NCBI RefSeq assembly: GCF_024490875.1
Contig: NZ_JACCLX010000016.1
Location: 62,001-126,000, forward strand
DNA length: 64,000 bases
Reading direction: 5' to 3'
Source: Methanocaldococcus sp.
GTDB lineage: Archaea > AGJL01 > Methanococci > Methanococcales > Methanocaldococcaceae
Part shown: positions 1 to 64,000 of the stretch, one piece after another
How positions within the stretch are numbered: the first letter of the stretch is position 1
How the letters are laid out: every line of letters begins with the position of its first letter
Position numbers and translations under genes: made by a program
Notes under the pieces: model-generated
What the model saw: only the letters and a program-made list of their open reading frames with translations
The model's database searches: none
Told to the model about the DNA's origin: nothing

Positions 1-117
1 TTGATAAAGATATAAAAGCAGGGAGTAAAGTAAGATAAAAATAATAAAATTACTTTAAAACTCCTTTACTTTTTTACTTTTTGTTAAAATAAAAAATTAA
101 AAATTGACTTTATTATT

Positions 118-2319
118 TTAATAAGTTCCCATCATCTTTGGAAATGCTTCATAATATCTCTTTTTAAGTTCGCTTACATCTAAATTGATAACCTCTTTTT
201 TGTTAATAGTTATTTTTAATTTATTGTTTTTTTCAACTTTTCCAATTACATAAGCATTGCCTAATTTATTTAAAACTTTATCTTTGTTTTCCTCACTAAC
301 AGATAATATAATTCTCCCAGATGTTTCAGAAAACAGTAATATATCTTCTCTTAAATTATTTTTATTGTATTCAGTTAAATCTACATTTAAGCCAACATTG
401 TTTATTATTACCATCTTTGCTAATGCTACAGCCAATCCTCCTCTTGAACAATCTACTGCCTCATTGACTAAACCTTCCTTTATAACTTCCCTTACTTCAG
501 AATATATATTCTTTTCCATCTCTAAATCAACTCTTGGAACTTTTCCATTTTCAGTATTATGTATAACTTTGTAGTACTCACTACCTCCCATTTCATCTTT
601 AGTTTCATTAGTTATAATTAAAAGGTCTCCTTCTTTAATCTTGTTAAATACAGAAGGAACTTTTTCAACATTTTCTATTTTACCTAAAACAAATATTGCA
701 GGAGTTGGATTTATTGGATGTTCATTTCCATTAATAATGGTTTCATTGTATAAACTTACATTTCCTCCAACAACTGGAATTTCAAAGAATTCTGCCGCAT
801 CTGATAAACCCCTAATACATTCTGAAAGTTGCCAGAATCTCTCTGGTTTTTCAGGATTTCCAAAGTTTAAATTATCGAGCATTGCTATTGGTTCAGATCC
901 AACTGTTGCTAAATTTCTAACTGCTTCAGCAACTGCATTTATTGAACCAACATAAGGATTTAACTTACAGTATCTTGAATTACAGTCGGTAGTTAATGCT
1001 ATACCCATTGGATATACTTCGTTTATCCTTAGCACAGCCGCATCTTTTCCTGGCTTTATAACTGTTCTAATTTGAACATCGTAGTCATACTGCTGATATA
1101 TCCACTCTTTTGAACAGATATTAGGACTTTCGAGCAATTTTAACAATACTTCATTTAAATCCTCAGGCATTTTTATTTTTTCTTTATCATCTTCTTTTTC
1201 TTTAATATCTTCTCTTCCCTCTCTATCATATAGTGGAGCTTCACATAATAAATCCAATGGCAAATCAACTACCATCTCTCCATTATATTTTGCTATAATT
1301 CTCTTTTCAGGAATAGTTTTTCCAATAACTGATGCAGGTAATTCAAATTTTTTAAAGATTTTAATTATTTCTTCTTCACTTCCTGGTTCAACAGCCAATA
1401 ACATTCTCTCCTGACTTTCAGAAACCATAATTTCGTAAGGAGATAGAGGCTCTCTCAATATAACATTTTCTAAGTAAAGTTCGCAACCAACTCCTCCACC
1501 ATAGCACATTTCAGATGACGCTCCTGAAAGTCCTGCCGCACCCAAATCTTTCATTGCCTTAACTTTTCCTGTTTTCACGGCCTCTAAGACAGCATCAATT
1601 AAACATTTTTCAGCGAAAGCATCTCCAACCTGAACACAAGGTCTTTCTTCCTCACTCTCTTCAGTTAAATCTTTTGACGCGAATGAAGCCCCTCCTATTC
1701 CGTCCCTACCTGTAGATCCAACTAATATTAAAGACAAACCTGGTTCTTTGGCTTTTCCTGTAATGATTTCATTTTCTTTAACTAAACCTACACATACGAC
1801 ATTCACTAAGTTGTTGTAATCAAAGGAACTGTCGAATTCACACTCTCCACCAACAGTTGGAACACCGATTCTGTTTCCATAATCTCCTATTCCTCTAACA
1901 ACTCCATCAATTAGCCATCTAACTTTATCTTTTTCTTTTCCATTAACATCTCCAAATCTTAAAGGATCCATTAATGCAATTGGCTTAGCACCCATTGACA
2001 AAACATCTCTAACTATTCCACCCACTCCGGTAGCAGCCCCATTGTAAGGATCTATATATGAAGGGTGATTATGGCTTTCCATAGCTATTGCCAAGCATAT
2101 ATCATCCTTTAATCTAATTACTGCGGCATCATCTCCAATTCCTACAACAATGTTTTTTTTAGTTTTTTCATTGATTGTCTTAGCAAACATCCTCAATAGT
2201 TTTTTTGAAGTTCTATATGCACAATGCTCACTCCAAAGGTTTTCAAACATTGCCAACTCTATGTTGTTAGGTTTTCTCCCTAAAACTTTCTCTATATATT
2301 TTAAATCGTTCTCGTCCAT
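118..2319 (-). CDS. purL: Phosphoribosylformylglycinamidine synthase, PurL subunit
   Basis: This is the ATP-dependent subunit of FGAM synthase, the fourth step of purine synthesis, which converts FGAR plus ammonia (from the separate PurQ glutaminase) to FGAM. The protein is about 733 residues, the usual length of the small archaeal and Gram-positive PurL. It has the N-terminal [13 protein letters not shown] motif, then [17 protein letters not shown] and GAATGVGGI, with a repeated AIRS-like half that includes [12 protein letters not shown]. The frame stays open to 2364, but that would run into ndk. The ATG at 2319 has an AAGGTG ribosome binding site just upstream, so I chose it. It lies 22 bases after ndk and is probably co-transcribed with it. 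PurQ and PurS are not in the window. Confidence 0.95.
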
Positions 2320-2341
2320 AGTTGCACCTTTATTTTGTATT

Positions 2342-2764
2342 TTATTCACTAAAAATTTCATCATCTTTAAAGAATAGTTTTATTTCTCTTTCGGCACTTT
2401 TTTTAGAATCTGAAGCATGAATTACATTATCAGGAGTAGATAATGCAAAATCTCCTCTTATAGTTCCTGGCTCTGCCTCAGATGGATTAGTTTTTCCTAT
2501 CATCTTTCTAACAACTGATATAGCATTTTCTCCTTCTATAACCATTACTACAATTCTTCCAGATGTCATAAAATTTATTAATCTTTCATAAAATTCTTTT
2601 CCTTTATGCTCTTCGTAATATTTTTCAGCCAACTCTTTATTTAACTTAATCATTTTCATAGCAACAATTTCAAAACCTTTGTTTTCAAACCTCTCTATAA
2701 TTTTTCCTATTAATTTTCTCTTTACAGCGTCTGGCTTTATAGCTACAAATGTTCTTTCTTTCAT
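2342..2764 (-). CDS. ndk: Nucleoside diphosphate kinase
   Basis: The enzyme moves the terminal phosphate between nucleoside triphosphates and diphosphates through a phospho-histidine. The 140-residue protein is the normal family length. It starts with the [10 protein letters not shown] strand and carries the signature NVIHASDS, where His116 is the catalytic residue. The frame opens with a GTG at 2773, but that GTG belongs to the GTGATC ribosome binding site of the ATG at 2764. A TATA-like CTATATAAATT lies about 15-25 bases upstream, facing the divergent pth promoter. Placement before purL gives a small nucleotide operon. Confidence 0.96.
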
Positions 2765-2847
2765 AGTGATCACACTATAATTTATATAGTTAATATTTAA
2801 TCTTTGCTTTAATAAATATTATATCAAAGATAACAAATTGTGAGATT

Positions 2848-3195
2848 ATGAAAATGGTTGTAGTTATAAGAACTGACTTAGGAATGGGAAAGGGTAAAAT
2901 GGTAGCACAAGGAGGGCATGCAATAATAGAGGCTTTTTTAGATGCACAGAGAAAGAATCCAAAGGCTGTTGAAGAATGGTTAAGAGAAGGGCAGAAAAAG
3001 GTTGTGGTAAAAGTAAATTCAGAGAAAGAACTTATAGAGATTTACAATAAAGCGAAAAGTGAAAATTTACCTTGCTCAATAATTAGAGATGCAGGGCATA
3101 CACAGTTAAAGCCGGGAACTTTAACAGCAGTTGCTATAGGGCCGGATAAAGATGAAAAAATTGATAAAATTACAGGACATTTAAAACTTCTTTAA
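2848..3195 (+). CDS. pth: Peptidyl-tRNA hydrolase, archaeal/eukaryotic Pth2 type
   Basis: Pth2 releases tRNA from peptidyl-tRNA that drops off the ribosome. The 115-residue protein matches the family throughout: [19 protein letters not shown] at the N terminus (lysines of the active site region), a central [13 protein letters not shown], and the hallmark [21 protein letters not shown] near the C terminus. A GTGAG ribosome binding site precedes the ATG. The stop overlaps the stop of the convergent selenouridine synthase gene by a few bases. Cytoplasmic enzyme with no sign of an added domain. Confidence 0.96.
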
Positions 3196-3872
3196 TTTTT
3201 AATTTTATCTTTTGCGTGTTTATATGCTTTAAATCCTCCTATTAATCTTTTTACATTAAATCCTAATAGTTGCAAAATTAAAGCCATTATTTGACTTCTC
3301 ATTCCCCCTCTTGCACAAAAAACAACAATTAATTTATTTTTATCAAGTTTCTTAGCCTCATTTAAAATTCTAATCAATCTTTTTTTAAAGATTTCAATGC
3401 CTAAATCTATTGCCTTATCTTTTCCTTCCTCTTTATAAACTTTCCCTATTAAGGCATGTTCTTCATCTAAAAATAGAGGAATGTTTATTGCTCCTGGAAT
3501 CGTCTCATTTTTATATTCTCTTGGACTTCTAACATCAACTATAATTATATTTTCATTATTTTCAATTAATTTTAGAAGTTCATTAACGGTTATTGCATTT
3601 TTAACAAATTCACTTCCAATAGTTTTTAAAAACTTATTTATGTCTATCCTTTCAAAATAAATATTATAATCTTTAAATTTTTTTACTCCTACTTTTTTAT
3701 CTTTTAAAAACTCCTTAGATTCCTTTAATATAAATGAAGCCAATTCTCCTTCAATTTTCCCTGCCAGTATTTTTTTACCATTTGTTATCATCTTTCTACC
3801 GTCATTCAAAACTATACATAAAACAACATCATCTGTAAAAGTTATTAACCTCGCTAAAATCTCCTCGTCCAT
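3192..3872 (-). CDS. selU: tRNA 2-selenouridine synthase, rhodanese half (split SelU)
   Basis: Bacterial SelU (YbbB) is one polypeptide with a rhodanese domain followed by a P-loop domain and replaces sulfur by selenium at U34 of some tRNAs. In Methanococcales the two halves are separate proteins, and this looks like the rhodanese half. Residues 95-222 carry [18 protein letters not shown], a charged segment ending KAIDLG typical of SelU, and the catalytic loop FCARGGMRS with Cys186. The first 90 residues are extra compared with a plain rhodanese and resemble an XdhC/CoxF-type N-terminal domain ([14 protein letters not shown], then GKIEGELA). That resemblance is my inference. The P-loop half is directly upstream in the same operon, 8 bases before this ORF. 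Confidence 0.85.
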
Positions 3873-3880
3873 ATTTTCAC

Positions 3881-4537
3881 TTATATTATATTATGTTCTT
3901 TTAGTTTTTCTCTTATAAATTCATCTATAATCTTAGCTGATTTTTTTACATCTTCATTATATACAATTAAGTCTGGCTTTATTTTTTTTACATTTCTTAA
4001 ATAATGCTCCCTATATAACTTTTCCTCAATCAATTTTGCCGCTTCAAAATATTCATCTTTTTTTATAAGTTCTATTATTTTTTCAATATTTTGAATCATT
4101 TCGGGCTTTTTAAAACTATCCTTTAATATTAAAAACTTGTTTATTAAAATTTTTTTTTCTACATCATTTTTTGGTTTGTAAATTGACACCAATCTTTTTA
4201 TTTGGCAATCATAAGGGCAGTCAATTAATATTTTGTAAGTGTAATTATTAATATCTGCCAATAACTCTGGAATCTTTAATTTTCTCTCTCCCCCTATCTT
4301 TCTACCTTCGTATTCTACTACACAGTAACCAAATTTTTTAACCCTCTCTATCTCTCTATTTATCAATTCATCAAATTCCTCCTGACTTCTCATTTTTAAA
4401 TGATATAAATCTCCCAAAATACTACCTCTTGTTTTTGCAATTTCTTCAATATCTATTACTGGATGATATTTTTTCAATTCTTGTAAAATTTCTGTTTTTC
4501 CACAGCCAGTTTTTCCAAACAATCCAAAGATAATCAT
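3881..4537 (-). CDS. selU: tRNA 2-selenouridine synthase, P-loop half (split SelU)
   Basis: This 218-residue protein corresponds to the C-terminal P-loop part of bacterial SelU. The Walker A motif [10 protein letters not shown] is at residues 7-16, followed by [18 protein letters not shown], which matches the DLEGLAxHRGSxFG segment peculiar to SelU. The longer frame begins at 4564, but the ATG at 4537 has a GGTGAAATT ribosome binding site and begins right at the first strand of the P-loop fold, so it is preferred. It is the first gene of a two-gene operon with the rhodanese half, and the pair should form the working enzyme. Selenophosphate made elsewhere would be the selenium donor. Confidence 0.85.
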
Positions 4538-4605
4538 AATTTCACCAAAAAATATATTCAACATATGATAAAATTTAGAAAAATAACAAAAATTGATTTT
4601 AATAT

Positions 4606-6621
4606 TTATTTTTTAACTATCTCGCAACCTCCTGGAGGTAAAACTCTTAAAATGTCTTCATCATCTATATCATAATCTTTAAATATCTCTTTAAGTTCTT
4701 TAACTAATTTTCCTTTCTCTTTATTTCCTGGTTTTAATAAAACCCACTTAATAAAACTTTTTTGCAATGTTTTTGGTGGAGCAGTAGTTATTTTTAAATC
4801 ATTATCATACTCAATAATTCCAATCCCTAATTCTAATGGAGTATTCCTGAAATAATTTTTTTTACCTCTAATAACAAATGCCCCTCTTTTTAGATACTCT
4901 CCACTTTCAGTTGTTTTTGATATTTGCTCTGGCTTAACCCAATATGTATCCATAGCACCATATCCTAATTTCCAAGCCCTTGAATGAGAAACTGAAAATT
5001 TAGCAACCTCCTCTAATGTCTCTTCATCAACCTTTCTACCGTTTGTTTTTATTACAGTGAATGGAGCCCCCTGTATGTCAGCGTGGAATACTATGTCATC
5101 CTTATCTGTATATTTTTTGATTATTATTTCATTTGTTATAGCATCCTTTCCAGCAATTACTAAAAATCCATTAATTACTGTCCATTTAAACTTCTCATAC
5201 CATTTTCTTTCTTTTCTTACTTTTTTCTTCATCTTTAAACTTTCTTTTTCTTTTAGTTCTTTATCACTCTTCTTTTTAAGTTCTTCTATCTTCTTCTTAG
5301 TTAGTTCAATTGCCTTCTCTATTCCCTCTATCTTACTTCTAAGTTTTTTAGATTTTTCATAATATCTCTCAGCATTTTCAAATGCATTCTTTCTTATATC
5401 CAAAGAAACTCTCTCCTCTATAACTTTATCATCAACCTCTGACTTTAATCTAAGAATTATCTCCCCAGAGTTTTCATTTATATTTTCGATTAAACCTAAT
5501 ATTGGATGATCTTTATTTTCCTTAATTATTTTTTTAATCTTTGTCCAATCCATTTTTTCTCTTGCCATTTTTATAGTATTTAATAACTCTTCAACAATTT
5601 GATAATTTGCATATATTAAATCTCCCTTAATTTGATTCTTTTCAGATTCTTCTTTATATTTATTTAAAGTTTCTAACTGTCTCTTTAATATATTCTCCTG
5701 TCTTTCAATTTCTCTCTCAATTTTTGATTTTTCTTTTTTAATTTCAACACTAAATAAAAATTTAGCAAAGTAGTTATCAACTGCCTCTAAAAAACTATTA
5801 TAGTATTTTTTCTCTAAATTTTGATACTTTTTTAAATCAATTGGCACTACATCAAAATACTCTCCATCCTTTAAAACAATTTGTGGCTTTTTATTATTAA
5901 AAATTTCATTAAATAAATTTTTAGATGTTTCAAAGAGTTTTTTAATCTCTTCTTCACTTAAATTTTTCTTTTTCTTATCAATTCCTACCCTTTCACAAAT
6001 TTCCTCTGCATATAATCCTCCAAGTCCAAAAACTCTTGATATTAATCTAACACATTCAACACCTTTATTCTCTAAAAAGTAATCTTTAAACACTTCATAG
6101 GCAATAGAAAAATCTAAATTGTAAGGATTTAAAGGTTTTTGTGGAGGAAATTTATATTTTTCCTTAGGAACTATATTTCTCGTGCTCCATCTCTCAATTC
6201 TTAAAGGCAATATAATAACATCTTCACTATTTAGTAAAATAATATTCCCTTCTCCAAATAACTCTGCAATTAACTTATAAACTTCTCCTTTAACTTCAAA
6301 GTGGAATATTACAATTCTATCAAAATTTACCTGCTCAATTTTAATTAATTTGGCATTTTTTAGATATTTTCTTAACAGCATTGCAAAAGATGGTGGTAGT
6401 TTTGGTTTCTCTCTCTCATAGTTAGTTAAAGTAATATATTTATATTTACCAACGCTTATTACTACTTCTCTACTACCCCCCTCGGGAGCGTGTATCTTTA
6501 ATATTAACTCTCTATTTTGCTCGTTCTCAATTAAAAATGCTTTATCTAATCTACCATTAACTAAATTTTGTAATTCATTTACAATACAACATACATCTAC
6601 ATTAGTTATTTCAGTTTTCAT
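4606..6621 (-). CDS. rqcH: Ribosome quality control factor RqcH/Rqc2 (NFACT family)
   Basis: RqcH/Rqc2/NEMF proteins bind 60S or 50S subunits that hold a stalled nascent chain and tRNA, and in characterised members they recruit tRNA to add C-terminal tails. The 671 residues show the family order: an NFACT-N domain (1-180) with the conserved Asp101-Arg102 pair in QVNFDRIVIF, helix-hairpin segments, a long charged coiled coil (about 290-480), and the NFACT-R domain (about 490-620) with WYEKFKWTVINGFLVIAG, HADIQGAPF and a TAPPKTLQKS-like tail. The older name fibronectin-binding protein A homologue is misleading. Divergent from the helical-repeat gene, with a 98-base promoter region between them. 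Confidence 0.93.
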   Translation of the reverse strand: MKTEITNVDVCCIVNELQNLVNGRLDKAFLIENEQNRELILKIHAPEGGSREVVISVGKYKYITLTNYEREKPKLPPSFAMLLRKYLKNAKLIKIEQVNFDRIVIFHFEVKGEVYKLIAELFGEGNIILLNSEDVIILPLRIERWSTRNIVPKEKYKFPPQKPLNPYNLDFSIAYEVFKDYFLENKGVECVRLISRVFGLGGLYAEEICERVGIDKKKKNLSEEEIKKLFETSKNLFNEIFNNKKPQIVLKDGEYFDVVPIDLKKYQNLEKKYYNSFLEAVDNYFAKFLFSVEIKKEKSKIEREIERQENILKRQLETLNKYKEESEKNQIKGDLIYANYQIVEELLNTIKMAREKMDWTKIKKIIKENKDHPILGLIENINENSGEIILRLKSEVDDKVIEERVSLDIRKNAFENAERYYEKSKKLRSKIEGIEKAIELTKKKIEELKKKSDKELKEKESLKMKKKVRKERKWYEKFKWTVINGFLVIAGKDAITNEIIIKKYTDKDDIVFHADIQGAPFTVIKTNGRKVDEETLEEVAKFSVSHSRAWKLGYGAMDTYWVKPEQISKTTESGEYLKRGAFVIRGKKNYFRNTPLELGIGIIEYDNDLKITTAPPKTLQKSFIKWVLLKPGNKEKGKLVKELKEIFKDYDIDDEDILRVLPPGGCEIVKK

Positions 6622-6719
6622 AATACCACCAAAATTAAAATAGTTAATTAGGATACAATTAGTTTTTATAACTCTTAACTTATAATTTATAATATTAACA
6701 TTAAAATTTTAGTGATACT

Positions 6720-8801
6720 ATGGACAGAGAAGAATTTTTAAAGAATTTAAAAAGAGGAAAGTATAATAAATTAGCGAATCTTATATATAAAGATAAATAT
6801 TATTTAACATATTTAGATGAAATTTTTATTATTAATAACAAAGATGACATTAGAAGAGGGTTATTAATTTTAAAACGACTAAATAATGAAATAATTGAAA
6901 GATACTTATATTATATTCTTAGAGGATTAAACGATAAAAGAATGATAGCGAAAATTTCAGAGGAGATTTTAAAAAAATACAGTAATAAAGAAACCTTAGA
7001 GGAGGCATTATTAGAAATATCTAAGAAAAAACTAAGTGACAGAATAATATATCTATTTATTGAAAATATTGAACAGGTCATGTTTTTAAAATCTATTTTA
7101 AAATATACAAAAACTGACAGTGTTGAAGAAAGTTTTAAAGTTTTACTAAAAAATTACAATTCAGAGGAGATTTTAAAAATATTATGTAATAAACTTTATT
7201 CCCAAAATAAAAAGGAGAAGGAATTTGCTTTAAATATTTTATTAAATATTGTTGATTCATTGGATGAAAACCAAAGAAATATTTTAAGAAAATATTTAAA
7301 TATATTATTATTAGGAGATGACAGTAAAAAACTCTATAATAAATTTAAACAACTATTTGATAAGTTAAATATAGAAATTAATCATAACGAAATAGATATA
7401 ATGTCTCTTTTAAAGTCAGATGGAAAAAAGGCGTTAAATTTAATTTTGAGAGAGAATATAAAGATCCCCAGTAGTTTTTACAATAGAGAATTTTTAAGGG
7501 AGTTTTTATATGGAAAAGATGAGGATAGGCAATTTATTGGAGTTAAATTAATATCGTTAATGAACGATACAAAAAATAAAGTTGAATTACTCTTCAAATT
7601 TTTAAATTATGGTTATGGAAAGGCAAAAACAGCATCTATAAAAGAACTTAAAAAAATAGCCAAAAATGATGATGAAGATTTAAGGAATTTTATTGAAACT
7701 AAGGCATTAAAATATGCTAAAAAAATGGATTTAGGTTTAAAAATATCTTCTTTAAGGATTTTAAAAGAGTTTAGTAGGAGAAATTACCTGCCATTTTTAA
7801 TAAATGAGCATAGTAGGTTGAGAGATTTAATTCTTACATTGGATGAAGAAAAGTATATGGGCGGATTTAGGCATATGTTAATGATAGAAAATGAAATAAA
7901 AAAATGCAAAGTAGCAATGGATTTAATTGAAGAAATCGTGGCAGAGATTTGCTTAAAATATGAGATTCATTATAGTAGTTTAAGGTTGTCAGAAAAACTC
8001 GGCTATGAATTTTACAAAACTATTGCAAATATTGGCTCTAAAAATTTAAATTTAATAAATATCTATGAACTTTTAAGAGATGTTATGTATAATGGAGAAC
8101 TTATAGTTTATTTAACTGAAATTGTTTCCAACAATAGTAATGAAATAAATGATGAATTATCTGAGGAAATATTAAAAGTTGTTGAAAATGTAGAATTAGA
8201 AAATAAAGATGTTTTAAATGCTAATAAAATTATAATATATTCCTCATTAAATAGAATTGATAAAATTGGAGAGATAATAAATATGGCTGTTGGTTATAGT
8301 TCAAAGTTGGCATTTATAACTGCAATAAAAAAACTTATTGATAACAATATGCTAAATGATGAAAAAATAAACTTAATAATTCCAAAAATTGCTGAAATCC
8401 TATATGACTCTAAAAAATTAAGATTAATGGCTTTGGAATTTTTTGAAAAGTATCCTAATGAAATTGTTATCCCAATAATTTTAAATGAGATTGAAAAAAG
8501 TAAATGTAACAATAGAGAGTATAAATTGATGATGAACATTATAACAAATACTATATTTAAATATCCTCATACAATTAATAAGTTGAAGAATCTACTAAAT
8601 ACTGATAAAAGAAATATATGCTTAAATATTATGCTAAAAGTTAGTGAAAAGATGCCCGAACTTTTAAGGGATTATATTTATATATTAGCATCTCAATATA
8701 CATTATCAGATGATGAAGATAAAAAACTGATAGCAAAAATCTTAAAAAACATTACTACTGAGGATGAAAGGAAAATTTTAAAGCCATTAATAAAAATTTA
8801 A
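6720..8801 (+). CDS. Large helical-repeat (HEAT-like) protein of unknown function
   Basis: I do not recognise a specific family. The 693-residue protein is almost entirely alpha-helical, rich in Leu, Ile, Lys, Glu and Asn, with recurring helix pairs such as FIGVKLISLMND and YGKAKTASIKELKKIAKND. This suggests an alpha-solenoid of HEAT or ARM type used for protein binding. There is no signal peptide, membrane segment or cysteine cluster, so it should be cytoplasmic. The ATG has a GTGAT site 5 bases upstream. It ends 6 bases before the Toprim gene and is probably co-transcribed with it. It is divergent from rqcH, and a link to ribosome rescue or RNA processing is only a guess from position. Confidence 0.8.
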   Translation: MDREEFLKNLKRGKYNKLANLIYKDKYYLTYLDEIFIINNKDDIRRGLLILKRLNNEIIERYLYYILRGLNDKRMIAKISEEILKKYSNKETLEEALLEISKKKLSDRIIYLFIENIEQVMFLKSILKYTKTDSVEESFKVLLKNYNSEEILKILCNKLYSQNKKEKEFALNILLNIVDSLDENQRNILRKYLNILLLGDDSKKLYNKFKQLFDKLNIEINHNEIDIMSLLKSDGKKALNLILRENIKIPSSFYNREFLREFLYGKDEDRQFIGVKLISLMNDTKNKVELLFKFLNYGYGKAKTASIKELKKIAKNDDEDLRNFIETKALKYAKKMDLGLKISSLRILKEFSRRNYLPFLINEHSRLRDLILTLDEEKYMGGFRHMLMIENEIKKCKVAMDLIEEIVAEICLKYEIHYSSLRLSEKLGYEFYKTIANIGSKNLNLINIYELLRDVMYNGELIVYLTEIVSNNSNEINDELSEEILKVVENVELENKDVLNANKIIIYSSLNRIDKIGEIINMAVGYSSKLAFITAIKKLIDNNMLNDEKINLIIPKIAEILYDSKKLRLMALEFFEKYPNEIVIPIILNEIEKSKCNNREYKLMMNIITNTIFKYPHTINKLKNLLNTDKRNICLNIMLKVSEKMPELLRDYIYILASQYTLSDDEDKKLIAKILKNITTEDERKILKPLIKI

Positions 8802-8807
8802 AGAAAG

Positions 8808-9203
8808 ATGGTTATGAGAAGGGATGAATACTTTGAAAGATTATTGGAAGTCATAGAAGAGTTAAAGATAGAGGCAGAAGAAAAGCCAATAATTGTAGAA
8901 GGAAAGAGAGATGTTGAAAGTTTAGAAAAGTTGGGAGTTGAGGGAACATTCATTGTAATAGCAAAAACTCCTATTTATTTAATAGCTGATGAACTTATAA
9001 GAAAGGGAATAAAGGAAGTTATCTTATTAACTGACTTTGATAGAAGAGGTAGGATGTTAGCTAAAGCCATAATTGAAGAGTTTAGATATAGAGGAATTAA
9101 GGTAAATACAAAAATTAGGCAAGAAATATTTATCTATACAAATAGCGGAATTAGAGATATTGAAAGTCTATTCTCCTATGTAAATAAAAGAAGTCTGTTT
9201 TAA
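8808..9203 (+). CDS. Small Toprim-domain protein (UPF0292 type)
   Basis: A 131-residue protein that is little more than a Toprim fold. The first acidic motif is IIVEGKRDVESL and the second is LLTDFDRRGRMLAK, the DxD-type metal-binding pair used by topoisomerases, primases and the RNase M5 and OLD nucleases. It belongs to the archaeal UPF0292 group, whose biochemical role is not established as far as I know. An RNase M5-like role in RNA maturation is possible from the fold. The first ATG (8808) and a second one two codons later (8814) are both plausible starts. It sits 6 bases after the helical-repeat gene and converges with 2-phosphoglycerate kinase. Confidence 0.88.
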   Translation: MVMRRDEYFERLLEVIEELKIEAEEKPIIVEGKRDVESLEKLGVEGTFIVIAKTPIYLIADELIRKGIKEVILLTDFDRRGRMLAKAIIEEFRYRGIKVNTKIRQEIFIYTNSGIRDIESLFSYVNKRSLF

Positions 9204-10139
9204 TTATACACTCTCTAACATATCCTCTTCACTCAATCCTTCTAATTCAATCATATTTTTTAATCTTTCAGTTATGATGTTTAGGCATTTATCAACTGTT
9301 TCACTGATTTTTATATTCTCAATTACTGGTACTCCTTTCTTTTTTGCAGTTTCAACCATATATTCGTTTATTATCCTTATAATTTTAAAATATCTTAAAT
9401 ATCTTTCAGTAGGTCTACTTGTTACTTTACCTCTTGCATAAAATCTCATTTTGTGTAATTTTTCATCACATACAGTTAGCATAATAAAAACAACATGAGG
9501 ATTTTCTAAATATTTATCTTTTAAAAGTGTTGGAACTAAGTGAGTCCCTTCAATAATTACACTCTGCCCTTCGAGTAAACATCTATTTATAACAGCCTCT
9601 ACTCCGGTTAATACAGTTTCACAATGTCTTTCAAAACCTTTTATATATTTAATTTTTTTATCTTCATCATCATCCTTTAAAACCTTCCAAGCTGTATAAC
9701 TTGATTCATAAAGTGTCGGAATTAAATCTCTTGAAATAACTTTTCTCATAACCTCTCTTATTGAATCTGTCCCTATTACACTCGATATTCCTAACCTTGA
9801 TGCTATTTCAAATGCAATTGTAGAAGTTCCTACCCCACTAGCTCCGCCTATTAAAATAACTATTGGTCTTCTACCTAAAACCATTCTCCAAAGTAAATAT
9901 TTTTTGGCAACCTCATCGTAATTTTTTGATATTAAATAGTAATAAACTCTTCTTCTAAGTTCTGCCTTATCAATAACTTTAATATTTTCTTTTTTAAGGT
10001 TTTCATATATGTCCCAAGCAATTCTATATGCAATACTTGGTTTTAAACCTGCCGCCATTAAAGACCTTGCAAGGATACCCTTTGAGAATGGCATTTCATA
10101 GGATTTTCCTCTAACAATTATATCATTTTCTAAATCCAT
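9204..10139 (-). CDS. 2-phosphoglycerate kinase
   Basis: The enzyme phosphorylates 2-phosphoglycerate to 2,3-bisphosphoglycerate, the precursor of cyclic 2,3-diphosphoglycerate, a thermolyte of hyperthermophilic methanogens. The 311 residues start with an ATP-cone-like region (1-90: [17 protein letters not shown]) followed by a P-loop kinase domain. The Walker A motif is [10 protein letters not shown] at 98-107, then [11 protein letters not shown] and [14 protein letters not shown]. The family's fusion of ATP-cone and kinase is intact. The cyclic 2,3-bisphosphoglycerate synthetase that would act next is not in the window. It leads no obvious operon but lies 22 bases downstream of the DUF2100 gene and may be transcribed with it. 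Confidence 0.9.
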
Positions 10140-10161
10140 TATTCCACCAAGTTACTCAAAT

Positions 10162-10812
10162 TTAATCTAAAATTTCATCTGCCTCTATTTTTTCAGCATT
10201 GTAAAGTTTTTTAGCCCTTAAATATAATAATTCGTCTTTTTCATCATTTACTATAACATAAATTTTATTTATATTGTAATTTTTAATAAATCTCTCAATA
10301 TTTTTCTTAGTAATTTCAATTTTTTTCTTTAACCCTTCTAATGCCTTTTCTGAGATCCCTATCTTCCTCATATCTTCTATATCTAACATTCCCTCAGTGC
10401 AAACAACCTTTAAATTAGGATTTTTATTTTTTAATTTTTTGAATAGTTTTTTATTTGAGACAATATATAAGGCATCTTCACTAATCTCTTTCTCCTCTAA
10501 CTCAAACCCAAAGTTAGATAAAACTTTATTTAGATGCTCTTGACATTTTATAATTAATTTACAAAACTCTTTAGCTTCATCTTCGTTCAATTCATGCTTC
10601 GGAGCCTTCTTATATAAAAAATCATCTGCCTCCAATAGTTGATAAATTGCCTTTTTAAACTCTTCAACATTTATTTTTCCGGGTTTTGCATCTTTGTAAG
10701 ACATTTTTAGATCTGATTTTTTTTCAATTTTAACATTAACCTTCTCTTTTTTTAGTTTTGATATTGTGGATATTCCCTTTCTTATTAATTCTTTTGAGTA
10801 TTTATCTCTCAT
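10162..10812 (-). CDS. DUF2100 protein of methanogens
   Basis: A 216-residue, lysine-rich cytoplasmic protein that matches my memory of the methanogen-restricted DUF2100 family. A basic N terminus (1-50) is followed by a helical stretch (55-115) and an alpha/beta part (120-216) with [26 protein letters not shown] and [14 protein letters not shown] see no catalytic motif. Its ATG overlaps the stop of the LOR/SDH-type gene by four bases (ATGA), so the two are translationally coupled. No function is known to me. The constant neighbour suggests a partner role in amino acid or cofactor metabolism. Confidence 0.8.
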
Positions 10813-12080
10813 TGTCTCCCCTTATCTTTATCTTCTTTTTCTTTCTCTAATTTCTCCAACTCTTCAACTAACATTGGTAAAAAGACACCAATATCTGTAA
10901 CTATTCCTAATGCCTGAGAAGTTCCTCTATCCATCAATTTTGTAACTACTGCTGGATTTATATCTACACAAATTGTCTTAACCCAAGATGGTAGAAGGTT
11001 TCCAGTAGCAATTGAGTGTAGCATTGTAGAGAGCATTAAAACCATATCCTTTCCTTTTAAGAGTTCTCTCATTTTTTCTTGTGCCTTAACAACATCTGTA
11101 ATTACATCTGGTAATGGACCATCATCTCTTATACTACCTGCCAATACATAGGGAACATTATTTTTTATACATTCATACATAACTCCTCTATTTAAAATAC
11201 CCTGCTCAACAGCATCTTTTATACTTCCTGCCCTCATTATAACATTTATAGCCCTTAAATGATGACTATGGCCTCCTGGAACACTCTTTCCAGTTTTTAA
11301 ATCAACTCCTAAGGAAGTTCCATACAATACACTCTCTATATCATGAGTTGCTAAGGCATTTCCAGCAAACAGTGCTTGAACATAACCCATTCTTATTAAT
11401 TTAGCTAAAGCCCATCCTGCACCTGTGTGTATAATTGCTGGTCCTCCAACGACAACAATTCCTCCTTTTCCTGTCTTTCTATACTTTTCTCTAATTTCAT
11501 ACATTTCTTTTGCTATTCTCCTAATTATTGTCTCTTTTGGTTTTTCTGAGGAAGCCTCTGATTTCATAAATTCAAATAATCCGCCAGATTCTCTTGGCTT
11601 TTCTGGTGGAATTACTCTAACTCCTTTATGACCTACAACAACCAAATCTCCTTTTTTAATGTTTCTAATGGTTTTTACTTCTGCTCTCATTTTGTCAGGA
11701 TAAACTACAATAGCTCCATCCATTTTTTGATTCTCTACCTCTATCCACTTTCCTCTAAATCTAATAAAGGTTTTGTGATTAGTTGTTGAATAAAAACCCT
11801 CTGGTAAAACCATATCCTTTTCAGCAGGTTGTAATTCTACTTCCTCAATCTCAGGAATCTCAGCTCCTAAATCTTTTAATTCACTTAAAATTTCATCTAC
11901 ATGTTTTTCATCCTTACCAATAACTAATATTTTTGCGTAACTTGGATCAGTTTTTCTCTTACCAATTTCAAATTCTAAAACTTTGTAATCTCCACCCATT
12001 TCTAAAATTTTATCAAATACTTTGGGTAAAATTAAACTATCAATAATATGTCCCTTTAATTCAATTTCTCTCATAAACAT
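10809..12080 (-). CDS. LOR/SDH-type archaeal enzyme, possible ornithine cyclodeaminase
   Basis: The 423-residue protein belongs to the TIGR00300 group. It resembles the region shared with plant LOR/SDH and with the C-terminal half of the cyanobacterial arginine dihydrolase/ornithine cyclodeaminase AgrE/ArgZ. The N-terminal 100 residues ([17 protein letters not shown]) form the LOR/SDH domain. The rest is a nucleotide-binding Rossmann-like region with [40 protein letters not shown] and [11 protein letters not shown]. On that basis an NAD-dependent ornithine-to-proline cyclodeaminase is a reasonable proposal, which I infer rather than see. The start follows a GAGGGAT site, with a second ATG two codons later. 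It is the first gene before DUF2100. Confidence 0.75.
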
Positions 12081-12220
12081 AATAAATCCCTCTTGTTATT
12101 TTTAAATTAATAAAAAGTAATTATTGTCAAACTAATATTTTAACCATCTGTTTTTATAGTTAAATCTAAATATTTAAATTATTATATGACAAAAATTAAT
12201 ATAAAAATAAACTAATAAAA

Positions 12221-13516
12221 TTATAATAAAAATTTCTCTATTTTTTCTGATAGAGTGTCAAATATCCAGTTAAATTTATTATCATCCTTTTCTAATAAAG
12301 TTACTCTAAATCCATTAAGTTGTGAGCAGAATGATGTTAAAGGAACTACACAGATTCCAGTAGATGCTAATAGATAATATACAAATTTTTTGTCAATATT
12401 TGCATTCTTTGTATAAAATTCTATAAATTCTTTCAATTTTTCATTTTCTATTTTTATCGAGTTGTTTCCATTTAAATACTTATCTTCAAACACTATGGAC
12501 ATATAAAATGCTCCATTTGCCTTATTTGCTATAATTCCATTAATGTCTTTTAATTTTTTATATGCAGTATTTGATCTCTTCTCATAAAATTTATTTCTCT
12601 CATTTATGTATTTTTTATAATTTTTATGACCCATAATTTTTGGAATAGCCATTTGTGGTAATGTGGTAGAGCATACTTCTATCAATTTAGACCTATAAAT
12701 ACTATCTACATATCTTTTAAATTCCTCATCTTTGTCGGCGTTGTAAATTTCAATCCATCCACATCTTGCTCCAGGCCAAGGAATTTCCTTAGATATTCCT
12801 TTTAAAGATATTCCACAAACATCGTCTATAATTTCGCATAATGAATAATGTTTTTTTCCATTATAAACTAAGTTACAGTATATTTCATCGCAAATAATAA
12901 ATAAATCATATTCATTTGCTAAATCAACTATATTATCTAAAATTTTTTTTGGATATACTGCTCCTGTTGGGTTATCAGGATTTATTATCAAAATTCCACT
13001 AACTGCTGGATTATACTTAATCCTCTTCTCTAAATCATCAATGTCTGGATACCAATAGTTGTAAGGGTCTAAAAAGTAAGTTACTGGTGGAGAACCTGCA
13101 TGTGAACCTTCAGCTGAGGAATGTGTTGAATATGATGGAGATGGGTTTATAACTCTAACCTGCCTCTTCAATAAACTATAAATCTTTGCTATAGCATCAC
13201 CTAATCCATTAAAAAATATAATATCCTCTGCTGTAATTTGAACTCCTCCTTTTTTATTTGTCTGCTCTGCTAAAAATTCTCGTGTTTCTAATAAACCCTT
13301 AGTAGGACAGTATGCATAGGATTCATCATTTTTAACAATCTCCACTATAATATCTTTAATCCAATCTGGAATTTTTTCTCCCTTTGCTACTGGATCTCCA
13401 ATATTTTCCCAAGTTATATTTATTCCAAACTTTTCTATTTTTTTTGCTATATCTACAATCTCTCTAATTTCATAACTTAACTCCTTTGCTCCTACATCTA
13501 TTATTGGATTTCTCAT
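12221..13516 (-). CDS. PLP-dependent aminotransferase, class I/II
   Basis: A fold-type I aminotransferase of 431 residues. It has FFNGLGDAIAKIYSLL, the cofactor-contacting INPDNPTGAVYP, the CDEIYCNLVY aspartate and the Schiff-base lysine in ISLKGISKEIPWPGARCGW (first Lys of that stretch), with a C-terminal arginine in GFRVTLLE. The M. jannaschii counterpart is annotated alanine-type, but the substrate cannot be read from sequence. The gene has its own promoter: TTTATATATC at 13586-13595 and an inverted repeat at 13557-13574 near the expected transcription start. Cytoplasmic. Divergent from the PP-loop ATPase gene. Confidence 0.9.
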   Translation of the reverse strand: MRNPIIDVGAKELSYEIREIVDIAKKIEKFGINITWENIGDPVAKGEKIPDWIKDIIVEIVKNDESYAYCPTKGLLETREFLAEQTNKKGGVQITAEDIIFFNGLGDAIAKIYSLLKRQVRVINPSPSYSTHSSAEGSHAGSPPVTYFLDPYNYWYPDIDDLEKRIKYNPAVSGILIINPDNPTGAVYPKKILDNIVDLANEYDLFIICDEIYCNLVYNGKKHYSLCEIIDDVCGISLKGISKEIPWPGARCGWIEIYNADKDEEFKRYVDSIYRSKLIEVCSTTLPQMAIPKIMGHKNYKKYINERNKFYEKRSNTAYKKLKDINGIIANKANGAFYMSIVFEDKYLNGNNSIKIENEKLKEFIEFYTKNANIDKKFVYYLLASTGICVVPLTSFCSQLNGFRVTLLEKDDNKFNWIFDTLSEKIEKFLL

Positions 13517-13556
13517 AGTTTCATCTCATAAAATGGAACTCTATTTTTTGTAAATT

Positions 13557-13574
13557 ATTGGATGATTCTCCAAT
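13557..13574. promoter_or_regulatory. Inverted repeat, candidate operator of the aminotransferase gene
   Basis: ATTGGA and TCCAAT are perfect 6-base arms separated by TGATTC. The repeat lies between the TATA-like element at 13586-13595 and the aminotransferase start at 13516, so it would cover the transcription start. A direct repeat (TAAAATGGAACTC near 13529, TAAAATAGAACTC near 13604) flanks the same promoter. This is seen in sequence only, and no regulator is known. Confidence 0.4.
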
Positions 13575-13585
13575 TTATAGTTTTG

Positions 13586-13595
13586 ATATATAAAC
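13586..13595 (-). promoter_or_regulatory. TATA box for the aminotransferase gene
   Basis: On the minus strand this reads TTTATATATC, the typical Methanocaldococcus TATA form, 70 bases upstream of the ATG at 13516. The transcription start would be near 13562, inside the inverted repeat. Confidence 0.5.
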
Positions 13596-13697
13596 TTTAT
13601 CCTTAAAATAGAACTCCTTTTTTATAGAGTCAAATTAATATAAATAACTGTTTAAAATAAAATAAAGATTTAAGAATTTAATGATTGTGGTGAAAAT

Positions 13698-14600
13698 ATG
13701 ACCAAATGTAAATTTTGCAATAAGGAAAGTTATGTAAAATTAAAATCTCCAAAAATTCACTTATGTAAAGAGCATTTTATTGAATATTTTGAAAATAAGG
13801 TTGAAAAGTCCATAAAAAAATATAATATGCTAAACAAAGATGAGAAAATTTTAGTATCTGTCTCTGGTGGAAAGGATGGACATGCTGCTGCATGGGTTTT
13901 AAAAAAGTTAGGATATAACATTGAATTATTTCATATAAATTTAGGAATTAAAGGATTTTCTGAAAGTTCTTTAAAGGCCGTTGAGGAGTTAGCAGAAAAG
14001 TTAAATGTTCCCTTACATATAATTAATTTAAAAGATATTACTGGAAAGACAATGGAAGATATTAGAGGAAAAAAATGTTCAATATGTGGAATAACTAAAA
14101 GATATTTAATGAATAAATTTGGTTATGAACATGGATTTGATGTTATAGTTACAGGGCATAATTTAGATGATGAAGTGTCATTTATTTTAAATAATATTTT
14201 AAATTGGAACATTAGATATTTAGGAAAGCATGAACCAGTTCTTCCAAGTCATGATAAGTTTTTAAAAAAAGTTAAAATATTTTTTGAGATAGAAGAAGAG
14301 TTAATTTTAAAGTATGCTGAGGCAGAGAATATTCCATTTACAACAGTTAAATGTAGATTTGCAGAAAAGGCTATAACTTTAAAGCATAGAGAATACTTCA
14401 ATGAATTAGAGAAATTAAGACCTAATATAAAGTATCAATTTTTAGCTGGCTATATGAAAAATAAGCATATTTTTAAATGCGAAGAAGATGAGAATTTTGA
14501 ATTTAGAGAGTGTGAAATTTGCGGAATGACTTCTGCTGGGAGAATTTGCTCCTTTTGTAGAGTGTGGAAATTGTATAAAAATAAAAGTAACAGTAAATAA
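13698..14600 (+). CDS. PP-loop ATPase, TtcA/TtuA/Ncs6-type tRNA thiolation enzyme
   Basis: This 300-residue protein has the layout of TtuA/Ncs6-type tRNA 2-thiolation enzymes. An N-terminal zinc ribbon (CKFCNKE, then CKEH) is followed by an adenylating PP-loop [12 protein letters not shown] around residues 54-65. Central cysteines [11 protein letters not shown] and KCRFAEKA may hold an iron-sulfur cluster or carry sulfur. A C-terminal zinc ribbon (CEICGM, CSFCRVW) completes it. Methanocaldococcus has more than one member of this family, and the tRNA position modified by this paralogue cannot be told from sequence. A GGTGA site precedes the ATG. It ends directly against the convergent SPOUT methyltransferase gene. 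Confidence 0.88.
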
Positions 14601-15284
14601 TTATTTAAATGCACTCATTAATGTCCATGCCTCTTTTCCACTTATAAAAGCTCTATTAACTAATCTCTTAAAAATAATTTTACAAAGTTCTTTTTTATGC
14701 TCGGGAATTTTTTTATTTTTATCTATAAATTCATTAAACTTTTTAATTAATAATTCCTTATCTTCTTTTGAAGCCTCCCTCATCTTTATGTCTAAAAATT
14801 TATTTTCAACTTTTTTTGTATAAATTTCATATAAAATAACTGCAACAGCGTGAGATAAATTCATTATTGGATATTTTTTAGATGTAGGAATAGAAACTAA
14901 TAAATCACATTTATCAATTTCTTCATTTCTTAATCCGTCATCTTCTCTACCAAAAACAATTCCTATATTTCCTTTTATATTTAAAATTTTATCAGATAAT
15001 TCTTTTGGAGTTATAGGAACTCTCTTTAAATTTCTATCTCCTCCTCTTGCTCCTGATGTAGCAATAACAAAATCTAAATCTTTTATTGCATCGTCAAAAC
15101 TTTCATAAAAACTGGCATTATCTAAAATTTCTTTTGCATGAACAGCCATCATATATGCCTCATCATTTATAATATTTCTATTTCCAACTATTCTGAGATT
15201 CTCAAAATCAAAATTCATCATAACTCTTGCAATACTACCAACATTTCCACTGTATTTAGGATTTACTAAAATAACTGAAATCAT
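14601..15284 (-). CDS. trmJ: SPOUT-class RNA methyltransferase, TrmJ-like
   Basis: A knotted SPOUT methyltransferase of 227 residues. It has the TrmJ-like N-terminal VILVNPKYSGNVGSIARVM, the middle strand FVIATSGARGGDRN, and the AdoMet-binding knot IGIVFGREDDGLRNEEI followed by PTSKKYPIMNLSHAVAV. TrmJ makes 2'-O-methyl at position 32 of tRNA, and in archaea cytidine 32 is the usual target. A related rRNA target cannot be excluded. It is the downstream gene of a run (Nob1, DUF1699, this gene) with gaps of fewer than 10 bases, which groups RNA maturation functions. Confidence 0.88.
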   Translation of the reverse strand: MISVILVNPKYSGNVGSIARVMMNFDFENLRIVGNRNIINDEAYMMAVHAKEILDNASFYESFDDAIKDLDFVIATSGARGGDRNLKRVPITPKELSDKILNIKGNIGIVFGREDDGLRNEEIDKCDLLVSIPTSKKYPIMNLSHAVAVILYEIYTKKVENKFLDIKMREASKEDKELLIKKFNEFIDKNKKIPEHKKELCKIIFKRLVNRAFISGKEAWTLMSAFK

Positions 15285-15290
15285 TATATA

Positions 15291-15665
15291 TCACTTCATT
15301 GACTTTTTTAGTTTATAATAATGGTATTCAACTGTCTTTAAATTTAACCCAGTAATTTTTGCAATTTCTTCTGGCTTTTTATCTAAATACTTTTTAACAA
15401 TTATATCTACATTTGTAGGCCTTCCAGTCTTTGGAGATATAGGAATTACTTCAACACCAACACCTTCCAAAGCCTTTATAATCTTCTTAGAAGACCTTTT
15501 ATACTTTGACTTTGGTAAATATATTTTTTTAGGCTCGCAATTCTCTAACAATGCAATTGCTACATCTCTATCTAACTCTAAATTAATATAAATTTCATCT
15601 ACATTTTCACAGTTTTTAATTTTCTCAATTAGTTCTTCTTTTGTTTTAGCCCTTAACTCTTTCAT
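15291..15665 (-). CDS. DUF1699 protein with C-terminal helix-turn-helix
   Basis: A 124-residue protein. The first 75 residues form an alpha/beta unit (EIYINLELDRDVAIALLENC, then KKIYLPKSKYKRSSKKI). The end contains a helix-turn-helix-like segment, KPEEIAKITGLNLKTVEYHY. It fits the archaeal DUF1699 family, whose role is unknown to me. The motif suggests nucleic-acid binding, and its place between nob1 and the SPOUT methyltransferase gene would suit an RNA- or DNA-binding accessory. It is separated from both neighbours by fewer than 10 bases, so it is in the same operon. Confidence 0.78.
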   Translation of the reverse strand: MKELRAKTKEELIEKIKNCENVDEIYINLELDRDVAIALLENCEPKKIYLPKSKYKRSSKKIIKALEGVGVEVIPISPKTGRPTNVDIIVKKYLDKKPEEIAKITGLNLKTVEYHYYKLKKSMK

Positions 15666-15673
15666 AATTTATC

Positions 15674-16180
15674 CTATTTTTTCCTTTTTTTATTCTTTGA
15701 TAATCTTGATTTTACCATTTTTCTTTTTAATGGACTTCCACAAATTTCACAAACATCTTCTTCAAAATCTATGGGATACATTTTTTTACAACCTTCACAA
15801 ACCTTTCTCCAAATAAAATTTTTATTTGTTGGTTCGTAGATTATTCCTCTAACATCAATATTTAATTTTTTTGCCACATTTTGAATTCCATAATCGTCAG
15901 TATATAAAATACCCTTTAACTCCAATGCCAACGCTAAAATACTAATATCTTCTTTAGATAAATTATCTCCTGTCTTTTTGACAGTATCTTCAACTATCTT
16001 TATATATTCTTTATTGGGAATTTTTATTTTTAGTTTTCCTAAAATTAAACTTTGGTCAACAATAACCTTCATTGACTCGACTTCCTCTAAAACTTCTGGA
16101 GTTATATAATGCTCTCCTTCTTCTATAACTGGATTATATCCGTGAATTATTGCTGAGGCATCTAATATTTTAACCTTCAT
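15674..16180 (-). CDS. nob1: Endoribonuclease Nob1
   Basis: Nob1 cuts the 3' end of the small-subunit rRNA precursor. The 168-residue protein has a PIN domain with its acidic residues in ILDASAIIHGY, EEVES, LSKEDISILALAL and YTDDYGIQNVA. A C-terminal zinc ribbon (CEGCKKMYP, then CEICGSPLKRK) and a basic tail follow. This is the archaeal Nob1 arrangement and length. It is the first gene of the three-gene minus-strand operon, divergent from methionine synthase across about 70 bases. Confidence 0.92.
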   Translation of the reverse strand: MKVKILDASAIIHGYNPVIEEGEHYITPEVLEEVESMKVIVDQSLILGKLKIKIPNKEYIKIVEDTVKKTGDNLSKEDISILALALELKGILYTDDYGIQNVAKKLNIDVRGIIYEPTNKNFIWRKVCEGCKKMYPIDFEEDVCEICGSPLKRKMVKSRLSKNKKRKK

Positions 16181-16253
16181 AATATCACGTTGAATATTAA
16201 TAGTAGTTAATTTAACATCATAACATATTTAGTTATCTCTTTTGGGTGAAAGA

Positions 16254-17177
16254 ATGATAACAACAGTTGTAGGTAGTTATCCAGTTGTTAAAAAAGAAGA
16301 GAAATTCTTTGATAAAGTAAAAAAAGTTTTTGGATTGTACGATGAATATAAATATGCTATTGAAAAGGCAGTTATAGATCAGGTTAATGCTGGAATAGAT
16401 ATTATAAGTGATGGACAAGTTAGAGGAGATATGATAGAAATTTTTACAAGTAAAATGTATGGATTTGATGGAAAGAGAGTTATTAATAAGATTGAATTTA
16501 TTGAGCCAATTACTGTAAAAGATATATTATATGCTAAAAATATTATTAAGAAATTAAATCCAAAGGTAAAAGTTAAAGGAATTATAACTGGACCTTGCAC
16601 TATTGCGGCATCGGTTAGAGTTGAAAATTATTATACTGACAATAAAGATGAAAATTTAATTTACGATATTGCTAAGGCTTTGAGAAAAGAAGTTGAAGAA
16701 TTAAAAAAATATGTTCCAATAATTCAGATTGATGAGCCAATATTATCAACAGGTTTATATGATTTTGATATAGCAAGGAAGGCAATAGATATAATTGTTA
16801 AGGATTTAGATATTACATTTGCAATGCATGTTTGTGGAAATGTCTATAATATTATTGATGAGTTAAATAAATTTAATGTAGATATTTTAGACCACGAATT
16901 TGCTTCAAATAGAAAAAATTTAGATATATTGGAAAGTATAAAAAAGAAAGTTGGCTTTGGTTGTGTAAATACTAAAATTAAAAAAGTAGAAAGTGTAGAT
17001 ACTATAAAAAGTTTAATAGAGGAAGGTTTAGAGATATTAAAAAACAATGAAAATTTAAGTAAAAATTTATTTGAAAATATTTTAATAGATCCAGACTGTG
17101 GGATGAGATTGTTACCAATAGATGTTGCTTTTAATAAGTTAAAAAATATGGTTGAAGCATCTAAACTTATTAATTAA
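16254..17177 (+). CDS. metE: Core methionine synthase (MetE C-terminal domain type)
   Basis: A 307-residue protein equal to the catalytic C-terminal barrel of cobalamin-independent methionine synthase. The zinc ligands are visible in AMHVCGNVYN (His and Cys) and DPDCGMRLLP (Cys), with VVGSYP at the start and QIDEPILSTG in the middle. Short archaeal core-MetE proteins take the methyl group from a corrinoid protein or methylcobalamin rather than methyl-tetrahydrofolate. That fits an organism using tetrahydromethanopterin and is knowledge of the family, not visible here. The open frame begins with a TTG at 16242, but GGTGA inside it is the ribosome binding site of the ATG at 16254. Its end overlaps the convergent DUF2341 gene by 8 bases. 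Confidence 0.92.
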   Translation: MITTVVGSYPVVKKEEKFFDKVKKVFGLYDEYKYAIEKAVIDQVNAGIDIISDGQVRGDMIEIFTSKMYGFDGKRVINKIEFIEPITVKDILYAKNIIKKLNPKVKVKGIITGPCTIAASVRVENYYTDNKDENLIYDIAKALRKEVEELKKYVPIIQIDEPILSTGLYDFDIARKAIDIIVKDLDITFAMHVCGNVYNIIDELNKFNVDILDHEFASNRKNLDILESIKKKVGFGCVNTKIKKVESVDTIKSLIEEGLEILKNNENLSKNLFENILIDPDCGMRLLPIDVAFNKLKNMVEASKLIN

Positions 17178-18735
17178 TTGCTACTATTGGTTCGTAACCT
17201 ACATTACCCCAACTGTCTGTTGCATTTGTATATAATCCTATAATAGAATAAGAACCATTTTGAACGAAAATATATAATTTAGGTTCTCCATAATATATAG
17301 TTCTGTTATATGTTTTTGGTTTTTCTTCTTTATAATTAGGGTTAGTTATAACATTTGAACTTACAGTTGTTTTTATATTATTAATATCTTTCACAAAAAC
17401 CCAATCTATTGAAACTTTTGCATTGTTATTATATAATGTAATCACAGAAACTGAATAGTTGTTGCTATTTATTCCATATATAGTATTAGTATATAATTGG
17501 TTTAAAGTATCATTATCTATTTTAAAGGTTGTATTTAATGGATTTCTTTGGATTATGTAAATGAAATAATTATTTAAATAATTATTATAACCATTAACGT
17601 AATATCTATTATTATTTATAATCATATACAACGCATTAATTGTATATGCCCAATCTACTCCACTATTATAACTCGTATCATTAAAGAATCCTACTGCCTG
17701 AGTTCCTACATTACTAAAATTGCCTCTAAATACTAACTCATAACCTGTTCCAAAACTCTTATATGAATGAATCCCTGAATTAGTTCCTACAACTGTTAAA
17801 ATTCCATTATTTACAGAAACATTTCCTGAAATATTCCATTTACTACTATTTAATATTGAAAAGTTATCAAACAGTAAGAATGTCTTATCAGGATTTTGTC
17901 TATCAACTGTTGTATTGGAGCCATATAGTAATCTTATGTATCCACTATTATTGACATAATTTATTATTTGACTTTTATTACATCTCACCCAAATTATTGA
18001 AACATGGTTATTTCCATAATACCATATTTGAACCCAATATGGTAAAAGAACATTATTATTTCCAATTATTCTAATTTCAGTTGGTGAGTAGGGATTAACC
18101 ATTTGACTATAATTAAAGTTACTATCATTTAATATTATACAAAACGTGTGACTCTTATTGTCATTTGGGAAATTATATATGTTAATATCTTTTTCATAAC
18201 TCCAAGTATAGTAGAAGTTGTTTAAATATACATAAGGATCTGGAATTCTAAATAGTGTTATATTTTTATTAATGGTTAAAGGTTTTGAACAAAAAATCTC
18301 TCCATTATTTATCTTTTTTATTAAGTTAATATTAATAGTCATTATTAAATTGATTACTTTAGGATTATTTGTAGGATATATATTCACAGTAGTGATATTA
18401 AAAGATAAATTACTACTATTATCTATTAAACAACTTAAAGTTCTGTTAGTTTCGTTTTTTATATAACTTTTTATGTAATTTACAGCATCTGAGGAATTAT
18501 CAAAAAACTTATGCTCTGTCATAATTTTATAACTTGTATTTACAAAGGCATCTTCAACAATTTTGTTAATATTTCTATCTAAACTGTTTATTAAATTATG
18601 TTCAAATAATGTTACTTTTTTTACTTCAATTTCATCTTCAACTTCTTTAGTCTTATAATTTATTGCCAAATAGAATATTGATGATATAACAAAAACTAAC
18701 ATAACCAAAATTATAGCATTTTGGGAGATATACAT
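17170..18735 (-). CDS. Membrane-anchored DUF2341-type surface protein
   Basis: A 521-residue protein with one N-terminal hydrophobic helix (residues 5-25, AIILVMLVFVISSIFYLAI) and a large Asn- and Tyr-rich outer part with many NxS/T sequons. Residues about 165-275 fit DUF2341 (LLPYWVQIWYYG, SGYIRLLYGS). Residues 285-460 resemble a concanavalin-like fold (FLLFDNFSILNSSKWNISG). It is the last gene of the minus-strand surface operon. The short N terminus before the helix resembles a pilin-like anchor without a clear class III motif. I infer a minor component or adhesin of the surface structure. Base composition is even poorer in GC than the neighbours, as usual for such proteins. Confidence 0.75.
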   Translation of the reverse strand: MYISQNAIILVMLVFVISSIFYLAINYKTKEVEDEIEVKKVTLFEHNLINSLDRNINKIVEDAFVNTSYKIMTEHKFFDNSSDAVNYIKSYIKNETNRTLSCLIDNSSNLSFNITTVNIYPTNNPKVINLIMTININLIKKINNGEIFCSKPLTINKNITLFRIPDPYVYLNNFYYTWSYEKDINIYNFPNDNKSHTFCIILNDSNFNYSQMVNPYSPTEIRIIGNNNVLLPYWVQIWYYGNNHVSIIWVRCNKSQIINYVNNSGYIRLLYGSNTTVDRQNPDKTFLLFDNFSILNSSKWNISGNVSVNNGILTVVGTNSGIHSYKSFGTGYELVFRGNFSNVGTQAVGFFNDTSYNSGVDWAYTINALYMIINNNRYYVNGYNNYLNNYFIYIIQRNPLNTTFKIDNDTLNQLYTNTIYGINSNNYSVSVITLYNNNAKVSIDWVFVKDINNIKTTVSSNVITNPNYKEEKPKTYNRTIYYGEPKLYIFVQNGSYSIIGLYTNATDSWGNVGYEPIVAIN

Positions 18736-18755
18736 AAAAATCCCTTTATCTTTAT

Positions 18756-19286
18756 TTAATTATAAATTATTAATTTAACTCTTGATGTAGTTACATTTTT
18801 TGATAAATAAACAGGCATATCTATTGAATAATTTTCATAATGGGAATATGCTTCATCATAATCGAGGTATCTTTCATTTGATATATTTATATTGTTTTCA
18901 TCTCCATAAATAACATACCAGCCCTCACTTCTATTTAGAGTTAAAACTGTTAATACTAATACATATATAGTATTGTTATATTTTTTAGTAGTTTTATTTA
19001 TTAGAAGGTGGTTATCTATATATAACAAATAATTATTGAGAGGAATATTTTCCTCTAAAAGTTTTTTAGATTCATTAACTTTTCCAAAATAGTATAATAA
19101 AACTGCATTTTGTAAGGTTCCATCTTCTGATAAATGTTCCATTGTTTTGATTCCTTTGTCAAATAGATAGTCAGATTTTACAGCATCTACATAGTTATTG
19201 TTATGCTCTAATATAGACACTGACCAATAAGCCATTCCTATTATTAAAATTGTAGTCCCTATAATTAAATCTAAATTATTAATCAT
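18756..19286 (-). CDS. Small pilin-like membrane-anchored protein
   Basis: A 176-residue protein with an N-terminal hydrophobic helix (LIIGTTILIIGMAYWSVSIL, about residues 7-26) after only six residues, then a soluble region with several NxS/T sites. There is no cysteine or catalytic motif. The start has a strong GGTGA site. Its start overlaps the end of the upstream gene by 8 bases, so translation is coupled. Archaeal minor pilins and flagellar accessory proteins have this build. The exact family is not recognised. Confidence 0.72.
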   Translation of the reverse strand: MINNLDLIIGTTILIIGMAYWSVSILEHNNNYVDAVKSDYLFDKGIKTMEHLSEDGTLQNAVLLYYFGKVNESKKLLEENIPLNNYLLYIDNHLLINKTTKKYNNTIYVLVLTVLTLNRSEGWYVIYGDENNINISNERYLDYDEAYSHYENYSIDMPVYLSKNVTTSRVKLIIYN

Positions 19287-20166
19287 TTTGATTCACCATT
19301 ATGGTGATATTTCTTGGAGATAATGTTAAATAATAGAATTTAGTATCGTTAGTAGTTTCAATTTTAAACTCTACTGGAACAGGACTATATAGTATCTCAA
19401 TTTTGTTTATTCCAGATATTATATTTGGAATTATTTCATTTATATTTTTAAAGGAAGAATTTAAAGATTTATTATAGATATATCCGTTAATTGAAAATAT
19501 GACCTCTGAAGAACCTGTATAATTTAACAATTTAGCGCTGACATTAGATATATTTATATTATTTGTTTTGTAATTTTGTATTTTAAAATATATGTGATCT
19601 CCTTCACATCCATAAAGATATACAACATTTGAATTATAAGTGATTCCTGTTATTTTTGGAATATAGACATTTTCTTTAAAAAATACTACCCAATCATATA
19701 TTTTGATATTACTAAGGTTAATTGATATATTATTAACATTTGATACATTTGAATATATTTTAAATATAATTCCAGAGAAATTAAATGTTATGTTAGATAA
19801 ATTAACATAGTTATTTAGTATATTGTCATATTTATTTGGATAAATAATAAATATAAATCTATCTGAATCATTTGTAAAATTGTTAATTGGGTCGAATGTC
19901 TTTTCTTTTAAATTTAGTTCATCTGTAAAATTTTGTATATAATCTTCACTATAATTTCCAGGGAATTCATATTTTTTTAGAAATAGATCTTTTAATAACA
20001 GTGCTTTGTGAAACTTTTCAGTATCTTTTTTTTCCTCTATACCTGTTAATAAATTATGGCTATATATACTATATCCTAAAAAAAAGATAGTTAAAAATAT
20101 AAAGGCAACAATTACAGCTTCAAAAGTAAAAATGATTCCTCTATTTGATTTAATTTTTTTTATCAT
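19279..20166 (-). CDS. Pilin-like protein with N-terminal processing-site-like segment
   Basis: A 295-residue protein starting with a basic segment KKIKSNRG, then IIFTFEAVIVAFIFLTIFF. This resembles class III archaeal prepilin signals: a short positive stretch, a glycine at the cut site, glutamate at about +6 and then a long hydrophobic helix. The canonical QxSxE is not kept, so processing is inferred. The outer part is Asn-rich with a beta-strand pattern and NxS/T sites. It lies between the archaeosortase gene and the small pilin-like gene in one operon and overlaps the latter. Confidence 0.72.
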   Translation of the reverse strand: MIKKIKSNRGIIFTFEAVIVAFIFLTIFFLGYSIYSHNLLTGIEEKKDTEKFHKALLLKDLFLKKYEFPGNYSEDYIQNFTDELNLKEKTFDPINNFTNDSDRFIFIIYPNKYDNILNNYVNLSNITFNFSGIIFKIYSNVSNVNNISINLSNIKIYDWVVFFKENVYIPKITGITYNSNVVYLYGCEGDHIYFKIQNYKTNNINISNVSAKLLNYTGSSEVIFSINGYIYNKSLNSSFKNINEIIPNIISGINKIEILYSPVPVEFKIETTNDTKFYYLTLSPRNITIMVNQND

Positions 20167-20187
20167 AACAATCTCCTTTTTTAATTT

Positions 20188-20640
20188 TTATTCAATTACT
20201 CCAATTTTTAATAATATTTTAACCCACATAAAATTTAAAAATAACGCTACTGGAAAAATTATAAAACTTAAAACATTATGTACAATACTATAATTTGCAT
20301 ATTGTGAATTTTTTAAAATAAGTATTATTCTTAATATATTTACTATGTTTATTATAAAAATTCCAAAAATTGAATATAGAAATTTATATTTAATGGAAAC
20401 TTTTGGAGTAGCAAGAACATAACCTAAAAATAAAGAGATCTCCAAAGAGCAAGTACAGGCAGATATTATAGTATAGACATCTCCATTGTATATAATTATA
20501 TTATTATAATACTGTGTTTTTAATAAATTCCCAATAATGTATGCTAAAATTTTGGATATTTCAACTTCAAAATATCTTATAAAAAAATATATTGTTGGAA
20601 ATAGAATTAAAAAATTAATTAAATATTTTTTATTCTCCAT
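20188..20640 (-). CDS. artE: Archaeosortase family membrane peptidase/transpeptidase
   Basis: A 150-residue integral membrane protein with about five hydrophobic helices. It has the exosortase/archaeosortase catalytic triad: Cys62 in ACTCSLEISLF, Arg104 in NILRIIL and His121 in VHNVLSF. Enzymes of this family recognise a C-terminal tripartite signal (short motif, transmembrane helix, basic cluster), cut it and attach the protein to a lipid. The likely substrate is the PKD protein two genes upstream, which ends in such a signal. I assign the ArtE type from small size and the dedicated-locus pattern, from memory. The start overlaps the class III pilin gene by 11 bases, so the two are coupled. 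Confidence 0.85.
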   Translation of the reverse strand: MENKKYLINFLILFPTIYFFIRYFEVEISKILAYIIGNLLKTQYYNNIIIYNGDVYTIISACTCSLEISLFLGYVLATPKVSIKYKFLYSIFGIFIINIVNILRIILILKNSQYANYSIVHNVLSFIIFPVALFLNFMWVKILLKIGVIE

Positions 20641-20854
20641 TAGTTGTAACCTCTTTAACCTTATCTACCTGTTGAAGAACTTTATTATTAGCTTCAATTG
20701 TAGATTTTACACTTGTAGTTTTAGCAGTTGTTGAAGATTGTGATATAGATTTTAAATAATAAAATCCAACAATAGATATTACAGCTACAATTGCTGCAAG
20801 TAGTAAAGCAAATTCTGCGGATATTTGCCCTCTATTGGATATTATTTTTTTCAT
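20630..20854 (-). CDS. Class III signal peptide pilin
   Basis: A 74-residue pilin of the euryarchaeal type IV pilus family. The N terminus MKKIISNRGQISAEFALLL contains the class III signal: positive residues, a glycine cut site for the EppA peptidase, then Q-I-S-A-E-F before a continuous hydrophobic helix (to about residue 36). The remaining 38 residues are polar, rich in Ser and Thr. It is short enough to be a main structural subunit. Its start follows a GAGGAG site and overlaps the stop of the PKD gene. Its end overlaps the archaeosortase start. Confidence 0.88.
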   Translation of the reverse strand: MKKIISNRGQISAEFALLLAAIVAVISIVGFYYLKSISQSSTTAKTTSVKSTIEANNKVLQQVDKVKEVTTNGE

Positions 20855-23800
20855 TTTAATCTCCTCATTATGTAATTTATACTAAATAAGGTTGTTATAA
20901 AGATAATTATTTCTATTGGAAGTGGTATTGGAATGCTCCTCATAGATACATTAGTTACTGAAACTATTCTAATAGTTGAGCCTGTAAGATTATCATTATC
21001 TACTACGGTTAATTTAACAATATATACTCCAGATTTGTTATAAATGTGAGTAATTATAGGATTGGTAGTAGTATTCGTAGTTCCATCTCCAAAGTCCCAG
21101 ATATATTTTACTATTTTTCCATCTATATCATAAGATGATGATGCATTAAAGGTTACATTTAACCCATTTACTGTAAAAGTAAATCTTGCAATTGGTGGAT
21201 ATTTTCCTGTACCTTTTACTATTACTTTTGTTGATGTAGATGCACTTAAACCATAATTGTTTATAATTGTTAAAGTTACATTATATATTCCTTGTTGTGT
21301 ATATATATGAATTGGATTAGGTTGATTTGATGTGCTTCCATCTTCAAAGTTCCAAATGTATTCTTTAATATATCCAGGAATCGTGATAGATTTATCTGTA
21401 AAGTTTATTGGTTGATTGACATAAACAATAGTTGGACAGGTAAAATTAGCTTTAATGTAAAATACATTTACAGGAATTGTAATAGAACTTGATGAATTTA
21501 GATTATCATAAACTGTAAGTGTTACATTGTATGTTCCTGGGCTAGTATAGATATGAGTAATATTTGAAGAATTAGTCTCAATTATATTTCCATCTCCAAA
21601 GTTCCAAACATATTTTACAATTTTTCCATCTGGATCATAAGATAATGATACAAAAGTTATAGTTTGATTAACCTTAGGAAGATTTGGAGAGTAAGTAAAT
21701 TCTGCGATTGGAGGTTTATTTATAATAGTAAATGTAACACTTGTTGTGTTTGTCTTACCCCAACCATCCCAAACTGTCAATACTGCTGTGTAGTTTCCAG
21801 TTTCATTAAATTTGTGAGATACTATTGTTAAACCATTATTTGAGGTATAATTCCATACTATATTTCCTGATGAATCATATACTGTTAAATTAAATCCATA
21901 AATACTTGCATAAGGTTCAGTTGGGGATATTATATAACCTGAACCATCAGACAATGTTCTACCAGCATCAGGATCATAACTATTTAATGGGTTGAAAAAT
22001 ACTGTTGTGTTGTAACTTGCAGGATTTGGATAGACATATAATTGAGCAACAGGGTTGTGGTTATTAATAACTTTTATCATTCTTGGATAAAACTGTCCTA
22101 TATCATATCCTTCAATGTAATAGATTCCTTCTTTTAAAAATTGGTATGTTATATTTAGTATATAAGTAGAATAGTTCCATACATTACCTATATATGTAAC
22201 ATATCCAGGATAGTAGAGATAATTACTAACTATCCAATAAGATCTCCACCGTTTTGATATATATGAAAATACAGATTCATATAAAACATTATAATTATAA
22301 TTTTCAACATATAAATCTAAATAATCACTTAATATATAAGGATCAAAATAAAGAACATTAACTGTTCCATTTACTGGTATTGCAGTAGGTTCAACATATA
22401 GCATAGTAGATACAATCTTATTATTTTGTATTACAGGTCCAAAACCAACTGAGACAACACCATTACTATCTACGATTAAAACGTGTGCTTGATAATATTT
22501 ATTGTCATTAGAATATTGATGCCAAGGATTATTTTCTAAAGAATAATTACCATCTCCAAAACTCCAAAATACAAAGACAGGTTTTCCATAAGGATAATCA
22601 AAACTATATTGAATACCACCATTTACTTCCTTAGCATAAACAAATACATCGTAATGAACTTTTTGCCTTAACATTAATGTTACTGTTTTGTTAATATTAT
22701 CTGAATAGAAATAAAATTTTACAATATGATTAGTAGGATCATAAATGACTTTTGGCTTAGATGTATAGGTATTGTTAGGAATAAACTCATAAATTGTATT
22801 TCCCTCATCTCCAACAGCTAAATAATCTAATGTTGCTGAAAAAGCAGTCCATCCTCCATTATATGAGAACTCCATCCAACATATAGGATATATAAATGGA
22901 TAGGAATATTTATGGATAAAAATATCTCCATAATAGTATGGTTCATATTCAGTTTCATTACCATCTCCATAGTCATATTTTAGATACCAAGTAGTTAATA
23001 AATTACTATAAGATGCATCAATAGGTTCAAAATACATAGTATCATTTACTTTATACGCCATTGCATAGATATCTTCAACATCTACACTTCCTGAAGAGTT
23101 ATAAACATAACTCTCATTTCTTATGGGCTCAAAGTATCCTCCTATAGGTCTATTTACTTTAATACCTTCATATAAATATCCTACTAAAACTCTCCCATAG
23201 TCATCAACTAATAAAACTCTTGGATAGTAAATTCCAGGTTTTGTATAAGTATGTGTAGGAGATTTTTCAAAGGAAAATGTTCCATCTCCGAAGCACCAAA
23301 CAGTTAATATTATATTTCTACTTATAGAGTAGTTGAATTTAACGCTATCTCCAACAACAATGTTATCTCTGCTAACGTTTATTGTAACAGGAGTAAGATC
23401 TACACTTAAACCATTAAATTCATAATTTTCGGGAGTTTCTGAATAATATCTTATTATGACAGTATTACTTGAACTATTATAACTTACATTCCACTGTTCT
23501 TTTGAGTAATAAGTAGGACTTCCATTAAAAATATACTTAGTATTTTTTACATCTCTAACAACGAGCCAGTTGTATGTTAAAGCCTTAGAGTAACCAGTAT
23601 TATTTAAATAGCCACACCATGCAACAGGATATGGAAATGGAAAACTATACTTATGTATAACTATTCTATTATTAATACTATAGTTTGTTTCTGTTAAATC
23701 TCCAAAATCCCATTTTATTAATCCATTATTTAATATAATTTCAGCAACAGAATCAGGAGCTAAGGCTGTAAATGTTATGTTATCATTAACTTTATATGCA

Positions 23801-23955
23801 ATAATAGAAGGATTGTAGTTATTTGTATATCCACTACTATTTGTTATATTCATAGTTCCTTTATGAACTAATATAATGTATCCATTAGACATTGAGATAT
23901 TTAAACCTAAAAATAATAGAGATGCTATAAAAATTAATAAACGATTTACTTTCAT
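20851..23955 (-). CDS. Large secreted PKD-repeat surface protein with archaeosortase signal
   Basis: A 1034-residue exported protein. It has an N-terminal signal peptide (MKVNRLLIFIASLLFLGLNI) and a tandem duplication of about 247 residues (near 25-268 and 272-515, for example AYKVND at 53 and again at 300), each unit ending in a PKD-like domain. A middle region follows, then four PKD-type domains marked by WNFGDG, WNFEDG and WDFGDG. The extreme C terminus is a tripartite sorting signal: PIPLP, a hydrophobic helix EIIIFITTLFSINYI and MRRLK. Many NxS/T sites suggest N-glycosylation. The archaeosortase in the same operon should process this tail. Probable role: cell-surface or pilus-associated adhesin. 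Confidence 0.88.
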   Translation of the reverse strand: MKVNRLLIFIASLLFLGLNISMSNGYIILVHKGTMNITNSSGYTNNYNPSIIAYKVNDNITFTALAPDSVAEIILNNGLIKWDFGDLTETNYSINNRIVIHKYSFPFPYPVAWCGYLNNTGYSKALTYNWLVVRDVKNTKYIFNGSPTYYSKEQWNVSYNSSSNTVIIRYYSETPENYEFNGLSVDLTPVTINVSRDNIVVGDSVKFNYSISRNIILTVWCFGDGTFSFEKSPTHTYTKPGIYYPRVLLVDDYGRVLVGYLYEGIKVNRPIGGYFEPIRNESYVYNSSGSVDVEDIYAMAYKVNDTMYFEPIDASYSNLLTTWYLKYDYGDGNETEYEPYYYGDIFIHKYSYPFIYPICWMEFSYNGGWTAFSATLDYLAVGDEGNTIYEFIPNNTYTSKPKVIYDPTNHIVKFYFYSDNINKTVTLMLRQKVHYDVFVYAKEVNGGIQYSFDYPYGKPVFVFWSFGDGNYSLENNPWHQYSNDNKYYQAHVLIVDSNGVVSVGFGPVIQNNKIVSTMLYVEPTAIPVNGTVNVLYFDPYILSDYLDLYVENYNYNVLYESVFSYISKRWRSYWIVSNYLYYPGYVTYIGNVWNYSTYILNITYQFLKEGIYYIEGYDIGQFYPRMIKVINNHNPVAQLYVYPNPASYNTTVFFNPLNSYDPDAGRTLSDGSGYIISPTEPYASIYGFNLTVYDSSGNIVWNYTSNNGLTIVSHKFNETGNYTAVLTVWDGWGKTNTTSVTFTIINKPPIAEFTYSPNLPKVNQTITFVSLSYDPDGKIVKYVWNFGDGNIIETNSSNITHIYTSPGTYNVTLTVYDNLNSSSSITIPVNVFYIKANFTCPTIVYVNQPINFTDKSITIPGYIKEYIWNFEDGSTSNQPNPIHIYTQQGIYNVTLTIINNYGLSASTSTKVIVKGTGKYPPIARFTFTVNGLNVTFNASSSYDIDGKIVKYIWDFGDGTTNTTTNPIITHIYNKSGVYIVKLTVVDNDNLTGSTIRIVSVTNVSMRSIPIPLPIEIIIFITTLFSINYIMRRLK

Positions 23956-23984
23956 AATCCCACCAGATAAAAATAATATTTTAT

Positions 23985-24434
23985 TTAACTAAAACTAATA
24001 TTTACATTTAATTTCTTAGAAACATTTACTATTTTCCCATCCACATTGGCAGTTATAACTATATTGTTTCCTACATTTATAGGAGATTGTTTAAATACAC
24101 CAGTTAAAATAACACCATTTTTATTAGGAGTAATTAAAATATATGTGTCACCATATACACTTATAGTTTTGTTTTTTATTGTTAAATTGTATCCCAATAT
24201 CCCAATAGGTTTTAATTTTAATTTAATACTAACATTTTTTGTATATGCTAAAATTGCATAATTTTCAAAAGTATCGGCTATATCATATAATCTATTCACA
24301 ATTAAAGAGTTGGTCATACTAGTTGTATAACTAAGTTCTATATTGTATAATATTAATGAAATAATTAATAATAAAAATATAGCCATAATAAGGTCAATAG
24401 ATATTTGTCCTCTTTTTTTTGTTAGTTTTATCAT
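23985..24434 (-). CDS. Pilin-like protein with class III-type signal (variant)
   Basis: A 149-residue protein starting KKRGQISIDLIMAIFLLLII. This is a class III prepilin signal in which the usual glutamate of QxSxE is replaced by aspartate. The helix reaches about residue 32. The rest is a small beta-rich domain (about 60-149) with sequons. A GGGGTAG site precedes the start. It is the second gene of the surface operon, 50 bases after the longer pilin-like gene. The E-to-D change may affect assembly or mark it as a minor subunit. Confidence 0.8.
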   Translation of the reverse strand: MIKLTKKRGQISIDLIMAIFLLLIISLILYNIELSYTTSMTNSLIVNRLYDIADTFENYAILAYTKNVSIKLKLKPIGILGYNLTIKNKTISVYGDTYILITPNKNGVILTGVFKQSPINVGNNIVITANVDGKIVNVSKKLNVNISFS

Positions 24435-24484
24435 ATACTACCCCTAATACTTGATAAAATTATAAAATTTTAATAATTAAACTA

Positions 24485-25348
24485 TTATTTTGTTATATTT
24501 TCAATTGTTACCCCAGTAGCTTTACCTTCAAGATAAACACGTTTATTTTTCTTTAAATGTAAGTTTAAGCCTGTATCAGAACTTGGATAGATATTGTATA
24601 TTATTATATTTCCAGTATAATCCCAAGAACTGATTAATATTTTATTATTATACTTTAAATAAATCCATGTATGATTACCAAATACATCTAATGTTAATGT
24701 TGACTCTATATTTGATAAATTAGCTTTAATACTTCTAGTTTTTACAATTTCTGTATTTTCAGCAACTAAATTTCCATTTATGTAAATTTCCTTAATAGGT
24801 AAATCCTTTATATCAACCCATCCATTTTTATCTATATAAATTTTTCCTGATGAAACGTTATTTACAACTATTTTAATTATATCATTTTTATTAATTTTAA
24901 TAGATTTTCCATTGCTTAACTTTATATAGGAATGATCATATTCAAAGATATTCTGAAAGATTACATATCCATTAAGTGTAGCATTAACAAGGTTAGTAGA
25001 TAGATATATATTGGTTCCATTATAGTTTGTTATTGTGTATCTATATTGATTTTTATTAGTTATTCTGTGTCTATATTGATTTTGTATTGTTTTATTAGAT
25101 ATATTGGATGAAGTATTTATAGATATATTAATAATTTTAGATGGAATTAATACAGTAATTGAAGATGATAAGTTTGAAGATACATTTGGCTCTTTAAATG
25201 TAATTAGTGTGGGCCTACTAAGAGTTTCATTTTTATTATTACTTATACCAAGATTCACGTTTAGAGTTTGAGTAGCAATAATAGCACCTCCAATAATAAC
25301 TGCAAAAATCAAGATAATTAATTCAAGAGATAGTTGTCCTCTTTTCAT
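24485..25348 (-). CDS. Long pilin-like protein with class III signal and a 10-residue repeat
   Basis: A 287-residue protein beginning MKRGQLSLELIILIFAVII, a full class III signal (QxSxE) with the cut expected after the glycine. The outer domain is rich in Asn, Ile, Ser and Thr. It contains two consecutive 10-residue repeats (NQYRHRITNK, NQYRYTITNY) encoded by a 30-base direct repeat at about 25030-25089. The frame opens four codons earlier at 25360, but that ATG sits over the GGTGAG site serving the ATG at 25348. First gene of the minus-strand surface operon, with a TATA box at 25451-25460. Confidence 0.82.
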   Translation of the reverse strand: MKRGQLSLELIILIFAVIIGGAIIATQTLNVNLGISNNKNETLSRPTLITFKEPNVSSNLSSSITVLIPSKIINISINTSSNISNKTIQNQYRHRITNKNQYRYTITNYNGTNIYLSTNLVNATLNGYVIFQNIFEYDHSYIKLSNGKSIKINKNDIIKIVVNNVSSGKIYIDKNGWVDIKDLPIKEIYINGNLVAENTEIVKTRSIKANLSNIESTLTLDVFGNHTWIYLKYNNKILISSWDYTGNIIIYNIYPSSDTGLNLHLKKNKRVYLEGKATGVTIENITK

Positions 25349-25450
25349 AGTACTCACCATAACAATACCTTATATTGAAATATTTGAATTATTTAAAATA
25401 AGGATTGCTTTATTTTACTATCTTCAATGTTAAGTTTATTTAATTAAAGT

Positions 25451-25460
25451 ATATATATCT
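25451..25460 (-). promoter_or_regulatory. TATA box of the surface-structure operon
   Basis: Minus strand reads AGATATATAT followed by ACTTT, about 103 bases upstream of the first pilin-like gene. It is the best TATA-like element in the 150-base gap between that gene and reverse gyrase, giving an expected leader of roughly 75 bases. Confidence 0.45.
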
Positions 25461-25498
25461 TACTCTAAAAAATAAAAACAAATAATAGAGAATAATTC

Positions 25499-28400
25499 TT
25501 ATTTTATGCTTAAAATTTCCTCATATAGAGTTCTTAAAACTTCCAAATAATCTACTTCGCCATTTTCAATTTTATCCATAATTTCCTCTAACTCTCTTGT
25601 TCTCTCCTCTGATATTAGATGAGGATAATGACTTATTAGATAATTATAAACTTCAATTCCTAATTTTGTAGGGATTAATTTATTTTTACCTTTGCTTTTA
25701 ATTACATATCCTCTATCTAACAACTTTTTAATAATTTGGGCATAGGTTGAAGGCCTTCCAATTCCTCTCTCTTTCATTAACTTAATAACTTCTCCCTCAT
25801 CATACAATGGAACTTTTGGAACTTTTTTAATACTCTTTTCTAACACTTTTAAGTAATTTTTCTCTATTTTTGGAAGTTTTTTTAACTTTAAATTATAGAT
25901 TCTACTCCATCCATCAAACTTTATATCTATGTATCCTTCAATTTTTTCATCTAAATCTTTTATATATATCTCTTCATATTCAACAATTGCCTCTTTCATC
26001 TGAGAGGCTATAAATCTTCTAAATATTAAATCATAAACTTTTATATGATTTTTTGTTAATTTTATATTACTCTCTTTTAAAAACTCAATAAGTTCTTCTG
26101 TGTCCATAGGCTTTGTAGGTCTTATACATTCATGTGCTCCTTCCATAAAATACTCTCTATTTTTTAAATAATCCTCTAAATTATTTAGTTTTAAATATTC
26201 CTTTGCAACTCTCATTCCATCTAACGAAACTCTCGTTGAAGAAGTTCTATGATATGTGCAGTTATGTGAAATAACCCCATTTGATATAAAGTTTTGGTTA
26301 TTTTTAATGGTTAGGTCATAAACATATCCATCATAGAAAATATCTTCTACATTTTTAACCCTAACAAATGATATCTCTCCATCAACAATTTTTTCTAAAA
26401 ACTCTTTATATTCTGAGTTATTTACATATTTTAAAACTGTCTTTAATTTATTTCTTGGAATATTGTTTGTCTTTTCTTTATACCAATTTTCAATGTATAT
26501 CTTACTATCTTTTAGTATATACTTTCTTCCTATTTTGAATGTTAATTTTTCAAATATTTCTTTTACTGGTAATAAATCACATCCAAATCCTTCCCCGTGT
26601 TCTTCCCTATATGTATTATAACCTCTCTCAAATGCTTCTTTTCTAATTCTTAGATATTTGGCAATTTTCTCCTTAAAGGTTTCTAATGATTTATTGCTTA
26701 TTATTAAGGAGTAAATTCTATTTTTATCTTTATGCAATCTGTTTAATATTCCAATTGAGTTTAAGTAAATACCTATCTTTTCTAAAACTTCTTTTCTTTT
26801 TGAAGTTAGAAGCATTCTTAAATTATGTTTTTTAACATTTTTGTTATACAGTAATGAGAAACATCCATCAGTATCAAAGTAACCAGCAATTAGTGCATTA
26901 ACATAGTTTTCTGGAAGAGAAAATATTATTCCATTTAATTTTCCTTCTCTTGTTCCTAATTTTCTTAAAATTTCTGCAATGATTGGATTTGAAATATTTA
27001 CTTGATTTCCAGAAATCCAATTATGTAAGAATGGAAATGTTTCATCCAATATAGTTTTAACATCTTTTAGTGGAGTTTGTGCAATCTTAATTTTGCTATT
27101 TTGAATGGACCCATCACCTAAAACTAATCCTACAAAATACCAAAACCTTTCATCTAATTTAAATAATGGAATTTTTTTAGTGCCTGCAACACTTTTGTAT
27201 ATATATTTTGCTTCCTTTTCAACCTCATCTAAATTAAAGTTCCATTTTATCAAATACTTTAATGGAACTCTTTTATTTCTAAGATATTTATATTTTGTAC
27301 TAGTTTTGATATTTTTCCTAATAAATTCTTCTATTTTTTCAAATATTCTTGAATTCTCGTCAAACTCTATTAAAACATCAGTAATGTCTAAATATTTCAA
27401 AAGATTCAATAATGATATTGGTTTTCTATCAACTTTGTAGTTAAAAGGCATTGCAATGTAATCATTTTCTTTAATATCTTTTGCAGAAATCCATCTCAAT
27501 TGATTATCTCTTAAAACCAATAAGTGGTGGTCAGGAGTTGCTTTTATCTCATAATTATTTGATAATATAATTTTTCTTAGATTTCCAGTGTATCTCAATT
27601 TCCAGAATTTTGTGACAATGTCTTTCTTTATTGATAAATCATCTAAATCTAACGATAAAATATTTCCTTCTTGAATATTAACAATATCTTCAATTGTTTC
27701 AATTCTACCATCTCCCAATACAACATAAGTGTCTGGTGTTAAACACAATCCCAATTCAAACAATTCTTGGGCAATAGCCATTACTTCATCTGCACTTAAA
27801 TTAAATCTCTTTGTAGATTCTTCCAATAAAGTATCTGTTGTAAATGGAGGTAATGGGTTAATTTCTTTCTCATATATTTTGACTTCAACTTCTACCTCAT
27901 CTTTATCAAATTCTTTTTCCCAAACCTTTCCTATGTAAATGTCATTTTCCAATTTTAATGATAAGTAAGGAACTTTTATTTTATGTTCATTGTATCTCTC
28001 TATAATCCAACCTAAGACAGGAGTTTGAACTCTACCAGCAGATAGATAGTTTTTATTAAATACCTCCCACAACTTTTGACTTAACCTAAATCCAATCCAC
28101 CTATCTTCTATTCTTCTAACAACTTGCCCCTTAACTTTATTTTCATCTAACTTTAACTCTTCTCCTTTTTTAAATGATTCTACTGCCTTTAAAATAGCCC
28201 TCTTTGTAATTTCGTTAAAGCCAACTCTATATATGTTTTTGTTAAATGGCATACTGTTAAGTGCTATGTCATAGCCTATCTTTTCTCCCTCAGTATCAAT
28301 ATCTGTTGCTATAAATATAGCATCTACTTCATCGGCTATTTCTCTAATAATCTCTATATTTTCCTTAGAATCCATAAAATTAACTTTTTCTCCACTTTTT

Positions 28401-30343
28401 GATAGTTGTTTTAACAACTCCTCTATATTCTTCTGGTCTGTAAATTGTTCCCCATTAACTTTTTTAATTGATGTATATATAGGAATATACACATTGTTTT
28501 CTATCTTTACTCCATAAAATCCTTCTTTTGTAACTAAATCAAATACATGTCCTCCACTAGCAGTTATAATTAAATTTATGTCTCCTATACAAACTTCATA
28601 AACATTTCTATTGTTTATCTTCCTAATTGAAGGTTTTCCAAAGAAACTTGCAATAGTTCTTGCCTTGTTTGGACTTTCTACAACCATTAAAACAGATTTT
28701 AGTAAATCAGGAATTTTTCCAGTAATTCTTCCTTTTTTAATTTTTTCCCTAAGTTCATCAATTTTTTTAATTAACTCCTCTATGTTAATTTCATCTATCT
28801 TTTTAAATTCACTTTCGTACATAAAAAGCATATACTTGTTAAGATACTCAAAAATATCTTTTTCATCAACCAACACTATACTTGCTCCTTTAGTTAAACC
28901 AAACTCTGTCATTCTTGATGTTCTTCCAGATGCTTGAATATATGTTTTTACATCTGGAATTAATAATAAATACTCATTATCCTCTACTCTTATAGAGAAA
29001 TTTTTTATCTTCAATTTTTCAGAAACTATTTCTTTAATCTCCTCTAAGGTTTTCCCTTCAATATCTATATCTTCTTTTAATTCACCTTTTTCTTTTAATT
29101 TCTCAATATATTCTTTTAACTTGATTTTAAACTTAGGAACTCCATAGAATATAGCATATCTAACCCTTTCGGGCATATCTAAACCTCTAACTAAAACTCC
29201 GTAGTAAGAGGCTACACCAATCAAAACATCTAATTTCCCTTCTCTAAAATCATCAAATCCTTTTTTATCTTTTGAGTGTATTAACTTTGCCTTTATACCA
29301 TTTTTAATTAAAAATTCTTCAATCTCTTTTGCTTTTTCAACTCCATAATCTATTGAGACAAATATAAGTCCTCCACTACCAAATATTTTTATATATTCTA
29401 ATATTTTATTTAAACTAAGTTCTTCATCATATATATCTTCAACATCTCTAAGTTTGTTCATTCCATAGCCAATTTCAAAATTCAACAATTCCCTATAAAG
29501 TTTTACTCTATCTCCATAACTCTTTCCAGTGGCTGAGGCAATTATTAAACATCCATATTTTATTTTTGACAATTTTTTCTTTAATATTTCTCTCTTTTTT
29601 AATGCATCTTCTATCTTTCCAATTTTTATTAGGTATATTATTTTATACGCTTCATTAATTATTTCATCGTCAAATCCCAACAATTTTAAAGTTCTATCAA
29701 CATTTTTAGATGCCTTTAATAATGCATCAACATCATCCACAAATATAAAGTCAAATTTTGTGTTTGGAGGATTTTTTGCCAAATAGTTTGAAGTTGTTAT
29801 CAGTATATCGAAATCATTGTTGTCTATTTTCTCTTTAACTTCCTTCTTTTCTTTTGTAGATAATTCTGAATGATAGGCAACAACATTTATTTTTAAATTA
29901 TTTTTATCTATCAAAGAGATAATTCTTTCATAGGTTTGTTTTATCAATAAAGTTGTAGGTAAGATTATATAACATTTTTTTCCTTTTTTTGCTAAGAATA
30001 AACTCATCAATACTCCAAAGAAACTCTTCCCCACACCAGTTGGGGCAACAATTGAAAAACTTTTATTTTTTAAAACTCTCTTAGCCCACATTCTTTGAAT
30101 ACTCAACAACTCATAGCCCAAACTTTTTACAAATTCCTCAAATTCTTTAAACTCATTTAATATTTTGCAATAATCTTTTAAATTTTTTAAAGTTTTTTCT
30201 TCTCTAAGTTTTTTACATAATTCTAAGTTATCTTTAACATATTCATCCTTTAAGCATTTTTCACATACTCCTACTTCAAATCTTTCGCTATAAATCTCTC
30301 CATTACAGTTAGGGCACATTTCTTTAAATATCATAGGTATCAT
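25499..30343 (-). CDS. rgy: Reverse gyrase with intein
   Basis: Reverse gyrase adds positive supercoils and marks hyperthermophiles. The precursor is about 1614 residues, of which 495 are intein, leaving a 1119-residue enzyme. In order: an N-terminal zinc finger (CPNCNGE, CEKC), a helicase-like module with Walker A SIVAPTGVGKSFF and FVDDVDALL, the Toprim segment VVESPNKARTIASFF with ATDIDTEGEKIGYD, and the topoisomerase IA domain with catalytic Tyr in TYHRTSS (residue 1364 of the precursor). The frame stays open to 30481, but the upstream 46 residues are hydrophobic leader-like translation of the promoter. The ATG at 30343 has a GGTG site and precedes the zinc finger closely. Divergent from taw3. 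Confidence 0.93.
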   Translation of the reverse strand: MIPMIFKEMCPNCNGEIYSERFEVGVCEKCLKDEYVKDNLELCKKLREEKTLKNLKDYCKILNEFKEFEEFVKSLGYELLSIQRMWAKRVLKNKSFSIVAPTGVGKSFFGVLMSLFLAKKGKKCYIILPTTLLIKQTYERIISLIDKNNLKINVVAYHSELSTKEKKEVKEKIDNNDFDILITTSNYLAKNPPNTKFDFIFVDDVDALLKASKNVDRTLKLLGFDDEIINEAYKIIYLIKIGKIEDALKKREILKKKLSKIKYGCLIIASATGKSYGDRVKLYRELLNFEIGYGMNKLRDVEDIYDEELSLNKILEYIKIFGSGGLIFVSIDYGVEKAKEIEEFLIKNGIKAKLIHSKDKKGFDDFREGKLDVLIGVASYYGVLVRGLDMPERVRYAIFYGVPKFKIKLKEYIEKLKEKGELKEDIDIEGKTLEEIKEIVSEKLKIKNFSIRVEDNEYLLLIPDVKTYIQASGRTSRMTEFGLTKGASIVLVDEKDIFEYLNKYMLFMYESEFKKIDEINIEELIKKIDELREKIKKGRITGKIPDLLKSVLMVVESPNKARTIASFFGKPSIRKINNRNVYEVCIGDINLIITASGGHVFDLVTKEGFYGVKIENNVYIPIYTSIKKVNGEQFTDQKNIEELLKQLSKSGEKVNFMDSKENIEIIREIADEVDAIFIATDIDTEGEKIGYDIALNSMPFNKNIYRVGFNEITKRAILKAVESFKKGEELKLDENKVKGQVVRRIEDRWIGFRLSQKLWEVFNKNYLSAGRVQTPVLGWIIERYNEHKIKVPYLSLKLENDIYIGKVWEKEFDKDEVEVEVKIYEKEINPLPPFTTDTLLEESTKRFNLSADEVMAIAQELFELGLCLTPDTYVVLGDGRIETIEDIVNIQEGNILSLDLDDLSIKKDIVTKFWKLRYTGNLRKIILSNNYEIKATPDHHLLVLRDNQLRWISAKDIKENDYIAMPFNYKVDRKPISLLNLLKYLDITDVLIEFDENSRIFEKIEEFIRKNIKTSTKYKYLRNKRVPLKYLIKWNFNLDEVEKEAKYIYKSVAGTKKIPLFKLDERFWYFVGLVLGDGSIQNSKIKIAQTPLKDVKTILDETFPFLHNWISGNQVNISNPIIAEILRKLGTREGKLNGIIFSLPENYVNALIAGYFDTDGCFSLLYNKNVKKHNLRMLLTSKRKEVLEKIGIYLNSIGILNRLHKDKNRIYSLIISNKSLETFKEKIAKYLRIRKEAFERGYNTYREEHGEGFGCDLLPVKEIFEKLTFKIGRKYILKDSKIYIENWYKEKTNNIPRNKLKTVLKYVNNSEYKEFLEKIVDGEISFVRVKNVEDIFYDGYVYDLTIKNNQNFISNGVISHNCTYHRTSSTRVSLDGMRVAKEYLKLNNLEDYLKNREYFMEGAHECIRPTKPMDTEELIEFLKESNIKLTKNHIKVYDLIFRRFIASQMKEAIVEYEEIYIKDLDEKIEGYIDIKFDGWSRIYNLKLKKLPKIEKNYLKVLEKSIKKVPKVPLYDEGEVIKLMKERGIGRPSTYAQIIKKLLDRGYVIKSKGKNKLIPTKLGIEVYNYLISHYPHLISEERTRELEEIMDKIENGEVDYLEVLRTLYEEILSIK
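26261..27745 (-). mobile_element. Intein with LAGLIDADG homing endonuclease in reverse gyrase
   Basis: A 495-residue in-frame insertion that splices itself out of the protein. It starts with Cys (CLTPDTYVVLGDG, block A) and has KATPDHHLLVL (block B, with the conserved His). The two LAGLIDADG helices are VGLVLGDGSI and IAGYFDTDGCF, both keeping the acidic residue needed for DNA cutting. It ends YDGYVYDLTIKN, then GVISHN, followed by Cys+1. The joined product reads ELGLCTYHRTSS, so the element sits two residues before the catalytic tyrosine. M. jannaschii reverse gyrase has an intein of nearly the same length, to my memory at the same site. Confidence 0.95.
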
Positions 30344-30362
30344 AATAAACACCAAAATTATT

Positions 30363-30380
30363 AATAAATAATTATTTATT
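30363..30380. repeat. 18-base perfect palindrome between rgy and taw3
   Basis: AATAAATAATTATTTATT reads the same on both strands. It lies midway between the divergent starts at 30343 and 30430. It may be a two-way promoter element or a protein binding site, but it is made only of A and T and could be chance in so A+T-rich a genome. Confidence 0.35.
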
Positions 30381-30429
30381 TTTGATTTCAACAAAATTGG
30401 TTTAAAAACTTTTTGCTTTGAGTGAGAGT

Positions 30430-31014
30430 ATGAGATTTGAAGATGACAAAAAAAGAACATTGATAAATTTAGAATTAGCAATTAGGGAGAACTTAGTAGA
30501 TAAAGATATAATTCCAATACTTGAAAAAATAAACAGTTTAGAAAATTATTACACTACGAGTTCTTGCATAGGTAGAGTAGGAATTATGGAAATACCAAAA
30601 GATAAGAATCCTAAAATATATTCAAAGTGGTTAGGTAAATGGCATCACTATGCCACATACGAAGAGATGTTTAACTCCCTAAAAAATATTTCCAATGAGA
30701 AAAATTATATTATCTTTGTTATGAACTCTCCAATATTACATATAGCATCAAAAGATATTGATTCAGCAAAAAAAATGCTTGAATTAGCAATACATTCTGG
30801 TTTAAAAAGTTCTTCAATAAAATCAATATCTAAGAAAAGGATAATTGTTGAAATTTTAACTACCTATAAAGTAGATGCTCCAATAGGAGAAGATGGAAAG
30901 ATATTTGTAGATAACAATTACTTAAAGTTTTTATTAGATTATAGCAATTCCAAACTCAAAAGAGCGAGAGAAATTTTTATGAGATGGGTAAATAATTTAG
31001 ATAAACTAAAATAA
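30430..31014 (+). CDS. taw3: tRNA wybutosine-synthesis methyltransferase Taw3
   Basis: Taw3 (TYW3 family) methylates the N4 position during wyosine-derivative formation at G37 of tRNA-Phe. The 194-residue protein has the family core: YYTTSSCIGRVGIMEIP near residue 40, KWLGKWHHYATYEEM with the conserved His residues, and later GLKSSSIKSISKKRIIVE. The frame opens with TTG at 30418, but GTGAG within it is the ribosome binding site for the ATG at 30430. Other wyosine genes (taw1, taw2) are not in the window. It is followed after 33 bases by hef. Confidence 0.9.
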   Translation: MRFEDDKKRTLINLELAIRENLVDKDIIPILEKINSLENYYTTSSCIGRVGIMEIPKDKNPKIYSKWLGKWHHYATYEEMFNSLKNISNEKNYIIFVMNSPILHIASKDIDSAKKMLELAIHSGLKSSSIKSISKKRIIVEILTTYKVDAPIGEDGKIFVDNNYLKFLLDYSNSKLKRAREIFMRWVNNLDKLK

Positions 31015-31047
31015 TATATTAAATTTAAAACTAAGAGTAGGATGGAT

Positions 31048-33381
31048 ATGTATATAGAGCATCCATTAATAAAACCAAAAACATTAGAGGCGAGGTTGTA
31101 TCAACAGATTATAGCGGCAAATGCTTTAAAGAAAAAGACATTGTGCGTTTTACCCACTGGTTTGGGAAAAACTGCAATTGCTATATTGGTCATAGTGGGT
31201 ATTTTAACAAAAAAAGATGGTAAAGTTTTAATTTTAGCCCCTTCGAGACCTTTAGTAGAGCAACATTGTAGAAGGCTAAAAGAAGTCTTAAACATTGATG
31301 AAAATAAAATAATAGCATTAACTGGAAAAATTCCTCCAAAAAAAAGAGTTGAGTTATATAAAAAAGGTAAAATATTTGTTGCCACTCCTCAAGTTATTGA
31401 AAATGACATTATTGCTAAAAGGATTAATATAGAGGAGTTTGTATTGTTAATTGCAGATGAGGCACATCACACAGTTGGAGACCATTCCTATGCATTTGTA
31501 TCTAAGGCATTTAAAGATAAATGTCATATTTTAGGATTAACTGCCTCTCCCGGGGCTGATATTGATAGATTAATGGAAATCTGTGAAAACTTAGGAATAG
31601 AGCATGTTGAAGTTAGAACTGAGGATGACGAAGATGTAAAGCCATACATTGCCAAAGTTAGATTAATTCCAATAAGATTAGATTTACCAGAAGAATTTAA
31701 AAAAGCGTTAAAATTAATAAATGAAGCGTTAAAAGATAGATTAAAATTTTTAAAGGATTTTGGAGTTATAGATTCTATTAATGTAACAAAAACTGAACTC
31801 ATTGAACTAAATTCTAAGTTATTCGCCTACGATGAAGAGGTTAAATATGAACTTATAAGAGTGTGTTCAGAGGCTTTAAAGTTAATGCACGCCAAGGATT
31901 TATTAGAAAGTCAGGGAAAAAGTGTATTTTTAAACTATATAAATAAATTGTCTTTACAAAGAACTAAATCTGCTAAATCAATAGTAAATGACGAAAGAAT
32001 TAGAAAGGCAGTAAATATATTATTAAAGACAGATGTAGAACATCCAAAACTGAATAAAGTTGTTGAAAAGGTTAAAAGTATTTTGAAAAAAAATGAAGAT
32101 GAAAGAATTATAATATTCACGCAGTATAGAGACACTGTTGAGAAATTAGTTAATATCTTACACCAAAATGGAATTAAGGCGATAAAGTTTATTGGTCAAG
32201 CAAGTAAAGAAGGAAAAGGAATGACTCAAAAACAGCAAATAGAAGCAATAGAGAAGTTTAAAAAAGAAGGAAATGTTTTAGTTTCTACAAGCGTATCTGA
32301 GGAAGGGATAGATATTCCAGCGGTAAATTATGTTATCTTTTACGAGCCTGTGCCATCAGAAATTAGATTTATTCAAAGAAGAGGTAGAGCGATGAGAGGA
32401 GAAGGAGGGAGAGCTTATATATTAATAGCTAAAGGAACATCTGATGAAGCATATTATAGAAGTGCTTTGTATAAAGAAAAAGAGATGAAAAGACTCTTAA
32501 AAAATATATGTTATTTGTTGAACAAAAGATTACAGAAAAAATTAGAGATGGAGAATAAAAGAATAGAAGAGCCTAAAAAAGAAACTATAATAGAAAAAGA
32601 TACAGTAACAACAATAGATACTAAAAAAGTAGTAGAGATAGAAAGTAAAGAAGAGAACAAAGAGAAAGAAAAAAAGACTTTAACAATATTGGACTTTATT
32701 AAGCAGTTTGAAGAAAAATCTAAAAGTAAGGTTGAAGAAACTGACGAAGACAAAATTGAAAAACCCATTAAGATTATTGTGGATGTCAGAGAAAAAAATA
32801 TTGCCAAGTTATTACATAAATATGCTGATGTTGAACTAAAAACTTTAGAAGTTGGAGATTATGTTTTAAGTGATAGAGTTGTTGTTGAGAGAAAAACTTC
32901 CGAGGATTTTGTAAATTCAATAATTGATAAGAGGTTATTTTCACAGTTAAAAAATCTTAAAAAAGTTGAAAAACCGTTACTTATTATAGAAGGAGAAAAC
33001 TTTAGCAGAATACATGAAAATGCCTTAAAAGGAGCTATCTTATCAGTTATTTTTGACTTTGGAATACCAATATTATTTACAAAAAATGTTGATGAAACCG
33101 TTGATTTATTAATAAAAATTGCTGAAAAAGAGCAATTGAAAGAAAAAAGACCAATTACAATAAGATATGGAAAAACTACAATGAGTTTAAAAGAACAACA
33201 AAGGTTCATTGTTGAGAGTTTACCTGATGTTGGTGGTGCATTAGCTGATAGGTTATTAAAACATTTTAAAACTGTTGAAAGAGTATTTACAGCAAAAGAA
33301 GATGAATTAATGGAAGTTGAAGGAGTAGGAGAAGAGAGGGCTAAGAAAATTAGGAAAGTTTTAACAGTAAAATATGAGTAA
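31048..33381 (+). CDS. hef: Hef helicase/nuclease (FANCM/XPF family)
   Basis: Hef acts on stalled replication forks and branched DNA. The 777-residue protein combines an SF2 helicase (Walker A LPTGLGKTA, box LLIADEAHH, LTASPGAD, then SVSEEGIDIPAVNYV and QRRGRAMRG) with a charged linker (about 490-560), an XPF-type nuclease (IIVDVREK, VVERKTSEDF, the catalytic ERKxxxD) and tandem helix-hairpin-helix motifs (SLPDVGGALADRLL, VEGVGEERAKKI). An ATG at 31042 is also open. The ATG at 31048 is better spaced from a GGATG site. The gene ends just before fruB, which points the other way. Confidence 0.93.
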   Translation: MYIEHPLIKPKTLEARLYQQIIAANALKKKTLCVLPTGLGKTAIAILVIVGILTKKDGKVLILAPSRPLVEQHCRRLKEVLNIDENKIIALTGKIPPKKRVELYKKGKIFVATPQVIENDIIAKRINIEEFVLLIADEAHHTVGDHSYAFVSKAFKDKCHILGLTASPGADIDRLMEICENLGIEHVEVRTEDDEDVKPYIAKVRLIPIRLDLPEEFKKALKLINEALKDRLKFLKDFGVIDSINVTKTELIELNSKLFAYDEEVKYELIRVCSEALKLMHAKDLLESQGKSVFLNYINKLSLQRTKSAKSIVNDERIRKAVNILLKTDVEHPKLNKVVEKVKSILKKNEDERIIIFTQYRDTVEKLVNILHQNGIKAIKFIGQASKEGKGMTQKQQIEAIEKFKKEGNVLVSTSVSEEGIDIPAVNYVIFYEPVPSEIRFIQRRGRAMRGEGGRAYILIAKGTSDEAYYRSALYKEKEMKRLLKNICYLLNKRLQKKLEMENKRIEEPKKETIIEKDTVTTIDTKKVVEIESKEENKEKEKKTLTILDFIKQFEEKSKSKVEETDEDKIEKPIKIIVDVREKNIAKLLHKYADVELKTLEVGDYVLSDRVVVERKTSEDFVNSIIDKRLFSQLKNLKKVEKPLLIIEGENFSRIHENALKGAILSVIFDFGIPILFTKNVDETVDLLIKIAEKEQLKEKRPITIRYGKTTMSLKEQQRFIVESLPDVGGALADRLLKHFKTVERVFTAKEDELMEVEGVGEERAKKIRKVLTVKYE

Positions 33382-33387
33382 TGTTTT

Positions 33388-34236
33388 TTAATAAGGGACA
33401 GGCAAACCAAGTTCTTTTCTATGTTCAATCTCTTTCAGATTTTTCTCTTTTTTAGTTAGAGCTAATTTTTTAACTAATCCCAAGCCAGGTTTAACCTCTT
33501 CTATTGGTTTAACTTCTAAGTATCCATCTTCAACCATTTTGTTAAATATCTCTTCCCCTTTTGCAGTTCTTATAAAGACAGTACTCCATCCATCTGGGCT
33601 TCCAACGGAACCTGTTGAAATATCTGCTAACTCTGCAGTGTAGTCAGTGCATACATGACAAGCCACTTGCTCATAAGGATGGGTTTCTTTCAATTTAATT
33701 GCTTTTGTTTCTCCCCATTTTGTATAAACCCAAAACTTACCTTTACCAATATCTAATTTAACAACATCTTCCATCTTAACGCCACAGTGTTCTTCTACAA
33801 TTAACTTTAATCCATTGTATGGGAAGTTTTCCATACAGAAAATACCTATAATTAATGATATTTTATCAGGAATGTGTCTAAACCCTATTGGATACTTTAT
33901 TAACTTTCTTACAGCCCTAACTTGGCATGGAGTTCCTACAACTCCAATTTTTTCACAACCATATTCTCTAACAGCACTTTTCAATACAGATATATTAGGG
34001 CAGACGGTATATTTTGTTCCTGCCGCCTCTAAAACTTCCTCTGGCGTTGTAGCCACCTTAGGAATTGCTTTAAATTCTCCAGCATTATCTGCTACAATAA
34101 CTCCATCTAATATATTATTTTCTAAACCATAAATAAATGCAGTTGAAACTATACCACCATCTTGACATGTCTTTAAAACTTCTTTTAATGTACTTCTTGC
34201 TGAAACTACTTTCTTATAAGTTCCAAAAGGATCCAT
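33388..34236 (-). CDS. fruB: F420-reducing hydrogenase, beta subunit
   Basis: The subunit carries FAD, one iron-sulfur cluster and the coenzyme F420 site of the FrhABG complex. The 282 residues show [12 protein letters not shown] at the start, [26 protein letters not shown] and [17 protein letters not shown], where conserved cysteines bind the cluster, as in FrhB and related F420 oxidoreductases. Last gene of fruADGB, with a GAGGTGG site before the ATG. It sits 48 bases after fruG. Cytoplasmic. Confidence 0.94.
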
Positions 34237-34284
34237 CTATTCCACCTCAAAAATTATTTATAAAATTTATACTGATTGAAATGA

Positions 34285-34968
34285 TTACTCTATTTTTTCA
34301 ATTAACTCTGGAAATCTAATTCTTGGACACTGTACTGAACAAACTCCACATTTAATACACAAATACTGAGTAACATTTGGTCTTCCATCTATCATTTCTA
34401 TTGCTCTTGTTGGACATGCTGCGGCACAGGTTCCACAACCCATACAGAGGGATTTATTAACTACTTTAATTAATAAATCACATCCACATGCTTCACTTCC
34501 TTTTTCTGCTAATTCAGCAAATGGTTGTAAATATTCCATATCTCCATTTAATGCCGCATTTATTACTGAAACAATTGCCTCTGGTGATGGAGGACATCCT
34601 GGAATTGCTAAATCTACTTTAATAACTTCCGTTAATGGAGAAAATGAACTATGAACTGGTTTAGATAACTGATTTCCTTTACTATATCTTGTAACCCCTC
34701 CCGTAGCAGCACAAGCTCCTAAGGCAACAACAATCTTTGCTTTTTCTCTAACCTCTTTGGCTATCTCTAAACTATGATGGTCTTCTAAACATACAGAACC
34801 TTCAACTAATGCAATATCACATTCTGGAATCTCTCTAACATCTGCCAATGTTTGACAATAAACTAACTCAATTGAATTTAAAACATCTAATAACTTCTCA
34901 TAAGTGTCTGTCAAAGAAACTAAGCATCCACAACAACTACACAATTGGATATGAGCAACTTTAACCAC
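34285..34968 (-). CDS. fruG: F420-reducing hydrogenase, gamma (small) subunit
   Basis: The small subunit passes electrons from the NiFe site through iron-sulfur clusters. Its 227 residues contain the proximal-cluster cysteines ([39 protein letters not shown]) and two C-terminal ferredoxin motifs ([24 protein letters not shown]). The frame opens with a GTG at 34977, but GGGGTGA there is the ribosome binding site, and GTG at 34968, giving a protein starting VKVAHIQLC, is the likely start. It overlaps the end of fruD slightly. Forms the complex with fruA and fruB. Confidence 0.94.
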
Positions 34969-34969
34969 A

Positions 34970-35521
34970 TTAATCACCCCTCAATTCTCTAAGAATTATA
35001 TTTACAGCCTTATCAACAGCCTTTTCAACTTCCTCACTTAACCCAATATAAACATCTGGTTCAGAAATATATTTTGCCTGACATCCAATAACATTAACCT
35101 CTATATTATATTTTTCAGCGACCTCTTTTAATAAAGAAGATAAAGGCCAATTGTGAGAATCTAATCTATCATATTTTGGATTTGGCAACTCATCTTTTTC
35201 AATTATTTTTATTTCTCCCGGTTTTAATCCCCAGTCTATTACATCAACAACAATTATTTTTTTTGTCTTTGAATTTTCATCTATCAATGTTAAAACTTGC
35301 TGAGGAGCCCCTGTTCCGGCATCTACTAAAGCTATTTTTTCTTTTTCTTTTTCAGTTAAGATTTTATTCAATTTTTCAATGACATGAACGCTAAAACCGT
35401 CATCGGCAAATAATATATTCCCACAGGCTAACACCATAACTTCTTTTTTTAGATAGGATGGTGTTAAATCAAACAATTCATCATCATAATCTTTTATTTC
35501 AGATTTCATAGTTTCATTCAT
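34970..35521 (-). CDS. fruD: Hydrogenase maturation protease for FruA
   Basis: This endopeptidase cuts the C-terminal tail of the NiFe large subunit after nickel is inserted. The 183-residue protein has the HycI/HyaD-family core: [18 protein letters not shown] (the nickel-sensing acidic residues), [12 protein letters not shown] and [15 protein letters not shown]. It lies directly after the SECIS element of fruA and before fruG. Two in-frame ATGs (35521 and 35509) are possible and neither has a strong GGTGA site, so the start is uncertain by four residues. Its substrate tail on FruA would be the roughly 15 residues after the last CxxCxxH histidine. Confidence 0.92.
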
Positions 35522-35568
35522 TTTTATTTTTTAAGATTTTAATTTTAAACCCTATTATATGAGAAAAA

Positions 35569-35602
35569 GCCTCTCGGGTCCCTTTCGGGTTCCCCTCGAG
35601 GC
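35569..35602 (-). ncRNA. Archaeal SECIS element of fruA
   Basis: A G+C-rich 34-base hairpin in an A+T-rich region, starting at the first base after the fruA TAA stop. On the minus strand the outer helix is GCCUC/GAGGC. After a short G-A mismatch region GGG pairs with CCC. Then comes the diagnostic asymmetric loop GAA opposite A, an inner CCC/GGG helix and a GAAA tetraloop. This matches the archaeal SECIS consensus as I know it and sits in the 3' untranslated region, as in Methanococcales. It directs selenocysteine insertion at the UGA at 35678-35680. Confidence 0.93.
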
Positions 35603-36835
35603 TTATAACATTTTTCTAACTTCTATGGTTTCTTTTGACTCTTCATCCTTAACTATTATATGAGTAGCACATGACGCTCATATGTCATAGGCTCTCATTA
35701 TCACTTCAGCATATTGATGTGGATAACCCTCAATTGCCTTTTCAACTATTGGGAAGTTCCAAGTTGATGCCGCTATGATTCTATAGCTCTTTATTTTTCC
35801 ATCTTTTCCAACTTCTGCCATGTGTGTATTTGTTGCTCTTGGAGCTTCATGAACTCCAATTCCAAAACCATCTTTGTATTCAACCTCAGCTCTTGTCTTT
35901 CCATATATATTAACTTCATCTAAAATTTCTAAGGCTCTATAAACAGCTCCAAGGTTTTCTTGAGCTCTTGCTATGTTGATGTCTAAAGCACTACCTCCTG
36001 CTCTAAAGTTTCCAAATTTAACCAATCTTGCTCTTGGACCTCCTTCAGCAGGAACTCCTTCATATAAAGGAATTTGAACTGTTGTAGTGTGTATTGCCTC
36101 TTCATCATCATAGTATCTTTGAGGAGGAATTTCTACGACACTATCCCAGTTTATAGCATATCTATCTCCATATGTTGTGTGAGAGGCAATGTATGGGTAT
36201 TCATGAGACCCTAAATCAGGAATTCCCACATCTTCTAAGTATCTTTCAATTAATTCAGTGTATTTTTCATACAATTCATTAGCATCTTTTTCATACTGTC
36301 TTAATGCATAGTATAACCTTGACTTAGCTCTTTCAGTTATGTTTGTTCTCATTCCTCCAATTACAATGTTTGGAGGATGAATCCCTTCTCCACCTACAAT
36401 ATCAACTACTAACTGTCCAACTTTTCTCATTCTTTGAATTAATTTTATTAATTCGATTCTTAAATTAGTTTCATCTGGCTTTAAAAAGTCATCAATTGTT
36501 AATAAGTGGTGTAACGGATGAGAATGTAATCTATTTCCAAGTCCTACTAATTCCCTTAACAATAAACCATCATCAGGAACTTCACAGTCTATTGCATTTT
36601 CTATTGCTTCACAGGAAGCAATTCCATGAGTAGTTTGACAAATCCCACAGATTCTCATAACTGCGATTGGAGCAAACTCTGCTGGTTTGCCTTTTAACAT
36701 TGTTTCAAATCCTCTAACAGGAGTCGTATTTAAATAATATGCTTTATTTATAATTCCTTCATCATCAACTTCTAAAATCAGTTTCGCATGTCCTTCGTGT
36801 CTTGTTGTAGGCGTTATTTCTATTCTGTTAGTCAC
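35603..36835 (-). CDS. fruA: F420-reducing hydrogenase, selenocysteine-containing alpha (large) subunit
   Basis: The NiFe-site subunit of the F420-reducing hydrogenase. N-terminal ligands are in RICGICQTTHG. The C-terminal ligand motif, normally DPCxxCxxH, is interrupted by an in-frame TGA at 35678-35680. Reading it as selenocysteine (residue 386) gives YDI-Sec-ASCATH, which restores the motif. Translation then continues for about 15 residues to TAA at 35603-35605, ending VRKML, the tail removed by FruD. A SECIS hairpin follows the stop. I chose GTG at 36835 because a GGAGGTGA site lies 5 bases upstream. The ATG at 36850 would overlap that site. The protein is about 410 residues. Stopping at the TGA would be a misannotation. 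Confidence 0.95.
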
Positions 36836-36900
36836 AAAATTCACCTCCATAACAATAAGGCGATAAAAATAGAGAATAAAGTTTTGCTCATAAAATTTTT

Positions 36901-36909
36901 CTATATAAA
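36901..36909 (-). promoter_or_regulatory. TATA box of the fruADGB operon
   Basis: Minus strand reads TTTATATAG, about 66-75 bases upstream of the fruA GTG, with a second TATA-like GCATATATAA just before it. The leader would be about 40 bases. No clear operator was seen in the 190-base gap (36836-37024). Confidence 0.45.
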
Positions 36910-37024
36910 CTTATATATGCCCATATCTCTTTAAAAATATCAATATATGTTTTTAGTTTTTTAGATATGTTAAAAAAAGTAATTTCTTATTATTTTTGAA
37001 ATAAAATATAATTAAAAAATAATA

Positions 37025-38068
37025 TTAAATTTTTTTAAGAATTATAGTGAGTTCGTTTTTAGTATTTGCCTTTAAATTAATTATTCTATATATTTTTATA
37101 TTATCATATTTATTTAAAATACTTATAACTTTTTCTAAATCTTCTTTAATTGTTCTATATTTTCTTGCCTTTAATGTATGAATTATATATTTATCTTTTT
37201 TTAAGTATTTTGCAAATTTTAGAGTTAGTAGTATAGATTCCTCGGGATATAAGTTAGTGTCATTGGTAATTAAATCAATATTTTTATCAATTTCTTTTTT
37301 AAAATCTACATATTCAGCTTTCTTTTTTATATGAATTATATTTTTAGCATTTACTTTTAACTCACCGGAATCAATTGCATAAACAATCTTTGCTTTTTTC
37401 GATAAAACTTTTGCCCATCCTCCAGGAGATGAGCCAATATCTACAACATAATTTAAATTTTCAAAAATATCTGGATATATTTTCATTAACTCTAAAATCT
37501 TTCTTTCTGACCTATTTAATGGTCGTTCATTATATCTTTTTAATTTTTTTAATCTCTCTATATTTTCTTTAATAACGAATTCATTAAAATCATTGTTAAA
37601 AATTGAAATATAGGTTTTATCTTGTAAAATTTCAATATTCACTTTAAAGTCCCAATTTTTTAAATCAACTTTTAAATTTTTAAAATTGTCTAATATATAC
37701 TTTCCAATAATATTTTCCAATTCTTCGCTTGTAAAATTATGTTGCCCTCTTCTATTACATCTAACTACAAAGGATTTGCCTTTTATAAATTCTTTTTTTT
37801 CATTTATTAATAAAGATACATTCTTTTTTATTTCTTCAATATCTGTTTGGCATTCTATCTTTAAAGGTATTAATCTAAGTAAAAATTTTAAATTGTCTTT
37901 ATTTTCTTTAATATAATTTAAAAATTCGTAAGGATTATTAGAATAAGCTATTAATATCCCTCTAAATGGTGTCCAAGATATTTTCTTTTTTATTGGTAAT
38001 TTCTCTAATTCTTCTTTTAATTTTGGCTCAAATCCAGGCTTTGTTGTTATTAAAGCAACGGGTTTCAT
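37025..38068 (-). CDS. THUMP domain plus FtsJ-like RNA methyltransferase
   Basis: A 347-residue predicted RNA 2'-O-methyltransferase. Residues 1-180 look like a THUMP-type RNA-binding part (TTKPGFEPKLKEELEKLPI, then FVVRCNRRGQHNFTSEELE). Residues 190-347 form an FtsJ/RrmJ fold with RPLNRSERKILELM, the AdoMet loop VVDIGSSPGGWAKVLSKKA and ITNDTNLYPEES. The K-D-K-E tetrad of true RrmJ is only partly visible, so substrate and activity are inferred. Its start overlaps the cofD stop (ATGA), so it is coupled to cofD. The link to F420 synthesis is probably only genomic. Confidence 0.82.
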   Translation of the reverse strand: MKPVALITTKPGFEPKLKEELEKLPIKKKISWTPFRGILIAYSNNPYEFLNYIKENKDNLKFLLRLIPLKIECQTDIEEIKKNVSLLINEKKEFIKGKSFVVRCNRRGQHNFTSEELENIIGKYILDNFKNLKVDLKNWDFKVNIEILQDKTYISIFNNDFNEFVIKENIERLKKLKRYNERPLNRSERKILELMKIYPDIFENLNYVVDIGSSPGGWAKVLSKKAKIVYAIDSGELKVNAKNIIHIKKKAEYVDFKKEIDKNIDLITNDTNLYPEESILLTLKFAKYLKKDKYIIHTLKARKYRTIKEDLEKVISILNKYDNIKIYRIINLKANTKNELTIILKKI

Positions 38069-38991
38069 AGATTTCCACTAAACTCTATAATATTTTTTGC
38101 TAATCTAACTTTGTCCTCTAATGTTTTCATAATTGTATTTGTTATTAAAACTTCACAAGGTAGTTCTTTAGCTAATTCTTTGTCAGTATTATCTACAACT
38201 AATATATCTACTATATCCTTATAAAATTCATAAACTCCTCTAATTGACACTTCATAACCTTTAACCTTCATCAACTTTCCCGCTGGTCCAGAGACAGCAG
38301 AATTTCCAACGATAGGAGAGACAACAACAACTTTTTTATCTTTCAATATTTCTCTAATGCCCTTTAAACTTAAAATAGGACCTATGGATGTTATTGGATT
38401 AGATGGGCCAATAATAACAAGGTCACTTTTTTCCAAAGATTCTAAAGATTTTTCGCAAGGTTTGGCATATAGACAATTTTCATAAATAACATCTAAGACA
38501 TCAACATCTCCCTTCCTCTTAACCCAAAAGTCGTGAAATTTTAATAAATCTATTTTTCCATCAACATTGGCCAAAATTTTTGTCTCAACTCTATCGTCTG
38601 TCATAGGAATAACTTTTGCTTTAATTTTTAACGCCTCTCTTTCCATATCAACGATTTCAGAGAGTTTATAACCTCTTCTTATATAATAAGTTTTGTGCAT
38701 TTTTAATGCCCTATCTTTGTCCCCAATTTTTAAAACTTCATCAAATCCCAAATTTTTAAGTTGTTCATGAGTATAGAATGTATCTCCTTTAACCCCATAC
38801 CAAGTATCTTCGTTAATTAAATCAGCAAGTGTATATAGAACGGTATCAACATCTGGAGATAAATATAAATCTCCTATCCACGTATCTTCACCAGTATTAA
38901 CAATAACAGATAATTTTTCATTATTAACAACTCTTTTTAAACCCTGTAATAGCTTTGGAGTTCCTGTTCCACCAGATAAGACAGTAATCAC
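38065..38991 (-). CDS. cofD: CofD, 2-phospho-L-lactate transferase of F420 synthesis
   Basis: CofD joins the activated phospholactate unit to the deazaflavin Fo to make F420-0. The 308-residue protein begins ITVLSGGTGTPKLLQGL, the family's nucleotide-binding start, followed by VNTGEDTWIGDLYLSPDVDT and later IIGPSNPITSIGPIL and VSPIVGNSAVSGPAG. The frame opens with a GTG at 39000, but GGTGGT there is the ribosome binding site, so GTG at 38991 is the likely start. In an operon with the glycosyltransferase gene upstream and the THUMP-FtsJ gene downstream. It provides the cofactor used by FruB. Confidence 0.94.
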   Translation of the reverse strand: MITVLSGGTGTPKLLQGLKRVVNNEKLSVIVNTGEDTWIGDLYLSPDVDTVLYTLADLINEDTWYGVKGDTFYTHEQLKNLGFDEVLKIGDKDRALKMHKTYYIRRGYKLSEIVDMEREALKIKAKVIPMTDDRVETKILANVDGKIDLLKFHDFWVKRKGDVDVLDVIYENCLYAKPCEKSLESLEKSDLVIIGPSNPITSIGPILSLKGIREILKDKKVVVVSPIVGNSAVSGPAGKLMKVKGYEVSIRGVYEFYKDIVDILVVDNTDKELAKELPCEVLITNTIMKTLEDKVRLAKNIIEFSGNL

Positions 38992-39016
38992 AATGACCAC
39001 CTAATATAGTTAAACT

Positions 39017-40204
39017 TTATCTTATAGGAAATTTCCACTTCAATTTTGTAATTATTTTGTAAGATATTTTATCAGTTAAATAGTATTTGTTTATTTTAGA
39101 TTTATTTTCTAATATTTCATCTATTATTTTTTTAATATTTTTTTTACCATTGTATTTTTTTGCTAACTCTTTCATTTTTAAGGCATTTCTTTTATATATC
39201 TTCATATTTCTTATATCAAAAATGGCCTCTTCCAATCTACACAATTCTTTATATGATAACGAGATTCCACAACATAGTTCATTAACTTTTTTAGCATTGT
39301 TACATTGCTCTGGATGATCTAAATCAGGAATAACTATTAATGGTTTTCCAAAAGATAAAGATTCCATTATTGTTGAATGACCTCCATGAGATATAACAAG
39401 TTCAGCATTTTTTATTAAATCTTTCATATTTGTTGTCATAGGAATTATCTCTACATTTTTATAATTGTAAGATGGCAAATTTAAGTCATTCTTTAACTTT
39501 TTAGCAACAGTGTAACTACCACAAACAAGTTTAACATTGAAATCATTTTTTAAAGCAATTTTTCCAAGTTCTTCAAGTATTTTGTATCTATACTCAAATC
39601 CTCCAATAACGCTAAGTATATAATCCTCATTTCCATCTTCAACATCGTATCTTATTAAAGGTCCAATAAACTCCATATTTTTTAAAATCTTTAAGTTGTA
39701 TTCACATACAGTATATGGTGGAGGAAAATCAGGAACTATGAATTTTTCACATCTTCTATTTATCATATTTAATGCCTTCATTGTAGGATAAACTATTAAA
39801 TCTGTCTTTAACTTTAATTTATATTTGGTATAATTTTGATTACTTATGCAAATAACGGGTTTTTTTAAAAGTTTTGCCGCAACAACTGTGCTATACTTAC
39901 AATCAGAGATTATTAAATCTGGGTTGTATTCCTTTATAATTTCATATTCTCTTTTAATAGCCTTTTTTGGACTATATTCTTTGTTAAATATTGTTGATGT
40001 TATGTCAAATTTTCCATCTTTTCCTTTAAGTTTTATCTCTGGAAAAGTTTCAAAAACTTTAAAATTGTATTTTTCTATAAAATATTTACTTTTACCATAG
40101 GCAATATATGCAATTTCATAACTATCTTTTAAACTCTCCCCAATAGCTAAACATCTGGTTGTATGACCAAAACCTTCCCCACAAACTGAGATTAGAATTC
40201 TCAT
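39017..40204 (-). CDS. MurG-like glycosyltransferase (GT-B fold)
   Basis: A 395-residue GT-B glycosyltransferase. The N terminus has [21 protein letters not shown], the glycine-rich loop of MurG/UGT-type enzymes. The C-terminal nucleotide-sugar site shows [21 protein letters not shown] followed by [14 protein letters not shown]. There is no signal peptide or clear membrane segment, so it acts at the cytoplasmic face. Acceptor and sugar are not known. A lipid-linked or surface glycan is possible. The ATG has a GGGGAG site. It lies between the membrane regulator gene and cofD with small gaps (16-25 bases), so all are probably one operon. Confidence 0.83.
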
Positions 40205-40223
40205 AATCTCCCCAAGAAGTTTT

Positions 40224-41513
40224 TTATAGTAATTTTTTACTCTCCTCTGTAAGTGTTAATTTATTAATTCTTCCTATTTTTTCTTTTTTTATTATTTTTC
40301 TATCTTCTAATTCAGATACAATTCTCGAAACTTTTGGTTTGCTCATTCCAGTAATTTCTACTAACTCTTTTTGTGTAATATTTCCATATTTTTTTATTAA
40401 ATCAATGACTATTTTTTCTTCATCAGTTAAAAAATCCCATAAAACTCCTTTTTTTAGATTTTGATATTCTTCTACAACCTTATTTAATTCTTCTACTTTT
40501 TCTTTTAATTTTTTATTTTCACTTTCCAATTTTTGTATGTATTTATTTAAACTATCAATTTTTTCTTTATATTTTTTGTTTTCGTTGATAAGTTTTTCTA
40601 ATTTACTGTTATATTCAGAAACCTTTTCATTTAAAATATTAATAATTTCATCTTTATTTAATAAATTTTTATATGTTTTATCTAATTTTTCTTCTAATTC
40701 TTTAATATTTCCCTTTAAATAAGATATTTCATCATCTTTTTTCTTTAACATTTTAGATAAATTGTTAATTATTTTTTCATAATCTTCTAAAATTTTCTTT
40801 TTAGAGATTTTTTCTCTAATAAACAATCCTCCTAATATTAATAATCCCAATGTTAAGAAAATGAAAATATTATTAAAAGAATTATTTCCACTTTCTATAA
40901 TATTTTGATTAGGAAATTTAACAAATGTATATTTAATGGCTATTGTAAAGGTTATCTCCTTATTTAAATGAAGATTCCATATAATTATTTGATGTTTTCC
41001 ATCAGTTGTTATTTTGTAACCTGATGGAGTTACAAATAAATTACCTTGATATGAAGAAATAACAGCACCTGGAGGTAAAATAACTTTTATAGTGGCATTC
41101 TTTGAAGAGATTGGAAAATTCATTATAAGTTGATTTATATTATTTTTTGTCCATACTGCATCAGTTACTAAGAACTTAAATGTTACATTTGCAGATTTTT
41201 TTGGAGGTATTGGTTTATTAAATTCTATGGTAACGGTAGTTACTCCTTCATTGTATAATGCAGTGTATCCACTGATACCATTTGAAGAGGACATCGTAAG
41301 ATTCTTAACATTTTGTGGAATAGTAAAAGTAATACTACTAAGATTCTCATTTTTATCATTATAGACTAATAAGGTAATAGTTTCATTTACAGTATTATCC
41401 GGATTAACAATGCACTCTATATTAGTATTTTTAATTATATATCCTAAACATATATTTGCAAACAAAAGTAATAAAAATAAGGATATCAAAAGTTTTGTTT
41501 TAATATTTATCAC
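40224..41513 (-). CDS. Membrane-anchored sensor with cytoplasmic winged-helix domain
   Basis: A 429-residue protein with a clear four-part build. A signal peptide or first helix (residues 7-25) is followed by an outer beta-rich domain (about 26-205) with NxS/T sites. A transmembrane helix (about 214-232, [16 protein letters not shown]) leads to a long coiled coil (about 240-355). A winged helix-turn-helix follows (362-429: [20 protein letters not shown], then the wing [17 protein letters not shown]). This is a one-component membrane transcription regulator in outline. The signal sensed is unknown. The start is uncertain: the GTG at 41513 overlaps a GGTGA motif and the next in-frame start (TTG) is eight codons on. 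Divergent from secF. Confidence 0.82.
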
Positions 41514-41555
41514 CTTAATATTATAAATATTATTGATAGATAAACTACTACTCTG

Positions 41556-41565
41556 TTTATATAAA
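41556..41565. promoter_or_regulatory. Palindromic TATA box shared by the divergent regulator gene and secF
   Basis: TTTATATAAA is identical on both strands and lies 43 bases from the regulator gene start (minus) and 74 bases from the secF ATG (plus). It is spaced well for both, so one element could serve both directions. Confidence 0.45.
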
Positions 41566-41638
41566 CCTTATTTAATAAAATTTACTAAAAATTTTTGCTA
41601 AATAAATTTTTATTTAGAATATATTGAGGTTGAAAAAA

Positions 41639-42487
41639 ATGATAGTAAAAGATTATAGAATATCTATAGCTATTCCTATAATTCTTTTAATATTATCAAT
41701 ATTGCTAATAAGTTTTAAAGGAATTCCTAAAAGTATTGATATAACAGGAGGTACAGAAATTATAATAAAAGTAAATAAAAACATTGACATAACTCCTTTA
41801 AAAAATTCTTTACATAACATTGCTCAAGTGGAAATATTAAAATCTGCAGATGGATATTACATTGTTGTAAGAGTAAGCGAGGATAAAGTAAATATAGCCA
41901 AAGAAAAAATTAAAGAATTTTTCCATGTTAATAGTTTAGAGAAATTAAATTATTCTGAAAAAACTGTTGGAGCTATATTAAGTTCCAAATTCTTTGAAGA
42001 AGGTTTTAAGGCAATTTTATTTGCCTTTATATTTATGGCTATAGCTGTTTATGTTGCATTTAGAAATCTTGTGGCAAGTGGTGTTATAATCCTCTCTGCA
42101 CTTTCAGATTTAATTATGGCATTAGGTGGAATGAGTTTATTTAATATACAACTTTCATCAGCAACTATTGCGGCTTTATTAATGGTTATTGGTTATAGTG
42201 TAGATTCTAACATATTACTAACTACAAGAGTTTTAAAAAGATTATCAAAAGAGTTTGATGAGGTTGTAAAAGATGCTATGAAAACTGGATTGACTATGAC
42301 TTTAACTACAATCAGTGCTATGACAGTTTTATTGATAGTTGTAAAACTTTTTATTCCAGTTGCTGAGATTTTATCAAACATTGCTACAGTTTTAATTTTA
42401 GCCTTAATTGCTGATATAATAAACACATGGTTTTTGAATGCTGGAATATTAAAATACTATATAACTCAATATAAAGGCAAAAATTAA
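41639..42487 (+). CDS. secF: Protein-export membrane protein SecF
   Basis: SecF works with SecD to drive late steps of Sec-dependent export. The 282-residue protein has one N-terminal helix (IAIPIILLILSILLISF), an outer domain (about 30-105) starting IDITGGTEI, and five C-terminal helices with the family's motif VIGYSVDSNILLTTRVLKR. The frame opens with TTG at 41624, but GAGGTTGA there is the ribosome binding site of the ATG at 41639. SecD is usually next to SecF but is not seen here. The next gene, on the other strand, is UPF0254. Confidence 0.92.
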   Translation: MIVKDYRISIAIPIILLILSILLISFKGIPKSIDITGGTEIIIKVNKNIDITPLKNSLHNIAQVEILKSADGYYIVVRVSEDKVNIAKEKIKEFFHVNSLEKLNYSEKTVGAILSSKFFEEGFKAILFAFIFMAIAVYVAFRNLVASGVIILSALSDLIMALGGMSLFNIQLSSATIAALLMVIGYSVDSNILLTTRVLKRLSKEFDEVVKDAMKTGLTMTLTTISAMTVLLIVVKLFIPVAEILSNIATVLILALIADIINTWFLNAGILKYYITQYKGKN

Positions 42488-42987
42488 AAATATTCTTTTT
42501 TTAAGATTTCTAAAAATTTTTTAATACCCTTTTCTATTCCACTTTTTTGCCTTTCTTTAACATTTTCAAAAGTTAATAAGTTTGCATAAACATCAGATGT
42601 AAATAAATATATATTATAATCTGTAACTATACAAATAGCCCCTCTTCCAATTCCAGCAGTAGTTCCAATACATATATTGGCATTTAATTTTTTCTTTAAA
42701 CTGTTAGCCATTAACTTTGCCACTTCTAAATCTTTCTCTTCGCTGTATGCCTTTGCATATTTATAATTATAATCTGGCTCTGGAAGTTTTACATCTAACA
42801 ATTTCTCAGCCCCATATATTGATGGAACAAACATAGATACTAAAACTTTAACATTTTTTATTAATCTTAAATCTTCATCAGAAAATAAATATTTATATTC
42901 AAAATTTTCATAGCCAGATGAAGCTTTGTGTATGGTTAAACCAATATTTGCATGAGTAAAACATTCAGCAGTAGCCACTGTAATCAT
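42484..42987 (-). CDS. UPF0254 family protein
   Basis: A 167-residue cytoplasmic protein fitting the methanogen UPF0254 family. It has a start ITVATAECFTHANIGLTIHKA, a middle VSMFVPSIYGAEKLL and a glycine-rich IGTTAGIGRGAICIVTDYN. Members resemble the catalytic part of adenosylcobinamide amidohydrolase-like proteins in the conserved His and glycine-rich stretches, which is only an impression from the motifs. Function is not established to my knowledge. Its last bases overlap the end of secF. It is divergent from the methyltransferase gene. Confidence 0.8.
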   Translation of the reverse strand: MITVATAECFTHANIGLTIHKASSGYENFEYKYLFSDEDLRLIKNVKVLVSMFVPSIYGAEKLLDVKLPEPDYNYKYAKAYSEEKDLEVAKLMANSLKKKLNANICIGTTAGIGRGAICIVTDYNIYLFTSDVYANLLTFENVKERQKSGIEKGIKKFLEILKKEYF

Positions 42988-43007
42988 ATTATCACTTCGT
43001 GGTATTT

Positions 43008-43709
43008 ATGGGAATTAAAGATTACTATGATAAATTGGCAAAAAACTATGATAAGTTATATAAAAACAAGTATATGAGAATTGTGGAAAAGGAAATTATA
43101 AAAAAAGAAATTAAGGATAATGATTTTGTTTTGGACATTGGCTGTGGAACTGGGGAGCAATTAAAAATTTTAAATAAAGCAATTGGTTTAGATATATCAA
43201 TAGAAATGGCTAAAATAGCAAATAAAAAAACTAATAAACCAGTTGTTGTAGCAAATGCTGAATTTATACCCTTTAAAAATAAAAGTTTTGATAAAGTTAT
43301 ATCGTTTTTTGGAGCATTAAATCATTGTAATATAAAGAAAGTTTTTAAAGAGGTAAAGAGAGTTTTAAAGGATGATGGAGTTTTTATATTTACAGTGGCA
43401 AATATCTATGATATAAAATGGATATTAAAGAATATTATAAAAGGTAACTTTAAAAAAATAAGAAAATCATTAAAGAAAAGAAAAGGGACTATAATAAAAG
43501 TAGTTGATGGAGAAAAAATAAAAGTAAAAACAAGATTTTATGACTTCAAAGAAATTGAGGAACTCCTAAAAAAAGAAGGTTTTGAAATATTATACACCTT
43601 TGGAGCAAATATTACAAACTCTCCATTGGATATGTTTATTTATAAAAGTTCTTTAAAGAATTTTGCCTCCTATATTGGCTTTGTTGTTAAAAAGAAGAAT
43701 AAACGCTAA
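43008..43709 (+). CDS. Class I SAM-dependent methyltransferase, substrate unknown
   Basis: A 233-residue methyltransferase with the UbiE/COQ5-like opening DYYDKLAKNYDKLYK, the AdoMet loop FVLDIGCGTGEQLKIL, an acidic GLDIS at the end of strand 2 and VVANAEFIPFKNKSFDKVI in motifs II-III. The C-terminal 90 residues are lysine-rich. The frame begins with a GTG at 42999 but GTGGT next to it is the ribosome binding site of the ATG at 43008. Convergent with GGGP synthase. The target (small molecule or lipid) cannot be told. Confidence 0.85.
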   Translation: MGIKDYYDKLAKNYDKLYKNKYMRIVEKEIIKKEIKDNDFVLDIGCGTGEQLKILNKAIGLDISIEMAKIANKKTNKPVVVANAEFIPFKNKSFDKVISFFGALNHCNIKKVFKEVKRVLKDDGVFIFTVANIYDIKWILKNIIKGNFKKIRKSLKKRKGTIIKVVDGEKIKVKTRFYDFKEIEELLKKEGFEILYTFGANITNSPLDMFIYKSSLKNFASYIGFVVKKKNKR

Positions 43710-43720
43710 TCTTATTATTT

Positions 43721-44488
43721 TTATTTAACCTTATTTTTTAATTTTTCTTTTCCTGCCCTTTTTATTGCGTCATACATCATCTCAACAGCATTAGGATTTT
43801 TCTCCAACAGATTACCAGTAACTATTGCATCAGCTCCTGCTAAAACTTTTTCATAGGCAATTTCTGGCTTTCTAATTCCTCCACCAACTATTATATTGAT
43901 ATTAGATAGTTTTTTTGATAAAGCTATTGTTTCATTATTCACTGGATACTCTGCCCCACTACCAGCCTCTAAATAAGCCCATCTCATTCCAAAGAACTTT
44001 GCTGATAAACAATACATGGCTGTAATATTTGGTTTATTCTGTGGGATTTCTCTAATTTCCCCAATGTAACCAACTGCTGTTTTTCTTACTGGCTCTATAC
44101 AGAGATAAGCCATAGGAATAGGCTCTAACTTGTATTTTAAAATTGTTATCGCCCCTAAAGTTGGAGCAGTTACAACCCAGTAAGTATTTGTTGAATTCAT
44201 TAAACTCATATAAAAAACAGCATCAGCATACTTTGATAATCCATCTACATTCCCAGGAAATAAAAGTATAGGAAGTTTAGTTATCTTTTTTATAGTTTTC
44301 ACTTTCTCATCTAAATCAATTATTCCAATACTACCTCCAACCATTATAGCATCTGCATAATCCTTAATTTTTTCTGATATTTCTTCAATATTTTCCTCTT
44401 CTGGGTCTAATAAAGTTAAATAAACTGCTCCTTCTTCTTCAATAATTTGTGTTAATTTTTTCTCAACCTTTCCTATTTTTATTTCCAT
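43721..44488 (-). CDS. Geranylgeranylglyceryl phosphate synthase
   Basis: This enzyme makes the first ether bond of archaeal membrane lipids, joining geranylgeranyl diphosphate to sn-glycerol-1-phosphate. The 255-residue TIM barrel shows AVYLTLLDPEE (metal-binding Asp), DAIMVGGSIGI, ILLFPGNVDGLSKYADAV and YLEAGSGAEYP. The standard phosphate-binding strand IIVGGGIRKPEIA and DAIVTGNLLE follow. Family length and order are normal. Placed between the methyltransferase and dehydroquinate synthase II genes, probably with its own promoter in the 77-base gap upstream. Confidence 0.93.
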   Translation of the reverse strand: MEIKIGKVEKKLTQIIEEEGAVYLTLLDPEEENIEEISEKIKDYADAIMVGGSIGIIDLDEKVKTIKKITKLPILLFPGNVDGLSKYADAVFYMSLMNSTNTYWVVTAPTLGAITILKYKLEPIPMAYLCIEPVRKTAVGYIGEIREIPQNKPNITAMYCLSAKFFGMRWAYLEAGSGAEYPVNNETIALSKKLSNINIIVGGGIRKPEIAYEKVLAGADAIVTGNLLEKNPNAVEMMYDAIKRAGKEKLKNKVK

Positions 44489-44565
44489 ACTTTCACCAAA
44501 ATAGAAGATTGAAATTTTAAAATAAATCTAAAAGATTATATTTAAAAATAGCAATTATTTACTAT

Positions 44566-45651
44566 TCACTTTTCAATTATTGTTTCCTTTATAGCCATCC
44601 CAAAATGTCTCGCATATTCATCTGGTCTTATTAAAACTTTGTCTCCTGGTTTTAAATCTACAACAGAAACTGGTTCTCCTTTTTCATTCACCAATCTTAT
44701 AGTTTCAGCGTTTTGTAATATTGTTCTAATTATATCTCCTTTATACTCTGCCTCAATTAATATTAAGGGTCTTCTTTCAATTTTAACTCTGCCAACTATT
44801 GCCTCTCTTGCGTTACCATCCTTATCAACTATTAAAACCTTATCTCCTGCCTTTAATTCACTTAAATATTTTGTTTTATTTCCTGGGCATAATATATAGG
44901 CATGAACAGGTCCTGCATTAACTCTGAAAGGTCTTGTAGATACATAAGGATTTTCCACAGTTTCAGAATGCACTAAGAATAAACCTCTTGAATATGAACC
45001 AATTAACATTCCCTCCCCAATGTTCATTAAAGAACAGGTATCAATACAAACCCTATCTCCACTACCTATTGGTTCTACTTTTGTAATAGTTGCTACATCT
45101 AATTTTACTTTCTCTTTATTCATATCTTCAATTAGTTTTGATAATTCTTTTATATCTTCAATGTTTTTTAGATTGAATAGAACTCCATCCGTCCCTTTTT
45201 CTAAAATCTCATAGGCAACTTTTGCCTCATCAACTGAATCAACACTTGCAATAATCTTTACATCTCTATTAAATAAATCTGCTATTAAGTTTTCTAATGG
45301 AATTATAGTCCAATCTCTACCCTCTAATATAATATTATCAACAAAGCCATATCTTGCAACTTCTGAAGCAAATTCTTCATCTTCTTTTGACTCTATAGGA
45401 ATGTATATAGCAGTTTCTTTCCCTAAATTTTTTGCCTCTTTTAAAAATTCTAAGTTGTCATCTTTATTTATTAAAACGATGTCAGCATCCAAAGAATTTG
45501 AAGCAACTTTAATATTACCCAATTCTTTAATTTTTTCAATATCTTCTGGCTCAGCAACAATTACGGGAATTGATGACTCCAAAGCCATTTTTACAATTTC
45601 TTTCTTATCTTCCCAATTATCTCCTGTAACTCTAACCCATCCAAATTTCAT
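44566..45651 (-). CDS. aroB': 3-Dehydroquinate synthase II
   Basis: The archaeal replacement for AroB, which converts the ADTH product of the AroA' aldolase to 3-dehydroquinate with NAD. The 361 residues start KFGWVRVTGDNWEDKKEIV and include VDNIILEGRDWTIIPLENLIA, GSGDRVCIDTCSLMNIGEGM, the beta-rich SYSRGLFLVHSETVENPY and FRVNAGPVHAYILCPG. This matches MJ1249-type enzymes along the full length. It belongs with the aroD gene near 56.4 kb in the methanogen route to aromatic amino acids. The gap to the next upstream gene is 68 bases. Confidence 0.93.
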   Translation of the reverse strand: MKFGWVRVTGDNWEDKKEIVKMALESSIPVIVAEPEDIEKIKELGNIKVASNSLDADIVLINKDDNLEFLKEAKNLGKETAIYIPIESKEDEEFASEVARYGFVDNIILEGRDWTIIPLENLIADLFNRDVKIIASVDSVDEAKVAYEILEKGTDGVLFNLKNIEDIKELSKLIEDMNKEKVKLDVATITKVEPIGSGDRVCIDTCSLMNIGEGMLIGSYSRGLFLVHSETVENPYVSTRPFRVNAGPVHAYILCPGNKTKYLSELKAGDKVLIVDKDGNAREAIVGRVKIERRPLILIEAEYKGDIIRTILQNAETIRLVNEKGEPVSVVDLKPGDKVLIRPDEYARHFGMAIKETIIEK

Positions 45652-45719
45652 ATTTTCACCTATTCACAAAATATTAACATTAAAAATAGTCCGTAATGAT
45701 GATATATATATCTTATAAT

Positions 45720-46262
45720 TTATAATAGATTACAATGTCTCTTTATTATTTCGCTTTCATCTAAGTTTAATTTTTTCATAATTTCGGCAATAACTAAATC
45801 TAAGAATATTAATGCCATTTCTTCAAATGCTGTTCCCATTGGTAAGTAATTTGATTTTTTAATAGGTAATTGTATGGTTAAATCTACCAACTTTATTATA
45901 GAGCCACTCTCACAAACAATAGCAACAATATTATTATTTATCTTTTTAGCCTTTTTAGCTACAATTAAAACACTCTCTGTCTTTCCACTACCTGTTATTA
46001 AAATTAATAAATCATCCTTTTCGTAAGATGGCGTTGTTGTATCTCCAACAAAATAAGAGTTAAAGCCAAGATGCATCAATCTCATAGCAAAGGATCTTCC
46101 TACATATCCACTTCTTCCTACCCCAAATACAAAAATTTTTTTTGCATTAATTATTTTATGTACTAATAAATTCATTTTTTGTTTCCATTCATCTTCAATA
46201 TAAAAATTTTTTAATATATTAATATTTTGTAAAACAATTTCAAGTTCTTCCAATTTCGACAC
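45720..46262 (-). CDS. 6-Phospho-3-hexuloisomerase
   Basis: A SIS-domain sugar isomerase of 180 residues that interconverts 6-phospho-3-hexulose and fructose 6-phosphate. In archaea lacking the pentose phosphate pathway it works with hexulose-phosphate synthase in reverse to make ribulose 5-phosphate. Seen are IFVFGVGRSGYVGRSFAMRL, DDLLILITGSGKTESV and GTAFEEMALIFLD, all normal for the family. Its synthase partner is not next to it. The nearest upstream gene on the same strand is tRNA-Trp. Confidence 0.92.
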   Translation of the reverse strand: MSKLEELEIVLQNINILKNFYIEDEWKQKMNLLVHKIINAKKIFVFGVGRSGYVGRSFAMRLMHLGFNSYFVGDTTTPSYEKDDLLILITGSGKTESVLIVAKKAKKINNNIVAIVCESGSIIKLVDLTIQLPIKKSNYLPMGTAFEEMALIFLDLVIAEIMKKLNLDESEIIKRHCNLL

Positions 46263-46347
46263 CTATCGAATTTATTTTCATAAATATATCCAAATTTATT
46301 GATTAATATTTTAAAAATAAAAACAAATTTAATTTAAAAATTAAAAA

Positions 46348-46458
46348 TGGTGGGGGTGCTGGGATTTGAACCCAGGTCCAGGGATTTCTCCTGCCATGGT
46401 CCAGTGCCCTATAGGCATCTGGAGTCCCCGATGATAGACCTGGCTACACCACACCCCC
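46348..46458 (-). tRNA. tRNA-Trp(CCA) with intron and encoded CCA end
   Basis: On the minus strand the acceptor stem is GGGGGUG paired with CACCCCC, followed by discriminator A and an encoded CCA. The T arm is CUGGG-UUCAAAU-CCCAG. The anticodon stem GGGGA pairs with UCCCU around loop CU-CCA-GA, giving anticodon CCA (Trp). A 33-base intron (46386-46418) interrupts the loop between positions 37 and 38. Exons are 40 and 38 bases. A+T-rich TATA-like sequence lies at 46471-46492. It stands alone among protein genes. Confidence 0.95.
46386..46418 (-). other. tRNA-Trp intron with bulge-helix-bulge
   Basis: The 33-base intron forms a textbook archaeal splice structure with the exons. CUCC pairs with GGAG as a 4-base central helix. 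The 3-base bulges AGA and AAA lie on opposite strands, with UGCC/GGCA inside and GGGA/UCCC outside. Cleavage between bases 2 and 3 of each bulge gives exactly the exon ends used here. It is too short to hold a C/D box guide. Confidence 0.92.
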
Positions 46459-46633
46459 TCATTAACAACACATATAAAAAATTATAAGGGAATATTTAAA
46501 CTTTACGGTTTATAGGTTTTAAATATAACGATGAATTTTTATTAAAAATAGTATTTTAGTTTCTTTTATATATCAGATTTTACTTCTTTATTGTTTATAT
46601 TAAAATCTATATAACTTATCAAAGGTGTAAATT

Positions 46634-47500
46634 ATGATTTTATTAGACGAAAATACAAGAGCAATAGTTCAAGGAATAACTGGAAAACAGGGAAGTTTTC
46701 ATACAAAAAAAATGTTAGAATGTGGAACAAAAATTGTTGGTGGAGTTACTCCAGGAAAGGGAGGAATGAATGTTCATGGAGTTCCAGTTTTTGATACTGT
46801 TAAAGAGGCAGTTAAAGAAACAGATGCTAATGCATCGGTAATTTTTGTTCCAGCACCATTTGCTAAGGATGCTGTTTTTGAAGCAATAGATGCAGGATTG
46901 GATTTAATTGTCGTTATAACTGAGCATATTCCTATTCAGGATACAATGGAATTCGTAAATTATGCAGAAGATTTAGGAGTTAAAATTATTGGTCCTAATA
47001 CACCAGGAATAGCCTCTCCAAAAGTAGGAAAACTTGGAATTATACCAATGGAAGTTTTAAATGTTGGTAATATAGGAATAGTTTCAAGAAGTGGAACTTT
47101 AACTTATGAGATTGCACATCAAATAAAAAAGGCAGGTTTAGGAGTATCAACATGTGTAGGAATTGGCGGAGATCCGATAACTGGGTTAAGATATAAAGAA
47201 ATTTTAGAGCTATTTGAAGAGGATGATGAAACTGAGGCTGTTGTATTAATTGGAGAAATTGGAGGAGGTGCTGAGGAAGAGGCAAGTAAGTTTATAAAAA
47301 AGATGAAAAAGCCAGTTATAGGATATATTGCAGGACAGTCTGCTCCAGAAGGTAAAAGAATGGGGCATGCAGGGGCAATAATTGAAAAAGGAAAGGGAAC
47401 TGCTGAGAGTAAAATGAAAGCCTTAAAAGAAGCAGGGGCTTATGTGGCAAAAAGAATATCAGATATCCCAAAAATACTAATAGAAATTAATAGAGATTAG
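46634..47500 (+). CDS. sucD: Succinyl-CoA synthetase, alpha subunit
   Basis: The CoA-binding and phospho-histidine subunit of the ADP-forming ligase, used in the incomplete TCA path of methanogens. The 288 residues include [49 protein letters not shown] and the phosphorylated histidine in RMGHAGAII. Family length is normal. The beta subunit gene (sucC) is not adjacent, which fits scattered genes in methanogens. A GGTG site precedes the ATG. An inverted repeat at 47509-47538 follows the stop. Confidence 0.94.
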
Positions 47501-47508
47501 AAAACCTA

Positions 47509-47538
47509 ATATCCATAAATGTATAAAGTAATGGATAT
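47509..47538. repeat. 8-base inverted repeat downstream of sucD
   Basis: ATATCCAT and ATGGATAT are perfect arms separated by 14 bases, 8 bases after the sucD stop and about 80 bases before the next start. It could be a weak hairpin at the 3' end of sucD mRNA or a binding site in the promoter of the 47.6-50.3 kb cluster. Confidence 0.35.
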
Positions 47539-47620
47539 ATGATAACATAAAATTTAAATGAAAAACTTTATATTTTATTTTTTAAAATTAATTTTTAACT
47601 TTTCCACATAGGGGGATAAT

Positions 47621-47959
47621 ATGTCAAAAAGAGTATTATTAAAACTGTTTATTGAAGAAAAGAATATTAATAAGGCTATAAATATTATGACCATGGCTAA
47701 AATTTCTGGATTCTTTTTGCATAAATATAGGGGTATATCAGCAGATAAGTTTAAAACTCTAAAAAAGGAGGATTTAGAAGATATTAATAAAGTTTATGAA
47801 ATTATAAATAAAGAATCTGATAAAGCTGTTATTATAGGAACAGTTGTTAAAGAAGAGAAATCTAAAAAAATAGAGGAATTACTAAAAGAAAAAATGTTAA
47901 ATGATAAATGGACATTAATTAAAATCCCAATATTAAAAGTTAAGGTTCATAAGGTTTAA
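47621..47959 (+). CDS. Small alpha/beta protein, MJ1244/MTH1110-like, paralogue 1
   Basis: A 112-residue protein of a methanogen family known to me only as hypothetical (MJ1244/MJ1245/MTH1110 type). It has a beta-alpha-beta pattern like ferredoxin-fold P-II or ACT regulators: VLLKLFIEEKNINKAINIM, ISGFFLHKYRGIS, AVIIGTVVKEEK and a last strand LIKIPILKVKV. It is a clear paralogue of the next gene, sharing GFFL-x-x-YRG/KG and IGTVV at the same places. First gene of a four-gene plus-strand cluster ending in atwA. A P-II-like sensing role is inference. Confidence 0.75.
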   Translation: MSKRVLLKLFIEEKNINKAINIMTMAKISGFFLHKYRGISADKFKTLKKEDLEDINKVYEIINKESDKAVIIGTVVKEEKSKKIEELLKEKMLNDKWTLIKIPILKVKVHKV

Positions 47960-47969
47960 AGGTGAAAGA

Positions 47970-48296
47970 ATGAAAATTTTACTGTATTTATTCGTCGAAA
48001 GTGAAAATGTTGGGAAGGCAATAAATGCATTATCAGAGGGAGGAATAACAGGATTTTTTTTATATGATTATAAAGGGATGTCTCCTCAGGATTGGCACGG
48101 ATTTTTGTTAGATGAAGATCCTGAAATGGCTATAAAGGCTGTTAGCGATTTAGCACAAAATGCTATCTTAATTGGTACTGTTGTTAGTGAAAGCAAACTT
48201 ATGGAGTTAGAAAAAATTATAGACGAAAAACTTGCTGATTGTAAATACACTATAATTGAAATCCCAATAGAGGGAATTATTGTAAATATGCCTTAA
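47970..48296 (+). CDS. Small alpha/beta protein, MJ1245/MTH1110-like, paralogue 2
   Basis: A 108-residue paralogue of the preceding protein, with ILLYLFVESENVGKAINAL, GITGFFLYDYKGMSPQDWHG, AILIGTVVSESKLM and the final strand TIIEIPIEGIIVNM. The tryptophan- and acid-rich loop DWHGFLLDEDPEMA differs from paralogue 1 and could be a ligand or partner loop. The two may form a heteromer. It starts 10 bases after paralogue 1 with a GGTGA site and is followed by the DUF134 gene after 13 bases. Confidence 0.76.
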   Translation: MKILLYLFVESENVGKAINALSEGGITGFFLYDYKGMSPQDWHGFLLDEDPEMAIKAVSDLAQNAILIGTVVSESKLMELEKIIDEKLADCKYTIIEIPIEGIIVNMP

Positions 48297-48309
48297 ATGA
48301 GGAGATGAT

Positions 48310-48687
48310 ATGGGTAGAAGAGGAAGACCAAAGATACCAAGATTTATATCTGAGGAACCTAAGTTTAGAATATTTAAACCTCATGGAGTACCTTTTGGAC
48401 ATTTAGATAAAGTTGTATTAACAGTAGATGAATTAGAGGCTATTAGGTTAGTTGATTATATGGACTTTACTCAGGAAGAGGCGGCAAAGTTAATGGGTAT
48501 TTCAAGAAGAGTATTGTGGAGTTTATTAAAAGAAGGTAGGAAAAAGATATCTGATGCATTGATAAATGGAAAAATCATAATTATTGAAGGTGGTTTTTAC
48601 AAAATTAGAGAATGTGGTTTTTGTATGAGAAATAGATTTGGAATAAAAAAACATTGTAGGAATATAAACAATATGAATGGTGAGTAG
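48310..48687 (+). CDS. UPF0251/DUF134 helix-turn-helix protein
   Basis: A 125-residue DNA-binding-type protein of the UPF0251 family. An N-terminal [14 protein letters not shown] is followed by [20 protein letters not shown] and a sigma-like helix-turn-helix ([20 protein letters not shown]). A C-terminal cysteine cluster ([15 protein letters not shown]) may bind a metal. It probably regulates its own cluster or a nearby one, which is not shown. The stop is 2 bases before the atwA start. Confidence 0.85.
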
Positions 48688-48689
48688 TT

Positions 48690-50291
48690 ATGATACTATT
48701 GGAAGTAAATAATGTAACAAAAAAGTTTGGAGATAAGGTAGTTTTAAAAAATATTTCATTTAAATTGGAGGAAGGAGAATCCTTAGGTATATTAGGAAGA
48801 AGTGGAGCAGGAAAATCAGTTTTATTACATATGTTAAGAGGTATGGAAGGTTATGAGCCTACTGAGGGAAATATTATTTATCATGTCTCATACTGTGAAA
48901 AGTGTGGATATGTAGATGTTCCTTCGAAGGCAGGTTCTCCATGTAAAAAGTGTGGAAACACTCTAAAAAAGATAGATGTAGATTTTTGGAATGATAAAAA
49001 ATACACATATAATTTAAAAAAGAAAATTGCTATAATGCTTCAAAGAACATTTGCCTTATATGGAGAGAAAACAGTTATTGAGAATATTTTGGAAGCTTTG
49101 TATCAGGCAGGTTATGAAGGAAAAGAGGCTATAAATAAGGCGTTAGAATTAATTAAGATGGTTAAGTTAGAGCATAGAATTACTCACATTGCAAGAGATT
49201 TAAGTGGTGGAGAGAAGCAGAGAGTAGTTTTAGCAAGGCAAATAGCAAAAGAGCCATTTATATTTTTAGCAGACGAACCAACAGGAACATTAGACCCTCA
49301 AACTGCTAAGTTAGTTCATAAGGCATTAAAAGATTTAGTTATAAATAACAATATAAGTTTAATTTTAACTTCACACTGGCCAGAAGTTATTGCTGAATTA
49401 ACAGAGAGGGCTATTTGGTTAGATAAAGGAGAAATTATAATGGAAGGTACATCAGAGGAAGTTTATAATAAATTTATGGAATCTGTAAAAGAGTTCCAAA
49501 AACCAAAAGTTGAAATAGAAATTAAAGAAGATATTATAAAATTGGAGCATATATCTAAACACTACTGTTCAGTTGAAAGAGGTGTTATTAAAGCTGTAGA
49601 TGATGTAACACTCAATATAAGAGAAAACGAAATATTTGGAATAGTTGGGACAAGTGGGGCTGGAAAAACAACATTGGCAAAAATTATTGCAGGAGTTCTT
49701 CCACCATCAAAAGGAAAGTATTGGTTTAGAGTAGGAGATGAATGGGTAGATATGACAAAGCCCGGATTAAATGGAAGAGGTAGAGCTAAGAGATATATTG
49801 GAATATTATTCCAAGAGTATGCATTGTATCCTCATAGAACTATATTGGAGAACTTAACAGAGGCAATAGGTTTAGAACTACCAGACGAATTTGCAAGAAT
49901 GAAGGCAGTTTATACTTTAACTTCAGTTGGATTTAGTGAAGAGGAGGCTGAGGAAATCTTAGATAAGTATCCTAATGAATTGAGTGTTGGAGAAAGGCAT
50001 AGATGTGCTTTAGCGCAAGTTTTAATAAAGGAGCCAAGAGTTGTTATATTAGATGAGCCAACAGGAACTATGGACCCTATAACAAGAAATATAGTTGCAG
50101 AATCCATCTTAAAATCAAGAATTGAGTTAGAGCAAACATATATTATAGTTTCTCACGATATGGATTTCGTATTAAATGTTTGTGATAGAGCCGGGTTAAT
50201 GAGAAATGGTAAATTAATCAAAGTAGGAAAGCCAGAAGAAATTGTTCCATTATTAACTAAAGAAGAAAAACAAGAGATGTTCAATAAGTAA
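48690..50291 (+). CDS. atwA: Methyl-coenzyme M reductase system component A2 (AtwA), tandem ABC ATPase
   Basis: AtwA is the ATP-binding protein that helps reduce and activate methyl-CoM reductase. The 533-residue soluble protein has two ABC ATPase halves: Walker [12 protein letters not shown] and signature [14 protein letters not shown] in the first, [13 protein letters not shown] and [13 protein letters not shown] in the second, each with DEPTGT. The first half carries an inserted CxxC pair ([16 protein letters not shown]) near residues 69-92, probably a zinc or iron-sulfur site. There is no membrane partner, as expected for a non-transport ABC protein. Last gene of the cluster with the two small paralogues and the DUF134 protein. 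Confidence 0.92.
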
Positions 50292-50499
50292 AATTTAAGT
50301 TTAGAATTTTTATTAACTTTAATTATTTATATTAGTTTATGTAATGTTTTATAAATTGTTAAACTAAAAACCTAACAAATATTTTTAAAATTTTACATAA
50401 ATCTTAAATTTTAAGTTCATTTTTGTTTAATATTGTAAGCCATTATTTATTGTCTTTTTTTAAAAAAGCAAAAAAATTTTTATTAAAATGGGTGATAGT

Positions 50500-51867
50500 T
50501 TGGAATTTTCGGAGTGGTATTCTGAAATACTGGAAAAGGCAGGAATTTATGATGTTAGATATCCAATAAAAGGATGTGGAATTTATCTACCTTATGGATT
50601 TAAAATCAGAAAATATACATTTGAAATAATTAGGGATTTGTTAGATAAAAGTGGGCATGAGGAAGTTTTATTCCCATTGTTAATTCCAGAAAATCTATTG
50701 GCTAAAGAAGGAGAGCATATAAAAGGATTTGAAGATGAGGTTTATTGGGTAACTCATGGAGGAAAGAATCCATTAGATGTTAAATTAGCATTAAGACCTA
50801 CATCTGAAACTGCAATATACTATATGATGAAACTTTGGGTAAAGGTTCATACTGACTTACCTATAAAAATTTATCAAATTGTCAATACTTTTAGATATGA
50901 AACAAAGCACACAAGGCCTTTAATTAGATTGAGAGAAATAATGACTTTTAAAGAGGCACATACAGCACATTCTACAAAAGAAGAGGCAGAGAATCAAATT
51001 AAAGAAGCAATATCAATTTATAAAAAATTCTTTGACACCTTAGGAATTCCATACTTAATTTCAAAGAGACCAGAATGGGACAAATTTCCAGGGGCAGAAT
51101 ATACAGTTGCCTTCGATACTATATTCCCAGACGGTAGAGCGATGCAAATAGCAACAGTTCATAATTTAGGGCAGAATTTTTCAAGGACTTTTGAAATTAT
51201 ATTTGAAACTCCAACAGGAGATAAGGATTATGCTTATCAAACCTGCTATGGTATTTCAGATAGAGTTATTGCTTCAATTATAGCAATACACGGAGATGAA
51301 AAAGGATTAATTCTACCCCCAATAGTAGCACCAATACAAATAGTTATAGTCCCATTAATCTTTAAAGGACAGGAAGATTTAGTTTTAAATAAGGCAGAAG
51401 AGATTTATAAAAGATTAAAAGATAAGTATAGAGTTTATATTGATGACAGAGATATAAGACCTGGAAGAAAGTTTAATGATTGGGAAATAAAGGGAGTGCC
51501 TTTGAGAATTGAAATAGGCCCAAAAGATATTGAAAATAAAAAAATAACTCTATTTAGAAGAGATACTATGGAGAAGTTCCAAGTAGATGAGTCACAATTA
51601 GAAAATGTTATAGAAAAAACTTTAAATAATATTATGGAAAACATTAAAAATATATCTTGGAAAAAATTTGAAAACTTTATAACAATTATGGATAGTTTAG
51701 ATACTGATAAAATTAAAGAAATACTTTCTCAAAGAAAAGGAATAATATTAATCCCATTTAATGAAGAAATTTATAATGAAAAACTTGAAGAAAAGGTGGA
51801 AGCAACTATTTTAGGAGAAACTGAATATAAAGGAAATAAGTATATTGCAATAGCTAAAACTTATTAA
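50500..51867 (+). CDS. proS: Prolyl-tRNA synthetase, archaeal type
   Basis: A class II synthetase of 455 residues, equal to my memory of the M. jannaschii enzyme's length. Motifs: [17 protein letters not shown] at the start, [18 protein letters not shown] (motif 2 region), [19 protein letters not shown], and [14 protein letters not shown] with [18 protein letters not shown] near motif 3. The anticodon-binding domain follows, with an archaeal C-terminal zinc-binding-type domain. The frame opens at ATG 50488, but GGTGAT just after it is a ribosome binding site for TTG at 50500, which I prefer. The unusual TTG start is a real possibility. Upstream gap (50292-50499) shows only A+T-rich promoter-like sequence. 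Confidence 0.92.
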
Positions 51868-51916
51868 TTTATTTTTATTTTAAATACTTATTATATAATA
51901 TATTTACTTTTAATAG

Positions 51917-51940
51917 AATAATTAATGTTAATTAATTATT
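51917..51940. repeat. 10-base inverted repeat in the psmB leader
   Basis: AATAATTAAT and ATTAATTATT are perfect arms around GTTA, 18 bases before the psmB ATG. It contains no G or C outside the loop, so it may be chance. It may otherwise be an operator or leader hairpin. Confidence 0.35.
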
Positions 51941-51958
51941 AATATTTAAGGTGAAAAA

Positions 51959-52630
51959 ATGGAACCTTTAAAAGGAACGACTACTGTTGGTTTAATTTGT
52001 GATGATGCTGTAATATTGGCAACTGACAAAAGAGCATCTATGGGTAATTTAGTAGCGGATAAAAATGCTAAAAAATTATATAAAATAGATGATTATATTG
52101 CAATAACAATTGCTGGTAGTGTTGGAGATGCACAGGCAATAGTTAGAATGTTATCAGCTGAAGCAAGATTATATAAAATGAGAACAGGCAAATATATTTC
52201 TCCATTAGCGTGTGCTACATTATTAAGTAATATACTACATTCAAGTAGATACTTCCCTTTTTTAACACAAATAATTATTGGAGGCTATGATTTGACTGAT
52301 GGGCCTAAATTATTTTCATTAGATCCATTAGGAGGGATGAATGAAGAAACTAATTTTATTGCCACAGGTTCAGGTTCTCCTATTGCTTATGGAGTTTTAG
52401 AGGCAGAATATGAAAAAGATATGTCTGTTGAAGATGGATTAAAATTAGCAGTAAAAGCATTAAAATCTGCTATGGAGAGAGATGCTTATTCAGGTAATGG
52501 AATATCATTAGCTGTAATAACGAAAGAGGGTGTAAAAATATTGGAAGATGACGAAGTTGAAAAAATTTTAAAAAAAATACAAACAAAATCTAAAAAATCT
52601 ACAAAAAGAAGTAGAAAAAAAAGTAAATAA
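51959..52630 (+). CDS. psmB: Proteasome beta subunit
   Basis: The catalytic subunit of the 20S proteasome. A short propeptide, MEPLKG, is cut to expose the active threonine of [10 protein letters not shown]. The catalytic Lys and Asp lie in [15 protein letters not shown], and the chamber residues in [15 protein letters not shown]. The 223-residue protein ends in a lysine- and serine-rich tail of about 20 residues that also occurs in the M. jannaschii protein. A GGTGA site precedes the ATG. The alpha subunit is elsewhere. An inverted repeat lies in the leader. Confidence 0.95.
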
Positions 52631-52758
52631 AATTTAATTTTAATTCTATTTTTATATATTTTAATTTTAGAGTCTTTTATGTAATCTAAAATTTAATTTT
52701 TTATCATTTTTGTTTTAAATTAATTTAAAAGTTTTAAAATTTTAGGAGGAGGATTATT

Positions 52759-54663
52759 TTGCCAGCAGAAGAAATTTTAGAAAATATAAAAAAAGAAATA
52801 ATAAAAAAATCTCCAAAAGGCGCAAAAATAGTCGATGTTCAATTTGAGGGACCTGAAGTAGTTATTTATGTAAAAAATCCAGAAATCTTTACGAATGAAA
52901 TTATAAAAAATCTCGCTAAGGATTTAAGAAAAAGAATTTCAATTAGACCAGATCCATCTGTTTTAGTGGAACCAGAAATTGCCAAAAAGAAAATTTTAGA
53001 AATAGTTCCCGAAGAGGCGGAAATAACAAACTTTGTTTTTGATGCAAACACTGGAGAGGTTATAATAGAATCAAAAAAACCTGGATTAGTTATAGGTAAA
53101 GAAGGTAAAACATTAGAAATGATTAAAAAAGCAATAAGATGGGCTCCTAAACCCGTAAGAACTCCACCAATTCAATCTGAAACAATTAAAGCAATTAGAG
53201 CAACATTATATAGAGAAAGGGATGAAATTAAAGAAATTTTAAGAAGAATTGGAAGAAGGATTCATAGAGATGTCATTGTTAGAGGAGATTACTGGATAAG
53301 AGTTTCTTTTTTAGGTGGAGCGAGAGAGGTTGGACGATCTTGTCTATATGTTCAAACACCAGATACGAGAGTATTAATTGACTGTGGAATTAATGTTGCC
53401 TGTGAAGATAAAGCATTTCCTTATTTTGATGCTCCAGAATTTTCAATTGAAGATTTAGACGCTGTTATAGTTACTCATGCCCATTTAGACCATTGTGGCT
53501 TTGTTCCAGGATTATTTAGATACGGTTATGACGGTCCAGTATATTGTACAAGGCCTACAAGAGACTTAATGACTTTATTACAAAAAGATTATTTAGAAAT
53601 AGCTAAAAAAGAAGGTAAAGATGTTCCTTATACATCTAAGGACATAAAAACATGCGTTAAGCATACTATTCCAATTGATTATGGTGTTACAACAGATATT
53701 AGCCCTACAATAAAACTAACTTTACATAATGCAGGGCATGTTTTAGGTTCAGCCATAGCTCATTTGCATTTTGGAGAGGGGTTGTATAATTTAGCATATA
53801 CTGGAGATATTAAGTTTGAGACTTCAAGGTTGTTAGAACCAGCAGTTTGTCAATTTCCAAGATTAGAGACATTAATTATAGAATCTACTTATGGGGCATA
53901 TGATGATGTTCTTCCAGAGAGGGAAGTTGCTGAAAGAGAGTTGTTAAAAGTTGTTAGTGAAGTAACAGACAAAGGAGGAAAGGTATTAATTCCTGTTTTT
54001 GGTGTAGGTAGGGCTCAGGAATTGATGTTAGTTTTAGAAGAAGGATACAATCAAGGAATTTTTAATGCTCCTGTGTATTTAGATGGAATGATCTGGGAGG
54101 CAACTGCTATACATACAGCATATCCTGAATATTTATCAAAAGAGATGAGGCAAAAAATATTCCACGAGGGGGATAACCCATTCTTATCAGAAGTTTTTAA
54201 AAAAGTAGGAAGTACTAATGAAAGAAGGAGAATTATTGATAGTGACGAACCTTGTATAATATTAGCCACTTCTGGAATGCTAACAGGAGGACCAAGTGTT
54301 GAATATCTAAAAAACTTAGCTCCTGACGAGAAAAATGCAATAATATTTGTAGGTTATCAAGCAGAAGGAACTTTAGGTAGAAAAGTTCAGAGAGGTTGGA
54401 AGGAAATTCCTATAGTTACAAGAAATGGTAAAACAAAATCAATTCCAATAAATTTACAAGTTTATACTATTGAAGGATTCTCTGGTCATTGTGATAGGAA
54501 GCAGTTAATTAAATACATTAGAAAAGTAAAACCATCTCCAGAAAAGGTTATTATGGTTCATGGAGAAGAAAGAAAGTGTTTAGATTTTGCAGATACTGTT
54601 AGAAGATTATTTAAAAAACAAACCTATGTTCCAATGAATTTAGATGTAATAAGGGTTAAATAA
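52759..54663 (+). CDS. fttA: aCPSF1 (FttA) transcription-termination ribonuclease
   Basis: Archaeal CPSF73 homologue. Members cut nascent RNA 3' ends and terminate transcription. The 634-residue protein has two N-terminal KH-type domains (1-150, with VIGKEGKTLEMIKKA) and a metallo-beta-lactamase domain with SFLGGAREVGRSCLYV and the metal motif THAHLDHCG. A beta-CASP insert follows with ATSGMLTGGPSVEYL and VGYQAEGTLGRKV, and the final His in SGHCDRKQLIKYI. It starts with TTG at 52759, set by a GGAGGAGGAT site. No ATG gives a better start. It is followed 25 bases later by the methyltransferase gene. Confidence 0.94.
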   Translation: MPAEEILENIKKEIIKKSPKGAKIVDVQFEGPEVVIYVKNPEIFTNEIIKNLAKDLRKRISIRPDPSVLVEPEIAKKKILEIVPEEAEITNFVFDANTGEVIIESKKPGLVIGKEGKTLEMIKKAIRWAPKPVRTPPIQSETIKAIRATLYRERDEIKEILRRIGRRIHRDVIVRGDYWIRVSFLGGAREVGRSCLYVQTPDTRVLIDCGINVACEDKAFPYFDAPEFSIEDLDAVIVTHAHLDHCGFVPGLFRYGYDGPVYCTRPTRDLMTLLQKDYLEIAKKEGKDVPYTSKDIKTCVKHTIPIDYGVTTDISPTIKLTLHNAGHVLGSAIAHLHFGEGLYNLAYTGDIKFETSRLLEPAVCQFPRLETLIIESTYGAYDDVLPEREVAERELLKVVSEVTDKGGKVLIPVFGVGRAQELMLVLEEGYNQGIFNAPVYLDGMIWEATAIHTAYPEYLSKEMRQKIFHEGDNPFLSEVFKKVGSTNERRRIIDSDEPCIILATSGMLTGGPSVEYLKNLAPDEKNAIIFVGYQAEGTLGRKVQRGWKEIPIVTRNGKTKSIPINLQVYTIEGFSGHCDRKQLIKYIRKVKPSPEKVIMVHGEERKCLDFADTVRRLFKKQTYVPMNLDVIRVK

Positions 54664-54688
54664 ATCTTTTAAATAAGAGGGTTCTCCT

Positions 54689-55468
54689 ATGAAGTTAAAA
54701 TTAAAAGTTCCTCAATGGCACTATTCACTAATAACTGATTATGAAAGATTATCTATTTTTAAAAAAGTTATAGAAAAGGCAGTTGATTCAGATGATGTTG
54801 TTTTTGATTTAGGAACAGGTAGTGGAATACTGGCAATGATAGCGGCAAGAAAGGCTCGAAAGGTTTATGCTATTGAACTCGACCCCTTTACTTATGATTA
54901 TGCAAGAGAAAATATATCTATCAATAAATTTGAAAATATAGATATTATTGAGGGAGATGCAATAACTTACAACTTTAATGAAAAGACAGATGTAGTTATT
55001 GCAGAACTTTTAGACACTGCCTTAATCACTGAACCACAAGTTAAAGTTATAAACTCAATTATTGAGAGAGATTTATTAAAAAAAGATGGAAAAATAATTC
55101 CTAATAAGGTTATCAATACTATACAACTTGTAGAATCTAAAATGACTCACATTTATTATGATGAAGAAATTGAATCAGAAGAAGTTTCTAAAGAAGTTGT
55201 TTATGAGGAAGTAGATTTTTATAAAATAAATTCTTTAAAGGTAAATTACACTTTAAAATTAAATTTAGAGAAAAACTGTAAAAATTTGGGGATAAAGTTA
55301 AGAACTTATACAATATTAGATTCTGAAAATATAGCAGGACAGACACCAATGTTAAATCCTCCATTAGTAATTCCACTAAATAAAAATGCAGATAAAGGAA
55401 TTGTAAAAATAAATTTATCTTATAAAAGAGGAGGAGACTTAGAGAGTATAAAAGTAAGATTACTGTGA
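54689..55468 (+). CDS. PRMT-like SAM-dependent methyltransferase
   Basis: A 259-residue methyltransferase with the fold of protein arginine methyltransferases. It opens WHYSLITDYERLSIFKKVI (like the PRMT YxxxI...R segment), has the AdoMet loop VVFDLGTGSGILAMIAA with AIELDP after strand 2, and a PRMT-like VVIAELLDTALITEPQ in place of the acidic double-E loop. The C-terminal beta-barrel-like part (170-259) ends with GDLESIKVRL. Substrate not known. It overlaps the DUF447 gene by a few bases in the longest reading, so the pair is coupled. Confidence 0.82.
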   Translation: MKLKLKVPQWHYSLITDYERLSIFKKVIEKAVDSDDVVFDLGTGSGILAMIAARKARKVYAIELDPFTYDYARENISINKFENIDIIEGDAITYNFNEKTDVVIAELLDTALITEPQVKVINSIIERDLLKKDGKIIPNKVINTIQLVESKMTHIYYDEEIESEEVSKEVVYEEVDFYKINSLKVNYTLKLNLEKNCKNLGIKLRTYTILDSENIAGQTPMLNPPLVIPLNKNADKGIVKINLSYKRGGDLESIKVRLL

Positions 55469-55473
55469 TATTT

Positions 55474-56070
55474 ATGATATATGAGGTAGTAATTGCCACA
55501 AAAAAAGATGATAAAGATAATAAAGCCCCTATTGGAATTTATTTTAAAGATAATAAAATTATTATGCATCTTTTTTATGGTTCTCATACATACTATAATC
55601 TTCTAACTGAGAATTACTTTTCAGTTAATGTTGTTCATCCTATTGAGTTAGTTAAGGCAGTTTTAGAAGATGAAGATGACTATTTATATTACAATAATAA
55701 AATCAAAAGTAAAATCCCTTATCTAAAAAATTCATACTATGTAATTTTTTGTAAAGTAATTAGTAGAAAGTTTATTGAAAAAAATGATATTTTTGGCAAA
55801 AGTAAGATGATGATAGTAGAGGGAGAGGAGATAGATAGAGTTTATTTAAACAATCTTCCAAAACCTTACAATAGGGCTGATGGTTTATTAGTAGAGATGG
55901 CTGTTATATATTCAAGATTAACAAATAAAAATGTAAAATTAAATGAGAAAGATAAAAAGGAATTTATAAATGATTTAAATAAATATTTTTCAATAATTAA
56001 AAAAGTTGGTGGTTTAGAACATAAAAAATTGGCTGAAATAATGTTAAAAGAAATTTATAATTTAAAATAA
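55474..56070 (+). CDS. DUF447 protein, FMN-binding split-barrel type
   Basis: A 198-residue protein of the DUF447 family, related to flavin reductase-like split barrels. It starts IYEVVIATKKDDKDNKAPIG (the family's AxxxAPIG element), then HLFYGSHTYYNLL and NVVHPIELVKAVL, with a helical C terminus NRADGLLVEMAVIYSRL. FMN binding is family knowledge, not visible directly. The frame opens with GTG at 55465 over the previous stop, and the ATG at 55474 fits a GTGAT site better. Convergent with aroD. Confidence 0.8.
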   Translation: MIYEVVIATKKDDKDNKAPIGIYFKDNKIIMHLFYGSHTYYNLLTENYFSVNVVHPIELVKAVLEDEDDYLYYNNKIKSKIPYLKNSYYVIFCKVISRKFIEKNDIFGKSKMMIVEGEEIDRVYLNNLPKPYNRADGLLVEMAVIYSRLTNKNVKLNEKDKKEFINDLNKYFSIIKKVGGLEHKKLAEIMLKEIYNLK

Positions 56071-56079
56071 AATTTAAGA

Positions 56080-56742
56080 TTATTTTAAATCCATTAACTC
56101 CCAAATCTTTTTTAATGTAAAAATATCTATTTGCCCTGGTGCTGAACTCTTTCCTTTATAGGATGCAAAAGTGAGTATTGAACCAAAATAAACCCCTAAT
56201 ATTCTCGTTATCTTTCCTTTTTCTCCCATTCCAATACCTATAACTCTTCCAGAATATTTATTTATAACCTCTAAAATATTCAAAATATCATCTTTGTTAT
56301 TTGCCATTGTTGCGAACTTCGCTATATCTCCAATTTTTAAAGATTCCTCTACAATATTGATTAATCTATCTTTGGAGGGAGTTTTATCAAAATCGTGATA
56401 TGAAACAATTATTTTCGTTTTTGAATTTATTTCATCTCTAAAATTTACAATTTCTTTATTTTTTTGCTCTCTCAATTCAATATCAACATATTTAGCATTG
56501 CATTCTATCGCTTTTTTTATCAACATTAATCTTTTTTCATTATCTTCTTTCCAATATCCACCTTCCCAGTCTGGTCTAACTGTTATTATGCAAGGATATT
56601 TAGCGAGTTTTTTTATATCTTTTTCATTAACATTTTCCATAAAATCTATTCTAAACTCTACTAAATCAGCAATTTTTAGATATTCCTCTGCTTTTTTTAT
56701 TGCTTCATTTATATTATTTTCAACAACTGGAAGGCATATCAT
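56080..56742 (-). CDS. aroD: 3-Dehydroquinate dehydratase, type I
   Basis: A Schiff-base dehydratase of 220 residues, third step of the shikimate pathway. The catalytic His is in [14 protein letters not shown] and the Schiff-base Lys in [25 protein letters not shown] and [14 protein letters not shown] form the substrate site, and the end [15 protein letters not shown] is typical. It follows the dehydroquinate made by the synthase II encoded near 45 kb. It has its own TATA-like sequence near 56785 on the minus strand and is divergent from hsdM. Confidence 0.94.
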
Positions 56743-56815
56743 ATTCTCAACCTTTGACCTTCTACTATAAATAAGAATTTTAAATTATATAACTTTAATT
56801 TTATTAATCGTAAGG

Positions 56816-56823
56816 TTTATATA
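56816..56823 (+). promoter_or_regulatory. TATA box of the hsd operon
   Basis: TTTATATA followed by GGAG, 60 bases before the hsdM ATG. The expected start of transcription is near 56846, inside the inverted repeat that follows. Confidence 0.5.
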
Positions 56824-56837
56824 GGAGAAAACATAAC

Positions 56838-56865
56838 AGGTAGATACATTTAATTTAATCTACCT
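56838..56865. promoter_or_regulatory. Inverted repeat at the hsdM transcription start, candidate operator
   Basis: AGGTAGAT and ATCTACCT are perfect 8-base arms separated by 12 bases of A+T-rich spacer. The repeat begins 15 bases after the TATA box and ends 17 bases before the ATG, so a bound protein or the hairpin itself would limit hsdM expression. The arms contain G and C, which makes chance less likely here. Confidence 0.5.
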
Positions 56866-56882
56866 AATTGTTGGTGATAATA

Positions 56883-58610
56883 ATGCTTTTAGAATTCGTA
56901 GATTTAGATAATTGGGTTAAAAAAAGAGGAAGTATATTGTTTAATAAATTTAAATATGAACCATTTACCTTAGAAGAAGCAGATAAAGTTTTAAAAGAAG
57001 CTGGGATAGAAGCAGAGAATACAAAAGAACTTTTATCCATATTGAAAAGAAAAGGGATAGTTATTGCAAAGAAAGACCCTAAAGATAGAAGAAAAAGATT
57101 ATATCAGTTTATTAAGTCAGCAAAGAAACCAACAAAAGATGATTTAATTAGAAATTTGAAATATTGTGCAGATTTAATTAGAACAAGTGTAGATTATAAA
57201 GTATTATTAGTATTTTTATTTTACAAGGCAGTCAGTGATAAATATCTTTCATTAGTTGAAAAATTTGTTAAAGATGGATACTCTAAAACGCAGGCTTATC
57301 TAATGTCAAATAGGAGTTATTTAAAGCTCTATGATGAAGATGAAGGAAAATTGTATGTTTGGCATGAAGTTGTAAAAAGCAGGGAAACAATAATGGAATT
57401 AGCAAATGCATTATACAAGATAGCAAATCTTAACGATAACCTTAAAGATTTATCTAAGTTAGTTGAGGTTTTGGGACTTATTGGGTTTATTAATGAGGAC
57501 AATATGCATATTTTGGAGGAGTTGGTTAGAGTATATAATGAGATGGACTTTTCAGAGATTGACTATGATGCTATTGGAGATGCATATCAATGGATATTAT
57601 CGTATTTTGCTCCTCAAAAGTGTAAAGAGGGGGAGGTTTATACACCAGTTGAGGTAGTTAGGTTGATAGTGAATTTGTTGGATATTGAGGAAGATGCTGA
57701 GGTTTTAGACCCTGCCTGTGGTAGTGGAACTATGTTAATTGAATCTTATAGATATGTTAAAGATAATTATGGAGGTGAGGTTTATCTCTATGGGCAAGAG
57801 AGAAATGAAATTATGGCAATTTTGGCAAAGTTGAATTTGATATTACATGGGATTGATAGTGAAGGCTACGAGATTTATGTGGGGGATAGTTTAAAAAACC
57901 CAAAGTTTGGAGAGGTTGATTATACTATTGCTAACCCTCCATGGAATTTAGACGGCTATAATGAGAATGTGTTAAAGGAAAATCCGGAGGTTAGAAAGAT
58001 TTATAATACCTTTGTTAGAGGTGGCTACCCTCCTAAACAATCAGCAGATTGGGCTTGGGTTCAATTGATGATATATTTTGCAAGGAAAAAGGCAGGAATT
58101 GTTTTAGATAATGGGGCATTATTTAGAGGGGGAAAAGAGAAAAAGATAAGGAAGGAAATTGTTGATAAAGATTTAATTGAGGCAATTATTCTATTACCTG
58201 AAAAGTTGTTTTATAATGTTACTGCTCCAGGAATTGTAATGATTCTAAACAAAAATAAGCCAGAAGAAAGAAAGGGAAAGATTTTATTTATAAATGCATC
58301 TTTGGAGTTTGAAAAGCATCCAGATGTTAGGAGATTGAATAGATTAGGTGAGGAGAATATTGATAAAATTGTTGAAGTTTATGAAAATTGGGAGGATGTT
58401 GAAGGATTTAGTAGGGTTGTTGATTTAGAAGAAATTAGGAAGAATGATTACAATTTAAATGTAAGTTTATATGTATTCCCTAAGATTGAAGAAGAAGAGA
58501 TAGACATTGAAGAGGTGTTTAAAGAATTAAAAGATATTGAGAAAGAGGAAAAAGAGGCTGTTAATGAAGTTATGGGATATGTTGAGGAGATTTTAAAAAT
58601 CTATAATTAA
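56883..58610 (+). CDS. hsdM: Type I restriction-modification methyltransferase subunit
   Basis: The DNA adenine N6-methyltransferase subunit. The 575-residue protein has an extra N-terminal winged-helix-like segment (about 1-80, TLEEADKVLKEAGIEAENTK and LSILKRKGIVIAKKDPKDRR) before the HsdM N domain. The AdoMet loop VLDPACGSGTM follows at 276 and the catalytic NPPW at 351, with EVYTPVEVVRLIVNLL between. The frame opens with TTG at 56868, but GGTGATAATA sets the ATG at 56883. First gene of the operon hsdM-hsdS-hsdR. The winged helix could read the operator repeat upstream, which is a guess. Confidence 0.94.
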   Translation: MLLEFVDLDNWVKKRGSILFNKFKYEPFTLEEADKVLKEAGIEAENTKELLSILKRKGIVIAKKDPKDRRKRLYQFIKSAKKPTKDDLIRNLKYCADLIRTSVDYKVLLVFLFYKAVSDKYLSLVEKFVKDGYSKTQAYLMSNRSYLKLYDEDEGKLYVWHEVVKSRETIMELANALYKIANLNDNLKDLSKLVEVLGLIGFINEDNMHILEELVRVYNEMDFSEIDYDAIGDAYQWILSYFAPQKCKEGEVYTPVEVVRLIVNLLDIEEDAEVLDPACGSGTMLIESYRYVKDNYGGEVYLYGQERNEIMAILAKLNLILHGIDSEGYEIYVGDSLKNPKFGEVDYTIANPPWNLDGYNENVLKENPEVRKIYNTFVRGGYPPKQSADWAWVQLMIYFARKKAGIVLDNGALFRGGKEKKIRKEIVDKDLIEAIILLPEKLFYNVTAPGIVMILNKNKPEERKGKILFINASLEFEKHPDVRRLNRLGEENIDKIVEVYENWEDVEGFSRVVDLEEIRKNDYNLNVSLYVFPKIEEEEIDIEEVFKELKDIEKEEKEAVNEVMGYVEEILKIYN

Positions 58611-58643
58611 ATTTTTTAATTTAATTTTTTTGGAGGGATTTTT

Positions 58644-59873
58644 ATGGAATTTTATAAAGAAACAAGATTTAAAAATTCAGAAATTGGAGAAGTGCCAGAG
58701 GATTGGGGGGTTGTTAGGCTTATTGATGTTGCAGAATATATTAATGGGTATGCATTTAGCCCCAAAGATTGGAAAGATAAAGGACTTCCAATAATTCGGA
58801 TCCAAAATCTTAACGATCCAAAAGCTGAATTTAACTATTTTGATGGAGTAATTGATAATAAGTATATTGTAGAAAATGGGGATATATTATTTTCTTGGTC
58901 TGCAAGCATAGGAGTTTATATTTGGAATAGGGGTAGAGCAGTTTTAAATCAACATATATTTAAAGTTGTGCCAAAGAATAATGTTGATAGGCTTTTTCTT
59001 TATTATACTTTGTTTTTAGCAATAGAGCAATTAAAAAATAGGGTTCACGGCTCCACGATGAAACATTTCAAGAGAAGTGAATTAAATACTACATTTATTC
59101 CACTCCCACCCCTCGAAGAACAGAAAAAAATTGCAGAAGTTTTAAGTAATACAGATAAAGCAATTCAAAAAGTTGATGAGAGTATTGAAAAATTTGAAAA
59201 GTTAAAAAAGGGCTTAATGAATATTTTACTTAATGGAAAAGTAAGGATTAAGGTTGAAAATGGTAAATTTTATTTCTATAAAGAAACAAAGTTTAAAAAT
59301 TCAGAGATTGGGGAAGTTCCCGAGGATTGGGAGGTTGTTAGGTTGGGGAAGATTGTTGAAATTTATGATAATAAAAGAGTTCCATTAAATGAACAAGAAA
59401 GAGAAAAAATGAAAGGTCCATATCCTTATTGTGGGGCTAATGGAATTTTAGATTACATTAATAACTATATTTTTGATGGTGAATATATTCTTCTTGCGGA
59501 AGATGGAGGATATTGGGGTAAATTCGAAAATTCGGCATATATAATGAATGGTAAATTTTGGGTAAATAATCATGCTCATGTTCTAAAAGCATTAAATGGA
59601 ATAGCATATAATAGATTTTTAATGTATATTTTAAATTTCTTAGATTTAACCCCCTATATTGTAGGCTCAACAAGAGGAAAACTCAACCAAAAAGATATGA
59701 AAAATATAAAACTTCCACTCCCACCAATTGAAGAACAACAAAAAATTGTTGAAATATTAAGTAAAATAGACAAAGTTATACAATTAAAAAAAGAGAAAAA
59801 AGAAAAACTAGAAAAGATAAAAAAATACTTTATGGACAATCTTTTAACTGGTAAAGTTAGGATAAAACTATGA
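58644..59873 (+). CDS. hsdS: Type I restriction-modification specificity subunit
   Basis: The subunit that recognises the two halves of the target site. The 409 residues hold two target-recognition domains, each opened by KNSEIGEVPEDW and closed by a conserved helix (PLPPLEEQKKIAEVLSNTDK and PLPPIEEQQKIVEILSKIDK). The two halves are separated by 208 residues, the usual circular-permuted layout. The opening segments are nearly identical at DNA level (58654 and 59278), which could allow swapping of domains. A GGAGGG site precedes the ATG. Target sequence not readable from the protein. Confidence 0.94.
   Translation: MEFYKETRFKNSEIGEVPEDWGVVRLIDVAEYINGYAFSPKDWKDKGLPIIRIQNLNDPKAEFNYFDGVIDNKYIVENGDILFSWSASIGVYIWNRGRAVLNQHIFKVVPKNNVDRLFLYYTLFLAIEQLKNRVHGSTMKHFKRSELNTTFIPLPPLEEQKKIAEVLSNTDKAIQKVDESIEKFEKLKKGLMNILLNGKVRIKVENGKFYFYKETKFKNSEIGEVPEDWEVVRLGKIVEIYDNKRVPLNEQEREKMKGPYPYCGANGILDYINNYIFDGEYILLAEDGGYWGKFENSAYIMNGKFWVNNHAHVLKALNGIAYNRFLMYILNFLDLTPYIVGSTRGKLNQKDMKNIKLPLPPIEEQQKIVEILSKIDKVIQLKKEKKEKLEKIKKYFMDNLLTGKVRIKL
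58654..58719. repeat. Direct repeat in hsdS, first copy
   Basis: About 66 bases encoding the KETRFKNSEIGEVPEDW region, nearly identical to 59278-59343, offset 624 bases (208 codons). Likely crossover site for exchange of recognition domains. Confidence 0.8.
59278..59343. repeat. Direct repeat in hsdS, second copy
   Basis: Second copy of the 66-base repeat, encoding KETKFKNSEIGEVPEDW before the second recognition domain. A few silent or conservative changes separate the copies. Confidence 0.8.
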
Positions 59874-59963
59874 AAAAGCATAAAATACTCAAGAAATAAA
59901 AAGATTAAAAAAAGTGGGGGAGTAAATATAACTCTTTAAGAATAAAACAAAGTGGGGATTATT

Positions 59964-62900
59964 ATGATAAGGAAGGAAGATTTAGATGTTGAGAATATAA
60001 AAGAAAACCTCCAAAAAATTGGATGGGAAGATGGAAAGAAATACATTAACTTTAAGGAGTATCAACTAATTCCTGACTATTATCTACCAAACTTTTTTGA
60101 GGAAAAATTTAAAGAAATAAATAAAGCCCTACTAAGTGATTTAACTCCAAAGGAAGTTAGAGAAGTTATTGACTATATAAAAAATGAACTTAATAATGCA
60201 GATGAAATAAAAATTTTGGATTACTTAAAATATGGAGTTGAGGTTGTAGTTAAAAAAAGTGAAAAAAGAAAATTTAAACTTATTGACTATAAAAATATAG
60301 AAAAAAACACATTTTTCTATTTATGTGAAGCAGAATTTAAAGGAAATCCAAAAAATTCAAGACCTGATATAACTTTATTCATTAATGGAATTCCTATTGT
60401 AATTATAGAGGCAAAACCTACAATGAAAATTAACTCTCACTTAGAGGGAATTAATCAAATAAGAAGATATGAAAAATATAGCCCAAATTTATTTAGATTT
60501 GTTCAATTTGCAATATCTTATGGTGAAGAGCAGTTATACACTCCAACAATGCCAAACTGGTTTAAAGAAAACTTTTATCTACCAAAATACTACTGGAAAG
60601 TTAAAGAAAAAATAAATGGAAAAATCAAAACCATAAACAACATTTTTTACATTATAAATCCTAATGTATTGTTAGAGATGATAAAATACTTTATATTTTA
60701 CAGAAAAGAGGAAAATAGTAAAACAAAAACAGTGAGTAAAATTATTGCAAGATACAACCAATATTTTGCTACAAAAAAGGCAATGAAAAGAATAGAGGAT
60801 TATTTAAGTGGAGATAATAAAAATAAAGGTTTAGTATGGCATTGGCAGGGTAGTGGAAAAACATACACTATGTTTTTCATAGCAAATTATTTCTTAGATA
60901 AATATTTCTCAGAAAATCCTGTTATTTTCTTTATAGTTGATAGAGTTGATTTAGAAAAACAGAGTAAAGAGTTTTATGAAGCAATCCAAGAGAAAAAATT
61001 TAAAAACCTATTAAAAAGAATTGAAAACATCAATAATCTATATGAAGTTATAAAAAATATAAAAATGAGCGAATTGAGCAATAAAGTCATTGTTAGAGGT
61101 ATTTATACAACAACAATCCAAAAATTCCAACGTGAAAGAGTTAAAAAAGAAGAAGATGAGATAAAGGGCTTATGCCATCTTTTAATAAAATTAGGTGAGG
61201 AATATTTAAACCATTTAAAAGAAAAAAATACTAAAGAATACAAAAAACATATAGAGAACTTAAATAAATTGGAAGATGAGGAAAAGGATAGATATTTAAT
61301 AGAATTAGGGAGTATTAAAAAGAAACATATCTTAATATTGATAGATGAAGCTCACAGGACTCAATACGGAACCTTAGGAAGTATGAGAAAAATGACATTT
61401 CCAAATGCCATAACCTTTGGATTTACTGGAACTCCTGTATTTAATAATGAAAAAAACACATTTTCAGAGTTTTCATATCCACAAGAAGGAGAGTTTTATT
61501 TAGATGTGTATTTTATAAAGGACTCTATAAAAGACAAATTTACACTACCATTAACTTATCAAATTGTAAAAGAGGGCGATATTAAAACTGAAGGAATACA
61601 AATAGCATTGGATGAAGAAGATATAAAAGAATTTATTGATGAGTGGATTAAAAGAGGAGAAGATATTGATTTATTTGACAGAAAAAAAGTTCCAAAGTAT
61701 ATAAACAAGTCAAAAACAATTTTATTAAACCCAGAAAGAATTGATAAAGTTGCAAAATATATTGTTGATAGAATAGAGGAAGATACTGAAAACTTTAAAT
61801 TTAAGGCAATGGTTGTAGCGGTTAATAGATTAGGATGCGTGAGATTTAAAAAGGCACTTGATAAATATTTAAAAGAAAGATTTGGAGATGAAGCAGAAAA
61901 ATGGGCTGAAATAGTGATGACTTATCATCACAATGAAGAAGAGAAAGAGATTATTGAATACATGGAAAAACTTAAAAAAGAAAAAAATTCTAATGATTTT
62001 AATGAGATTAACCAAATTATTAGAGAAGAGTTCTTAAATTCAGAAAATCCGAAGATTTTAATAGTAACAGATATGCTTTTAACTGGATTTGATGCTCCAC
62101 GATTAAAAGTTATGTATTTAGATAAACCACTATATGGACACAGACTGCTACAAGCAATAGCAAGGACAAATAGACCCTATAAGGATAAAGAATTTGGTCT
62201 AATTGTTGATTCTGTGGGATTATTTAAAGTTTTAACAGAAACAATGGCATTATACAATATGATTGCAGAGGAAGAGATTAGAGAGGACTTTAAAAACAAT
62301 TTAATAACTTCAATTGATGATATTTTCCAAGAATTTGAGTTAAAAATGGATAAGGTTAAAAAATCTCTAAAAAATTTAAAAATAAACGATGATGATTTGA
62401 GTATAGATATTAATGCTCTAAAAATATTAACGAAAAATAAAGATTTCGATAAGAAACAATTAGTAGAAAAGTTAGATGTAATTGCATTTTATGCAGAAGA
62501 TGGAAATGCTGAAATTTTAAAACTTATAAACGATATAAACGCAGTAATTAAACTTTATAAGGCATTAGGTTCATATCCACAAAAAATTTTTTACGTTGAG
62601 GATATTGAACTCTTATCCTTTATATATGCATATTTAATGAAAAAATTAAAGATAAAAAGAAAATCTAACAGGAAATTTTGGGAAGAATTAATAATCTTTA
62701 TACATAACAAAATGCTTGTCGATGAATTGAATGTGATAGATGAGATAAATCTCAACCCTAATGACTTAGATAAAATTTTAAAAGAGAATGTTAAGAATAG
62801 AGAAATAAAAAGAGCTGTGGCAAATTACTACTTTATTTTGAGAAACAGTATTTTAGATAAGCAACACGATCCAATATATAAGGAAATCTTGGAAAGATTA

Positions 62901-63326
62901 GAAAAACTAAGAAGAGATTGGATTCTAAAAAAAATTGATAATAAAATATATCTAAATGCTATAAAAAACCTCATAGAATTAAAGAAAAATTATGATAAGA
63001 GGATAAAAGGAAAATCATCAATAGAAAGGATAAAAGAATCAATAAGTGCGTATATTGGAAATAATATATTAAAAAACCAGAATATTAATTTAAATTTAAA
63101 AAATACTGAAAAGTTAATCATGAAAATACAAAATTTAAATAAAATGTCAAAATTGCAAAGAAAAAAGTTCAAAAAAGAGTTATCTTATGCATTGCTTGAA
63201 GATTTATTAAAGGAATTAGAAGGAAAAATTAAAGATGAAGAAGCTAAGAAGGTAGCAGAAATTTCTGATAAACTTATTAATGAATTTATTTTAAAGGAGT
63301 TATGGGGAGAAGAGTATGAAAATTAA
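59964..63326 (+). CDS. hsdR: Type I restriction-modification endonuclease/translocase subunit
   Basis: The motor and nuclease subunit. The 1120-residue protein has an N-terminal PD-(D/E)xK nuclease (Asp135 in SRPDITLF; Glu149 and Lys151 in VIIEAKP). The SF2 translocase has Walker A WQGSGKT (296-300), DEAH at 461-464 (LIDEAHRTQYG), FTGTPVF, VTDMLLTGFDAPRLK and QAIARTNRPYKD. A long helical C terminus (about 760-1120) follows. All key residues are present, so the enzyme looks active. The GTG at 59952 lies in the ribosome binding region of the ATG at 59964. The 90-base gap after hsdS shows two AAAGTGGGG copies and no gene. Confidence 0.94.
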   Translation: MIRKEDLDVENIKENLQKIGWEDGKKYINFKEYQLIPDYYLPNFFEEKFKEINKALLSDLTPKEVREVIDYIKNELNNADEIKILDYLKYGVEVVVKKSEKRKFKLIDYKNIEKNTFFYLCEAEFKGNPKNSRPDITLFINGIPIVIIEAKPTMKINSHLEGINQIRRYEKYSPNLFRFVQFAISYGEEQLYTPTMPNWFKENFYLPKYYWKVKEKINGKIKTINNIFYIINPNVLLEMIKYFIFYRKEENSKTKTVSKIIARYNQYFATKKAMKRIEDYLSGDNKNKGLVWHWQGSGKTYTMFFIANYFLDKYFSENPVIFFIVDRVDLEKQSKEFYEAIQEKKFKNLLKRIENINNLYEVIKNIKMSELSNKVIVRGIYTTTIQKFQRERVKKEEDEIKGLCHLLIKLGEEYLNHLKEKNTKEYKKHIENLNKLEDEEKDRYLIELGSIKKKHILILIDEAHRTQYGTLGSMRKMTFPNAITFGFTGTPVFNNEKNTFSEFSYPQEGEFYLDVYFIKDSIKDKFTLPLTYQIVKEGDIKTEGIQIALDEEDIKEFIDEWIKRGEDIDLFDRKKVPKYINKSKTILLNPERIDKVAKYIVDRIEEDTENFKFKAMVVAVNRLGCVRFKKALDKYLKERFGDEAEKWAEIVMTYHHNEEEKEIIEYMEKLKKEKNSNDFNEINQIIREEFLNSENPKILIVTDMLLTGFDAPRLKVMYLDKPLYGHRLLQAIARTNRPYKDKEFGLIVDSVGLFKVLTETMALYNMIAEEEIREDFKNNLITSIDDIFQEFELKMDKVKKSLKNLKINDDDLSIDINALKILTKNKDFDKKQLVEKLDVIAFYAEDGNAEILKLINDINAVIKLYKALGSYPQKIFYVEDIELLSFIYAYLMKKLKIKRKSNRKFWEELIIFIHNKMLVDELNVIDEINLNPNDLDKILKENVKNREIKRAVANYYFILRNSILDKQHDPIYKEILERLEKLRRDWILKKIDNKIYLNAIKNLIELKKNYDKRIKGKSSIERIKESISAYIGNNILKNQNINLNLKNTEKLIMKIQNLNKMSKLQRKKFKKELSYALLEDLLKELEGKIKDEEAKKVAEISDKLINEFILKELWGEEYEN

Positions 63327-63645
63327 TGATAAAACAATGATAAAAAATCTTGTTAATGAAGTTAAAAGTTCATTAAACATTAATGAGACCATAAACATAG
63401 AAATAAAGCCAATGAAACAAAAAATTGCCTCATTTTCATTTAAAACTAAGACTTTAAGATTAAACAAATATGTTGTTGAAAATTTTGAGAAAGATTTGCT
63501 TTATTATATAATACTGCATGAACTTATTCACTTCAAAGTAAAATCAACAAATCATAATTTAGCGTTTGAAAATGAATTAAAAAAACACTTTTCTGAAGAG
63601 ATATGTTATGAAATTGAGTTAAAAATTATACAAAAACTTATATAA
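63316..63645 (+). CDS. Small zinc metallopeptidase-like protein (YgjP/DUF45 type) in the hsd operon
   Basis: A 109-residue protein carrying HELIHFKVKSTNHNLAFENEL. This is HExxH (His68, Glu69, His72) with a third ligand His80, the pattern of the YgjP/WLM-like minimal metallopeptidases, but half the length of Escherichia coli YgjP. The N-terminal 50 residues form a small beta part (IEIKPMKQKIASFSFKTKTL). Its start overlaps the end of hsdR by 11 bases, so it is translated together with the restriction subunit. Such proteins occur beside type I systems in other genomes to my memory, but their role is not known. It may process or control HsdR. Confidence 0.8.
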   Translation: MKINDKTMIKNLVNEVKSSLNINETINIEIKPMKQKIASFSFKTKTLRLNKYVVENFEKDLLYYIILHELIHFKVKSTNHNLAFENELKKHFSEEICYEIELKIIQKLI

Positions 63646-63697
63646 TATTATATTTAAAAATTTTTAAAATCACCTATCAAAAATATGAGGCGATAAT

Positions 63698-64000
63698 ATG
63701 GCATACTGGCTATGTATAACAAATGAAGACAATTGGAAAGTAATAAAGGAAAAAAAGATATGGGGAGTAGCAGAGAGGCATAAAAATACAATAAATAAAG
63801 TTAAAGTTGGAGATAAACTAATTATTTATGAAATTCAGAGAAGTGGGAAGGATTATAAACCTCCATACATTAGAGGTATTTATGAAGTTATCTCTGAAGT
63901 TTATAAAGATTCTACAAAAATATTCAAACCTACACCAAGAAATCCTAATGAGAAATTTCCATATAGAGTTAAATTAAAAGAAATTAAGATTTTTGAGCCA
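63698..64000 (+). CDS. EVE-domain protein, cut by the window end
   Basis: An open frame from ATG 63698 (GAGGCGAT site upstream) runs off the window after 101 codons. It begins [18 protein letters not shown] and continues [31 protein letters not shown] and [13 protein letters not shown]. These match the EVE (PUA/YTH-like) fold, whose members bind modified nucleotides such as methylated cytosine or adenine in pockets with aromatic residues. The family is often found in or beside restriction systems, sometimes fused to nucleases. Being downstream of hsdM-S-R it may read the modified DNA or target foreign modified DNA. Its C-terminal end is not visible. Confidence 0.82.

Follow-up and report, generated by a model that had tools for sequence, protein, structure and literature searches.

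The operon examined here is best read as the distal half of an Epd (Clade 1) type IV pilus locus, into which a self-contained cassette encoding a PKD-repeat protein, a class III pilin and archaeosortase D (ArtD) appears to have been inserted between the orthologues of epdC and MMJJ_08210. Judged from gene content and gene order, the probability of this reading as a whole was put at about 0.75. The combination of ArtD, a single substrate and a pilin is an already catalogued NCBIfam system and is not new. What appears to be new is the embedding of this cassette in the Epd pilus locus and a comparison that points to a candidate substrate of a second enzyme, archaeosortase E (ArtE). Type IV pili and archaeosortases tend to be treated as separate subjects, and this locus connects protein sorting with pilus function: a dedicated sortase, its predicted substrate and a pilin are nested in a pilus operon whose orthologues are required for DNA uptake. 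No description of an ArtD system inserted in an Epd pilus operon was found in the accessible literature, although Haft et al. (2012) may state part of it, and the word "sortase" does not appear in Makarova et al. (2016; PMC4858521).

The window, that is, the whole stretch of 64,000 nt that was analysed, contains eight open reading frames on the minus strand at 17170-25360 (Table 1). The intergenic gaps of 20-50 nt and the three overlapping gene pairs (F5/F6 by 8 nt, PKD/pilin by 4 nt and pilin/ArtD by 11 nt) are compatible with a single operon. A reverse gyrase gene lies upstream, across an AT-rich gap of 138 nt. The short overlaps among the PKD, pilin and ArtD genes recurred in nearly all orthologous loci and, since the whole gene set recurs in other genomes, the arrangement is not due to chance. 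The parts list of the sequence-only reading, with a class III pilin overlapping both of its neighbours, two further class III-type proteins (F0 and F1) and three more membrane-anchored proteins (F5, F6 and F7, all anchored at the N terminus), was confirmed. That reading had chosen an internal Met as the start of F0, which gave an outer coordinate of 25348 instead of 25360, and it had overlooked the DUF2341 region of F7 and the prepilin-like N terminus (RG/xxFTxEA) of F5. The score of F0 against Class_IIIsignal was 23.3 bits, which is below the cut-off of 23.7, and in other Methanocaldococcus the operon is flanked by F0-like pilin-like proteins. In addition, F5 has no DUF2341 region in the window, while most of its orthologues carry one and are 612-631 aa long.

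Table 1. Features of the operon and the basis of their assignment; positions are those of the window.
Feature	Position	Strand	Length	Basis
F0, first operon gene, Methanocaldococcus-specific pilin-like protein	24485..25360	-	291 aa	class III-type N terminus KRG/QLSLELIIL
F1, EpdC (minor pilin) orthologue	23985..24434	-	149 aa	RG/QISIDLIMAI; profile match to epdC
Cassette gene 1, secreted PKD-repeat protein, predicted ArtD substrate	20851..23955	-	1034 aa	six PKD_4 stretches; PIP-CTERM
PIP-CTERM tail of the PKD protein (SIPIPLP motif, hydrophobic helix, RRLK)	20854..20934	-		TIGR04173
Cassette gene 2, class III pilin	20630..20854	-	74 aa	TIGR04205, 103.6 bits (cut-off 65)
Cassette gene 3, archaeosortase D (ArtD)	20188..20640	-	150 aa	TIGR04175, 196 bits (cut-off 125)
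ArtD catalytic codon, Cys62	20455-20457	-
ArtD catalytic codon, Arg104	20329-20331	-
ArtD catalytic codon, His121	20278-20280	-
F5, MMJJ_08210 orthologue	19279..20166	-	295 aa	prepilin-like start RG/IIFTFEA
F6, EpdH orthologue	18756..19286	-	176 aa	N-terminal membrane helix; 26-sequence alignment
F7, EpdI orthologue, predicted PilY1-like tip adhesin	17170..18735	-	521 aa	DUF2341, 54.7 bits

The enzyme of the cassette matched the ArtD family over its full length and above the curated cut-off. Its Cys62, Arg104 and His121, which the sequence-only reading had picked out, were invariant in an alignment of 15 ArtD and 11 ArtE sequences. PF09721 (EpsH) was also tried as a probe for this enzyme and matched the ArtE homologue only, so TIGR04175 was required. 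The PKD protein ends in ...SIPIPLPIEIIIFITTLFSINYIMRRLK, in which the PIP motif, the hydrophobic helix and the basic end are all present. Residues 1008-1033 scored 31.2 bits against PIP-CTERM (TIGR04173, cut-off 30), and in the genome-wide search the tail reached 35.7 bits and was the sole match above the cut-off in the assembly, in agreement with the earlier proposal of a single visible substrate. The pilin between the two genes belongs to TIGR04205, a family that takes its name from its association with ArtD and PIP-CTERM.

To survey this system, 36 Methanococcales genomes were compared; widening the ArtD search to the phylum covered the same 36. ArtD and TIGR04205 exceeded their cut-offs in the same 15 genomes, and each of these 15 contained exactly one PIP-tailed large protein. 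The PIP-tailed protein was above the TIGR04173 cut-off in 13 of them. In the other two, G009 (23.6 bits) and G012 (15.5 bits), it was a full-length protein of ~1010-1020 aa from the same PKD family with an intact VPVP or IPVP tail (VPVP in G009). A convincing PIP-CTERM was not found in the 21 genomes outside the ArtD set, and its presence was confined to genomes with ArtD. The Fisher value for the co-distribution was 1.8e-10, which is descriptive only because the genomes are related and not independent. These results indicated that every orthologue in an ArtD genome has retained the tail, so that the tail loss named by the sequence-only reading as refuting its pairing was not seen, and that the suggested pairing of enzyme and PKD protein is 1:1 across Methanococcales.

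The remaining genes place the operon in a pilus context. Profile searches recovered the F1, F5, F6 and F7 block, with its gene order unchanged, from genomes that have no ArtD, and in G014 these four genes are epdC, MMJJ_08210, epdH and epdI. The F1, F6 and F7 profiles scored 127.8, 139.9 and 168.7 bits against the M. maripaludis epdC, epdH and epdI open reading frames, respectively. In the transformation study (PMC10133366), all transposon coordinates printed for the four genes lie inside the matching open reading frames of G014, which is therefore evidently M. maripaludis JJ. The same study lists insertions abolishing transformation in epdI (8), MMJJ_08210 (9), epdH (4) and epdC (2). The Clade 1 pilus was described with DUF2341 proteins, two TadC proteins and EppA, and the DUF2341 proteins were proposed as PilY1-like tip adhesins (Makarova et al., 2016; PMC4858521). 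The window genome carries its proximal Epd half (EppA, EpdA, EpdF, the MMJJ_08260 orthologue and a pilin) on a separate contig (G000:C6), with an EppA match of 526.7 bits, and a secretion ATPase (T2SSE) adjoins two T2SSF (TadC-type) proteins on a third contig (G000:C24). This distribution points to the window operon as the distal Epd half. The sequence-only reading had the locus build one surface structure, in which type IV pilin subunits would be joined with a lipid-anchored PKD adhesin, with two different processing enzymes. The two enzymes stand, EppA for the prepilins and ArtD for the tail, as do the conserved tail and the pairing; a self-sufficient operon does not, since the other parts are encoded on two other contigs. 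Structural comparison added little on whether the minor subunits have a pilin-type fold: the F6 model (pLDDT 74.9) had no significant fold match among PDB structures, the F7 model (pLDDT 51) was too poor for a structure search, and the F7 sequence gave nothing useful against PDB sequences.

Of the 15 ArtD genomes, 11 had the PKD, pilin and ArtD genes in the slot flanked by F1 and F5, and G008, whose contig starts within the PKD gene, was counted as a further case. The arrangement was changed in G003, G009 and G012. G009 has the pilin and ArtD genes adjacent and the PKD gene alone on another contig, and G012 has a differing gene order, so the linkage between cassette and pilus block is not absolute. 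F1 and F5 are adjacent in G022, which has no cassette; the pilus block most similar to that of G022 is found in G023. Two well-supported types are seen for F6 and F7 together. As a rule the cassette accompanies one of them, but G035, which has the other type, also carries it; there it occupies the same slot within a complete Epd locus, and its ArtD nests within the Methanocaldococcus ArtD sequences. The simplest reading is that the cassette is a module which may be acquired, lost and transferred whole. ArtD was absent from the searched Methanococcus and from most Methanothermococcus genomes that retain the pilus block, which indicated that ArtD is not a general requirement of the pilus.

The same slot holds a different gene in four genomes. 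In G014-G017, the gene between F1 and F5 encodes a secreted protein of 162-172 aa with tripartite-like tails such as IIKLPISSDVNFLVFILCLICLMRRKG. The protein of G014 is MMJJ_08230, which had no significant match in Pfam or NCBIfam. Its family (~155-185 aa) is spread across Methanococcales, and the gene lies outside the pilus locus in most genomes other than G014-G017. An alignment of 23 family sequences has six invariant columns, one of which is the proline of the tail, and the weak matches of the family in the PDB were carbohydrate-binding modules (E 0.012). Among the 27 genomes at least 90% complete, ArtE and the MMJJ_08230 family were both present in 22 and both absent from 5; the four mismatches all fell in genomes 81-89% complete. 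The joint absences amount to about two clades, so this co-occurrence is supportive and not conclusive. Moreover, G018, G020, G024 and G025 have neither ArtE nor the family yet kept pilus-block genes, which indicated that the joint loss was specific. An artE gene encoded near its substrate was ruled out, as its neighbours are of housekeeping type and not surface genes.

In M. maripaludis, transformation was abolished by deletion of artE and by insertions in MMJJ_08230, which may be polar on MMJJ_08210, epdH and epdI, and no ArtE substrate is named in the accessible part of that study (PMC10133366). One of the four insertion positions printed there for MMJJ_08230 (753,363) falls outside the gene, apparently a misprint. 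We predict from these comparisons that MMJJ_08230, whose tail has a KLPI motif, is a substrate of ArtE, which would explain the loss of DNA uptake on artE deletion and could be tested in this genetically tractable relative. A wider proposal is tentative, and we give it somewhat less than an even chance: throughout Methanococcales, the Epd-type pilus may depend on archaeosortase processing as one of its working steps, with the MMJJ_08230 family as ArtE substrate and the position after epdC as a site for archaeosortase substrates (MMJJ_08230 for ArtE, the PKD protein for ArtD).

Archaeosortase substrates are generally defined by C-terminal tails of the tripartite type. By analogy, the PKD protein would be exported through its N-terminal signal (Sec), retained by its C-terminal helix and cleaved by ArtD at the PIP motif, and its new C terminus would most probably be moved to a membrane lipid, as with ArtA in haloarchaea. 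To our knowledge, lipid attachment by an archaeosortase is established for ArtA only. EppA, encoded elsewhere in the genome, would remove the class III leaders from both the minor pilins and the pilin of the cassette, and the Epd ATPase and the two TadC-type proteins could then assemble these subunits. The expected result is a pilus that has DUF2341 proteins as tip or minor subunits, together with a surface-anchored PKD protein from the same operon, and the two may serve adhesion and perhaps DNA uptake.

Other readings of the cassette differ in what they make of the tail, the pilin and the pilus genes. The PIP-type tail might be a mere membrane anchor and the target of ArtD lie elsewhere, for example in the class III pilin, which would suit G009, where ArtD still lies beside the pilin and the PKD gene has been relocated. 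This is hardly probable: the motif, beyond simple hydrophobicity, is retained in 15/15 genomes including the VPVP of G009, ArtD and the tail are strictly co-distributed, and such tails mark archaeosortase substrates in general. It is also very unlikely that ArtD carries out a sortase-like conjugation, in which the cut PKD protein would be joined to the pilin of the cassette rather than to lipid. The overlap of the pilin and ArtD genes, their co-distribution in 15/15 genomes and their pairing in G009 without the PKD gene would fit such a partnership, but known archaeosortase products are lipid linked, and in the alignment of 15 pilins the sole invariant lysine past the class III/helix region is that of FYY(L/V)K, at the helix end.

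A reading that deserves more weight, although we still consider it unlikely, takes the ArtD, PKD and pilin genes as an independent surface module that shares only transcription with the pilus operon and does not function with the pilus. The three genes of the cassette move together, in G009 they are found apart from the pilus genes, and most genomes outside Methanocaldococcus have the pilus block without it. Against this, the cassette includes a prepilin that needs prepilin peptidase, and it occupies the same slot in the different pilus subtype of G035. Furthermore, the slot in Methanococcus is filled by a different protein with a tail, and mutants with insertions in its gene lost transformation (PMC10133366). 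We therefore favour a cassette inserted in, and probably working with, the Epd pilus locus.

Compared with the catalogued ArtD/PIP-CTERM system (TIGR04175, TIGR04173 and TIGR04205), the window has the identical enzyme, tail family and pilin, all above curated cut-offs, and adds the Epd-operon setting. ArtA/PGF-CTERM of haloarchaea resembles ArtD in superfamily, in the Cys-Arg-His set and in the tripartite C-terminal signal; ArtA acts on many substrates and does not belong to a pilus operon, whereas ArtD is a smaller enzyme with a single substrate in each genome. The accessible literature yielded no analysis of an ArtD product. ArtE (TIGR04124) is, like ArtD, a small archaeosortase of Methanococcales, but its gene lies amid housekeeping-type genes and it is predicted to serve the MMJJ_08230 family. 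The Epd pilus of M. maripaludis (PMC4858521, PMC10133366) shares the epdC, MMJJ_08210, epdH and epdI orthologues with the window in the same order. The locus of the window genome differs from it in being split, in the three-gene archaeosortase cassette that follows epdC, and in an MMJJ_08210 orthologue that has lost DUF2341.

The family of MMJJ_08230, a secreted protein of Methanococcus maripaludis, is a candidate substrate of archaeosortase E (ArtE), another small archaeosortase of the order. The two are co-distributed, and the tail proline of the family is invariant in alignments A1 and A3. The genome from which the window comes has its MMJJ_08230-type protein joined to a flippase-like membrane protein in a single ORF, and this joining may be either a true fusion or a sequence error. 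The ArtE gene is flanked there by a ThiL-like gene and an RNA methyltransferase-like gene, and this order was kept in several genomes.

Coordinates of the features (bare numbers refer to the window)
Feature	Position	Strand	Remarks
ArtE gene	L049:5715-6245 (G000:C16:53759-54211)		same contig as ArtD (archaeosortase D), ~28 kb apart
MMJJ_08230-type secreted protein	L055:12921-13439	-	uncatalogued family; A1, A3
MMJJ_08230-type/flippase-like ORF	L102:6087-7844 (G000:C19)		585 aa
Reverse gyrase	25499-30481		directly upstream of operon; apparent in-frame intein (CLTPDTYVV ... ISHNC)
MetE-like gene	16242-17177		convergent with operon; 8-nt overlap with its end

The MetE-like gene adjoins the operon again in most Methanocaldococcus loci. 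Within the operon, F5 (19279-20166) lacks the DUF2341-containing middle part of ~320 aa found in most orthologues, which was also absent from those of G002 and G035. In G009, short motifs are repeated in spurious ORFs near the stand-alone PKD gene (L050:500-3500), and these repeats suggest a CRISPR array there.

Follow-up and report, generated by a model that had tools for sequence, protein, structure and literature searches.

The closest described counterpart of the locus analysed here is fruA of M. jannaschii, whose SECIS was found to be needed for selenium incorporation in labelling experiments that used M. maripaludis as a heterologous host (Rother et al. 2001, as described in PMC9622424). 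The window, the whole 64,000-nucleotide stretch of DNA that was analysed, shares with it the gene, the genus, the position of selenocysteine (Sec) and a GAA/A-type SECIS in the 3′-UTR; the differences are confined to sequence details, a few percent of residues and single SECIS bases, and FruA identity between neighbours in the main Methanocaldococcus group is 90–97%. The fruA SECIS of M. maripaludis has been dissected by reporter (PMC9622424, PMC11881835). In the minifruA reporter of strain JJ it has, like that of the window, a kink-turn-like GAA/A motif flanked by two GC clamps in the 3′-UTR, whereas the UGA–SECIS spacing is 88 nt against 75 nt in the window, the apical stem has two pairs against three, and the window hairpin starts immediately behind the stop codon. 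A distinct arrangement is described for fdhA1, whose SECIS lies in the 5′-UTR between stretches that can pair with the coding region, leaving an effective distance of 43 nt; these complementary stretches are longer in thermophiles. In a reporter in mesophilic M. maripaludis, raw activity was unchanged and activity per mRNA was about twofold higher (Peiter et al. 2025, PMC11881835). A review suggested that the unusual fdhA arrangement reflects a constraint on distance (PMC2933860). The fruA gene of the window is without any fdhA1-like helix, and its in-frame UGA with the SECIS behind the stop, pointed out in an earlier note on this DNA, is confirmed, already known and ordinary.

The fruA/frhA coding region occupies positions 35603–36835 on the minus strand and, translated with TGA as U from a GTG start to a TAA stop, comprises 410 residues with Sec as residue 386. 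Its identity is established by the curated family model TIGR03295 (638.6 bits; cut-off 392.5). We prefer the GTG start at 36835 over the mechanically called ATG at 36850 because the GTG is preceded by a GGAGGTG ribosome site and the TIGR03295 alignment begins at its residue, in agreement with the start that the earlier note had chosen. Also as read there, an in-frame TGA (35680–35678) is followed by 24 open codons and a TAA (35605–35603), and the relatives bear this out. The UGA (35678–35680, minus strand) would encode the residue that opens the C-terminal (U/C)xxCxxH metal-ligand motif. Its counterpart is the first Cys of DPCISCATH in the solved Frh of M. thermolithotrophicus (PDB 9R51), the nearest solved relative, which has RAYDPCISCATH at the place of RAYDIUASCATH in the window. 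The earlier claim that the TGA splits a conserved motif stands, with a small correction to the motif as then written, which here is D-I-U-A-S-C-A-T-H and not DP(U/C). The 24 codons past the UGA (35606–35677, minus strand) encode ASCATH and a C-terminal tail, so that DIUASCATH is followed by 18 residues as expected of FrhA/FruA; removal of the tail by FrhD is predicted, and the solved chain 4CI0, whose 386 residues stop at the position that aligns with His392, matches that expectation. Downstream on the same strand lie frhD, encoding the hydrogenase maturation protease (34970–35521; TIGR00130, 219.2 bits, cut-off 134.95), frhG, the small subunit of F420-reducing hydrogenase (34285–34977; TIGR03294, 405.8 bits), and frhB, its beta subunit (33388–34236; TIGR03289, 498.4 bits), giving the gene order frhADGB. 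A search of the genome for a second FrhA-like gene or a Cys-type FrhA copy found none; apart from the VhuA gene, which was expected, its hydrogenase-like matches were weak. Correct annotation of fruA matters: a standard ORF call does end at the TGA, as the earlier note had warned, and loses both C-terminal metal-ligand residues of the large subunit.

Directly after the TAA, at 35569–35602 on the minus strand, begins a 34-nt archaeal SECIS with the sequence GCCUC-GA-GGG-GAA-CCC-GAAA-GGG-A-CCC-GA-GAGGC, in which the GAA (35592–35590) faces an opposing A at 35579, the apical stem is CCC/GGG with a GAAA tetraloop, and the lower stem holds a tandem GA/GA loop. The published eaSECIS model has a lower stem of 3–10 bp, a GAA/A bulge, an upper stem of 3–6 bp with three S-S pairs and an apical loop of 3–19 nt (PMC11227280); the window hairpin shows the corresponding GGG/CCC, GAA/A, CCC/GGG and GAAA elements, with its 3-bp lower stem extended by the GA/GA loop and 5 further pairs. 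Its minimum free energy is −22.5 kcal/mol, whereas shuffled versions average −13.9 (z = −2.99) and 1 in 200 of them folds as stably. In an alignment of 8 hairpins, 98.9% of the pair cells hold a pair and 4 of 11 pairs show double changes, a signal that is lost when the partners are shifted by one base. Fold, model fit and covariation together bear out the proposal of a SECIS with a GAA/A loop immediately behind the true stop. Since the Rfam scan of the window gave no family above threshold at the hairpin, we built a covariance model from relatives (8 sequences including the window; MAFFT alignment checked by eye). Against the whole genome this model recovered the SECISs of fruA, its best match, fwuB and vhuD (L100–L102) along with one weak match; the divergent SECISs of sps, hdrA and vhuU were missed by it and were found with a simple pattern scanner. 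Allowing two mismatches in the pattern brought control counts level with real counts, and this setting was discarded as non-discriminating. A 12-nt direct repeat flanking the fruA SECIS was taken as chance. Two relatives (L053, L056) have, between the fruA SECIS and frhD, a roughly 100-nt element whose terminal inverted repeats are ACAGGACTTTCGCAG / CTGCGAAAGTCCTGT and which is oppositely oriented in the two species; a similar one occurs in an sps 3′-UTR (L109), and it looks like a small mobile element.

An open frame behind the TGA, taken alone, is weak evidence, as 213 of the 2004 TGA triplets in the window (10.6%) are followed by 24 open codons; conservation decides. TGA occupies the same fruA codon in 18 of 18 distinct relatives (14 of 14 family genomes and 4 more contigs), and all 18 have a GAA/A hairpin in the 3′-UTR, mostly within one base of the stop. 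In the more distant relatives (L048, G003, G012) the GAA/A is kept and the stems are quite different. That the TGA is a genuine stop or a sequencing error, in a gene that is truncated or has Cys at this place, would agree with where a standard ORF call ends, and is nevertheless extremely improbable: the TGA recurs in all independent genomes and contigs, and the downstream peptide, which contains the metal-ligand motif, is kept with a bias towards third-position change (mean pairwise differences of 1.71, 0.51 and 5.64 at codon positions 1, 2 and 3 among 11 close relatives). At the level of sequence, this conservation already refutes such a reading. The hairpin could also serve only to terminate transcription intrinsically, as a GC-rich stem with TTTTT behind it, and this T run does follow GAGGC in the window and in one relative (G010). 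We rejected this as very unlikely, since in most relatives the stem and the GAA/A are conserved and the T run is not, and since frhD, frhG and frhB lie close behind in the same orientation.

The source genome (99.78% complete) encodes the complete archaeal Sec-decoding trait. The earlier note had pointed to SelB, Sec-tRNA and PSTK as the genes to look for, and all are present: a tRNA-Sec with anticodon UCA, PSTK (346.7 bits; cut-off 290.5) and aSelB (501 bits; cut-off 242), together with SepSecS (598 bits) and SPS, whose own gene has an in-frame UGA. A reading of the fruA UGA as Trp or Cys by general suppression, instead of SECIS-directed Sec insertion, could draw on the low-level SECIS-independent suppression reported in M. 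maripaludis (PMC9622424); given a tRNA-Sec with its full pathway in the genome and a SECIS at every fruA examined, we assign it a minimal probability. Our preferred reading, which we regard as practically certain, is that fruA encodes the [NiFeSe] large subunit of F420-reducing hydrogenase, that its UGA is decoded as Sec through the archaeal pathway under the SECIS, and that FrhD trims the tail. PSTK would phosphorylate serine on tRNA-Sec, SepSecS would convert the phosphoserine to Sec with selenophosphate supplied by SPS, and archaeal SelB would deliver the Sec-tRNA to the fruA UGA, directed by the SECIS right after the TAA. Sec386 would then take the place of the Cys ligand at the active-site nickel, and FrhD would remove the 18 residues beyond His392. 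Conservation of the UGA, the SECIS and the machinery genes support Sec in FruA; from these we infer its insertion in this organism, and nickel ligation and tail cleavage are expected from knowledge of the family.

The position of the fruA SECIS acquires a possible explanation from other selenoprotein genes of the source genome. In sps, hdrA and fwuB, where the SECIS lies about 1–1.5 kb from the UGA, a stretch of coding sequence behind the UGA has a 17–29-nt reverse complement located 10–21 nt before the SECIS. In sps, a 20-nt stretch that starts about 10 nt past the UGA matches almost exactly the reverse complement of the 20 nt that open the 3′-UTR, 963 nt away; the arms form a helix of 17 bp (L092:1541–1560 with L092:2524–2543). 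Two nested helices occur in hdrA, one of 29 bp joining UGA+38 to stop+37 (L117:948–976 with 2333–2361) and one of 19 bp joining UGA+152 to stop+6 (L117:1062–1080 with 2302–2320). Likewise, fwuB has nested helices of 21 bp (UGA+25 with stop+81; L117:7135–7155 with 8136–8156) and 13 bp (UGA+109 with stop+55; L117:7219–7231 with 8110–8122). When 50 ORFs of the window were searched over their whole length as a null, the best score was 34; on the same scale the main hdrA and fwuB helices score 49–68 and the 17-bp sps helix, reckoned by hand, about 44. The same reverse-complement search found no such helix in fruA, vhuU or vhuD of the source genome, where the UGA lies 75, 72 and 366 nt from the stop, respectively.

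The helices recur in relatives. All 15 genomes of the genera g1 and g5 have the sps helix, with 17–22 uninterrupted pairs (L104–L116, L120 and L121 among the loci), and is absent in genera g2, g3 and g4. Over 13 distinct sequences, 97.9% of its cells pair and 7 of 18 pairs show double changes (23 cells), with a covariation score of 0.301 against at most 0.071 for the slid control. The fwuB helix measures 14–26 bp in 9 of 12 g1 genomes and in all g3, g4 and g5 genomes read; in g2 it is down to 11 bp (three genomes). Double changes occur in 3 of 16 pairs, as where the arms GATGTAGG/CCTACATC give way to GACGTAGG, GAGGTAGG, GAGATAGG or GAAATAGG, each with a matching 3′ arm. For hdrA, six g1 genomes have a helix of 26–29 bp, with an interruption in G004, while g5 has 20–25 bp and G023 has 15 bp; formal covariation counts cover sps and fwuB. 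As arms were chosen as the best helix, the percentages paired are biased upwards, and double changes with the slid control are the better measures. On sequence comparison, covariation of the sps helix (15 species) and of the fwuB helix (20 species, across four genera) is well supported.

The 3′ arm of these helices lies at a variable 0–138 nt from the stop, yet usually 10–21 nt before the SECIS; in some sps genes the gap is 27–40 nt, and in two it reaches 79–95 nt through extra sequence. Folding would reduce a UGA–SECIS contour length of 984–1566 nt to an effective single-stranded distance of 20–54 nt in most helix genes, and up to 102 nt, compared with a real distance of about 75 nt in fruA and vhuU of the source genome. 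We lean towards the view that hyperthermophilic Methanococcales keep each SECIS effectively about 20–100 nt from its UGA. Where the UGA lies near the 3′ end of the gene, as in fruA and vhuU, the SECIS would simply be placed after the stop, which would explain the fruA element; where it lies about 1–1.5 kb away, as in sps, hdrA and fwuB, the helix between the post-UGA coding stretch and the 3′-UTR arm would fold the distant SECIS back to the UGA. In its strict form the rule does not hold for vhuD, where some 390 nt of contour separate UGA and SECIS and a helix is lacking. A rival function for the helix is in ribosome pausing or mRNA protection instead of proximity; pausing at the UGA is a rival for sps, whose helix starts 10–13 nt past that codon. 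Proximity for Sec insertion is the purpose that we infer and prefer. The fdhA1 case is similar in that complementary stretches would place the SECIS near the UGA and fits the same distance rule, but it concerns one gene with a 5′-UTR SECIS, whereas here 3′-UTR SECISs of three other genes are involved and the helices covary, as counted for sps and fwuB. Our literature search on long-range helices in sps, hdrA and fwuB found only the fdhA1 5′-UTR case; older subscription papers lay outside its scope, and an earlier report is possible. The covarying helices in sps, hdrA and fwuB make the action of a 3′-UTR SECIS about 1 kb from a single UGA testable with existing reporters. We know of no archaeal SECIS-binding factor.

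Several relatives depart from these arrangements. The fwuB genes of G012, G003 and G009 (L163, L166, L178) have an in-frame UGA yet lack both a long-range helix and a recognisable SECIS, behind the stop or elsewhere in the flanking sequence read. In hdrA of G013, G009, G003 and G012 (L142, L144, L146, L147) the UGA codon is intact, the helix is missing and the 3′-UTR hairpin keeps AUGA...UGA (or GA) and has lost the GAA/A. The AUGA/GA quartet at the base of the hdrA SECIS looked new, yet it and the AUGA...GA kink-turn core have been described before (PMC11227280). A canonical SECIS without a helix is found in hdrA of G007. In the exception genomes, hdrA and fwuB might draw on the SECISs of vhuD and vhuU, which belong to the same gene cluster. 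The vhuD SECIS of the source genome (L102:1480–1565, 3′-UTR) is enclosed by an outer stem GCCGGAG/CTCCGGC and has a second hairpin next to it; in relatives its flanks contain conserved GGGATGA and ACCGCCCC. Elsewhere in the window, a reverse-gyrase-like ORF of 1660 aa (25499–30481, minus strand) appears from its translation to contain an intein next to the motif TYHRTSST, and a tRNA of 108 nt (46351–46458, minus strand), found by Rfam and not by ARAGORN, is probably an intron-containing tRNA-Trp(CCA).
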